Shown in pieces: positions 1-41,908 of a DNA stretch of 41,908 nt. The translations under genes were made by a program, and so were the position numbers. Each line of letters begins with the position of its first letter. Position 1 is the stretch's first letter. A model generated the notes under the pieces. That model saw only the letters and a list, made by a program, of their open reading frames with translations. It searched no databases and was not told where the DNA came from. The stretch comes from Cryomorphaceae bacterium (lineage in GTDB: Bacteria; Bacteroidota; Bacteroidia; Flavobacteriales; Schleiferiaceae): NCBI GenBank assembly GCA_003566715.1, contig PXCF01000090.1, positions 1 to 41,908 of the forward strand. The letters are read 5' to 3'.

Positions 1-744
1 CCCCGTTGTTACCCAAAAAAACACATTGAACATTCTTCTGCCATCAGAATCCATGGTAAGTATATCCTCGTTTTTATAGGGGGTGTATCTGTCTCTGCCA
101 TTTTCATTCACCTCATCTTCAATAGGGAAGCTGATGGATTTCCAAGAGTAAAGAGGCAAAGAAGCTGAACCGCGCACAAAGAGACTAAATGTTTTGTAAA
201 CCGGAAGAAAAAACTCCACGGTGGTTAATCCTGCAAAATTTCCCTGCGCCAAACCGGCCTCATTTAGATTGTCATCTATACCCATTCCCATTTGGCTTAT
301 GTTGATACCAAAATTCACATTGAATCTAAGAGCGGGATTTCCCATGGGATCCGGACGCCAACTTCTACCTGTGGTTAATTCCACATTAAACAAATTTAGG
401 CGTTCAGATGCGTGCAGATTTAAACCAAAATGAACAGGATACTGCTTTTCATCGCCATAATAAAACTTCATACCAAAGTTTAACATGTTAAGATTACCCG
501 ATCTTGCAGCAAGTATGTAGTTGATGTCTTCATAAATAAGTTCCGAACCATCAAAGACCACTTCAGTTTGGTTAAAGCTATAGGGTTGAAATGTAAATCC
601 TATTTCAAAAACAGAGTTGTTTTTAATGGTGTCCATCTTCTTACTTTCTTCTCTATCCTCTGCAGTATAATCATAAACATTCTGAGCCACCATCGAACCG
701 CTCAGCAAAAACAAACACAATACAAATGAATAAAACGTTGTCAT
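1..744 (-). CDS. Exported protein of unknown function, 3' end beyond the window
   Basis: The reading frame on the minus strand is open from an ATG at 744 to the window edge (248 codons), so the C-terminus is missing. The N-terminus is a clear Sec signal peptide: MTTFYSFVL, a hydrophobic stretch, then a likely cleavage after SMVAQ. The rest is rich in alternating aromatic and polar residues (for example FEIGFTFQPYSF, GMKFYYGDEKQY, TVEFFLPVYKTFSLFV). This is the pattern of beta-strands in an outer-membrane or periplasmic beta-protein. I do not recognise a family. An outer-membrane barrel is an inference from the signal peptide and strand-like sequence only. Confidence 0.7.
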   Translation of the reverse strand, partial: MTTFYSFVLCLFLLSGSMVAQNVYDYTAEDREESKKMDTIKNNSVFEIGFTFQPYSFNQTEVVFDGSELIYEDINYILAARSGNLNMLNFGMKFYYGDEKQYPVHFGLNLHASERLNLFNVELTTGRSWRPDPMGNPALRFNVNFGINISQMGMGIDDNLNEAGLAQGNFAGLTTVEFFLPVYKTFSLFVRGSASLPLYSWKSISFPIEDEVNENGRDRYTPYKNEDILTMDSDGRRMFNVFFWVTTG

Positions 745-940
745 GGAAAGTAATTAAGGTGGTAAAAGTAATGTTGGTGGAGAAACTAAAGAAATGAATC
801 ATTTAGATAGATTTGATGCAACAAGGTAAACACAGAAAAAAATTACATCCTTAAGAGAATGGATATTTCAACATTATCAAATCCCCTCCATTTTACATTC
901 ATTTTTACACTTTACCTATGGCGTATATCGTTTGTGCGTG

Positions 941-948
941 TACATTTG
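941..948 (+). promoter_or_regulatory. -7 promoter box for asd-asnS
   Basis: TACATTTG is an exact match to the Bacteroidota -7 consensus TAnnTTTG, 55 bp before the asd start. No clean TTG -33 element is seen at 17-23 bp upstream. The rest of 745-1003 holds no gene that I can support. Confidence 0.5.
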
Positions 949-1003
949 CGGCCTGATAAAAGACCGCATGCTAGGCGGTTATCAATCTTAAAACCAATAC
1001 ACA

Positions 1004-1999
1004 ATGAACGTTGCCGTAGTTGGCGTCACCGGAATGGTGGGCCGTGAAATGATTAAGGTCATGGAGGAGTGCAAGCTCCCAGTCGATAATTTTATACCTG
1101 TTGCTTCTGCGCGAAGTAAGGGCAAGGCCATTACATTTCGCGGAAAGGAATGGACCTGTGTCACGTTGGATGAGGCCTTGTCGATGAAACCCGACTTGGC
1201 ACTGTTTTCTGCGGGCGGCGATGTTAGTAAAGAGTGGGCGCCGAAATTTGCCGATATCGATACGATGGTTATCGACAACAGCTCTGCTTGGCGAATGGAA
1301 CCCAACATCAAGCTCATTGTACCGGAAATCAACGCCAATCGCTTGCAGCCCGAAGACCGCATCATTGCCAATCCCAACTGCAGCACCATCCAACTGGTCT
1401 TGGCCTTGCACCCCCTTCACAAAACCTTTGGCGTGAGACGCGTCATCGTTTCTACCTACCAAAGCGTTACCGGAACGGGTAAAAATGCCGTAGATCAAAT
1501 GGAGGCTGAACGACGTGGAGAAGATGCCCGGATGGTTTACCCCTACCGCATCGACCAAAACTGCATTCCACACTGTGACGTCTTTACCGACAACGGATAC
1601 ACCAAGGAGGAAATGAAACTGACGCGTGAAACCAAGAAAATTCTTGGCGACGATGCCGTATTGGTATCCGCAACTGCCGTGCGCGTCCCCGTCGTTGGAG
1701 GTCACAGCGAAAGTGTCAACATAGAATTTAACACAGAAGTGAAGCCGGAAGAGGCACGCGAAGTACTGCGCTTTGCCCGCGGCATCAACGTACTCGACGA
1801 CCCCGCCAACAACACTTACCCCATGCCTTATTACAGCCGTGGTAAAGACGACGTATTTGTTGGCCGCATCCGCAGCGACATAAGCAACCCTAAGGCATTA
1901 AACATGTGGATTGTGGCCGACAATCTTCGCAAAGGCGCCGCTACCAATGCGGTACAAATCGCACGTTACTGTTTGGAAAACAATTTACTGAAAGCCTAA
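1004..1999 (+). CDS. asd: Aspartate-semialdehyde dehydrogenase
   Basis: Catalyses NADPH-dependent reduction of aspartyl phosphate to aspartate semialdehyde, the branch point to lysine/diaminopimelate, threonine and methionine; cytoplasmic. The 331-residue length is normal. The N-terminus has the Rossmann motif GVTGMVG (residues 7-13). The catalytic cysteine is Cys126 in NPNCSTIQ, and the acid/base histidine is His234 in GGHSES. The start ATG is the first in frame, with no strong ribosome binding site, as is usual in Bacteroidota. The gene ends five bases before asnS, so the two are probably one transcript. Identification is firm from these motifs. Confidence 0.96.
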
Positions 2000-2004
2000 T
2001 CAAC

Positions 2005-3438
2005 ATGAGCGCAACACCAATAGTCTCCATATTGCAAGAGCAAAACGTTGGTCGTGACGTGACCGTTCGCGGTTGGGTGCGTACCTTTCGTTCTCGCCGT
2101 TTTATTGCCCTCAACGACGGCAGCACCATCCACAACATTCAGTGTGTGGTCGATTTTGAAAAAACAGACGAGTCCATTCTCAAAAAAATCACCACCGGGG
2201 CATGTATCGAGGTTCAAGGAGATTTGGTAAAATCTCAAGGGGCCGGACAAGCAGTTGAGGTAATAGCAAAAAACATCATCGTCCACGGCGAATCCGATCC
2301 GGAAAAATTCCCCTTGCAGCCCAAAAAGCACTCCTTGGAGTTTTTGCGTGAAATCGCCCATCTTCGTCCAAGAACGCAAACCTTTGGCGCGGTATTCCGC
2401 ATTCGCCATTACCTGTCGTTTGCGATTCATGAATATTTCCACAAGCGCGGCTTTTACAACGTCCACACGCCCATCATCACCGGTAGCGATGCCGAAGGCG
2501 CGGGAGAGATGTTCCGCGTAACCACCATGGATGCGGCAAATCCACCTAAAAACGAAGACGGCAGCATCAACTATCGCGAGGATTTCTTTGAGAAAGAAGT
2601 CAATCTCACCGTTTCTGGACAGCTGGAAGCCGAGTTGTTTGCCTTATCGCTGGGAAAAGTATACACCTTTGGCCCCACCTTTAGAGCAGAAAACTCCAAT
2701 ACGTCGAGACACCTGGCGGAATTTTGGATGATTGAGCCGGAAGTGGCTTTTGCGAATTTGTCAGACAACATGGATTTGGCCGAGGACTTCCTCCGCAGCA
2801 TCATTCGTTCTGCAATTGCCAATTGCGCCGATGACTTGGCCTTCTTGAGCGAGCGTTTACAAAACGAAGAAAAACAACTCCCCGCCAACGAACGCTCAGC
2901 CATGAGCTTGATGGAGCGCTTGCAGTTTGTTGCCGACAACGGCTTCCGTCGCGTGAGCTACACCGAGGCCATTGACATTCTCAAAAACTCCAAGCCCAAC
3001 AAAAAGGGAAAATTTCAATACCCCATCGAAAACTGGGGCGCAGATTTGCAATCAGAGCACGAGCGCTTTTTGGTTGAGAAGCACTTTAAATGTCCGGTTA
3101 TTTTGTTCGATTACCCGGCCAACATCAAGGCTTTCTATATGCGCTTAAACGAGGATGGAAAAACAGTTCGCGCCATGGATGTACTCTTCCCCGGCATCGG
3201 AGAAATCATCGGTGGCTCACAACGTGAAGAGCGCTTTGACGTATTGCGTCAGAAAATGGCCGACTTCAACATACCGGAAGAAGAAATGAACTGGTACCTC
3301 GACACCCGCCGCTTTGGCAGCTGCGTACACAGTGGATTTGGCTTAGGTTTCGAACGCTTGGTACAGTTTGTCACCGGTATGGGCAACATCCGCGACGTGA
3401 TTCCTTTTCCCCGTACGCCGGGCAATTGTGAATTTTAA
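2005..3438 (+). CDS. asnS: Asparaginyl-tRNA synthetase
   Basis: Class II aminoacyl-tRNA synthetase that charges tRNA-Asn. The frame is open upstream to 1906 inside asd, but the ATG at 2005 (MSATPIVSI) is the natural start, five bases after the asd stop, giving 477 residues. It has an N-terminal OB-fold anticodon-binding domain (about residues 15-110), class II motif 2 around [10 protein letters not shown], the AsnRS-type [11 protein letters not shown] and [16 protein letters not shown] stretches, and motif 3 GFGLGFERL near the C-terminus. These segments favour AsnRS over AspRS. The stop codon overlaps that of the converging gene at 3435, so no separate terminator fits between them. Confidence 0.95.
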
Positions 3439-4502
3439 CGCCAAAGCATCAACACCATATCCTTCTGCTTCAACTGCCAATCGGAAAACTTTTCGAGAAA
3501 GCCCAGCCCCATGATCAAGGTGGCATTGTCGAATACGTCAATGTAAACGTTGTTAATGGTGTAACCTCCAACTTCAATCCCGTCTATGAGATAGGTATCA
3601 GCCTCGACTGTTTCGTTGTTTGCTAATGTGTAGGTACAAGTTCCGATAAACAAGGAATCATTGATGATACCCGCTTTGCGTAGTCTTGCTTCCAATTCAC
3701 GGTGAATGATCATATCACTTGCGCCGGTATCGAATAAAAAATAATGGGCATTGTCGGCTATACGAACTTTCACCTTGTAGGTATTATTGAGTTCTTCCTT
3801 AAGAGGCACTTCGATGAAATCCACTTCTTCGCCTTGAATATCCAAAGGGTCGTAAACGTTGCTGCTTACGCTCTCATCTACTTCTCCAATCAAATGCGTC
3901 ATCACACAAGGCATCACAATTTCCACAAACAACTCACTATCTTCTTCCGTAAGTGTTTCAATCTCGGACAATTTATAACCTCTATCCATTAGCTTCGTCA
4001 GAGCACATTCACAGTAGTTTTCCGCTTCTTCTCTGGTAAACTGCGACAAATCATCGTCGCCAATTATTTCTTCAACACAGGCATACTTTGCAATGGCCAT
4101 TGTCACCGATGATGATTCGCCAGGCTGAATCTCAAACTCTTCCGAGTACGCAACATTTGTTTCCACACAGGCAATCAGCGATTTCATCGCATCCGGTTGT
4201 TGGATGAGAATCTCCAGCACCATCTCTTCTTTATCTTGAAGGTGAGTCACCGACTCAAATACCGATGAGTGAACATTGGAAAACATCGACGTTATGACAC
4301 AATAACAAAAGCTATCGACATCAAAGGTGATGCCCAGTCTCTGCTGTAAGTCCAATATATCTTCATTGCCCACACACTCTTGCATCAAGTCCGATATTTC
4401 CATAATCGGAACGCTATCTTTGGTAAACACCATTTGCGCCGACATTGAAGTGCTCACAAAAAGCAAGAGTATCAGCCAAATATTTTGATTTTTACTACGC
4501 AT
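3435..4502 (-). CDS. Exported retropepsin-like aspartic protease with duplicated Cys module
   Basis: The ATG at 4502 starts a signal peptide ([15 protein letters not shown], cleavage near SMSAQ), so the upstream in-frame Met at 4592 is unlikely; 355 residues. The C-terminal third is a single-lobe retropepsin-like domain: catalytic DTGAS (Asp258) after FLF, and the closing [13 protein letters not shown] segment near the end. One lobe per chain means the family acts as a homodimer. Before it lie two similar Cys modules: C43, C66-x-C68, C112 and C142, C164-x-C166, C199, each with a [FY]C-x-C core. Extracytoplasmic location makes disulfides plausible. The substrate is unknown. The stop codon overlaps that of asnS on the other strand. 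Confidence 0.85.
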
Positions 4503-4569
4503 AAACACTATTTTGCGTGGTAAAAGTAGCGTATAATACATCTTGCCACTCATTTTTTTTTGGCAACCG

Positions 4570-4644
4570 TTTCTTGTAATGATTAAGAACACGTCATTTG
4601 GGGTTCTCCTATTACCTTTGTAGGCGATTACAAGAAATCATTAC
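4570..4644 (+). promoter_or_regulatory. metB promoter region with flanking inverted repeats
   Basis: TACCTTTG at 4613-4620 matches TAnnTTTG exactly. It is flanked by an 11-bp exact inverted repeat: TTTCTTGTAAT at 4570-4580 and its complement ATTACAAGAAA at 4627-4637. A second overlapping 9-bp inverted pair, GTAATGATT at 4576-4584 and AATCATTAC at 4636-4644, uses the same places. The box is observed; a regulator binding the repeats is inference. Confidence 0.5.
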
Positions 4645-4665
4645 CATTAGAGAAAAACATCATTC

Positions 4666-5835
4666 ATGGCAAAGGACAATAGTTTTGGTATAGGAACATT
4701 GAGCATACACGGCGGGCAAGAACCTGACCCTTCTACCGGAGCAGTTATGCCCCCCATTTACCAGACCTCTACGTATGCACAAGAAGCGCCGGGAAAGCAC
4801 AAGGGCTACGAATATTCCCGAACGCACAACCCCACCCGTAATGCCTTGGAAAAGAGTTTGGCCAGTTTGGAAAAAGGCAATTATGGTATGGCGTTCGGCT
4901 CGGGATTGGCCGCCATCGACGCCGTGATGAAACTGCTAAAGCCGGGCGACGAAGTCATTGCTACCAACGATTTATACGGCGGTTCGTACCGACTATTCAC
5001 CTCCATCTTTGCCAAGTGGGGACTGGTATTTCACTTTATTGACTTGAGTAATGAAGAGGAAGTACGCGCCCACATCAACGATAACACCCGCATCATATGG
5101 GCCGAAACGCCTACCAATCCACTGCTAAAAATCTTTGACATTCGCAAGTTGGCGGCCATCAAAGACGAGTTTGATCTCATGCTCGTGGTGGACAACACCT
5201 TTGCAACGCCTTACTTACAAACGCCATTGGACCTCGGTGCCGATATCGTGATGCACTCGGTAACCAAGTATCTCGGCGGACACAGCGATTTGGTCATGGG
5301 TGCGCTGGTGGTTAAAGATGAGGACTTGGCCGGACAACTTTACTTCATACAAAATGCCAGTGGCGCTATTTGCGGACCGATGGACAGTTTTTTAGCCCTT
5401 CGAGGCATCAAAACCTTACACGTAAGGATGCAGCGCCATTGTGAAAATGCTGAGGCCATTTCGAGGTTCCTTATCAGTCACCCTGCGGTAAAAAAGGTTT
5501 ACTGGCCCGGCTTCCCCGGACACAACGGTCACGAGATTGCCAACAAACAAATGCGCGGATTTGGCGGTATGCTGTCCTTTGAATTAAAAAACGACAGCAT
5601 AGACAAAGCATTTGCATTGGTATCTTCGCTAAAAGTATTTACTTTGGCCGAATCCCTCGGAGGGGTTGAGAGTTTGGCCGGGCACCCTGCCAGCATGACT
5701 CATGCGGCGATTCCTCGCGAAGAACGACTCAAAGCCGGTTTGTCCGATAGCCTTATTCGCTTGAGTGTGGGATTAGAAGACAGTAAGGATCTCATACGCG
5801 ACTTGGATGCTGTATTAAAAACTGCAATGGAATAA
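4666..5835 (+). CDS. metB: Cystathionine gamma-synthase/lyase family PLP enzyme
   Basis: Fold-type I PLP enzyme of the Cys/Met metabolism family, 389 residues, a normal length. The PLP lysine is Lys201 in HSVTKYLGGHSD; the substrate/phosphate-binding segments YSRTHNPTR (50-58) and FGSGLAAI (77-84) are present. These enzymes either join an activated homoserine with cysteine (MetB) or cleave cystathionine (lyase, MetC/CGL); sequence by eye does not separate them, so the metB symbol is provisional. It is preceded by a good -7 box with inverted repeats and followed after four bases by trkA, so the two are probably co-transcribed although their functions are unrelated. Confidence 0.85.
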   Translation: MAKDNSFGIGTLSIHGGQEPDPSTGAVMPPIYQTSTYAQEAPGKHKGYEYSRTHNPTRNALEKSLASLEKGNYGMAFGSGLAAIDAVMKLLKPGDEVIATNDLYGGSYRLFTSIFAKWGLVFHFIDLSNEEEVRAHINDNTRIIWAETPTNPLLKIFDIRKLAAIKDEFDLMLVVDNTFATPYLQTPLDLGADIVMHSVTKYLGGHSDLVMGALVVKDEDLAGQLYFIQNASGAICGPMDSFLALRGIKTLHVRMQRHCENAEAISRFLISHPAVKKVYWPGFPGHNGHEIANKQMRGFGGMLSFELKNDSIDKAFALVSSLKVFTLAESLGGVESLAGHPASMTHAAIPREERLKAGLSDSLIRLSVGLEDSKDLIRDLDAVLKTAME

Positions 5836-5839
5836 CAAC

Positions 5840-6511
5840 ATGCAACAGAAAAAAATTGCCGTTATTGGCTTAGGGCGTTTTGGCACAGCCATCGCCAGAA
5901 AACTCGTAGGTCTTGGTGCCGACGTAATGGGAATCGACATCAGTGAAGACAAGGTTGAAGACCTTAAAGACGTCCTTACCTACACCGTTTGTTTGGATTC
6001 CTCCGATCCTAAAGCGCTGATGTCACAAAATATTCCCGACATGGACGCCGTGGTGATTGCCATTGGCGCCAGTTTTCAAGATCTTATACTCACCACTTAC
6101 GCCCTACAAGAAATAGGCGTTGAGCGAATCATTGCAAGAGCGCAAGACGAAGTGCAAAAGCGTATTTTGGAAAAAATGGGCGTACGTGAAATCATGAGCA
6201 TTGAAGATGAAGTAAGTAACGGCGTGGCGCAGCAGCTCATCAACCCCAGCGTACTCATGGCGGTGCAATTACCAGACGAATACGAAATCGTGGAAATATC
6301 CGCTCCTTCTTCTCTATGGAATGAAAAACTCTCCGAAATAGGGCTGCGTGAAAAGTATAAACTTAACCTAGTAACCGTCTTGAGGCACGAAAAAGACACA
6401 CACCACATTCTCGGCGTCCCCTATCCCGACACGGTGATTGAAGAAGGCGATTTAATTATCATTTTTGGACTAATGGATGATATTGAGCGGTTTATGGATA
6501 TTAACAAGTAG
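5840..6511 (+). CDS. trkA: TrkA/KtrA-type potassium uptake regulatory subunit
   Basis: Cytoplasmic gating subunit of a Trk/Ktr potassium transporter. At 223 residues it has one RCK unit: an N-terminal Rossmann fold with GLGRFGTAIA (10-19), acidic D36 after the second strand (GIDIS) for nucleotide ribose binding, and a C-terminal RCK_C lobe (about 140-223). A single unit is the KtrA arrangement; E. coli TrkA has two. The membrane partner (KtrB/TrkH) is not in the window. It follows metB by four bases, so it is transcribed from the metB promoter unless an internal one exists. Confidence 0.9.
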   Translation: MQQKKIAVIGLGRFGTAIARKLVGLGADVMGIDISEDKVEDLKDVLTYTVCLDSSDPKALMSQNIPDMDAVVIAIGASFQDLILTTYALQEIGVERIIARAQDEVQKRILEKMGVREIMSIEDEVSNGVAQQLINPSVLMAVQLPDEYEIVEISAPSSLWNEKLSEIGLREKYKLNLVTVLRHEKDTHHILGVPYPDTVIEEGDLIIIFGLMDDIERFMDINK

Positions 6512-6523
6512 AATTGAGAATTT

Positions 6524-6558
6524 AAGCTAATTTGCATTATTGGCTTTATTGTGTTTTT
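6524..6558 (+). terminator. Probable terminator of metB-trkA
   Basis: AAGCTAAT (6524-6531) pairs with ATTGGCTT (6539-6546), eight pairs with one G-T wobble and a 7-nt loop, followed by a T-rich tract ending in TTTTT at 6554-6558. It starts 12 bp after the trkA stop. Confidence 0.4.
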
Positions 6559-6668
6559 CGCTGACCAGTTAAAAGCCTGAATTCTGGAGTCTTAAATTAG
6601 GTCTATACTCTTTTTTGTTCAAAATCATACAATTACACACGCCAATCAAATCAACTAAAAAACAAATT

Positions 6669-6745
6669 ACTGAACACTCCAAACTGAATACTAAATACTC
6701 CAAACTAAATACTGAATACTGAATACTAAATACTAAATACTAAAA
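6669..6745. repeat. 7-bp tandem array, ACTNAAT family (11 units)
   Basis: Eleven contiguous 7-bp units fill 77 bp without a slip. Three unit types recur: ACTGAAT, ACTAAAT and ACTCCAA, with ACTGAAC at one end and ACTAAAA at the other. The array lies between the convergent trkA and groL genes and runs directly into the groL terminator. The same unit types form a second array at 38398-38460. Confidence 0.85.
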
Positions 6746-6768
6746 AGCCGGAAGCGTTAACTCCCGGC
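6742..6768 (-). terminator. Rho-independent terminator of groS-groL
   Basis: Read on the minus strand, GCCGG (6768-6764) pairs with CCGGC (6751-6747) and is followed by TTTTT (6746-6742). It lies 26 bp after the groL stop codon. Confidence 0.75.
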
Positions 6769-6793
6769 CTTTCATATATATCCTAACGATACA

Positions 6794-8431
<1,638 letters not shown>

Positions 8432-8449
8432 TTAATTTGTGTTTATTTG

Positions 8450-8728
8450 TTAAATGATTGCGTAGATATCAGATTCACGCATGATGAGGTAATCTTTACC
8501 TTCATAGTTTAGCTCGGTACCGGAATACTTTCCGTAAAGCACACTGTCTCCTACTTTCACCGTAAGCGGCTCATCGGGCTTACCGTTGCCAATCGCTACA
8601 ATGGTTCCTTGTTGGGGTTTTTCTTGGGCGGTATCTGGAATGATGATACCTGAAGCCGTTTTGGTTTCTGCCGCAGCGGGCTCTACCAGAACTCTGTCTG
8701 CCAAAGGGCGAATTTTTAGGTTCGACAT
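8450..8728 (-). CDS. groS: Co-chaperonin GroES (Hsp10)
   Basis: Forms the heptameric lid of GroEL. The 92-residue protein begins [17 protein letters not shown] and contains the mobile-loop region with [15 protein letters not shown] and the roof segment [14 protein letters not shown]; it ends with the typical [11 protein letters not shown]. First gene of the groS-groL operon. The start ATG at 8728 is the only sensible one. Confidence 0.97.
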
Positions 8729-8773
8729 AATTATTAGAATTTAGTGTTATACAATTTGATGTGTTGCATTGGT

Positions 8774-8784
8774 CACATTATGTG
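8774..8784. promoter_or_regulatory. Short palindrome upstream of groS
   Basis: CACATTATGTG is an 11-bp odd-centred palindrome, flanked by GGT and CC, 45 bp upstream of groS. A TAnnTTTG match (TAATTTTG, complement of 8791-8798) overlaps the maeB terminator just upstream of it, but its spacing to a TTG is poor. A heat-shock operator here is only a possibility. Confidence 0.25.
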
Positions 8785-8786
8785 CC

Positions 8787-8816
8787 AAAACAAAATTAGA
8801 GGCCTGCGGCCTCTAA
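8787..8816 (-). terminator. Rho-independent terminator of hflX-maeB
   Basis: A perfect 9-bp stem, TTAGAGGCC (8796-8804) with GGCCTCTAA (8808-8816), closes a 3-nt loop. In the minus direction it is followed by TTTTGTTTT (8795-8787). It lies 35 bp after the maeB stop and separates that unit from groS. Confidence 0.8.
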
Positions 8817-8851
8817 TCGTTGTCAAACTGTCATATTTCATCTTTCTAGTG

Positions 8852-11134
8852 TCAGTTTCCCTCTGTCATTTCGCGCGTTTGAGCGTCGACAACGCCAAGG
8901 GCTATCATGTTGACAATCTCCCTGACCGAACAACCCATCTGCAGGATATGCGCCGGCTTGTTGAGTCCAAGGAGCACAGGACCAAGCGCCTCGGCAGCAC
9001 CAAATTCCTGCAGGAGCTTATAAGCGATGTTACCTGCAGCCAAAGATGGGAAAATAAAGATATTGGGACGATTGCCTACCAAGTCACTGAATGGGAAATT
9101 CTCTTTCAGTAAATCGTTGTTTACCGCAAAATTGGCTTGCATCTCTCCGTCCACAATAATATCGGGATATTGGGTGCGTAAAATATCGGCTGCACGACGC
9201 ATTTTCCTGGGCACTTCCCCTTCGTGAGAGCCAAAGTTTGAGAACGACAAAAAGGCCACTTTTGGCTTGAGGTTGATGCGGCGTAAAATACTGGCGGTAT
9301 GCACGGTAATCTCCACCAAATCTTCCACTGTTGGGTCGGGGTTGATGGTGGTATCGGCAAAGAAAATCGGACCTTTTTTAGTCAACATGATATACATACC
9401 GGCGGCTCTTGATACCCCTGGCGCCGTACCGATGGTTTGAAAGACGTTTTTAGCTACTTCAGGATACTTTCTCGTGCTTCCACTAATGAAGACATCGGCA
9501 TCGCCTTCGCGCAACATCATGCACCCGAAATAATTGCGTTCACGCATCATCTTGTGGGCGTCCATCCTGGTGACTCCACGACGTTTGCGCAGCTCCCAAA
9601 ACGATTCAGCATAGGCCTCGTTCATTGGGCCATCTTCTTTAGGGTCAATTATCTGGCAGTTCTCCAGACCAACAATCTGATACTCCTCGATGATTTTTTC
9701 AATTTTACTGCGTTTACCGAGCAAAATAGGTTCAGCAATGCCTTCGTCTACCGAAATCTGTGCGGCTTTGAGCACCTTAAAAGTATCTGCTTCGGGAAGC
9801 ACCACGCGCTTTGGATTGGCACGTGCGCGTTCAATGGCCAAACGCATAAACTTATCATCGCGCCCCAGGCGATTGATGAGTTCTTCACGGTAGGCATCCC
9901 AATTGGTAATGGGATTTAGTGCCACACCGCTGTCCATTGCTGCCTTGGCAACAGCCGGAGCTATGGTGTAAATCAGTCGAGGATCAAAGGGCTTGGGAAT
10001 GATGTAATCCGGGCCAAACTGTAAGTTCTTTTGATTGTAGGCAATATTGACGATTTCCGGCACGGGTTGTTGAGCCAGCTCAGCCAACGCATGAACCGCG
10101 GCCAGTTTCATTTCTTCATTAATCGACTTGGCGCGCACATCCAAGGCGCCACGGAAAATGAATGGAAAGCCCAATACGTTGTTTACCTGATTGGGATTGT
10201 CGCTTCGACCCGTAGCCATAATGATGTCGTTTCGGGCTGTGACGGCTTTGTTGTAGGTAATTTCCGGGTCGGGATTAGCCAAGGCGAAAACAATGGGTTT
10301 CTTGGCCATGCTTTTCACCATTTCTTGAGAAAGTATATTTCCTCTGCTTAAACCAACAAACACATCTGCACCTTTAACAGCGTCTTCAATCGTATTTAAC
10401 TTGGTTTTTCGGGCAAAAAAGGCCTTCTCTTCAGTGAGGTTTTCGCGATCGGTTGTAATGACGCCTTTAGAGTCAAGCATCAATAGATTCTCTTTCTTTA
10501 CACCGAGTGCTAAATATAATTTGGCACAACTTACCGCACTGGCGCCAGCACCGTTGAACACAACCTTAACCTTATTCGCTTTTTTCTTGACGAGTTTAAG
10601 CGCATTGATCAAAGCGGCACCGGAAATGATGGCGGTTCCGTGTTGATCGTCGTGCATCACGGGAATATCTAATTCATCGCGCAATCGCTGTTCGATGTAA
10701 AAGCAGTCGGGTGCGGAGATGTCTTCAAGATTGATTCCGCCAAACGTAGGCGCCATAATTTTTACGGCTTCGACAAATTTTTCCGGATCTTTGGTATCCA
10801 TTTCAATATCAAACACATCAATATCGGAAAAGATTTTAAAGAGCAATCCCTTTCCCTCCATCACAGGTTTTGATGCTAAAGCACCGATATCGCCAAGGCC
10901 CAGTACCGCCGTTCCGTTTGAAATAACCGCTACTAAGTTTCCCTTGGCGGTGTACTTGTAGGCGTCGTCCGGAGTTTTTGCAATTTCCTTACAGGGCTCA
11001 GCCACCCCGGGTGAGTAGGCAATGGCCAGGTCGCGCTGACTGTTTGACGGCTTTGAGGGAATGACTTCAATTTTTCCCGGCCTTCCCTGACTGTGATAAT
11101 CGAGGATATCTTTTTTATTCAGTTTCTTTCCCAT
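8852..11134 (-). CDS. maeB: NADP-dependent malic enzyme with phosphotransacetylase-like domain
   Basis: Oxidatively decarboxylates malate to pyruvate with production of NADPH. The N-terminal malic enzyme half (about residues 15-420) shows AYSPGVAEPC, the GKGLLFK segment and a dinucleotide-binding FNGAGASAVSCAKLY. The C-terminal half (about 430-760) resembles phosphotransacetylase and in this family is regulatory rather than catalytic. I chose the ATG at 11134 (MGKKLNKKDIL), which fits the family's short N-terminus; an in-frame ATG at 11146 is possible. Either start lies inside the end of hflX, so translation is probably coupled. About 760 residues, normal length. Confidence 0.94.
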   Translation of the reverse strand: MGKKLNKKDILDYHSQGRPGKIEVIPSKPSNSQRDLAIAYSPGVAEPCKEIAKTPDDAYKYTAKGNLVAVISNGTAVLGLGDIGALASKPVMEGKGLLFKIFSDIDVFDIEMDTKDPEKFVEAVKIMAPTFGGINLEDISAPDCFYIEQRLRDELDIPVMHDDQHGTAIISGAALINALKLVKKKANKVKVVFNGAGASAVSCAKLYLALGVKKENLLMLDSKGVITTDRENLTEEKAFFARKTKLNTIEDAVKGADVFVGLSRGNILSQEMVKSMAKKPIVFALANPDPEITYNKAVTARNDIIMATGRSDNPNQVNNVLGFPFIFRGALDVRAKSINEEMKLAAVHALAELAQQPVPEIVNIAYNQKNLQFGPDYIIPKPFDPRLIYTIAPAVAKAAMDSGVALNPITNWDAYREELINRLGRDDKFMRLAIERARANPKRVVLPEADTFKVLKAAQISVDEGIAEPILLGKRSKIEKIIEEYQIVGLENCQIIDPKEDGPMNEAYAESFWELRKRRGVTRMDAHKMMRERNYFGCMMLREGDADVFISGSTRKYPEVAKNVFQTIGTAPGVSRAAGMYIMLTKKGPIFFADTTINPDPTVEDLVEITVHTASILRRINLKPKVAFLSFSNFGSHEGEVPRKMRRAADILRTQYPDIIVDGEMQANFAVNNDLLKENFPFSDLVGNRPNIFIFPSLAAGNIAYKLLQEFGAAEALGPVLLGLNKPAHILQMGCSVREIVNMIALGVVDAQTREMTEGN

Positions 11135-12353
11135 TTGTTTCGTCATTTAAATTCCAATAGTCTGTATAGCCCTCCGTAAAGGGGTAACGCTCATCTCTGA
11201 TGCGCGTTATCATCTGACGTAGCTTGGTTTTTAGTTCTTCAATATTTTTGCCATCGGTGGCTGAAATAAACACCACATCGTTGCCCATGCGGTTCATCCA
11301 CGTTTGTTTCCAGTCCGACAAAGACATATTGGCCTTTTGCATCGGTCCAAGATCGTCTTCGTCTTTTTCCTCGTGGGTAAAGGCATCAATTTTATTAAAC
11401 ACCAGCAGGGTTTCCTTTTCTTCTCCGCTGATTTCCGAAAGTGTTTCCTGTACCGTTTTGATTTGGTCCTCAAAAAACGGATGAGAAATATCCACCACGT
11501 GCACCAATAAATCCGCTTCTCGCACCTCGTCGAGTGTTGATTTAAAAGACTCTACAAGTTGAGTGGGTAATTTTCGAATAAACCCTACGGTATCGCTCAA
11601 TAAGAAAGTGATGCCTTCGAGGAAGACCTTTCTTACGGTGGTATCTAGGGTGGCGAAAAGTTTATTTTCTGCAAACACTTCTGACTTCGACAAGAGGTTC
11701 ATCAAAGTTGATTTACCGACGTTGGTATACCCGACTAAGGCAACGCGCACCAATTGGTCGCGTGACTTTCGTTGGGTGGCCATTTGTCGGTCGATTTTAC
11801 TCAACTTATCTTTGAGCAAAGCAATTTTTTGGGTAATAATTCGACGGTCTGTTTCAATCTGCGTCTCACCGGGACCTCGCATACCTATCCCCCCTTTCTG
11901 GCGCTCGAGGTGGGTCCACATTCGGGTAAGTCTTGGCAATAAGTATTGGTATTGCGCCAATTCCACCTGAGTTCTTGAGTGTGCTGTCCGCGCACGAGAA
12001 GCGAAGATATCGAGAATTAGATTGGTTCGATCCATCACCTTTTGCTCAAAAACCTTTTCGAGGTTTTTGATTTGCGAAGGTGTTAATTCATCGTCGAAGA
12101 TGATCAGATCAACCTCATTTTCTTTGACATAATTGGCAATGTCGTTAATTTTACCCATACCGAGATAAGTTCGCGGATGGGGATTGGATAATTTTTGAGA
12201 AAAGCGTTTCAGTGTATGTGCTCCGGCGGTTTTGGCCAAAAACTCAAGTTCATCTAAATACTCTTTTAGCAAATCGTCACTCATGTGACGCGTATGGGCA
12301 CCTACCAAAACAGCTGTTTCGTTTTGCTTTCCTCTTTCTTGTCTTTCAAGCAT
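11115..12353 (-). CDS. hflX: Ribosome-associated GTPase HflX
   Basis: GTPase that binds the 50S subunit and splits stalled ribosomes, especially after stress. 412 residues: an N-terminal glycine-rich HflX domain with YLGMGK (63-68) and the linker GMRGPGETQIE (157-167), a helical hairpin, then the G domain with G1 GYTNVGKST (208-216), G3 DTVGF and G4 NKID. The stop lies inside maeB, downstream on the same strand, so the two are one operon. A plausible promoter is found just upstream. Confidence 0.95.
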   Translation of the reverse strand: MLERQERGKQNETAVLVGAHTRHMSDDLLKEYLDELEFLAKTAGAHTLKRFSQKLSNPHPRTYLGMGKINDIANYVKENEVDLIIFDDELTPSQIKNLEKVFEQKVMDRTNLILDIFASRARTAHSRTQVELAQYQYLLPRLTRMWTHLERQKGGIGMRGPGETQIETDRRIITQKIALLKDKLSKIDRQMATQRKSRDQLVRVALVGYTNVGKSTLMNLLSKSEVFAENKLFATLDTTVRKVFLEGITFLLSDTVGFIRKLPTQLVESFKSTLDEVREADLLVHVVDISHPFFEDQIKTVQETLSEISGEEKETLLVFNKIDAFTHEEKDEDDLGPMQKANMSLSDWKQTWMNRMGNDVVFISATDGKNIEELKTKLRQMITRIRDERYPFTEGYTDYWNLNDETNGKETE

Positions 12354-12373
12354 GCAATTGCTTTGTTTTTATG

Positions 12374-12406
12374 CGAAATTAATTTGTTGCTACTTATGTA
12401 AACCAA
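12374..12406 (-). promoter_or_regulatory. Probable promoter of hflX-maeB
   Basis: On the minus strand, TTG (12406-12404) is followed after 22 bp by TAATTTCG (12381-12374), one mismatch from TAnnTTTG. The hflX start is 20 bp downstream. The stretch 12407-12511 holds no recognisable feature. Confidence 0.4.
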
Positions 12407-12511
12407 TAACATATTTATGTTTCTCTCTTAAAAAAACAAAAATATGAAACATTACGTCCTTGCGGTAGCGGAGTGAATGGGGAGTGACAAGAATGAAGGG
12501 CGGCCGATGAA

Positions 12512-12958
12512 TCAGTTTAGGTTCCACCAATTGGCCCAAGGCACGCGCGAAAGCAATAAGATAAATCCGATAGAGAATAAAAAGGCCAATTTCTTAAATT
12601 TGATTTTATCACCGGCTACTTTTTTGGCTTTTACAGATCCCATGGTAATGGCAACAACTGCGAGCAAATTAGCTGTAATGTGTTCCAACAGCATAAATCT
12701 GAGCGCGGAATTACGCATGGCCTCACCTACATTTGAAAAGGCTTCTTGGGTAATGGGGCTTAAAAACAGGTAAAGCACCAAACCAATTAAAAACTGTGTA
12801 TGAACCACCATCACAACGATCTTGCTCCACTTCTTATCGGAGTCGGAGTAAGTGGCATTTTGATTAATTTTTACAATCCATCTTATTATTGAAACCATCA
12901 ACAAAAGAAAGACAACGTATGCCAGGATGGAGTGAATGTTTAGTACTATTGGATACAT
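12512..12958 (-). CDS. Four-helix membrane protein (cytochrome B-like family of Bacteroidota)
   Basis: 148 residues with four hydrophobic segments (about 5-28, 45-67, 88-108, 122-140) and short loops. Three histidines sit at or near helix positions: His9 in NIHSILAY, His53 in VHTQFL and one in LLEHITAN. From memory, the family is common in Bacteroidota and often labelled cytochrome B, and the histidines would suit haem ligation, but this is not proven. A precise -7 box lies 20 bp upstream, and it appears to be a single-gene unit. Function is unknown. Confidence 0.8.
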   Translation of the reverse strand: MYPIVLNIHSILAYVVFLLLMVSIIRWIVKINQNATYSDSDKKWSKIVVMVVHTQFLIGLVLYLFLSPITQEAFSNVGEAMRNSALRFMLLEHITANLLAVVAITMGSVKAKKVAGDKIKFKKLAFLFSIGFILLLSRVPWANWWNLN

Positions 12959-12977
12959 ATGATTAAAATTTGAAGGT

Positions 12978-12985
12978 CAAACCTA
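12978..12985 (-). promoter_or_regulatory. -7 box for the 148-residue membrane protein
   Basis: TAGGTTTG on the minus strand matches TAnnTTTG exactly, 20 bp before the start codon. No TTG element is seen at the right distance. Confidence 0.45.
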
Positions 12986-12987
12986 CG

Positions 12988-13024
12988 AAAAAAAAAGAGA
13001 GCTTTTGAAAAAAAAACACAAAAG
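12988..13024 (-). terminator. Possible terminator of the 170-residue protein gene
   Basis: On the minus strand CTTTTG (13024-13019) can pair with CAAAAG (13007-13002), and a run of T follows. The stem is weak and the region is very A/T-rich, so this may be chance. Confidence 0.3.
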
Positions 13025-13031
13025 TTGACGG

Positions 13032-13544
13032 CTAAACCTCTCTGCCATCTAAGTTGCCTTGCTTTTGGTTTTTATTTTTTATTTTTTCTAAAATGCTCTG
13101 GATTTTATCTCTTTTACTTTGTGATAGAAAAGTCACGTTCAGCTTCCTGGTCTTCTCTTCGTTGGTATTAGAAATAGTCTTTATTATCAAGGTTTTTTTT
13201 AATCCTTTTGACTCAAAGCTGAACTCTTTGAGCATTCTACGAGGGAACTCAGAGGCTCCATTGTAGTAACCGCTAAGAGGCAACTTCTTAAACAACGGCA
13301 CGTCTCTCAAAGTGATGATTTCATATTCTATTTGAAAAACGCAGTATCGAAAACGCATGGAAAAAATACAAAACAGCACCGAAGCAGCGATTAACGCAGG
13401 AATATAATCGGCAAACAACCAACCTATACTTCCCGGTATGAGCGACAGCAACATATTAAAAACGATGACAAAAACGGACACAATTGCTAATGTTCTTAGC
13501 AAATATGTCAACCACATATTGTCTATCTTCGTAAGCTTACTCAT
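13032..13544 (-). CDS. Small membrane protein of unknown function
   Basis: 170 residues. Two hydrophobic segments at about residues 14-36 and 43-63 are separated by a short loop (SLIPGSIGWLFADY), an alpha-hairpin in the membrane. The remainder (about 65-170) is basic and soluble and ends with a Lys-rich helix (SKRDKIQSILEKIKNKNQK). The arrangement of two helices followed by a beta-rich cytoplasmic part resembles PH-like membrane proteins, but I cannot assign a family. It has its own promoter with both elements. AT-rich compared with neighbouring enzymes. Confidence 0.7.
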   Translation of the reverse strand: MSKLTKIDNMWLTYLLRTLAIVSVFVIVFNMLLSLIPGSIGWLFADYIPALIAASVLFCIFSMRFRYCVFQIEYEIITLRDVPLFKKLPLSGYYNGASEFPRRMLKEFSFESKGLKKTLIIKTISNTNEEKTRKLNVTFLSQSKRDKIQSILEKIKNKNQKQGNLDGREV

Positions 13545-13572
13545 TGAGCTATTTAAGTTTATAGGAGTTGTG

Positions 13573-13605
13573 CAAATGTACTAATCAAAATCAATTAAAC
13601 TTCAA
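13573..13605 (-). promoter_or_regulatory. Promoter of the 170-residue membrane protein
   Basis: On the minus strand, TTG (13605-13603), a 22-bp spacer and TACATTTG (13580-13573), an exact -7 match, lie 28 bp before the start codon. Confidence 0.55.
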
Positions 13606-13698
13606 CGTAAGAAAAATAGATTCTTAAAAGAAAGGAATAAATGTATTATGCGCTCACAATGAATGTATAACACTTTTTTTTCACGTAAAAAACAAACA

Positions 13699-14274
13699 TT
13701 ACGAGGTATAAAGAATCTGTTGATCAATATGTTCCCAAACAGCTTTCGGAAGTAAGAAAGTTTTGGGTGTTTTGTTTTTAATGGATTTTCTTATTTCAGT
13801 AGCTGAAACACCTATTAACGGTGCGTCCGATATGTGAATATTTTCAGATGAAAAGTATTTGCCTTCAGGTGGAAAACCGGGCCGGGGATAGACAATTATT
13901 TTTTGATTGCGCAGAATATCCTCTCCATTTTTCCAACGGGGCAGGTTTTGCAAACCATCTGAGCCAATCAACATTGCAAATGATTTATCGGGATAAGCCT
14001 CTTTAAATGCACGTAAACTGTCGTATGTATAAGAGGGCTCAGGTAAACCAAACTCCAGATTACTGCTTTTGAAATAAGGGCATTCTGCAATGGCTAAATT
14101 AACCATGTGCAATCGCTCGTATTTATCAACCAATGAAGCGGAGGTTTTAAATGGGTTTTGTGGGCTCACTACAAACCACACCTCTTCTAATCCCATTTCG
14201 TAATAAATGTGCTGTGCCACTACGAGATGACCTATGTGAACAGGATTAAAGCTACCAAAAAACAATCCTATCAT
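13699..14274 (-). CDS. nadD: Nicotinate-nucleotide adenylyltransferase
   Basis: Adenylates nicotinate mononucleotide to deamido-NAD, the step before NAD synthetase. 191 residues, standard length. The nucleotidyl-transferase signature is GSFNPVHIGH (7-16), with the HxGH-type histidines His13 and His16, and the C-terminal ISATxxR-like motif appears as VSATEIRKSI. The start overlaps the gmk stop by four bases (ATGA), so translation is coupled in the order yicC-gmk-nadD. Confidence 0.94.
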   Translation of the reverse strand: MIGLFFGSFNPVHIGHLVVAQHIYYEMGLEEVWFVVSPQNPFKTSASLVDKYERLHMVNLAIAECPYFKSSNLEFGLPEPSYTYDSLRAFKEAYPDKSFAMLIGSDGLQNLPRWKNGEDILRNQKIIVYPRPGFPPEGKYFSSENIHISDAPLIGVSATEIRKSIKNKTPKTFLLPKAVWEHIDQQILYTS

Positions 14275-14837
14275 TGTGCAAGAAATTTGTTTACCACCTC
14301 GCTGATTTCGCGCTTTGCATGTTCCAAGTTATTGTTGGTTAGGACGTAATCAAACTGTCCGGCCATCACCATTTCCTCTTCCGCTCTAGCTACACGCATA
14401 TCTATCTCAGAAGCGTTATCGGTTCCGCGCATGGTCAATCGCTCTCGCAGCGTATCAATGCTGGGAGGTTGTATAAAGATGGATAAACTGTTATCCGGAA
14501 ATTGGCGTTTAAGGTTGGCGCCTCCTTGCACATCAATATCAAAGACCACGTGACTTCCTGTGTTGAAGATACGCTCCACTTCTGACTTTAACGTTCCGTA
14601 ATACCTTCCGGGATAAACTTGCTCGTATTCAACAAATGCACCTTCGGCGATCATTTTTTCAAATGCCTCCACACTGAGGAAATAATAATCCTTGCCGTGC
14701 GCTTCTTTTCCTCTTGGCGCACGGGTGGTAGCGCTAATAGAAAAGGACAAATCGCTGCGTTGACTCAGTAGATGCTTGACCAAGGTTGTTTTACCGGAAC
14801 CGCTCGGAGCAGATAATATGAGCATTTTCCCGGCCAT
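14271..14837 (-). CDS. gmk: Guanylate kinase
   Basis: Phosphorylates GMP to GDP. The P-loop SAPSGSGKTT lies near the N-terminus; the GMP-binding region includes TTRAPRGKE and YYFLSVEAFE; the lid and FIQPPSIDTLRERL follow. I take the ATG at 14837 (MAGKMLILS, 188 residues). A GTG two codons upstream at 14843 overlaps the yicC stop as GTGA and is a real alternative, since such 4-bp overlaps give coupling. The stop overlaps the nadD start. Confidence 0.95.
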   Translation of the reverse strand: MAGKMLILSAPSGSGKTTLVKHLLSQRSDLSFSISATTRAPRGKEAHGKDYYFLSVEAFEKMIAEGAFVEYEQVYPGRYYGTLKSEVERIFNTGSHVVFDIDVQGGANLKRQFPDNSLSIFIQPPSIDTLRERLTMRGTDNASEIDMRVARAEEEMVMAGQFDYVLTNNNLEHAKREISEVVNKFLAQ

Positions 14838-14839
14838 AA

Positions 14840-15703
14840 TCACACAATGTTAAGATTAATTTCCTTGATCTGCTCGAGAATTTCTTTCATTTCTACTACG
14901 CGCTTTTGAATGCCTTCATGTTGACATTTTGAGCCAAGCGTATTTATTTCTCGGCCCATCTCTTGAGCGATAAAATTAAGTTTTCGACCACTGTGTTTAG
15001 ACATACTCATCTCACTCAAAAAGTATTCTAAGTGTTGCTTGAGTCGCACTTTTTCCTCGTTGATATCTAATTTTTCCAAGTAGTAAATCATTTCTTGTTC
15101 AAAGCGATCGCGGTTTACGTCAACGTTTAACTCATTGAGTTGTGACAAAAATTTATTTCTTATACGCTCGGTGCGCTCTGCTTCCATTGCAGGGATTTCT
15201 TCCAGTAATTGGGCAATGGTATTGACCGCATTATGTAAATCTTTTTCCATCGCCGCCCCTTCGTCTTCGCGATAACTTACCAGTTGCGCAGTAGCTACTT
15301 CAACAACTTTCATCAATGTATCAAATTCGGTTTCACTAAGCGGATCATCACTCGTGTTGAGCACATCGGGCATACGCATAGCGGCAGAAAGCGGGTCGCC
15401 TGTCGCTGCGGTTTCTTTAAGGATTGAATTAAACGAATCAACATACGACTTCAACCGATCCAAATCAACAGCACCCGACAAATTCGTTTTTTGGGACTGC
15501 AGAGAAATCTGCACATCCACTTTACCCCGTACAATATGTTGCTGAAAATACTTGCGCATCTCTGCTTCGTAAGGACGTAGCAAATGAGGAATTCTAAAAT
15601 TTATATCGAATGATTTGCTGTTTAGCGTGCGTAGTTCAGCGATGAAGTGAAAGCGCTCAGAAGCTTTTTCGGCTTTACCGTATCCGGTCATTGATTGTAT
15701 CAT
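14840..15703 (-). CDS. yicC: YicC/YloC-type endoribonuclease
   Basis: Stress-related endoribonuclease family, cytoplasmic. The frame is open upstream to 15781, but the ATG at 15703 gives the family's typical MIQSMTGYGKAE opening, so the protein is 287 residues. It has the N-terminal YicC domain (about 1-155, with ELRTLNSKSFDINFR) and the C-terminal DUF1732 domain with the conserved GRKLNFIAQEMGREINTLGSK region near the end. The acidic and glutamine-rich C-terminal residues fit the family. It overlaps gmk; yicC-gmk order is widespread in bacteria. A -7 box is 18 bp upstream. Confidence 0.93.
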   Translation of the reverse strand: MIQSMTGYGKAEKASERFHFIAELRTLNSKSFDINFRIPHLLRPYEAEMRKYFQQHIVRGKVDVQISLQSQKTNLSGAVDLDRLKSYVDSFNSILKETAATGDPLSAAMRMPDVLNTSDDPLSETEFDTLMKVVEVATAQLVSYREDEGAAMEKDLHNAVNTIAQLLEEIPAMEAERTERIRNKFLSQLNELNVDVNRDRFEQEMIYYLEKLDINEEKVRLKQHLEYFLSEMSMSKHSGRKLNFIAQEMGREINTLGSKCQHEGIQKRVVEMKEILEQIKEINLNIV

Positions 15704-15721
15704 AGTCTTTGTCGTATCCGG

Positions 15722-15729
15722 CAAAGGTA
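15722..15729 (-). promoter_or_regulatory. -7 box for yicC-gmk-nadD
   Basis: TACCTTTG on the minus strand matches TAnnTTTG exactly, 18 bp before the yicC start. It supports the start chosen at 15703 over the longer frame. No TTG is at the expected distance. Confidence 0.45.
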
Positions 15730-15770
15730 AATCTTGTGCGACAATTATGCTGTTTATTTGTCTACTGCTA

Positions 15771-15819
15771 ATACAAGGCATGCCGATCTCAGTACAGATA
15801 CAAGGTATACCTTGTATCT
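15771..15819. promoter_or_regulatory. 24-bp perfect palindrome plus a second copy of its core
   Basis: 15796-15819 reads identically on both strands: half-site AGATACAAGGTA and its complement TACCTTGTATCT. A related sequence, ATACAAGGCATGCC at 15771-15784, matches the palindrome's ATACAAGGTATACC (15798-15811) at 12 of 14 positions, 27 bp away. It lies between the stop of the last respiratory-operon gene and the yicC promoter. There is no T tract, so an operator is more likely than a terminator. Confidence 0.6.
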
Positions 15820-15820
15820 A

Positions 15821-16051
15821 CTAGGCCTGTCCCTTTTTTTTATAAAAATACCAGGTAACAGCTACAATGCCCATGAGCAAGTAAGGCATAAACATCAAAT
15901 AAAGAATACCATTATTGAGACCTGTTGCGCCTTTGCTACCTGTAGATGTTTCCGCTACCGCTTTACACATGGCGCACTGGGCTTCGGCCGACTGTGGGAA
16001 CAAATAGGCAAAAGCAAGCAATAACACAAATAAGAAAATACGCTTATCCAT
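15821..16051 (-). CDS. Small exported membrane protein with CAMC motif, cytochrome oxidase operon
   Basis: 76 residues from the ATG at 16049-16051 (MDKRIFLFVLLL). The longer frame to 16084 would spoil the signal peptide. A signal sequence ends near SAEAQ, followed at once by CAMCKAVAETS and then one transmembrane helix (about 48-68) and a KKK tail. A CxxC just outside the membrane suggests metal or redox chemistry. The gene overlaps the DUF420 gene by eight bases and closes the respiratory operon. From memory, similar small proteins accompany oxidase genes in other Bacteroidota. A role in copper delivery or haem/oxidase maturation is an inference from context. Confidence 0.75.
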   Translation of the reverse strand: MDKRIFLFVLLLAFAYLFPQSAEAQCAMCKAVAETSTGSKGATGLNNGILYLMFMPYLLMGIVAVTWYFYKKKGQA

Positions 16052-16604
16052 AATAGGGGTACATAAAGACATAGACCAACACACCGGTGATGGCTACATA
16101 AAGCCATATTGGATATGTCCATTTAACGACGGCTTTGTGCTTCTCAATTTGATTGACATAGGCGCGATAAATGGCTAACATGGCTAAAGGCAGCACCGGA
16201 ACAGATAGAATAATGTGAGAAATAAGTATGAAAAAATACAGCGATCGCATCCAACCTTCGCCGCCGTAGGGTACCGGCTCATTTGAAAGTTTGGAAATAA
16301 CGTACGATACCAAAAAAACAGCTGATAAAATAAAAGCAGACGCCATTACCAGGCGGTGTTGTTGAATCATTTTTCTCTTAATGAACACCCCCCCGAGCAA
16401 CAATAAGATAAACGTTGAACCGTTGAGTACCGCGTGCAAAAAAGGCAAGCCTTGCACTATAGGGTTATCCGTATCAATCCTTGCGCTTTCCGGAAGCACC
16501 ATTAATATGGCAACGGCGACGGGCACCACAATCGAGAGAATGGCAATGAGGCTAAGGGCCTTTTTTTCGTTGGAAAGTATTTTATCCATCTTTGCGATAA
16601 TCAT
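16044..16604 (-). CDS. DUF420 membrane protein, CtaM-like oxidase assembly factor
   Basis: 186 residues with five hydrophobic segments (about 16-38, 52-74, 84-107, 120-145, 160-182). Sequence features such as LPFLHAVLNGSTF, KRKMIQQHRLVMASA and HKAVVKWTYPIWLYVAITG are those of the DUF420 family. Family member CtaM of Staphylococcus is needed for maturation of an aa3-type oxidase. Here it sits directly after SCO (no intergenic base) and overlaps the next gene, which supports the same role. Conserved histidines in the helices could bind copper or haem, which is not proven. Confidence 0.85.
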   Translation of the reverse strand: MIIAKMDKILSNEKKALSLIAILSIVVPVAVAILMVLPESARIDTDNPIVQGLPFLHAVLNGSTFILLLLGGVFIKRKMIQQHRLVMASAFILSAVFLVSYVISKLSNEPVPYGGEGWMRSLYFFILISHIILSVPVLPLAMLAIYRAYVNQIEKHKAVVKWTYPIWLYVAITGVLVYVFMYPYYG

Positions 16605-17342
16605 TTATTTCTTTTGGGACGCTTGATGCTCTCGTCTGGCGCGATCTTTTTCCAGCTCTGCTTTGAGCACTTTGATATCGTCCACCATATCTTTTACCTC
16701 CACAGGCTCCAATGAATTATAAACACCCATTAGGTTGCCTAGTTCATCGCGTCGACTTCTAATTCGGCCATTCCAATCTACTAAGACCAACATTTCTGAG
16801 TGCAAAAAACCACCCGGAGCCAGTTCATCTTCCATGGCCGAGAGGAAAAAGGCAGCTGCTAATTTGTGGGTAGCCTCTTTTTCACCCCTTACAAAGTTCC
16901 AAACGGCTGGCTGGCGCTCTTTGCCTTTTAGGTCTAAAGCATAAGCACGTAAGGTCGGTATATCGTCTGTTTCCGGATCTACCGTAAAAGACAGGATGCG
17001 AAAATCTTCAATGTGTTTAAAGCGATCATACAGCTGATCCTTTACTTGATAGTTCATTGGACCGCAAACGCTCGGACAAGTAGAAAAGAAAAAGTTGACA
17101 ACCGTTATGCGATCGTCAAAGAACGAGCGGTCGACATCTTCTCCAAACTGATTGACATATCCGGCAAATTCCGGAATGCTGTAAGGAATGGTATCACCTG
17201 CATCGGTCACTTGTTTGGGACCAGCATATTCAAGCGATTGAAAAAATACCTCTTTTACATTGTAAACCCAAATGTAATAGAGCAAAAAAGGCAATATCAG
17301 TATTGCTACCAATATCGCCCATTTCTTAAAATTGATTTTCAT
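16605..17342 (-). CDS. SCO1/SenC copper chaperone for cytochrome oxidase
   Basis: Membrane-anchored thioredoxin-fold protein that helps build the CuA centre. The ATG at 17342 (MKINFKKWAIL) is chosen because it starts the transmembrane anchor (about 8-26); the open frame upstream to 17459 has no sense. 245 residues. The copper ligands are all present: Cys89 and Cys93 in STCPSVCGPM and His181 in GGFLHSEM. It lies five bases after coxIV and directly before the DUF420 gene. A CuA-containing subunit II, the expected client, is not in the window. Confidence 0.92.
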   Translation of the reverse strand: MKINFKKWAILVAILILPFLLYYIWVYNVKEVFFQSLEYAGPKQVTDAGDTIPYSIPEFAGYVNQFGEDVDRSFFDDRITVVNFFFSTCPSVCGPMNYQVKDQLYDRFKHIEDFRILSFTVDPETDDIPTLRAYALDLKGKERQPAVWNFVRGEKEATHKLAAAFFLSAMEDELAPGGFLHSEMLVLVDWNGRIRSRRDELGNLMGVYNSLEPVEVKDMVDDIKVLKAELEKDRARREHQASQKK

Positions 17343-17347
17343 GTTGT

Positions 17348-17695
17348 CTAATTTCCGGGGATGGACTGCAATGTAATTGAGCCCATATACCCACCTTCTA
17401 CCAAAATGATAAACGTTAAATAAGGAATAAGAATTAGTGCTGGTAGGGCAATGGTCCAAATAAAATTCTTACGCTCGTACTTCAAGTGCATATAGTACAT
17501 TACAATGTAGTATGCCTTAACCAATGTGAGGATAATAAAAACATGATTGATTAACAAGGTGCCTGCTACCTTGTTCATCAAGAAAGCCGGCTTAACAATA
17601 CCAAGTCCTACTTCAACGGCAGTTACTATGAGTAAAAGCCAAAAGATATTCCAAATCCAACGGGTTCCAGTGGGGTGTTCTGCGTGATCAGCCAT
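17348..17695 (-). CDS. Cytochrome c oxidase subunit IV (bacterial COX4/CyoD-like)
   Basis: 115 residues with three transmembrane helices (about 15-35, 45-67, 80-102), matching the bacterial subunit IV family. The second helix carries NHVFIILTLVKAYYIVMYYMHLKYE, in which the MHLKYE end is typical. The gene lies 29 bp after subunit III and five before SCO on the same strand. It is an accessory subunit with no redox cofactor. Confidence 0.88.
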   Translation of the reverse strand: MADHAEHPTGTRWIWNIFWLLLIVTAVEVGLGIVKPAFLMNKVAGTLLINHVFIILTLVKAYYIVMYYMHLKYERKNFIWTIALPALILIPYLTFIILVEGGYMGSITLQSIPGN

Positions 17696-17724
17696 GACGT
17701 GTCTATTTTTTGTTTGAAACTATA

Positions 17725-18642
17725 TTAAACAAGGTAGAAAAAGGTAAATACAAATACCCAAACAAGGTCAACAAAGTGCCAGTAGAGCCCCACCTTTTCA
17801 ACCATTTCGTAGTGACCCCTTCTTTGGTAGGTGCCTTTTACTATGTTGACAAAGATGATAAAATTGAGCAATACACCAGTAAATACGTGGAAACCGTGGA
17901 AACCCGTAATGAAAAAGAAGAAGTTGGCAAACAGTGGATGACCATACTCATTTTCTTTCATATTAGCCCCTTGAACTACGTAGCTGTTTTCTACTAGAGG
18001 CAAAGCACTTTTATGATTGATAATTTCTCTTTCTTTTCCTGGGAGAAGAAGTTGCAAACTAGGGTCTGCTTTAAAGGCTGCAATAACCTCATCGGTTGCA
18101 AACTTTTCGTGATGGTCGTGAGGTGTGTCACTTCCGTGAACAATGTCGTGAAGAGATAAAACGGTGCCGTCGGCATCGGCGATCTTGGCCATACGTCCAT
18201 CTTCAAAGCGAACAGCGCCGTGCTCACCAACGATAAAGTGATACCACTCCCAAGCCTGTGAGCCAAGGAAAATAGCACCACCTAAGATGGTTGCCAGCAT
18301 CCATACGGTTACACCTTTTTGATTCATTTTGTGCCCTTCATTCACAGCCATTACCATGGTAACCGAACTCATGATAAGGATAAACGTCATTAGGGCCACG
18401 TAAATCAACGGGTACTCTCCGTGCACGAAAGGAAAATGCGTAAACACCGCATCGGGATCCGGCCAGAGAGATTCAAATTTGAAGCGATACAATCCGTATG
18501 CTACGAGAAAACCACTAAATGTAAGGGCGTCTGATAAGAGGAAGTACCACATCATCAGTTTACCATAAGAGGCGCCTAAGGGACGATTTCCTCCGCCCCA
18601 TACATTTTCATTACTTTGATCTACAGATGCTTGTGTAGCCAT
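17725..18642 (-). CDS. ctaE: Cytochrome c oxidase subunit III
   Basis: 305 residues. Subunit III hallmarks are Glu132 in QAWEWYHF, FFFITGFHGFHVF (about 241-253) and YWHFVDLVWVFVF (287-299). Hydrophobic helices occur at about 28-51, 77-100, 112-136, 238-265 and 285-304. A soluble insertion of about 95 residues (138-232) divides the helices and contains a His-rich stretch, TPHDHHEK. This insertion seems to be a lineage feature, not a disruption, since the frame is intact. Second of the two COX3-like genes of the operon. Confidence 0.93.
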   Translation of the reverse strand: MATQASVDQSNENVWGGGNRPLGASYGKLMMWYFLLSDALTFSGFLVAYGLYRFKFESLWPDPDAVFTHFPFVHGEYPLIYVALMTFILIMSSVTMVMAVNEGHKMNQKGVTVWMLATILGGAIFLGSQAWEWYHFIVGEHGAVRFEDGRMAKIADADGTVLSLHDIVHGSDTPHDHHEKFATDEVIAAFKADPSLQLLLPGKEREIINHKSALPLVENSYVVQGANMKENEYGHPLFANFFFFITGFHGFHVFTGVLLNFIIFVNIVKGTYQRRGHYEMVEKVGLYWHFVDLVWVFVFTFFYLV

Positions 18643-18671
18643 TGTTACGTGTTTGAATTAAAGGTGCAATA

Positions 18672-19256
18672 TTACCGAACAAAAATTAAAAACAGGTACA
18701 AATATAACCATACAGCTCCGAGAAAATGCCAAAAAATTGACGCCAACTCAAAGCCTAGTTTGTTATTTACTGAATATAAACCATTTAATGCTTTATACAT
18801 GGTTACTAATAAAGCGATTATACCACCGGCCAAGTGAAGTAAGTGAAAAAAAGTGATGGCATAAATCCACGAACCACTAACGTTGCTTCCTTCTCCGGTA
18901 AAAAAGATTCCTCGGTCAATCAGGTCTTGCCATCCCAACAGTTGAAAGACGATAAATCCTATGCCCAAGATAAAAGCGGCAATAATGCCACTCTTAAAAA
19001 GTGATTGGTTATCATTCTTTAGAGCGCGTGCTGCTATTATTAAAGCCAAACTGGATATACCTATTAAAATGGTGCTGGTGAGAAACTCACCGGGCAATGC
19101 AAACTCCATCCAAAGACCTTTGTCTTGCAAAGATCCTTTGCTCACCAAAAACCCGGATGTCAATCCCGCGAATGCCATAAAAATACTGGCTTGCGCAATC
19201 CAAAGCATGGGCTTTTTGGCGCGTTTTCTCTGTTGTTGTAACGTTTCGTCAGACAT
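18672..19256 (-). CDS. Cytochrome c oxidase subunit III-like protein (short, five-helix)
   Basis: 194 residues with five transmembrane helices (about 15-37, 53-74, 85-107, 128-150, 168-190). It shares COX3 landmarks with the following gene: FFHLLHLAGG and FWHFLGAVWLYLY. Bacteroidota oxidase operons often have two tandem COX3-family genes, a short and a long one. It starts four bases after the ctaB stop and precedes the long subunit III by 29 bp. Whether both are in the same enzyme is unknown. Confidence 0.9.
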   Translation of the reverse strand: MSDETLQQQRKRAKKPMLWIAQASIFMAFAGLTSGFLVSKGSLQDKGLWMEFALPGEFLTSTILIGISSLALIIAARALKNDNQSLFKSGIIAAFILGIGFIVFQLLGWQDLIDRGIFFTGEGSNVSGSWIYAITFFHLLHLAGGIIALLVTMYKALNGLYSVNNKLGFELASIFWHFLGAVWLYLYLFLIFVR

Positions 19257-19260
19257 GCAT

Positions 19261-20169
19261 TTAGCCTATAAAGTGATCGACAACCCAGATGATCTGAGTG
19301 AGTGTTAAATAAACAATACTGTATAACATGAGCTTGCGTGCCGACGCATGATCGAGCTTGCGAAATAATACCCATGCACGGTAAACCAAAACCAAACCCA
19401 AGAAAAATGTCAACGCAGTTGCAGGTGCACTGACAACAAAGCGACCGGCCAACCCAAAATAGGGCAACAACACCAGTCCCAACAAGCCCGAGGCATAGAG
19501 GACTGCCTGAAAGGCCGAAGCGCGATCAGGCTTACCCGAAGGCAACAACACGTAGCCAGCTTTTGCGTAATCGTTGTGTAGCAACCACGCTATGGCCCAG
19601 AAATGTGGAAACTGCCACAAGAACTGCCAAGCAAATAGCGTCCCCGGCTCTACACCAAACCGACCGGTAGCAGCTACCCAACCCAACATAATGGGAATGG
19701 CACCGGGAAAAGCTCCAACAAACACGGCAAAGGAAGTCTTGGCCTTTAAAGGCGTATAGACCAACGCATAGAGCACCACCGAAGCGGCCCCAAAAATGAA
19801 GGTCAAAAAATTCAAAGAATACAAAAGACCTAAGCCAAGTATGGACAATACAAAAGCGACAATCAGTGCTTCATTGACCGACAAACGACCACTGGCAACA
19901 GGGCGCTGAGCTGTTCTGTTCATCTTGCTGTCTTGAACCTTTTCAATCACTTGATTAAAGGCATTCGCCGCACCAGTTACCATTATACCACCTAAGGTTA
20001 AAATGGTTAGGTCGAGAAAGCGAACTGAAGATGCTCCCAACAGGTAACCAATGACCGAAGAAAACACCACGCTTGATGAAAGCCTGAGCTTCATAAGCGC
20101 CATATATTCTCTCCACTTGGGGACGACTGCAGAAGAAATGGTTACCGATTGCTGATGATCCATTGACAT
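19261..20169 (-). CDS. ctaB: Protohaem IX farnesyltransferase (haem O synthase)
   Basis: Membrane prenyltransferase that converts haem b to haem O for the oxidase. About 302 residues from the ATG at 20169; a Met six bases later is also possible. The frame runs on to 20244, but an exact -7 box at 20188-20195 makes that start unlikely. The polyprenyl-binding motif is NAFNQVIEKVQDSKMNRT, in which the first Asp of the usual DxxxD is Glu, followed by AQRPVASGR; a second acidic motif is weak in LLHNDYAKAGY. There are about eight hydrophobic helices. It heads the oxidase operon. Confidence 0.93.
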   Translation of the reverse strand: MSMDHQQSVTISSAVVPKWREYMALMKLRLSSSVVFSSVIGYLLGASSVRFLDLTILTLGGIMVTGAANAFNQVIEKVQDSKMNRTAQRPVASGRLSVNEALIVAFVLSILGLGLLYSLNFLTFIFGAASVVLYALVYTPLKAKTSFAVFVGAFPGAIPIMLGWVAATGRFGVEPGTLFAWQFLWQFPHFWAIAWLLHNDYAKAGYVLLPSGKPDRASAFQAVLYASGLLGLVLLPYFGLAGRFVVSAPATALTFFLGLVLVYRAWVLFRKLDHASARKLMLYSIVYLTLTQIIWVVDHFIG

Positions 20170-20187
20170 GAATTGACAAATAAGGGG

Positions 20188-20195
20188 CAAAAATA
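20188..20195 (-). promoter_or_regulatory. -7 box for the oxidase operon
   Basis: TATTTTTG on the minus strand is an exact TAnnTTTG match. Transcription would begin near 20181, leaving a leader of about a dozen bases before the ctaB start at 20169 and excluding the start at 20244. Confidence 0.5.
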
Positions 20196-20356
20196 GTGTA
20201 AAACACCCGGACGGGAAAGCGCTTTTCTCCCATCTTAACATCATTTTGAATGGCTAAAACAAAGATTTCATTTAAGAAAAAAAGAGGACGCCACACATTT
20301 ATGCACTATCCATTGAAACACCTAAACTTAGGAAAATAAAGTTGGAATCCTAAAAG

Positions 20357-20494
20357 TCAATTCAACTTTTGAGAGCGAATCACTATCCATCGCTTGCGAC
20401 CATGACGCACTTCTGAAACCACTTCATGAAGGTAATGATTTGTCAATATAGCTTTTACTGTTTTGTCCGTCTTGATTACTCTTTCTTTTGACAT
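20357..20494 (-). CDS. 45-residue basic protein of unknown function
   Basis: An ATG at 20494 opens a 45-codon frame ending in TGA at 20357-20359. It begins MSKERVIKTDKTVKAILTNH and ends VIRSQKLN, with a basic middle (VRHGRKRW). Composition looks coding rather than random: no unusual residues, a plausible helix-then-strand pattern, and a purine-rich leader AAAGACAGAAA just before the ATG. A TTGAC...GTCAA inverted pair (20511-20529) lies upstream. I do not recognise a family. The rest of the 20245-20564 gap shows nothing else. Confidence 0.5.
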   Translation of the reverse strand: MSKERVIKTDKTVKAILTNHYLHEVVSEVRHGRKRWIVIRSQKLN

Positions 20495-20564
20495 ATTTTC
20501 TGTCTTTTTGTTGACGTAAAATTAGTCAAAAAATTCCAATCCGACAAATAAAAATCGCATTATA

Positions 20565-21359
20565 TCAAAATCTTTTAAGCGGCGAAAGCAGCTCGTAAAA
20601 GGCTTTAGCTATTTCTGGCTGAACAACCACGATCTCTCCACCAAAGAGATAGTCATCACCTCCGGAAAAATCGGTTACCAACGCTCCAGCTTCTTGAGCG
20701 ATCAAACTTCCAGCGGCAACATCCCAAGCGCTCAAGCCGTATTCGTAATACGCATCGAATCTTCCTGCAGCGGTGTAAGCCAAGTCCGTAGCGGCCGTTC
20801 CTATGCGACGCACGCCTCGGGTAAGCCTAAAACAATCGGTAAGTGTTTTTATAAAATCGTCCATGCGATCAAAACGGTAGTACGGGAACCCTGTAGCGAT
20901 GAGGGTATCTTTAAGGTGTAGATTACCACTCACCCGAATAGGGTTGTTATTGAGCTCTGCTCCTCGGCCTACTATTGCAGTATAACACTCCTCTCTTACC
21001 ACTTCGTAGACCACACCAAGCACCATTTTACCTTCACTTTCTAAGCCAACACTGATCGCGTAAACGGGAATGCGATGAAGAAAATTGGTGGTGCCATCTA
21101 AGGGGTCAATGATCCAGTTGTATTGCTTGCGCTCGTTGGTTACGGTTTCCTCCTCCGTGATAAAACCAGCCTCCGGCAGAATATGCATCAACCCTTCTAC
21201 CAAAAGTTCTTCGGCTTGTTTGTCGACATAACTCACCAAGGCATTAAGGCTTTTCACCTCAATATCTCCGGGCTTGAAGGCATTTGACTGACTTTGAATA
21301 AAACGAGCGGTTTTGGCGACAACCGCTACCACCTCGTTTAACATAGACTTATTGACCAT
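20565..21359 (-). CDS. suhB: Inositol monophosphatase family protein
   Basis: Mg2+-dependent phosphatase of the IMPase/SuhB superfamily, 264 residues. Metal-binding residues are visible: Glu70 in FITEEE, Asp85 and Asp88 in IIDPLDGTTNF, and the later Asp in SAWDVAAGSLI. Which phosphate ester it uses (inositol phosphate, or another such as a nucleotide) cannot be read from the sequence. Its start overlaps the preceding small gene by eleven bases, and that gene overlaps mtaB, so the three form one tightly packed unit. Confidence 0.9.
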   Translation of the reverse strand: MVNKSMLNEVVAVVAKTARFIQSQSNAFKPGDIEVKSLNALVSYVDKQAEELLVEGLMHILPEAGFITEEETVTNERKQYNWIIDPLDGTTNFLHRIPVYAISVGLESEGKMVLGVVYEVVREECYTAIVGRGAELNNNPIRVSGNLHLKDTLIATGFPYYRFDRMDDFIKTLTDCFRLTRGVRRIGTAATDLAYTAAGRFDAYYEYGLSAWDVAAGSLIAQEAGALVTDFSGGDDYLFGGEIVVVQPEIAKAFYELLSPLKRF

Positions 21360-21657
21360 CTATTGCATGGGCTTCTATCATGTCCATAGAATGCAACAAT
21401 TTGATATCGTTGCAGTTGTCTTTTAATTTTTCCAGAGGTTCACGTATCTTTCCTTCGTAGTCATTCATCACTTCCAAGTAAGACTCTTTCGATTTCCAGC
21501 GCTCGTACGCAATAAATGTAACCGGCGATTCTTTGTGAAGTCTTGCCGCTACGAAGGCGTCGTGTGCTCTAAACGCATACACCAATGAACTCCAATCGCT
21601 CTTAAACGATTCTTCAAATATTGGACTGAGGTGATATAATCTAATAATTGCGAACAT
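21349..21657 (-). CDS. Small ABM-like (dimeric ferredoxin-fold) protein
   Basis: 102 residues. The pattern of a strand (MFAIIRLYHL), a helix (FEESFKSDWSSLVYAFR), a strand region with SPVTFIAYERWKSKESYLEVM and a second helix resembles antibiotic-biosynthesis-monooxygenase-like or Dabb dimeric barrels, in particular the Y-x-R-W-x-S-x-E-x-[YF] signature. Function is unknown. It overlaps both neighbours (mtaB by 17 bp, suhB by 11 bp), so translation is probably coupled with both. Confidence 0.72.
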   Translation of the reverse strand: MFAIIRLYHLSPIFEESFKSDWSSLVYAFRAHDAFVAARLHKESPVTFIAYERWKSKESYLEVMNDYEGKIREPLEKLKDNCNDIKLLHSMDMIEAHAIDGQ

Positions 21658-22987
21658 TTTCCAAAGGTACAGACGAAAGCTCTACCAAAGACACCGTGCC
21701 ATCATTATTTTGCTGACCGAGTGTTAAATCTTGAACCGTATTGGTCAAAGCCGGGTCCCAGAAGGCCTTAACCCTTACATAGTTCTCGGTATATCCTAAG
21801 ATATATCCCTTATTATTCTCGTCTTCAAACAGTACACGCTTGCGCATACCCTCTTGTGAAGTGTAAAATGCTCGGCGTTTCTTTGCCGATAAACCACGCA
21901 GCATTTTGTTGCGTTTTTTGCGTTCGGGAATAGGCACCACGCCTTCCATTTCCACCGCTTCGGTGTTGTCGCGTTCACTGTACGTAAACACGTGGAGATA
22001 ACTTACCGGCAGCTCGTTGATGAATTGATACGTTTCTAGAAAATGCGCTTCGGTTTCCCCCGGAAAACCAACAATTACATCGACGCCAATGGCTGCATGA
22101 GGCATATGTTTTCTAATACAGGCCACACGATTGACGTACAACTCTCGACGATAACGGCGCTTCATTTTACCCAAAATCTCGTTGGAACCCGATTGCAATG
22201 GAATGTGAAAATGGGGGACAAAACGCTTGGAGCTGGCAACAAATTCAATAATCTCTTCTGAAAGTAAATTTGGTTCAATGGAAGAAATGCGAATGCGATC
22301 GAGCCCTTCCACATCGTCCAACGCACGAATCAAATCCATAAAGGTGTGCTCGTGCTTTTTATTACCGAATTCTCCTTTACCGTAATCACCTGTATTGACA
22401 CCTGTAAGCACCACTTCTTTGATGCCTTGATTCACAATCTGTCGAGCCTGCTGAACCACCTGATCCAATGGCGCACTTCGACTGATACCGCGCGCCAGTG
22501 GTATGGTACAGTAGGTACATTTATAATCACAACCGTCTTGCACCTTTAAAAATGCGCGGGTACGGTCGCCAATGGAGTAACTGCCTACAAAAAAATCGGC
22601 CTCTTCAATGTCACAGGAATGTACCTCGCCACTATCTTTTTTAGCAAGGTCGTGCAGGTACTGTCCGATGTTAAACTTCTCTGTTGCACCCAAAACCATG
22701 TCCACGCCTTCAAACGCGGCAATTTCTTCAGGCTTTAGCTGGGCATAGCAACCCACCACCACCACAAACCCATCGGGATTGGCACGCTGAGCCCGGTTTA
22801 CCCAATGCTTACACTCGCGATCGGCATTTTCCGTTACCGAACAGGTGTTAATCACGTAAACATCTGCAACTTCAGAAAAATCTACGCGCGTAAAACCATC
22901 GTCTTCCAACGTACGCGAAATAGCAGACGTTTCGGAAAAATTAAGCTTACACCCGAGGGTATGAAAGGCAACTTTTTTATCGGACAT
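21641..22987 (-). CDS. mtaB: tRNA N6-threonylcarbamoyladenosine methylthiotransferase MtaB
   Basis: Radical SAM enzyme that adds a methylthio group to t6A37 of ANN-decoding tRNAs. 448 residues. The N-terminal UPF0004 domain has its three cluster ligands, Cys13 (LGCKLN), Cys49 (NTCSVT) and Cys80 (VGCYAQ); the radical SAM cluster is Cys153-x3-Cys157-x2-Cys160 (GCDYKCTYC); a TRAM-like C-terminus follows. The TLGCKLNFSET opening is typical of MtaB rather than MiaB or RimO. An exact -7 box lies 21 bp upstream. Confidence 0.94.
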   Translation of the reverse strand: MSDKKVAFHTLGCKLNFSETSAISRTLEDDGFTRVDFSEVADVYVINTCSVTENADRECKHWVNRAQRANPDGFVVVVGCYAQLKPEEIAAFEGVDMVLGATEKFNIGQYLHDLAKKDSGEVHSCDIEEADFFVGSYSIGDRTRAFLKVQDGCDYKCTYCTIPLARGISRSAPLDQVVQQARQIVNQGIKEVVLTGVNTGDYGKGEFGNKKHEHTFMDLIRALDDVEGLDRIRISSIEPNLLSEEIIEFVASSKRFVPHFHIPLQSGSNEILGKMKRRYRRELYVNRVACIRKHMPHAAIGVDVIVGFPGETEAHFLETYQFINELPVSYLHVFTYSERDNTEAVEMEGVVPIPERKKRNKMLRGLSAKKRRAFYTSQEGMRKRVLFEDENNKGYILGYTENYVRVKAFWDPALTNTVQDLTLGQQNNDGTVSLVELSSVPLENVRNY

Positions 22988-23007
22988 CGTGATGCAAATT
23001 CAGGCGG

Positions 23008-23015
23008 CAAATATA
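23008..23015 (-). promoter_or_regulatory. -7 box for mtaB
   Basis: TATATTTG on the minus strand matches TAnnTTTG exactly, in the 70-bp divergent region between mtaB and the photolyase gene. A TTG on the same strand sits 14 bp further upstream, slightly closer than usual. Confidence 0.5.
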
Positions 23016-23057
23016 CGAAGCATAAAAACCAATTGACCTTTTAATTGTTCTCTTACA

Positions 23058-24536
23058 ATGATCTCCGTCGTTTGGTTCAAACGTGACTTGCGCATCAGCG
23101 ACCATGCGCCCCTGCAACACGCCATCGCGCGTGGATTACCTATCCTTCCCGTGCACCTCGTTGAACCCCACGCACTCAAGCAACCGGAGTACGACCCCAA
23201 ACATCTCGCATTTTTGCTTGAAGCCGCATTCTCTCTACAATCCAATTTTCCTTTGCAAATACTGCATCGCGACGCATTGCCGTTTTTTACTTCACTCACA
23301 AAAAAATACCCCATCGAAGCTGTATACAGTCATCTGGAGACCGGTGTGCAATGGACGTTTCGGCGCGACAAATCACTGAAAGACTTATTCAACAAACAAA
23401 ATATCAAATGGCGTGAATTCCAAAACAACGGCGTACAACGCGGACTGAAAGACCGTTCAGAGTGGGATAAGAACTGGCGCTTGTTTATGCAGGCTGATTT
23501 GATTCATCCGGATGTGAAAAACGCACGTTGGCACATCAAAGAAGCGGGAACATTTCTTCCGGAAACCATTTTTGCAATCACCAAAAGGAATCACCAAAGG
23601 CAAATAGGCGGTGAAAGAGAGGCGAAAAAGCTGCTCCATTCATTTCTCGATGAAAAACGGTACGTCAATTACCAACGTCATATTTCGAAACCATCAGAAA
23701 GTCGGACGTCGTGCAGTCGGCTGAGTACCCACCTCGCTTGGGGAAGCATTGGTTTAAGGGAAGTCTACCAAAACAGCATGAAAACCTACGGCAATGACGC
23801 AACCAACAAACGGGCGCTTCAAGCCTTTATCAGCCGACTCCATTGGCATTGTCATTTCATCCAAAAATTTGAAATGGAAGACCGTATGGAGTTTGAAAAC
23901 CTCAATAGAGGGTTTGACAACATCCGTCACGAGATTGATGAAGAAAAGGTAAACGCTTGGAAAAACGGTCAAACCGGCATTCCCATGATAGATGCCGCTA
24001 TGCGCTGTGTTGCCGAAACGGGGTATCTCAACTTTCGCATGCGCGCCATGTTGGTGAGCTTTCTCACCCATCATTTGTGGCAACCGTGGACGGCAGGCGT
24101 GCATCATCTCGCACGCTGTTTTTTAGACTTTGAACCAGGTATTCACTTCCCCCAGTTTCAAATGCAAGCAGGCTGCACTGGAATCAATCAATTTCGCATC
24201 TACAACCCCGTCAAACAAGGGCAAGACCACGACCCGCAAGGCCACTTCATTAGAACCTGGGTACCTGAACTCAAAGATCTACCCAACGAACTGATTCATA
24301 CACCGTGGAAAATGACGCCCATCGAGCGCGCTTGGACACCTATTGAATACCCACCTCCCATCGTTGACATAGAAACATCGGCACGGCACGCAAGGGATGT
24401 TTTGTTTCAGCACAGCAAAAACAATCCACTGGTGCGCAGTGAAAACTTTCGCATTTTGAGCAAGCATACCACGGCGATTAGAAAAATTGAGCAGAGAACA
24501 AAAGCGATTATGCAAACCAACAGAAAAAACAGCTGA
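23058..24536 (+). CDS. Photolyase/cryptochrome family flavoprotein, divergent active site
   Basis: 492 residues. The N-terminal alpha/beta antenna domain begins [16 protein letters not shown] (4-19), and the helical FAD-binding domain occupies about 200-480. FAD-domain landmarks are [11 protein letters not shown] (306-316), [16 protein letters not shown] (321-336), FRIYNPVKQ (379-387) and IRTWVPEL (398-405). In CPD photolyases the region before the last motif holds an Asn near flavin N5 and a WQW; here, aligned by eye on FRIYNP, these positions read His363, Phe367 and Met369 within [17 protein letters not shown] repair with different chemistry or a sensory role are both possible. No [4Fe-4S]-type cysteine set was recognised. 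Confidence 0.88.
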
Positions 24537-24558
24537 TAAAGACAAGTTTCCTATTACC

Positions 24559-25005
24559 CTACCCTTCCTCATTCTTTTTCACACCCATTGTTTCCGGACG
24601 TTTGACCAGATAATACCCAATAGACAACGCCAAGATAATGGAAGCCAATCCAATGTTGTTGATGCCGCTGTTGTGCCCGACATCAAGTACGAGCAACTTT
24701 CTTCCGATGGCAATCAGTCCAATCAGAAGAATACTCTGCACCTTGATGCTGTGTTCTTTTATATACAGATTAAAGGTATCTATCAGCTCAATGGCGATGA
24801 GGATATTAAAAAAAACCGGTAATACTGCAGACGTTTGCTCTTTGGTGATCAGCAAGCGATCGCTGTGATCGTGCGCCGTAAAAAGAGCTTTGCCAAATTG
24901 GTAGACCAGTTCAATGATTTCAACCGAAATGTACAAAACAACAACGCCAGAGAGCACATAAAACACAAATCGCTCGAAACCATGTGTCCATTTGGTATAC
25001 TTCAT
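24559..25005 (-). CDS. PsiE-like (phosphate-starvation-inducible) membrane protein
   Basis: 148 residues with four hydrophobic helices (about 12-36, 62-80, 88-105, 115-135). The middle region ILIAIELIDTFNLYIKEH and the IGRKLLVLD that follows are typical of the PsiE family. E. coli PsiE is induced by phosphate starvation, but its biochemical role is unknown. The gene converges on the photolyase gene with 22 bp between stops. No Pho-box was recognised upstream. Confidence 0.82.
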   Translation of the reverse strand: MKYTKWTHGFERFVFYVLSGVVVLYISVEIIELVYQFGKALFTAHDHSDRLLITKEQTSAVLPVFFNILIAIELIDTFNLYIKEHSIKVQSILLIGLIAIGRKLLVLDVGHNSGINNIGLASIILALSIGYYLVKRPETMGVKKNEEG

Positions 25006-25062
25006 AAGTTACTTTTTTTAACGTGAAGAGGCTTTCCTTGATGCATTCCTATCAAGCATTAT

Positions 25063-26118
25063 TTACAAGCCAATAAATTGAAATGGCTGAGATACTTGAA
25101 AGTAAGCAGATGTTTCACCGGCATAGGTTTTATTGTTGGACAGATCCAATTTTTTTACCTCATTGCCTTTGGAAAAATCAAAGTTTTTGAGATCCACCCA
25201 AAAGGTATTAGGTGTTAATGCCGTTTCAAAATAGTATACAAGGTTTGTTTGATCAGCAACCACTCGCCACCTGGTGGTCGACAAATTAGGGAATCCCTCA
25301 ATGGAAAATCCGTAGGGCACCGACACATTGCGAATCACACTCATTACGCCGGCAACGGCCACGCGGGTGTTGTCGGTTTGCGGAATGGCATCGATAAAAA
25401 ATGAGGCCCGTACGAAGCGATCAGAAGCGGTGACAGAGCCGGGCAAAAAGCTCTTTCCCGGAATATTATCCCAGTATTTTTTTATCGCCAATTGCTCCAA
25501 ATACGGCGGATCGTTCGTCATAACAATATACGACGGATCGTGGTGAATAACGAGTTTGCCATTGATGTACTCCATGATGGCATTGTCGCCAGTAGCATCT
25601 GACAGGGAAAGGTGTACGGTGGTGAACTTTTCTGTGCCCGGAATAAAATCAGAAACGATGGCGAAGGACTCTTTACTAAATTCATTTACAGCTTCCTCTA
25701 CCGTAGCAAAATTATCCAGTGCATACTGTGCCCATAGAGAAATGGCCATGCCTTTTCGTTTTCCGTCTTTTTCAAAACTTGGGTACTGTGACTCTACCAA
25801 CCACAGCATATTGGCGACCAATCCCTTTTCGTTCATACCGTCGCTGGTGGCAATATCCCAAGAACTGGCAGCGATGCTCCCATACTTAGATGTCCATTCA
25901 ATGGAATTTTTACCCACTTCACCATTGCGTTTCACTCCTCGCGGAAAGATCCACAAATTAGCAGGTATCTCCATAGAAAAATCCATAGAACGACCAGTGA
26001 GCACAGTATTATTCGGACCTTTATAAACCACCCGGGTACAAGCTTCGGCTTCGGTTGAAAAGAATGCGGCAAAAAAGAACAGGGCAGTGAGAGATATGCA
26101 TGTTTTCTTCATAATCAT
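25063..26118 (-). CDS. Secreted linear-amide C-N hydrolase (choloylglycine hydrolase family)
   Basis: N-terminal-nucleophile hydrolase. From the ATG at 26118 (MIMKKTCISL) a signal peptide runs to STEAEA, and the next residue, Cys27 in CTRVVY, is the expected nucleophile freed by cleavage; a start six bases later is also possible. The family's GRSMDF segment follows with its active-site Asp. About 351 residues in all, 325 after cleavage, the normal size for bile-salt hydrolase or penicillin-V-acylase-type enzymes. The substrate cannot be read from sequence; N-acyl amides or N-acyl homoserine lactones are among those known for the family. An exact -7 box lies 25 bp upstream. Confidence 0.88.
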   Translation of the reverse strand: MIMKKTCISLTALFFFAAFFSTEAEACTRVVYKGPNNTVLTGRSMDFSMEIPANLWIFPRGVKRNGEVGKNSIEWTSKYGSIAASSWDIATSDGMNEKGLVANMLWLVESQYPSFEKDGKRKGMAISLWAQYALDNFATVEEAVNEFSKESFAIVSDFIPGTEKFTTVHLSLSDATGDNAIMEYINGKLVIHHDPSYIVMTNDPPYLEQLAIKKYWDNIPGKSFLPGSVTASDRFVRASFFIDAIPQTDNTRVAVAGVMSVIRNVSVPYGFSIEGFPNLSTTRWRVVADQTNLVYYFETALTPNTFWVDLKNFDFSKGNEVKKLDLSNNKTYAGETSAYFQVSQPFQFIGL

Positions 26119-26142
26119 TTTGTTTAGCCGGTAAATATAATT

Positions 26143-26150
26143 CAAAATTA
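26143..26150 (-). promoter_or_regulatory. -7 box for the Ntn hydrolase gene
   Basis: TAATTTTG on the minus strand matches TAnnTTTG exactly and lies 25 bp before the chosen start. It supports that start over the longer frame reaching 26196. Confidence 0.5.
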
Positions 26151-26308
26151 AGGACAAGACAGAGGCCATTAAACCAGAAAACAAATATATCCTCAAAAAG
26201 ATTTGCGCTCGACGCTATGTACATAATTGGTGGTCATTACGGTAAATACGAGTATGATTTGCCCCCACTAATGCATATATGTTTTTTATTTACCTTGCAA
26301 CCATTTAA

Positions 26309-29290
26309 ATGAAGCGTGCATCTAAATACAAATCATTTGTTTACATGTTAAAAAAACTACCCTTCGCGATTGCGTGCTTAATCGGCACGTGTTCCTTTGC
26401 TCAAACGACTTACTTTCAACAGGAAGTCCATTACAGAATAACAGTCGCTTTAGATGATTCTTTACACTTTCTCAGGGGCGAAATTGAAATGGACTACCAC
26501 AACAATTCGCCGGACACATTAGATGAAATTTATATTCTCACCATGCCCAACGCCTATCAAAAAGGCACGGCACTGTACAATCAACTACTGATCAGCGGAC
26601 GGGTATCGTTGCTTTTGAACGACCCAAAGAACAGCGGCTTTTGTGATTCATTGGCGTTTTCACAAAACGGCGAATCTGTTGCTTATGAAAACATAGACAA
26701 CCAACCGGATGTGCAACGTTTAATATTGCGCACGCCCATAAAACCCGGCGAAAAAACCACCATAAAAACCCCTTTTCGGGTTAAAATTCCCAACGCAAAA
26801 ATTTCACGATTGGGCCACGTGAATCAAGATTATATGATTACCCAATGGTACCCCAAGCCAGCGGTTTATGACAAGAACGGCTGGCACCCTTACCCTTACC
26901 TAACCCAAGGTGAATTCTACAGTGAATTTGGGTCTTTTGATGTTTCTATTACGCTTCCTGAAAACTACTTTGTTGGCGCAACCGGCGTATTGCAAAACGA
27001 AGGTGAATGGGAACGCATCGCCGAACGAGAAGCGGCGACCAAAGATGGTTCATTTGACGGAAAAACGCCGCCATCTTCTGGCGTTTTGAAAACCTTACAG
27101 TACAAGCAAGACAATATTCACGACTTTGCTTTTTTTGCCTCGAAGTCTTTCTATATTGAAACCAAAGATTTCAACGTAGCCGACCGTACCATCAAGGCGA
27201 TGGCCATGTATCAACAAGCAAATAAGAAGATCTGGGAAAACAAAGGCGTTGATTATATCGTGAATGCCACGCAGTTTTACAGCAAAGAAGTGGGTGATTA
27301 TCCGTATGATTTCGTCACCGCTGTAGACGGCACCATTGCTGCAGGTGGCGGAATGGAATACCCCATGGTGACGGTGATTGGCTCTATGGGGTCTGGAAAA
27401 ATGTTGGACAAAGTGATTGCCCATGAAGTAGGACACAACTGGTTTTACGGGATTCTCGGGTCCGACGAAAGGCGCTACCCCTTTATGGACGAAGGCCTTA
27501 ACTCCCATGTTGAGTCGATGTACATGCAGCATTTTTATCCGGATGAAGATTTATTGGGCAACGCCAAAGTCTTTGGTTTAGACAAGTGGAAAGACAAAGA
27601 TCAATATTACCTCACCTACCGCATTAAAGGCGGTTGGAACGAAGACCAACCCATGAACGACCCATCAACCGCTTTTTCTGAAATTAATTATGGTTTGGTC
27701 GTTTACATGAAGTCTGCGGTTGCTTTTCAACATTTGCGGGGATATCTCGGAGAGATTGAGTTTTTAAAAGCCATGCACCACTATTACGACAAGTGGAAAT
27801 TCAAACACCCCGCGCCCGAAGATTTACGCGCAGCCTTTGAAGAGAGCACCGGAAAAGACCTCAGTTGGTTTTTCGAGGACGTCGTTGGAAGCACGAAGAA
27901 AGTGGACTACAAAATTGTGTCATCAAAAATAGAAGGCGATAAAGTGCAGGTAACGATACAAAATAAGGGGAACATCATCGCACCTCTACCGCTTACGTTT
28001 GCCAACGACACCACCATTTGGCGCGAAGGTTTTTCGGGAAAGAAGACGTTTGAATTTCCAGCTGAGTGGACGGAAAAGGTCATTCACAACAAAAACAACA
28101 ACTCACTTGACCTCGTGATCGAAAACGACGCGAGATCGGCCGTAAGGAAGCGCACCCTCAAATTCCTTCCGATGCTCGAGCACCGCGAAGAAAACCGACA
28201 ATTGCTGGTTCCCGTTTTAGGGTTCAATAGCGGCGATGCATTTTTCCTTGGATTGGGAATTCACAACCGCTCCATATTTGGTAAGAAGTTTGAATATTAC
28301 GTTGCGCCGGCATACGGGTTTTCATCCAATGGTTTGGTGGGATTGGCCGGAGTCAATTATCATTTTTTCACACCAAAAACCGCCGGACTAAGCCGCATTA
28401 GTCTCGAAACCGAAGCCAGTCGCTTTTTCACCACACGTGGCGATGCACCTTCCTTGTACAACCGCATCAATCCCAACCTCATCTTCCATTTGCGCACGAC
28501 CGACCACAGCAGCAATTTCAGTCACAAGGCCGGGATTCGTTTTCGCTTCATTGAGGCCATTGAGCAGTGGAATAACGAAAGTTCAGAAACCAGCCAATGG
28601 TACACCGCTAATGAGGCCTTTTACACCTTCAACAAGAGCAACTTCAATCGAACACATGACGGATACATCGGTGTGGAATGGATTCGCGACCTTTCAGTCA
28701 GTGGTCCGGAAAACAGCATTTCTTCCGAACTAATTTCAACGGCCAAGTTATTTGGAACCTACAACTACAAGCGGCGGTATTGGAAAGAGAAATATGTAAA
28801 AACCAGACTCTTTGCCGGTGCCATGCTTCCTACAGACAGAAATTCCCCGTATCACTTTCGCCTAAACGGCTGGGACGGACAGCAAGACTACCGTTTAGAT
28901 GAATTATTTTTTAGCCGCAGCGGAAACCATTCACAGTTCTTGGAAAACGAAGGCGGCTTTCTTGTGTTCACCCAACTTCAAGCACACAGTGTATTAACGT
29001 CGGGGCGTGTGTCGTTGGACTTGCCTTATATCCCGTTGAGCGTGTATGCGGAGGGAGCGGTGATGAATGATCAAACCAATCGTGGTGACCTCAATTGGAA
29101 CGCATACTTCTCATCGGGACTGATGCTGGAAATCATACCGGACGGCTTAGCTATTGGCATACCTATCATCAACGACAACCGACTGGAAGATCATGTAAGT
29201 GCCCTGCAACCCAAAATTTGGAACCGCGTGCGTTTTATGATAAACATCCGTGGTGCCAATCCGTACAGACTAATTCGCGATCTACTGTAA
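26309..29290 (+). CDS. M1-family metallopeptidase with barrel-like C-terminal region
   Basis: Zinc aminopeptidase family, exported. Signal peptide: a hydrophobic stretch ends at CSFAQ (residue 32); the ATG at 26345 (MLKKLPFAIA) is as good a start as 26309. The N-terminal beta domain runs to about 230; the catalytic domain has GGGMEYP (347-353, the GAMEN equivalent) and HEVGHNW with His372, Glu373 and His376, and the third zinc ligand Glu395 in MDEGLN, exactly 18 residues on. From about residue 630 the sequence changes to alternating aromatic strands (FFLGLGIHN, FEYYVAPAYGF, GVNYHFF), as in outer-membrane barrels. At 993 residues it is longer than soluble M1 enzymes. Outer-membrane tethering is an inference. 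Confidence 0.9.
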   Translation: MKRASKYKSFVYMLKKLPFAIACLIGTCSFAQTTYFQQEVHYRITVALDDSLHFLRGEIEMDYHNNSPDTLDEIYILTMPNAYQKGTALYNQLLISGRVSLLLNDPKNSGFCDSLAFSQNGESVAYENIDNQPDVQRLILRTPIKPGEKTTIKTPFRVKIPNAKISRLGHVNQDYMITQWYPKPAVYDKNGWHPYPYLTQGEFYSEFGSFDVSITLPENYFVGATGVLQNEGEWERIAEREAATKDGSFDGKTPPSSGVLKTLQYKQDNIHDFAFFASKSFYIETKDFNVADRTIKAMAMYQQANKKIWENKGVDYIVNATQFYSKEVGDYPYDFVTAVDGTIAAGGGMEYPMVTVIGSMGSGKMLDKVIAHEVGHNWFYGILGSDERRYPFMDEGLNSHVESMYMQHFYPDEDLLGNAKVFGLDKWKDKDQYYLTYRIKGGWNEDQPMNDPSTAFSEINYGLVVYMKSAVAFQHLRGYLGEIEFLKAMHHYYDKWKFKHPAPEDLRAAFEESTGKDLSWFFEDVVGSTKKVDYKIVSSKIEGDKVQVTIQNKGNIIAPLPLTFANDTTIWREGFSGKKTFEFPAEWTEKVIHNKNNNSLDLVIENDARSAVRKRTLKFLPMLEHREENRQLLVPVLGFNSGDAFFLGLGIHNRSIFGKKFEYYVAPAYGFSSNGLVGLAGVNYHFFTPKTAGLSRISLETEASRFFTTRGDAPSLYNRINPNLIFHLRTTDHSSNFSHKAGIRFRFIEAIEQWNNESSETSQWYTANEAFYTFNKSNFNRTHDGYIGVEWIRDLSVSGPENSISSELISTAKLFGTYNYKRRYWKEKYVKTRLFAGAMLPTDRNSPYHFRLNGWDGQQDYRLDELFFSRSGNHSQFLENEGGFLVFTQLQAHSVLTSGRVSLDLPYIPLSVYAEGAVMNDQTNRGDLNWNAYFSSGLMLEIIPDGLAIGIPIINDNRLEDHVSALQPKIWNRVRFMINIRGANPYRLIRDLL

Positions 29291-29433
29291 TTGGTCAGTT
29301 TTTTAACGCGCAATGGTTGCTCATAATCAATCAAGAGTTAATTTCATCCGTTAGGAAAGCGCAAACTATTCGAGGAAAAAGACTGAGAAGCCCTTTGTGG
29401 CTGAACTAGAAAGTTCGAGAGCAAGGCTTGCGA

Positions 29434-29451
29434 CCCCGATAGCTATCGGGG
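29434..29451. repeat. 18-bp perfect palindrome
   Basis: CCCCGATAGCTATCGGGG is self-complementary. It lies in the 248-bp gap between the M1 peptidase stop and tRNA-Arg, followed by GAAAAACAA rather than a T tract, so it is not a classical terminator in either direction. From memory, the core CCCGATAGCTATCGGG is frequent in some Bacteroidota genomes, which I cannot check here. The rest of the gap shows nothing I can name. Confidence 0.6.
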
Positions 29452-29538
29452 GAAAAACAAAGAGTTTACATTAGTAAATGATTTGTTTTTAAACTGAGCA
29501 TAAAGCAGCTATCAAGCTTTATAGACAGCCACTTATTG

Positions 29539-29610
29539 TGGCCCCGCTAGGAATCGAACCTAGATCTAAAGTTTAGGAAACTTCTATTCTATCCATTGAA
29601 CTACGGGGCC
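29539..29610 (-). tRNA. tRNA-Arg (anticodon CCT)
   Basis: Folding the minus strand gives acceptor GGCCCCG/CGGGGCC, D stem GTTC/GAAT, anticodon stem GAAGT/ACTTT with loop TTCCTAA (anticodon CCT, reading AGG), a 4-nt variable region, and T stem CTAGG/CCTAG with loop TTCGATT, then discriminator A. All arms pair. It is 72 nt and CCA is not encoded. An exact -7 box lies 14 bp upstream. Confidence 0.95.
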
Positions 29611-29623
29611 TAGAAACACGAGG

Positions 29624-29631
29624 CAAATATA
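29624..29631 (-). promoter_or_regulatory. -7 box for tRNA-Arg
   Basis: TATATTTG on the minus strand matches TAnnTTTG and would start transcription a few bases before the mature tRNA end at 29610. A TTG lies 14 bp upstream of it. Confidence 0.5.
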
Positions 29632-29646
29632 TTGGGAAGAAGCATC

Positions 29647-29677
29647 AAAAAAAAGCCCCACCAAATCGGCAGGGCTT
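29647..29677 (-). terminator. Terminator of the secreted esterase-like gene
   Basis: On the minus strand AAGCCC (29677-29672) pairs with GGGCTT (29658-29653) and is followed by a run of T to 29647. A second stem-loop, TGATGTCTG/CAGACATCA at 29700-29719, lies between it and the stop codon but has no T tract. Confidence 0.75.
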
Positions 29678-29734
29678 AAATTTTATATGGGTTGCGTAGT
29701 GATGTCTGCACAGACATCATGCAGCGTTTACCTG

Positions 29735-31348
29735 CTACTTCGCAACACTAACGCGCTCATTTACAACACCCTTATCGGTTTCTACACTTAGAATATAAAT
29801 ACCATTGGGCACTTGAGATACCGGCAACTCTTGTTGAGCGGTTCGGCTACCTTCCTCAGAGTAAACAATTTTACCACTGAGATCCATCAACTTTACTCTA
29901 ATAACTTGACGGTTTTGTCCTTCCAAGGATATGTGAATGCGATCACTGGCCGGATTGGGATATACCTTCATCAACGTATTGGCCTTTTGATTGACCTCAA
30001 TCACGTCTGAACCGAGATTTGGTGCATCGAGTACGCGCTTAATGCGGGGGATAACGAACTCAAAGATGGTATCGATATATGCTTTAGACTGGGCTACGTT
30101 GTTGGGGTTGGTCTCGTTGGCTCCGTTGGGATCAGCCGGATCCCACCAGTCCCAAGGGTTGGCATTGACCAAGAATGGTGCAGCGGGATTGGGAGGTGGT
30201 ATGTCAAAAGGTAAAATATGGTGGATACCAAAAGGATTATAGGAGGCGTCTCGCGCTTGGAGACTCAGCGGGTCGTTCCAATAAAACTGCAGCACATTGA
30301 GGTTGCGAAGTTGAGAGGCACGCGTAATGGCGGTCATACTACCGGCAACTTCAACCACATTAAAGAACTGTTGACCAATGGGCACGTTGACCATTCCCGC
30401 AACGAAGGGAGCAAAAAAGTCTTGTACCACGTGCACGGAAACCATCACCGGATCACCGGCTTCCAGCCAACTCTCATCACCCAATGCACCACCCAAATTA
30501 ATGGCCATGGCAAAATCAGATGAGACGCCGGGGAAGTTGACAAAGTTGCGTCCTTCACAAGTTAAGTCGACTTCGGGCAGACCCAGCGCAGTTGTATCGC
30601 CGGTTAGGCAAACTTCTCCACCAAAGCCCCACCAGTCACCTACAACAGCGGTGTCAACGTAGGGATCACCAGCATTTACTGGTTTCCCGTACAAGCCGGT
30701 AGAACTGGGATCTTCATACTGAAATTTATCGAAGTCGGCTACCTCGCTATACTTATCAAGCGTAGCGGCTGCAAATGTGATATAACCACCAGACCCCTGC
30801 CCCATCAAAATGATGCGTTCTTCATTGATGCCAAGAGGATTCCCTCCCATCAATGCATTCAAACGAAGCGCACGCACCAACGTACGCGCATCTTGGGTGG
30901 CCTTGTACACGGCCAATAAATTGGTTCCACGACGTTGATCCAAATCGGTACTATTGGCTAACCAACCTACGCGGTAAGTAGCCGATACAGCAACAAAGCC
31001 ACGCTTCGCAAAACGCTTACATATCTCTACAGCGGCACTATCGGTTCGCTCTCCAACCGGACCAGCCAAACCTTTAGGCAAAAAACTACCTGTGTGAAAA
31101 TAAACCACTACCGGACGATTGGTTTCTGTATCTACGGCCGGACTTGGCATGTAAACGTCCATAAAATTGGGTAACAGCTGAGGGCCACCAATACTAGCCG
31201 GAGCATACTCTTGCCAATTCAAGCCGTAAGGCTGATCAGCAATCTTCATAATTTCTGCGTCGGTAAATACTTCGTCGACGTAACGGGTTTGTGAATACCC
31301 TAGCATGGATACCATTGCCAAGGCACATACGAATAATTCTTTCCTCAT
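29735..31348 (-). CDS. T9SS-secreted alpha/beta-hydrolase (carboxylesterase-like), nucleophile position altered
   Basis: 537 residues. Signal peptide MRKELFVCALAMVSML ends at GYSQ. The body (about 60-400) follows the carboxylesterase pattern: MDVYMPSP, an oxyanion-type segment VVYFHTGSF and VSATYRVGW. At the nucleophile elbow, esterases have GQSAGG or GESAGG; here residues 183-188 are GQGSGG, so the Ser position is Gly185 and a Ser follows at 186. This may be a non-catalytic member or use the shifted Ser. The C-terminus is a T9SS type A sorting domain (VYPNPASDRIHI ... NGIYILSVETDKG), which directs export through the type IX system. The gene follows the TonB receptor but has its own full promoter. 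Confidence 0.87.
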   Translation of the reverse strand: MRKELFVCALAMVSMLGYSQTRYVDEVFTDAEIMKIADQPYGLNWQEYAPASIGGPQLLPNFMDVYMPSPAVDTETNRPVVVYFHTGSFLPKGLAGPVGERTDSAAVEICKRFAKRGFVAVSATYRVGWLANSTDLDQRRGTNLLAVYKATQDARTLVRALRLNALMGGNPLGINEERIILMGQGSGGYITFAAATLDKYSEVADFDKFQYEDPSSTGLYGKPVNAGDPYVDTAVVGDWWGFGGEVCLTGDTTALGLPEVDLTCEGRNFVNFPGVSSDFAMAINLGGALGDESWLEAGDPVMVSVHVVQDFFAPFVAGMVNVPIGQQFFNVVEVAGSMTAITRASQLRNLNVLQFYWNDPLSLQARDASYNPFGIHHILPFDIPPPNPAAPFLVNANPWDWWDPADPNGANETNPNNVAQSKAYIDTIFEFVIPRIKRVLDAPNLGSDVIEVNQKANTLMKVYPNPASDRIHISLEGQNRQVIRVKLMDLSGKIVYSEEGSRTAQQELPVSQVPNGIYILSVETDKGVVNERVSVAK

Positions 31349-31369
31349 TTCATTTAATTTAAATTATGT

Positions 31370-31398
31370 CAAAGTTAAGTTTTTTTTCGATATAACAA
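31370..31398 (-). promoter_or_regulatory. Promoter of the esterase-like gene
   Basis: On the minus strand, TTG (31398-31396), an 18-bp spacer and TAACTTTG (31377-31370) match both Bacteroidota elements exactly at good spacing, 21 bp before the start codon. This is the best promoter in the window. Confidence 0.7.
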
Positions 31399-31411
31399 AC
31401 ATTTGACTCAA

Positions 31412-34162
31412 TTATTTTCTTGCCATATCCCAAAGCCAGCTTACGTAAAGCAATCTTCCCACACGCGGACCGCCAAATACCTGAAAGGCCATGTTGTTTA
31501 GTACGTTGTTTCCACCTACCTTAATTGTACTATTCCACGAAGGTAAACGAATACTCATTTGCGCGTCAACCATGTCATAGGTATCAATAGAGCCGGTAAA
31601 CTGAGGGGAGCCTTCGAATAAGAAGCCCTCTATCCAGCGATAGTTGACGGCAAACCCCAAGTGTTTCAATCGCTTAATTTGAATACCTGAGCCACTGATA
31701 CCGACATTAAACTTATGTTCAGGGGTATTAAAAGCAGGAATAATGGGATCATCGGCGCCGGCATTTAATCTATTCCAACTATAATTTCCATTGAATGTGT
31801 AATTCTTGGCAAAAAAGTAATTGTATCCAAATGTAAATCCTTGGGTGGTCACTTGCTGCTCGGCATTGGCGGCAACCCGATACACCTGTGCACCGGTAAA
31901 TGGGTCGCCAAACAATTCGTTGTCCAAAAATATGTCTGCGCCAATGTTAAACCCAATAAAATTTTGGTAGAAACTGTAATAATAGTTCATGTCCAAATAA
32001 AGCTTATTCGCTATGGTGGTGCGGTACCCCACCTCGAGTGTTTGCACTTGCTCCGGCCTAACGGGCGCCACGTCATAATAATTCCACTCATGTGCTTCTC
32101 GTTCGGATCTTGTCTTACCCAAGTAATCCGTGATATCTTCAACCGGCACTAATGAGTCACGACCATTGAGATTACCAATGAGAATGGCTCTTCCTACATT
32201 ATAGTATAGGTATTGATCTTGCAGTGTTGGATTGCGAACAGCCGACGACAAGCTAAACCGAAGGGTATTTAAATGATCGATATTGTAAATCAAGGACACC
32301 GCCGGAGAGAAGTAATAACCGAAGTTCTCGTTTTTATCCACCCTCACGGTTCCGTTGAAGATAAGCAGCTCACCTTTGAGCTTCCTCGTATAACCGCCGT
32401 ACACGCCATATTCGTAATTGGAAAGACGAATACCTGCCGTATCTTCAAATATTGAACCCTGAGAGTTAGGTCGATACAATCGAGCATTACCTCCTACCGT
32501 AAACTTAGATCGATCGTCATCTAAATCAAAAACATACTCTCCGTGAATGTGATAAAGCGCGGATCTATCAAAGAATCGCGTTCCACCATCGGCGAAATCC
32601 AAATTGGTATAGTGGTTAAATAGTGAGTCGAACAACTGCGTACCCGGGCGGAGCTCTCCCAGGCCAAAGGCATTGGTTTGCTCCCTGGTGCGTTGATGCA
32701 GCTGCGCAAGCGCATCTCCATTTTGCGCCAAAAACGCATCGTACTGACTCATCCACAATTCGCGTTCGTTATTAAAGCTCGCCGTGGGAAAACCGGGCAA
32801 TTGACGCACTTCCTGACTGGGCCAGAGGTTTTCGTAAGTCGACCCCCAAAAGCGCTCTTCCAAAACGGCGTCCTGCATTTTCAATGCAGTAAAATACGCA
32901 TCATAGGTATTTCCCGCATCTTCATTGGTGGCGTAAGCTCTAAGGAAGTACTTGTTCTCCTTTCGCCACTCCAGGCGATTTTGAAAGAACATCAAATCGC
33001 GTAAACTGTAGCGGTTGTCTCCTTGATAGACGGTTGTTCCGTAACCAAAATTATTGGCCAATATCAACTCGGAATTATTGTTCAATCGGTAGTGAAATGC
33101 AGTGGCCAATTTGAGGTTTCTGGTGTCGTAATCCACCAAATCCACTTCTTTAATGCCATCGCGATAATACCTCCCCAAACCCGGATACGAGCGAACGGAA
33201 GGATTAGAAAAAGCGGTTTCGTCTCCGTAAATATTGACCGAATCAAATCCGCCGGGATTCTCAGGTCCATCCTGACTATCTTCCGTTGGGCCATAATTAT
33301 CGGCTACCCAATCATCTGCTTCTAAGTAATAGGCATTGATTTTCCATGCAAAGCGATCTTTGCCTTTTTTGTCTTTATACGCCCAGGCATGGCGAATAGA
33401 CAGCTCGCGTAAGTTTCGCTCGCCAACCTTCAGCATCCCCGAGGTCCCTTGAAATAGAAAAGGATCTTTGGTGGTCATAGATACCACCCCATTGAAAGCG
33501 GCCGGACCGTAAAAGGCTGAACTTGCACCGGCAATGATGTCCACGTTAACCAAATCCAACTCAGACGCGCCAACAAAATTCCCCAAAGAAAAATTGAGTC
33601 CGGGTGCTTGGTTATCGACGCCGTCTATGATTTGCAGCGAACGCACTGGCGACGTACTGTTGAAGCCTCGTGTATTGATGATCTTAAAGCCTATACTCGC
33701 ACTGGTAAGGTCCACCCCTTGTAAATTTCCGAGACTCTCGTAAAAACTTGCCGCTGGAGCTTCATTTATGGCCTTTACATCCAAGGCCACTACCGATAAA
33801 GCGCTTTCTTTTTGCTTTTTACTCAACCGCTGCTCCACCACTGTCACTTCGCCAAGCGTGGTTTTGTCCTCTTCCAGGCGAATCACATTCAATTCACCGG
33901 GCGAGAGCACCTTAATAACTTGGGTTTTACTCCCCATATAACTCACTTCCAATTCAACCGGATATGTAATATTTCGCGGATTTAGACGAAATTTCCCATT
34001 GATATCGGTAGAAATCCCATCAACAATACGGCCTGCTTGCTTGATCACTACATTCGCTCCAACTGCCGGTTGATTGTCGCGCAAATCGATAACTGTTCCC
34101 GATATCTGTGCGTTTACCATTTGCAACAACAAAACAAAACACAGTGTAAATATTACCCTCAT
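31412..34162 (-). CDS. TonB-dependent outer-membrane receptor
   Basis: 916 residues. Signal peptide ends at MVNAQ. A CarboxypepD_reg-like domain (about 20-95: ISGTVIDLRDNQPAVGANVVI) is followed by the plug (about 110-230, with IIDGVDNQAPG and GASSAFYGPAAFNGVV) and a 22-strand-type barrel to the C-terminus (last segment VGRLLYVSWLWDMARK). This architecture imports substrates too large for porins, energised by TonB-ExbBD. There is no SusD-like gene next to it. The secreted esterase-like gene follows directly. Transported substrate unknown. No clear -7 box was found upstream, but an inverted repeat is present. Confidence 0.93.
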   Translation of the reverse strand: MRVIFTLCFVLLLQMVNAQISGTVIDLRDNQPAVGANVVIKQAGRIVDGISTDINGKFRLNPRNITYPVELEVSYMGSKTQVIKVLSPGELNVIRLEEDKTTLGEVTVVEQRLSKKQKESALSVVALDVKAINEAPAASFYESLGNLQGVDLTSASIGFKIINTRGFNSTSPVRSLQIIDGVDNQAPGLNFSLGNFVGASELDLVNVDIIAGASSAFYGPAAFNGVVSMTTKDPFLFQGTSGMLKVGERNLRELSIRHAWAYKDKKGKDRFAWKINAYYLEADDWVADNYGPTEDSQDGPENPGGFDSVNIYGDETAFSNPSVRSYPGLGRYYRDGIKEVDLVDYDTRNLKLATAFHYRLNNNSELILANNFGYGTTVYQGDNRYSLRDLMFFQNRLEWRKENKYFLRAYATNEDAGNTYDAYFTALKMQDAVLEERFWGSTYENLWPSQEVRQLPGFPTASFNNERELWMSQYDAFLAQNGDALAQLHQRTREQTNAFGLGELRPGTQLFDSLFNHYTNLDFADGGTRFFDRSALYHIHGEYVFDLDDDRSKFTVGGNARLYRPNSQGSIFEDTAGIRLSNYEYGVYGGYTRKLKGELLIFNGTVRVDKNENFGYYFSPAVSLIYNIDHLNTLRFSLSSAVRNPTLQDQYLYYNVGRAILIGNLNGRDSLVPVEDITDYLGKTRSEREAHEWNYYDVAPVRPEQVQTLEVGYRTTIANKLYLDMNYYYSFYQNFIGFNIGADIFLDNELFGDPFTGAQVYRVAANAEQQVTTQGFTFGYNYFFAKNYTFNGNYSWNRLNAGADDPIIPAFNTPEHKFNVGISGSGIQIKRLKHLGFAVNYRWIEGFLFEGSPQFTGSIDTYDMVDAQMSIRLPSWNSTIKVGGNNVLNNMAFQVFGGPRVGRLLYVSWLWDMARK

Positions 34163-34242
34163 AAGCCTAACGTTCCTGATAGATCATCCAATTGTGCGCT
34201 AAAAAAGCACCTGTTACAACACCCTTAAAATAAAAGTCAATA

Positions 34243-34262
34243 TTATGAAAAACTTTTCATAA
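34243..34262. promoter_or_regulatory. Inverted repeat upstream of the TonB receptor
   Basis: TTATGAAAA and TTTTCATAA are exact complements separated by two bases, 80 bp before the receptor start. It could be an operator; being A/T-rich it could also be chance. Confidence 0.35.
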
Positions 34263-34270
34263 CCAAGCAC

Positions 34271-34299
34271 AAAAAAACCTCCCAAAGTTGAGAGGTTTT
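34271..34299 (-). terminator. Rho-independent terminator of fabI
   Basis: On the minus strand AAAACCTC (34299-34292) pairs with GAGGTTTT (34281-34274), continuing into a run of seven T. It lies 125 bp after the fabI stop. The stem is symmetrical, so it could also work on the plus strand. Confidence 0.7.
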
Positions 34300-34391
34300 A
34301 AAATCCGTCTGACGAGCCTATCGAAATGCTTCGTCAAGTGCCATTTTAAAAGAATGACTTCTACATCATCTAACTTCCTTCAGTCTGAAAA

Positions 34392-34419
34392 CGAAAATCA
34401 TCAATCTAAAATCACAAAT
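34392..34419. repeat. 7-bp-period array, CNNNAAT family (4 units)
   Basis: Units CGAAAAT, CATCAAT, CTAAAAT, CACAAAT lie end to end, next to the fabI stop codon (34424-34426). On the other strand the unit is ATTNNNG, the same pattern as in 38266-38300, including an identical CTAAAAT unit. Confidence 0.5.
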
Positions 34420-34423
34420 CAAA

Positions 34424-35242
34424 TCACTCCTTGCCTTTGATAAAGGCCTCCATCACAGCGTCACTCACACCCACGGAGGAGAAACCACCGTCGTGGAAAA
34501 GGTTTTGCATGGTGACTTTTCTCGTAAGGTCGGAGAACAAACTAATAACATAAGACGCGCAATCGTCGGCTGTGGCATTGCCCAGTGGCGATAACTCATC
34601 GGCATAGGAAATAAATCCGTCAAAGCCTTTCACGCCGCTTCCGGCAGTGGTTGGGGTCGGGCTCTGAGAGATGGTGTTCACGCGCACTTTTTTCTTCACG
34701 CCATAGTGATAGCCAAAACTACGCGCAATGGACTCAAGATACGCCTTGTTGTCGGCCATATCGTTGTAGTCGGGGAAGGTGCGTTGTGCAGCGATGTAGG
34801 TCAGCGCAACCACGCTGCCCCACTCGGCAATGGCATCTAATTTATAAGCCGTTTGTAGTGTTTTGTGGAAACTCACCGCCGAGACATCCCAGCCCTTGGC
34901 CAACCAGTCGTGATTGAGATCGGTGTAGTGCTTGCCTTTACGTACATTGACCGACATACCGATGGAGTGCAAAACGAAGTCGAGGGGCTTACCCAATATC
35001 TCTACGGCTTTGGTAAATAGGTTTTCTAAATCTTCCATAGAAGTGGCATCGGCAGGAATGATTTCCGAGCCGGTTTTTTCTGCCAACTGCTGGATGGCGC
35101 CCATTCGCATAGCCACCGGCGCATTGGTCAATACAAATTTTGCCCCGTGTGCATGCGCTTGCTCTGCCACTTTCCAGGCTATGGAGTTTTCGTCTAATGC
35201 ACCGAAAATGATGCCTACTTTTCCTTCTAATAGTGTACTCAT
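34424..35242 (-). CDS. fabI: Enoyl-[acyl-carrier-protein] reductase FabI
   Basis: NADH-dependent last step of the fatty-acid elongation cycle; cytoplasmic. 272 residues. SDR-type fold with the FabI cofactor motif GALDENSIAW (14-23) and the FabI catalytic pair Tyr-x6-Lys in DYNDMADNK, preceded by the other conserved Tyr in TYIAAQRTFP. HSIGMS is also typical. ATG start at 35242; the nearest -7-like sequence upstream, TATCTTTA, has one mismatch. A single-gene unit with a terminator downstream. Confidence 0.95.
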   Translation of the reverse strand: MSTLLEGKVGIIFGALDENSIAWKVAEQAHAHGAKFVLTNAPVAMRMGAIQQLAEKTGSEIIPADATSMEDLENLFTKAVEILGKPLDFVLHSIGMSVNVRKGKHYTDLNHDWLAKGWDVSAVSFHKTLQTAYKLDAIAEWGSVVALTYIAAQRTFPDYNDMADNKAYLESIARSFGYHYGVKKKVRVNTISQSPTPTTAGSGVKGFDGFISYADELSPLGNATADDCASYVISLFSDLTRKVTMQNLFHDGGFSSVGVSDAVMEAFIKGKE

Positions 35243-35324
35243 AATGGATAATATTTGCGGGTAAAGATAAGGTAATTAACCAAACCGTGAAGGATGGGAG
35301 TTTGGGGGGTTGGGGTTAGTCAGA

Positions 35325-35361
35325 TAGGTAATTATTGAGATACTTTACAATAAATTACCTA
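35325..35361. other. Strong stem-loop between parC and fabI
   Basis: TAGGTAATT (35325-35333) plus ATTG (35334-35337) pair with CAAT (35348-35351), a bulged A, and AATTACCTA (35353-35361): 13 pairs, one bulge and a 10-nt loop. No T tract follows on either strand. It could slow or protect the parC transcript end or be a binding site. Confidence 0.4.
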
Positions 35362-35430
35362 AAAATCGAAATTGGGTACATGTGTGGTGCGTGGTCAACT
35401 TTAATAGACGCGCAGAAATTATTTATGTTG

Positions 35431-35475
35431 TGGGTAGGCGCAACGATTGCGGGGTAGGCGCAAGGCCTACCCCTA
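35431..35475 (-). repeat. Hairpin element at the parC stop codon (copy A)
   Basis: Read on the minus strand, the parC stop TAG runs into GGGGTAGGC-CTTGC-GCCTACCCC (stem 35473-35465 with 35459-35451, nine pairs, 5-nt loop). A further partial copy, TTGCGCCTACCC, follows at about 35445-35432. A related hairpin with the same loop but different stem bases is at 41115-41143. Confidence 0.75.
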
Positions 35476-38127
35476 CGAGAATAATGTGATTTGTCCGTTT
35501 TCGTCCAAATTTGGCGGTTCTTTATCGTCGTTACTGTCATTGGATTGGGATTGACCTTCATCGGGTGACGAAGGGGTTTCCTCTTCTTGCGTTGCTCCCT
35601 CCTCAACCTCCAGTTCCGGCTCAATGATGGTAAATTGCTTGACGGGGTACTTGGTCAGTTGGTTACCCATGGCTTTTTCTCCTTTTACGGAGATGAATTC
35701 CACCAGATCTATGACTTCGTCGTCGGGCTGCTTACCTTTGACTTTCTTGAAAGTGATTTTCACCGATGGTTGTGGGTGATAACTCACCAACTCAAGTTGT
35801 GAGCCCTCTGCTTCGGAGATAAAACGTTCTTTTTTATCGGTGTTCTCGGGAATAAATCGCTTGACGTAGTAACGCTCTTTTTCCGATTCCCAATAAATGG
35901 CCGTTACGGGTTTTTCTTTGTCGTATTTATCGATGACGAGCCAGTCTTCCTCAAAATGTGTAGAGAAATCATAAGGCAGCAAGCGATAGTAACCGCTGGC
36001 GCTTAACTCAAGCACCTTATTGTCTCCGGAAAAACGACCGAGAAGTCGTCCACGCGCTTCTCCATTGAGACGCATCACCGTTTCGTCTAACCAGATACGA
36101 CGAGGCGCCAAGGTGGAACTGCCTTTTTCTTTGCGTTCCACTTTGCGAATGGGGTACTTAGTCGCCGTATTACCTTTCACGCCGCGACCTTTGATGGCCA
36201 AATCGCCTAAATCGATGTCAAAGCGAAGTTTACGAATGTTTTTAATCGCTCGATGATGAACGGTAATGGTTTCCGCCTCGCCATTGGGGTTGGCAGAAAA
36301 ATAGACCACTTTCGACCCCTTGCTCCCGGTGGTCAAATCGTACTCGCGATCGCGGGTAACCCCATCTACATAAAAACGCTTCATGTAGGTGGCACCCTTT
36401 TCGCCGTCGGTGTAGAGCATGTGGTAAATCTTGCGCTTATCGCCTTTTTTAAAGACACTCACGTATATGATATCTTTTCCCACGTAGGTTTTTTGGTCAA
36501 CCTTGGTCACCATCATCACCCCATCGCGGCGAAACACGATGATGTCGTCGATATCTGAGCAGTCACCCACATATTCCGCGTCTGATTTGCGTAAACCCGT
36601 ACCCACAAATCCCTCTTCGCGATTGACGTAGAGTTTTTCGTTGGCAATGGCCACTTTTTGCGCCTGTATGTCGTCGAAAAGGCGAATTTCTGTTTTACGT
36701 ACCCTTTCCTTACCGTATTTTTCTTTGAGATATTTGAAGTAGTTCACGGTATAATCCACCAAGTTTTCCAAGTGGTGCTTATACTCCTTGATTTTGTCTT
36801 CTAGAGCCAGTATATTGTTATTGGCTTTGTCGGAGTCGTACTTAGAAATGCGCTTGATGCGAATCTCGGTAAGCCTAACGACATCTTCATCGGTAACCGG
36901 ACGAATGAGATGACCGATGTGCGGCTTCAAGCCTTCGTGGATGTTTTGAATCACCTCCTCCCAGGTTTCCGCCTCTTCAATGTCACGATAAATTCGGTGC
37001 TCGATAAAGATGCGCTCCAACGAAGCCATGTGCCACTCCTGCTGAAACTCATCGAGTTTGACCTGCAATTCCTGACGGGTAAGTTCCAGCGTGTGATCGG
37101 TGGACAGCTTCAACAATTCACTCACGCCAACAAACAACGGACGGTCGTCTTGAATCACACAAGCCAATGGCGAAATCGACACTTCACAATCGGTAAAAGC
37201 GTAGAGGGCATCGATGGTTTTATCGGGAGAAATATTGGGCGGCAAGTGAACCAGTACCTCTACAAACTCTGAGGTATTGTCTTCAATCTTTTTAACTTTG
37301 ATTTTACCTTTATCGTTGGCCTTAAGAATGCTTTCAATCAAACTACCCGTGGTGGTTCCGAAGGGAATCTCGCGAATACACAAGGTCTTTTTGTCCAGTA
37401 CCTCAATCTTTGCACGAATGCGTACTTTCCCTCCGCGCATGCCATCGTTGTAGTTAGACACATCAGCAATACCTCCGGTAGGGAAGTCGGGAACAACCAC
37501 GGCTTTTTTGCCGCGTAGAATTTTTATACTGGCATCAATCAGTTCGTTGAAATTGTGCGGGAGTATTTTGGTAGACAAACCCACGGCAATCCCTTCTACT
37601 CCTTGCGCGAGTAAGAGGGGAAACTTCATGGGAAAAAATACCGGCTCTTTTCCTCGACCATCGTAGGTGGCTTGCCACTGCGTAATCTTAGGATTAAAGG
37701 CGACCTCAAGGGCAAATTTTGTCAGCCTGGCCTCAATGTAACGGGGCGCAGCCGCACTATCACCGGTGAGAATGTTGCCCCAGTTTCCCTGACAATCAAT
37801 CATCAGATCTTTTTGCCCGAGCTGCACCAAGGCATCGCCAATAGAGGCATCACCATGGGGGTGATACTTCATGGTTTGCCCGATGATATTGGCCACCTTG
37901 TGGTAGCGCCCATCGTCCATTTCTTTCATCGCGTGAAACAATCGACGCTGTACCGGTTTAAGTCCATCGTGCAATGCAGGAACGGCACGTTCGAGAATAA
38001 CGTACGAGGCATAATCAAGAAAATAGTCTTCGTACATGCCACTCACCCGCGTGAGACGCACGTTTCCATTGTCGGTATTTTCGTTGTTATCGATATTTTC
38101 TTCGTTGCCGTTTTCTTCTTCTGACAT
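35473..38127 (-). CDS. parC: Type II topoisomerase subunit A, ParC type (topoisomerase IV)
   Basis: DNA breakage-reunion subunit, 884 residues. Acidic N-terminal tail (1-22), winged-helix and tower domains with catalytic Arg129-Tyr130 in AAAPRYIEARL, coiled-coil arm near 420-470, and a C-terminal beta-pinwheel (about 510-830) that keeps only a loose GyrA-box-like KGRGVKGN, which favours ParC over GyrA. An acidic, Ser-rich tail ends the protein. In the quinolone region HPHGDASIGDAL (89-100) the position of E. coli GyrA Ser83 is Ala94; from memory, this is usual for Bacteroidota ParC. parE is not adjacent. The stop codon lies in a repeat hairpin. Confidence 0.92.
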   Translation of the reverse strand: MSEEENGNEENIDNNENTDNGNVRLTRVSGMYEDYFLDYASYVILERAVPALHDGLKPVQRRLFHAMKEMDDGRYHKVANIIGQTMKYHPHGDASIGDALVQLGQKDLMIDCQGNWGNILTGDSAAAPRYIEARLTKFALEVAFNPKITQWQATYDGRGKEPVFFPMKFPLLLAQGVEGIAVGLSTKILPHNFNELIDASIKILRGKKAVVVPDFPTGGIADVSNYNDGMRGGKVRIRAKIEVLDKKTLCIREIPFGTTTGSLIESILKANDKGKIKVKKIEDNTSEFVEVLVHLPPNISPDKTIDALYAFTDCEVSISPLACVIQDDRPLFVGVSELLKLSTDHTLELTRQELQVKLDEFQQEWHMASLERIFIEHRIYRDIEEAETWEEVIQNIHEGLKPHIGHLIRPVTDEDVVRLTEIRIKRISKYDSDKANNNILALEDKIKEYKHHLENLVDYTVNYFKYLKEKYGKERVRKTEIRLFDDIQAQKVAIANEKLYVNREEGFVGTGLRKSDAEYVGDCSDIDDIIVFRRDGVMMVTKVDQKTYVGKDIIYVSVFKKGDKRKIYHMLYTDGEKGATYMKRFYVDGVTRDREYDLTTGSKGSKVVYFSANPNGEAETITVHHRAIKNIRKLRFDIDLGDLAIKGRGVKGNTATKYPIRKVERKEKGSSTLAPRRIWLDETVMRLNGEARGRLLGRFSGDNKVLELSASGYYRLLPYDFSTHFEEDWLVIDKYDKEKPVTAIYWESEKERYYVKRFIPENTDKKERFISEAEGSQLELVSYHPQPSVKITFKKVKGKQPDDEVIDLVEFISVKGEKAMGNQLTKYPVKQFTIIEPELEVEEGATQEEETPSSPDEGQSQSNDSNDDKEPPNLDENGQITLFS

Positions 38128-38265
38128 GCGTATCGCTCTGGTTTACGATAAGTTAATTTTAAAACATACTTGCAAAGAAAGGCTTTTCCACCGAGTAAAA
38201 TGTAAGAAAAGATATGTCTTTGCCTTTTGCTCGGTAAATATATAAACGGATGAGGCAAATAACAG

Positions 38266-38300
38266 ATTTATGATTGAGGATTTTTGATTTTAGATTAATG
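38266..38300. repeat. 7-bp-period array, ATTNNNG family (5 units)
   Basis: Five contiguous units: ATTTATG, ATTGAGG, ATTTTTG, ATTTTAG, ATTAATG, with a looser tail to 38314. It lies in the 386-bp gap between the divergent parC and lipoprotein genes. This is the complement of the CNNNAAT pattern at 34392-34419. Confidence 0.55.
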
Positions 38301-38397
38301 ACTGATTGATGAATGGGAGGTATGATGTTGGGGGTTTGAAGTTTAAGGCTTAAGAGAAGAAGGACTTTTACAGCAGCCAATACCGCCATTCGTCAAA

Positions 38398-38460
38398 ACT
38401 GAATACTGAATACTCCAAACTGAATACTAAATACTGAATACTCCAAACTAAATACTAAAT
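38398..38460. repeat. 7-bp tandem array, ACTNAAT family (9 units)
   Basis: Nine contiguous units in 63 bp, using exactly the three unit types of the array at 6669-6745: ACTGAAT, ACTAAAT and ACTCCAA, in a different order. It ends 53 bp before the lipoprotein start. Apart from the two arrays, 38128-38513 shows no gene or clear -7 box. Confidence 0.85.
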
Positions 38461-38513
38461 ACAAAAAATAATGGAATGAAAATTGGAATACTACGGTTAA
38501 AAACATTACAGCC

Positions 38514-39107
38514 ATGAAAACAAGAAAATTTGCCCCCGGATTTACGAAAAAGTCGATGATGTTTTTCAGCGTGATTTTAGTTTCCATATTTGGCTTGACA
38601 TCATGTTATTCTTTAGAAACGACTGCGTTAAAAGTAGATGCAGATGAAAGGGATTTACAAGGAATTCCATTTCAGGCGTCATTTGTGGTTATTGAAAAAG
38701 AAGGCGGAAACGCCAAGGATTTATTCTACGACATCAAGCGTTCATTGGACTTTAAAGGTCATGAATTGGACATGATAAGTGAAGAATTGACCATGTTGAC
38801 CACCCGAGGAAAGGTCGTTGACGTTGATCGTGCAAAACAGCGTATGGAAATTCGCGTGAGAGATACGGCCTTTGGAGCACGCGCCGTCATCAGCACCCAA
38901 CACAGATTGATTGGCAGACCAGCCGGCAGTCAGTTTTCAACCTGGAGAAGAAGTTATTGGGACGCAGTTTTGATGCGTACTGCTTTTGCTGAAACGGTGG
39001 TTGTTGCGAAAAGCATTCCCGGCGCCACGGTAAACTATGAACACATCGATCCGTTTGCGTTTTGGGACAACCATGTGCCAAGGGTGCAAACCACAAATGT
39101 TTTTTAA
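38514..39107 (+). CDS. Predicted lipoprotein of unknown function
   Basis: 197 residues. A basic N-terminus and hydrophobic segment (FFSVILVSIFG) lead to the lipobox LTSC with Cys31, so a lipid-anchored protein is likely. The Met at residue 15 or 16 gives a more usual short signal peptide and may be the true start. The soluble part has an alternating strand pattern (ASFVVIEKEGG, LTMLTTRGKVVDVDRAKQRMEIRV) and ends in a less ordered region. I do not recognise the family. The next gene starts 49 bp downstream and may be co-transcribed. Confidence 0.7.
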   Translation: MKTRKFAPGFTKKSMMFFSVILVSIFGLTSCYSLETTALKVDADERDLQGIPFQASFVVIEKEGGNAKDLFYDIKRSLDFKGHELDMISEELTMLTTRGKVVDVDRAKQRMEIRVRDTAFGARAVISTQHRLIGRPAGSQFSTWRRSYWDAVLMRTAFAETVVVAKSIPGATVNYEHIDPFAFWDNHVPRVQTTNVF

Positions 39108-39156
39108 AAACACCATTAAAAAATGTTACTTACATTCGACCAATAAATCCATCCTT

Positions 39157-41115
39157 ATGCAAACCAATCACCTTCGCTCAGCAATCCTAAGGACTGTGCT
39201 TTTAACCTTGCTAGTAAGCACATTTGCCCTTCATGCGCAAAACACCAACATAAAACCAAAAATCACCTCCGCTACTTTGTACCCCAATGCCGCGGAGGTG
39301 AATCTTTTTAAAGAAGTCAACCTTAAGAAAGGTACGCAAACCATCAGTATTGGCGGTATTCCTAATGACGTAAGCAAAGACAGAGTAGTCATCGATATCG
39401 ACGGCGATGTGCGCGTGGTTTCCACCCAACTCATTCCCGGAACACATCGTTTAAATCTTTTGGCCGAAAGCGAACGACTGGAGTCACTTAACAAACTCGA
39501 CGAAGAGATTGAGCAGCTGGAGAAATCTATCGGACTGATTCGCGAGGAACGTGCCATGCTCAACGAAAACCGCAAGATTAGCGGCAATCAAACCCTCACG
39601 GCCAATACTTGGCGAGAGGCCGGACAATTTTACCGCAGCAGAATGGAGCAACTCCAAACCGACGATAGCAAGCTGATCAACAAACTACGGGAAACGAGAA
39701 AAAAGCGCTTTGACCTTTACGGCAAACTGGGCAAATCGCTAATGGCCAGTCGCAATTTGGAACAAACCATCGAAATCGAGCTGGAGGCACTTCAAGCGGG
39801 AAACATAGGCTTAAACCTTTCCTACCTCACACAGCGCGCCGGGTGGCAACCGCGCTACGAGGTTCGCTCCGCCTATCCCGAGAAAAAAATGGAGTGGAAT
39901 TACCAAGCCGAGTTGTTTCAGCACACCGGACAAGCGTGGGATGACATCGATATCACGCTGACCAGTGCCGAACCGCTGCAAGACAAGAGCATTCCCGAAC
40001 TGCCCATAATTTCTGTTACCCGACAACTAAACCAACAACAAAACGCTTGGCCACCCATTCGCCAAGTGGGCAACAAAGGCACATTCAGCGGATCCATTTA
40101 CCAAAACCGCACCCAGTTTGTCGTTCCTTCGGTCAACATAGAACTGCTCGACCGCTACCAACGTGTGATTACTACCACCACCTCCAACGAGCACGGCCAC
40201 TTCTCCATCACGTCTGAAGAGCCGGTGTCGTTCATCCGCTTTTTTACCTGGAATTACCGAGTGGAAACCCTAAACTACCCGCAGGCCAATGCGTGGCTGT
40301 CCATCAACCTCAAGCCCGATGAAAACGCCTTTGCCACGGCTGCTGATGTGCGAGAGTTTGCTGATGATGTAGAAATAGCCTATGAATCAGGGTCCCCAAA
40401 TACAAGAGGTGCGCGATCAAAAGAAACAACGTACTTTATCGACGGCGTAAAAGTAAGGGGCTCTATGCAGCTTCCCGAGAGCAAAACATCCCGTCCGGAT
40501 TTTGGCAACCTCGACCTCAATAGCGGAGCGGCCATTTTCCGCCCGGAAGAGCGCATTAGCTTGCCTTCCAGTCAAAATACGCGTACCATTACTTTGCGTC
40601 GTCACACCACCGAAGACGTGATTCACCAACACATCGCCGTGCCGCGAATGACCAACCAGGTTTACCTCATTGCCAAGCAAAGCGGCATGCAAGGAATGGG
40701 CTTGTTGCCCGGTAATGCACGCATCTTCTTAGGCAATCGGCAAGTGGGGGTTATGCACATCACGCCCGAACGCATTGGCGACACCTTAGAGCTCTCGTTT
40801 GGTGAGGACAAAAACCTCCACGCCGAATACAAGCCCAAGCACGCCGACCGCTCCCGTCGTTTTTTAAGTCGACGCGTCACCGAAACCCACATGTACGAGC
40901 TAATCATCAGTAACCGACGAGTGCAAAGCGTAGATGTGGAGCTGAGAGATCGCCTTCCGGTCAGCGACCACAGCGATGTCAGCATCTCCCTCATCGATGG
41001 CGACGGCGCCGAGCACAACACCGCCGACGGGGCATTGAAATGGGATGTCAACATCCCCGCGAACAGTAACGCCACGCGTACGGTGACATTCGAAATATCA
41101 AAACCACGGCCGTAG
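39157..41115 (+). CDS. DUF4139 (MuiA-like) exported protein with inserted plug-like domain
   Basis: The frame opens at 39037, but the ATG at 39157 starts a signal peptide (cleavage near FALHAQ), giving 652 residues. Layout: DUF4140-like N-domain with SATLYPNAAEVNLFKEV (about 38-55), a coiled coil (about 105-205), DUF4139 first part with LTQRAGWQPRYEVRS (224-238) and DITLTSAEPL, then an insertion (about 308-440), and DUF4139 second part to the C-terminus (AVPRMTNQVYLIAK, VDVELRDRLPVS). The insertion has a carboxypeptidase-regulatory-like pattern and then RGARSKETTYFIDGVKVRGS, typical of TonB-receptor plugs. Role unknown; MuiA was named for an effect on mucoidy. Confidence 0.85.
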   Translation: MQTNHLRSAILRTVLLTLLVSTFALHAQNTNIKPKITSATLYPNAAEVNLFKEVNLKKGTQTISIGGIPNDVSKDRVVIDIDGDVRVVSTQLIPGTHRLNLLAESERLESLNKLDEEIEQLEKSIGLIREERAMLNENRKISGNQTLTANTWREAGQFYRSRMEQLQTDDSKLINKLRETRKKRFDLYGKLGKSLMASRNLEQTIEIELEALQAGNIGLNLSYLTQRAGWQPRYEVRSAYPEKKMEWNYQAELFQHTGQAWDDIDITLTSAEPLQDKSIPELPIISVTRQLNQQQNAWPPIRQVGNKGTFSGSIYQNRTQFVVPSVNIELLDRYQRVITTTTSNEHGHFSITSEEPVSFIRFFTWNYRVETLNYPQANAWLSINLKPDENAFATAADVREFADDVEIAYESGSPNTRGARSKETTYFIDGVKVRGSMQLPESKTSRPDFGNLDLNSGAAIFRPEERISLPSSQNTRTITLRRHTTEDVIHQHIAVPRMTNQVYLIAKQSGMQGMGLLPGNARIFLGNRQVGVMHITPERIGDTLELSFGEDKNLHAEYKPKHADRSRRFLSRRVTETHMYELIISNRRVQSVDVELRDRLPVSDHSDVSISLIDGDGAEHNTADGALKWDVNIPANSNATRTVTFEISKPRP

Positions 41116-41143
41116 TAGGGGTCAGCCTTGCGCTGACCCTTAC
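41115..41143 (+). repeat. Hairpin element at the DUF4139 gene stop codon (copy B)
   Basis: GGGTCAGC (41119-41126), loop CTTGC, GCTGACCC (41132-41139), extended outward by GTAG (41115-41118) with TTAC (41140-41143), one pair being G-T: twelve pairs. The G of the stop codon TAG (41113-41115) is its first base. Same loop and GTAGGGGT start as copy A at 35451-35475. Confidence 0.75.
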
Positions 41144-41192
41144 CTACCTTCCTACCACCACCAATTCTTTTGGAAAATCCCCCCTTACGCCG

Positions 41193-41209
41193 TTACTTTG
41201 ACAAAGTAA
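41193..41209. promoter_or_regulatory. 17-bp palindrome at the Nudix gene promoter
   Basis: TTACTTTG-A-CAAAGTAA is a perfect odd-centred inverted repeat, 18 bp before the Nudix start. TTACTTTG is one mismatch from the -7 box TAnnTTTG, so a bound protein would cover the promoter. Confidence 0.5.
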
Positions 41210-41227
41210 AAATCAACCCTCATCCGA

Positions 41228-41764
41228 ATGAACTACTGTTCGCACTGCGGCAGCAAAAACCTCAAGAGAAGCATTCCGCAAGACGACAACCGTCTGCGGT
41301 ACGTATGTGCGGACTGTGATACCATTCACTACGAAAACCCCAATATGGTAGTTGGCTGTTTACCCGTTTACCACGGGAAAATCCTCTTGGCCAAGCGCTC
41401 CATTGAGCCGCGCAAAGGGTTTTGGAATTTGCCTTGTGGTTTTTTGGAAAACGGCGAAACCGTTCAAGAAGGCGCCCTGCGCGAAGTGGAAGAAGAAACC
41501 GGCGTGCAAGTCACGCTCAAGCACCTGCACACCATCTACAACCTACCCCACGCCAAGCAAGTGTACCTCATTTTCTTAGCTGAGATGACCAACACCGATT
41601 TCCATCCCACCACAGAAAGCGAAGAAGTGGCCTTGTTTGCGCCGGAAGACATCCCCTGGAAAGAAATGGCCTTTTCCTCCAGCGCCTTTGCCATCAATAA
41701 ATACCTAGAAGCCCCGCAAGAGAGCAGCACGCATTTTGGGACGTTTTATAAGGGGAGGGATTGA
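41228..41764 (+). CDS. Nudix hydrolase with N-terminal zinc ribbon
   Basis: 178 residues. The N-terminus has a zinc ribbon: Cys4 and Cys7 (CSHC) and Cys27 and Cys30 (CADC). The Nudix box follows the consensus Gx5Ex7REUxEExGU exactly: G-FLENG-E-TVQEGAL-REVEEETG. Enzymes of this family split nucleoside diphosphates linked to another group; the ribbon plus single Nudix domain resembles ADP-ribose or NADH pyrophosphatase relatives but is shorter than NudC. Substrate unassigned. A palindrome overlaps the likely promoter. Confidence 0.92.
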   Translation: MNYCSHCGSKNLKRSIPQDDNRLRYVCADCDTIHYENPNMVVGCLPVYHGKILLAKRSIEPRKGFWNLPCGFLENGETVQEGALREVEEETGVQVTLKHLHTIYNLPHAKQVYLIFLAEMTNTDFHPTTESEEVALFAPEDIPWKEMAFSSSAFAINKYLEAPQESSTHFGTFYKGRD

Positions 41765-41908
41765 GGGTTTATAGACTCAGAGCTAACAGTGTATAGCTGT
41801 GAATGATTTTTTTTGATGGCTGTATGCTTAAGGCTCTATACTTAAGAGACAATCTATAATTGTGTGTCGAAAACAACTGTTTTCCGGGAAGTTTTTCGGG
41901 AATCAGTC
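41765..41908. other. Gene-free end of the window
   Basis: No frame here looks coding. A small stem-loop GAAAAC-AACT-GTTTTC (41869-41884) lies near the edge without a T tract. Confidence 0.4.

Follow-up and report, generated by a model that had tools for sequence, protein, structure and literature searches.

Lesion-side and flavin-N5 residues are replaced across a widespread clade of bacterial photolyase-family proteins

The window analyzed here is a stretch of 41,908 nucleotides from a Cryomorphaceae bacterium (contig PXCF01000090.1). It contains an open reading frame coding for a photolyase-family flavoprotein, hereafter CPF*. The presence of PF00875 and PF03441 domains and of a photolyase fold makes it a member of the cryptochrome/photolyase family (CPF). 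The gene, the motifs discussed below and the two flanking genes are as follows:

21641..22987, minus strand: divergent neighbor, MtaB-like tRNA methylthiotransferase (open reading frame, named by eye from sequence), common only to the congener and one other locus
23058..24536, plus strand: CPF*, 492 aa, PF00875 antenna domain and PF03441 FAD-binding domain (open reading frame, Pfam, AlphaFold2, homologue clade)
23835..23849, plus strand: R260-L-H-W263-H264, with Arg in place of E274 of E. coli photolyase and W263 as the retained W277 (alignment)
23853..23873, plus strand: H266-F-I-Q269-K270-F-E272, a helix motif specific to the CPF* clade (171-member alignment)
24033..24047, plus strand: F326-R327-M-R329-A330, with F326 for N341 (His in (6-4) photolyase), A330 for M345 and R329 as the retained FAD-binding R344 (alignment)
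24087..24089, plus strand: W344, equivalent to W359, the sole retained member of the classical Trp triad (alignment; 170/171 in the clade)
24144..24164, plus strand: H363-F-P-Q366-F367-Q-M369, counterpart of N378-N-G-G-W382-Q-W384 in E. coli (alignment)
24559..25005, minus strand: convergent neighbor, PsiE family (PF06146), kept only in the congener

In E. coli photolyase, Asn378 lies at flavin N5, Trp382 is the first member of the electron-transfer triad and Trp384 touches the cyclobutane pyrimidine dimer (CPD). We further take E274 to be a lesion contact and N341 a CPD contact in the E. coli enzyme, and H365 and H369 of the Drosophila protein to be the (6-4) active-site histidines. With class II and FeS-BCP enzymes set aside, photolyases are, to our knowledge, regarded as sharing three near-universal features: Asn at N5, a proximal Trp and the lesion contacts.

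The window protein was aligned with E. coli Phr from the MG1655 genome (the reference; residues are numbered without the initiator Met), with the class I and DASH gene products of its own genome and with PDB-derived stretches of 2e0i, 1np7, 4u63, 6k8i and 3fy4. Since there are no gaps between the window protein and E. coli Phr from A300 to A371, the register of the alignment is firm; this stretch and the identical columns in 171 homologues rule out misalignment. The initial annotation had matched H363, F367 and M369 (codons CAC at 24144-24146, TTT at 24156-24158 and ATG at 24162-24164) to N378, W382 and W384 by eye, and the gapless alignment bears this out. Four swaps come in addition to these three: E274 to R260, N341 to F326, M345 to A330 and W306 to H291. 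Retained residues include W263 (W277), W344 (W359), R327 (R342), R329 (R344) and D357 (D372). The FAD-phosphate and ribose residues Y222, S235, S238, R344 and D372 of E. coli are present as Y205, S220, S223, R329 and D357, each in at least 97% of the 171 members. In the FAD-phosphate loop, residue 219 (23712-23714) is Cys in 162 of the 171 members, versus Thr (T234) in E. coli.

The dN/dS ratio of the gene relative to its congener (G001) is ~0.06, at a dS of ~1.65 that is near saturation, and the gene is under purifying selection. A pseudogene or a recent misassembly is ruled out by this ratio and by hundreds of intact homologues. An AlphaFold2 model built with 44 homologues and containing no cofactor had a pLDDT of 93.3 and a pTM of 0.90, and in it the H363-M369 motif sits in a helix comprising residues 360-371. 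The closest solved folds are 2e0i (Z 37.8), the DASH structures 6kii and 1np7 and class I enzymes. The earlier supposition that the fold is intact, made from well-kept neighboring motifs, thus agrees with the model. No member of the CPF* clade was found in the PDB, where the top profile match was 1np7 (232 bits).

The active-site change is a fixed signature of a large clade, not a feature of one aberrant protein. R260, Q269, E272, F326, H363 and Q366 are invariant in all 171 homologues; M369, H266 and a Lys or Arg at position 270 are each found in 169. Position 367 is never Trp (0/171), being occupied by F, L, M, I, V and a few other residues, and position 364 is aromatic in 168 members. E274, N341, M345 and W384 are lost throughout, and the triad is short of two of its three Trp clade-wide. 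Twenty-two other family members have E, N, N/D, W/Y and W at the same columns, and none of them carries any of the replacement residues; the column of R260 holds E in 20 of the 21 non-clade members that have a residue there. Seven plasmid-borne CPF* members fit the residue pattern, with some drift in Duffyella. Taken together, the lesion and N5 side of the protein is rebuilt clade-wide on an intact CPF fold in which the FAD-phosphate site is kept.

The clade is widespread. Relatives with 40-84% identity were present in about 60 of 149 close-relative genomes; within the genus of the window, two genomes have the gene and three lack it. A scan of a genome collection returned at least 585 confirmed stretches, with Bacteroidota, Halieaceae and Bacteriovoracaceae among them. 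A profile search detected CPF* in 40 of 296 sampled Bacteroidota genomes (~14%) and in 24 of 299 sampled Pseudomonadota genomes (~8%), the phylum of Luminiphilus. Family-profile scores leave a clear gap, with clade members at 391 bits or more and all others at 250 bits or less. Plasmid records with CPF* come from Vibrio, Salinivibrio, Tritonibacter, Novosphingobium, Duffyella and Deinococcus.

The initial annotation had proposed that phylogeny should decide whether the protein belongs to a known class. In a tree built from FAD-domain columns, a branch supported at 100/100 separates CPF* from the rest, and removing the nine trait columns left it unchanged; the protein so falls outside the well-characterized classes. 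The stem of the clade approaches the DASH stem in length, and a sister grouping of the two was not rejected (p-AU 0.243). Profile scores of the window protein lie far under every NCBIfam cut-off. For class I (PRK10674 and 8-HDF photolyase), it scored 144 bits against cut-offs of 506 and 884.6; of the class I CPD photolyase residues E274, N341, N378, W382, W384 and the W306-W359-W382 triad, all but W359 are replaced. Against the Cry-DASH model TIGR02765 it scored 133.6 bits, and clade members scored 133-182 bits, versus a cut-off of 317 bits; DASH sequences form a clade of their own. The 4u63 and 6k8i pair (100/99), representing class III CPD photolyases and plant cryptochromes, lies on the canonical side of the tree, apart from CPF*. 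At the histidine pair of eukaryotic (6-4) photolyases and animal cryptochromes (Drosophila H365 and H369), CPF* has F326 (171/171) and A/S330. The DPRP N-terminal domain of FeS-BCPs (PF04244) was not matched, and there is no Cys beyond residue 373 that could hold the C-terminal cluster. Nor does the protein have the inverted domain order of SPL/NewPHL, as its antenna domain is N-terminal and its length is 492 aa.

Neither our searches nor a literature search for a named clade found a characterized member of CPF*. VcCry2 (VC1392), considered as such a member, is called CRY-DASH in PMC5241685, and the "bifunctional" group of PhrSph98, of which CPF* might have been a hidden member, is set beside class II, with W369/W390 conserved, by the paper that describes it (PMC9649867). 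In Chen et al. 2022 (PMC9178010), Xu et al. 2021 are cited for a "DASH-like" group, distinct from DASH, as one of eight main family groups. The CPF* clade may equal this published group.

The gene in the window stands alone, outside the photolyase operon found elsewhere, and its layout between the MtaB-like and PsiE genes is kept only in the congener. A broader context survey covered 108 CPF* loci, which are not phylogenetically independent; many of them are photolyase islands. An FeS-BCP gene was near CPF* in 41 loci, and in 10 it immediately precedes CPF* in the same orientation. A flavin reductase gene (PF01613) was present in 25 loci, in 23 of which it was directly adjacent and coupled. 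Other neighbors were TIGR03643/DUF2805 (22 loci), DUF2452 (21), DUF2256 (20) and DUF2071 (13); a literature search for DUF2256, DUF2805 or TIGR03643 in connection with photolyases found nothing. A second CPF gene occurred in 33 loci, being DASH in L036, the one that was run against the family model, and short and SPL-like in others. These short CPF proteins of ~363-386 aa have the FAD domain first, as in SPL/NewPHL (L061:1874-2989, L090:1871-2989, L109:1862-2989, L059:1257-2348, L052:5844-6977 and L080:4774-5931), and some of the genomes with such neighbors have several photolyase types in one island.

A relative of the excinuclease Cho is encoded directly upstream of CPF* in 16 gammaproteobacterial loci, mostly from Halieaceae, and 14 of these gene pairs overlap by 1 or 4 bp (the loci are L041, L042, L043, L044, L046, L050, L066, L070, L071, L074, L087, L095, L098, L099, L107 and L111). 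In Deinococcus psychrotolerans, CPF* is fused to a uracil-DNA glycosylase (UDG) domain (PF03167), and annotation and reading frame indicate the same fusion in D. gobiensis. The UDG part is C-terminal in both plasmid-borne genes (L194:3962-6244 and L195:4001-6262), and in the plasmid record the entire fusion is labeled "uracil-DNA glycosylase". No description of a photolyase-UDG fusion was found in the literature searched.

The genome of the window (G000) also contains class I (C63), DASH (C152) and FeS-BCP (C74) genes, which makes CPF* the fourth enzyme of the family there. DUF2256 and DUF2805 are present as single copies away from CPF*. On C63, a flavin-reductase-like PF01613 gene overlaps the start of the class I photolyase gene by 4 bp (L001:140-745 and 742-2040). 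On C74, the FeS-BCP gene is preceded by DUF429-like and SRPBCC-like genes (L116:646-3280), and the same pair precedes CPF* in L009, L013, L025 and L027.

We consider it somewhat probable that CPF* is a light-dependent DNA repair flavoenzyme that has a new substrate pocket, acts on a photoproduct or a form of DNA other than intact CPD or (6-4) lesions, and has its flavin reduced in a non-classical way. Two things suggest a repair function: CPF* is tied to other DNA repair enzymes in separate lineages, and its new residues are kept as strictly as the old ones are elsewhere. The substrate would differ because CPF* lacks the CPD and eukaryotic (6-4) contacts and those lesions are dealt with by sister genes; with class I, DASH and FeS-BCP enzymes already encoded in the genome of the window, it is unlikely that CPF* is retained for the same job. 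Gene context itself is an association with repair genes and says nothing direct on the substrate. By analogy with other photolyases, excited FADH- would donate an electron to a flipped-out lesion. H363, placed at N5, may protonate the flavin or adjust its properties, and a cationic contact replacing E274, N341 and W384 may come from R260, H266 and K270. Since the positions of W382 and W306 are lost, FAD is presumably not reduced via the classical triad; electrons could instead come from a reductant in the cell, from a flavin reductase or by way of other aromatic residues, e.g. residue 364 and W344. The idea that a flavin reductase stands in for the missing triad is weakened by the overlap of a PF01613 gene with the canonical class I gene in the genome of the window. 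As for the substrate, it is a long shot that CPF* is a functionally new photolyase class whose target is a third type of UV photoproduct, such as deaminated (uracil-containing) dimers. Light reversal of such dimers would leave uracil behind in the DNA, and this would account for the Deinococcus UDG fusion.

It is also possible, if unlikely, that CPF* uses an active site that became different by convergence, as in class II, FeS-BCP and SPL enzymes relative to class I, to repair ordinary CPD or (6-4) lesions, perhaps those of structured or single-stranded DNA. Several photolyase classes indeed have lesions in common and differ in active-site residues (PMC9178010, PMC13274461); in addition, W277 is retained as W263, and DASH, which repairs CPD in single-stranded DNA, is a candidate sister at the p-AU given above. 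However, E274, N341, M345 and W384 are gone from every member, F326 and A/S330 occupy the two (6-4) histidine positions, and class I, DASH or FeS-BCP enzymes are often encoded in the same genomes.

That CPF* is a bacterial cryptochrome, i.e., a blue-light sensor that lost repair and regulates gene expression, appears rather improbable. Loss of repair-site residues recalls plant and animal cryptochromes, and a response regulator and a histidine kinase adjoin CPF* in 11-12 loci, but these genes are on the opposite strand and are limited to a subset of one family. Moreover, the substrate-side residues are strictly fixed to new ones rather than decayed, and the UDG fusion and coupling to Cho suit repair better. 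It is highly improbable that CPF* is a dark or non-DNA flavoenzyme in which only the fold has been retained: the absence of the N5 residue and electron-transfer Trps and the adjacent, coupled flavin reductase in 23 of the 108 loci would fit such a protein, yet the antenna domain is retained, the fusion and coupling partners are DNA repair enzymes, and in the genome of the window a canonical photolyase gene, too, has a flavin reductase gene beside it.

The initial annotation had read the altered residues as pointing to a different photoreduction route, lesion preference or signaling role. The broken triad and the replaced CPD and eukaryotic (6-4) contacts agree with this reading, but its framing around a single protein does not hold, the signature being clade-wide. 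Of its three options, lesion preference is favored over signaling by what surrounds the gene: operons with FeS-BCP and DASH, coupling to Cho and the UDG fusion. The residue observation was therefore right and understated; a changed lesion preference and a changed electron route are both plausible, and signaling is less so.

In this branch, which is widespread and apparently unstudied, near-universal contacts are all replaced, most of them by invariant residues, and the genes are linked to those of UDG, Cho and other photolyases. Such a clade would either enlarge the range of lesions that light can reverse or reveal a new way to power and tune a flavin. Public records label clade members "deoxyribodipyrimidine photo-lyase", so many genomes annotated with an ordinary CPD photolyase hold something else.

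Among known systems, class I E. coli Phr (1dnp) shares with CPF* the two-domain fold (Z 35.3), the FAD-phosphate site and the equivalents of W277, W359, R342, R344 and D372, and differs at E274 (R), N341 (F), M345 (A), N378 (H), W382 (F), W384 (M) and W306 (H). The archaeal photolyase of Sulfolobus tokodaii (2e0i) is the top single-sequence PDB match (142.8 bits) and the top structural match, but is only ~26% identical and has canonical E, N, W and W at the swapped sites, with Gly at N341. Cry-DASH proteins are among the top PDB matches by both profile and structure (1np7 and 6kii; Z 37.5 and 37.1), but where CPF* is swapped they retain E, N, N, W and Y, and they can adjoin CPF* as a separate gene. 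FeS-BCPs, or prokaryotic (6-4) photolyases (PhrB, CryB), have a different N-terminal domain (PF04244), are often encoded in the same operon as CPF* and, like it, have no classical Trp triad and no Asn at N5, where Glu or Met is found (PMC3204975, PMC9178010). They nevertheless photoreduce and repair (PMC3204975, PMC9178010); SePhrB does so on (6-4) lesions with an interrupted chain and a Met near N5 (PMC9178010). A broken Trp triad alone therefore says little about function.
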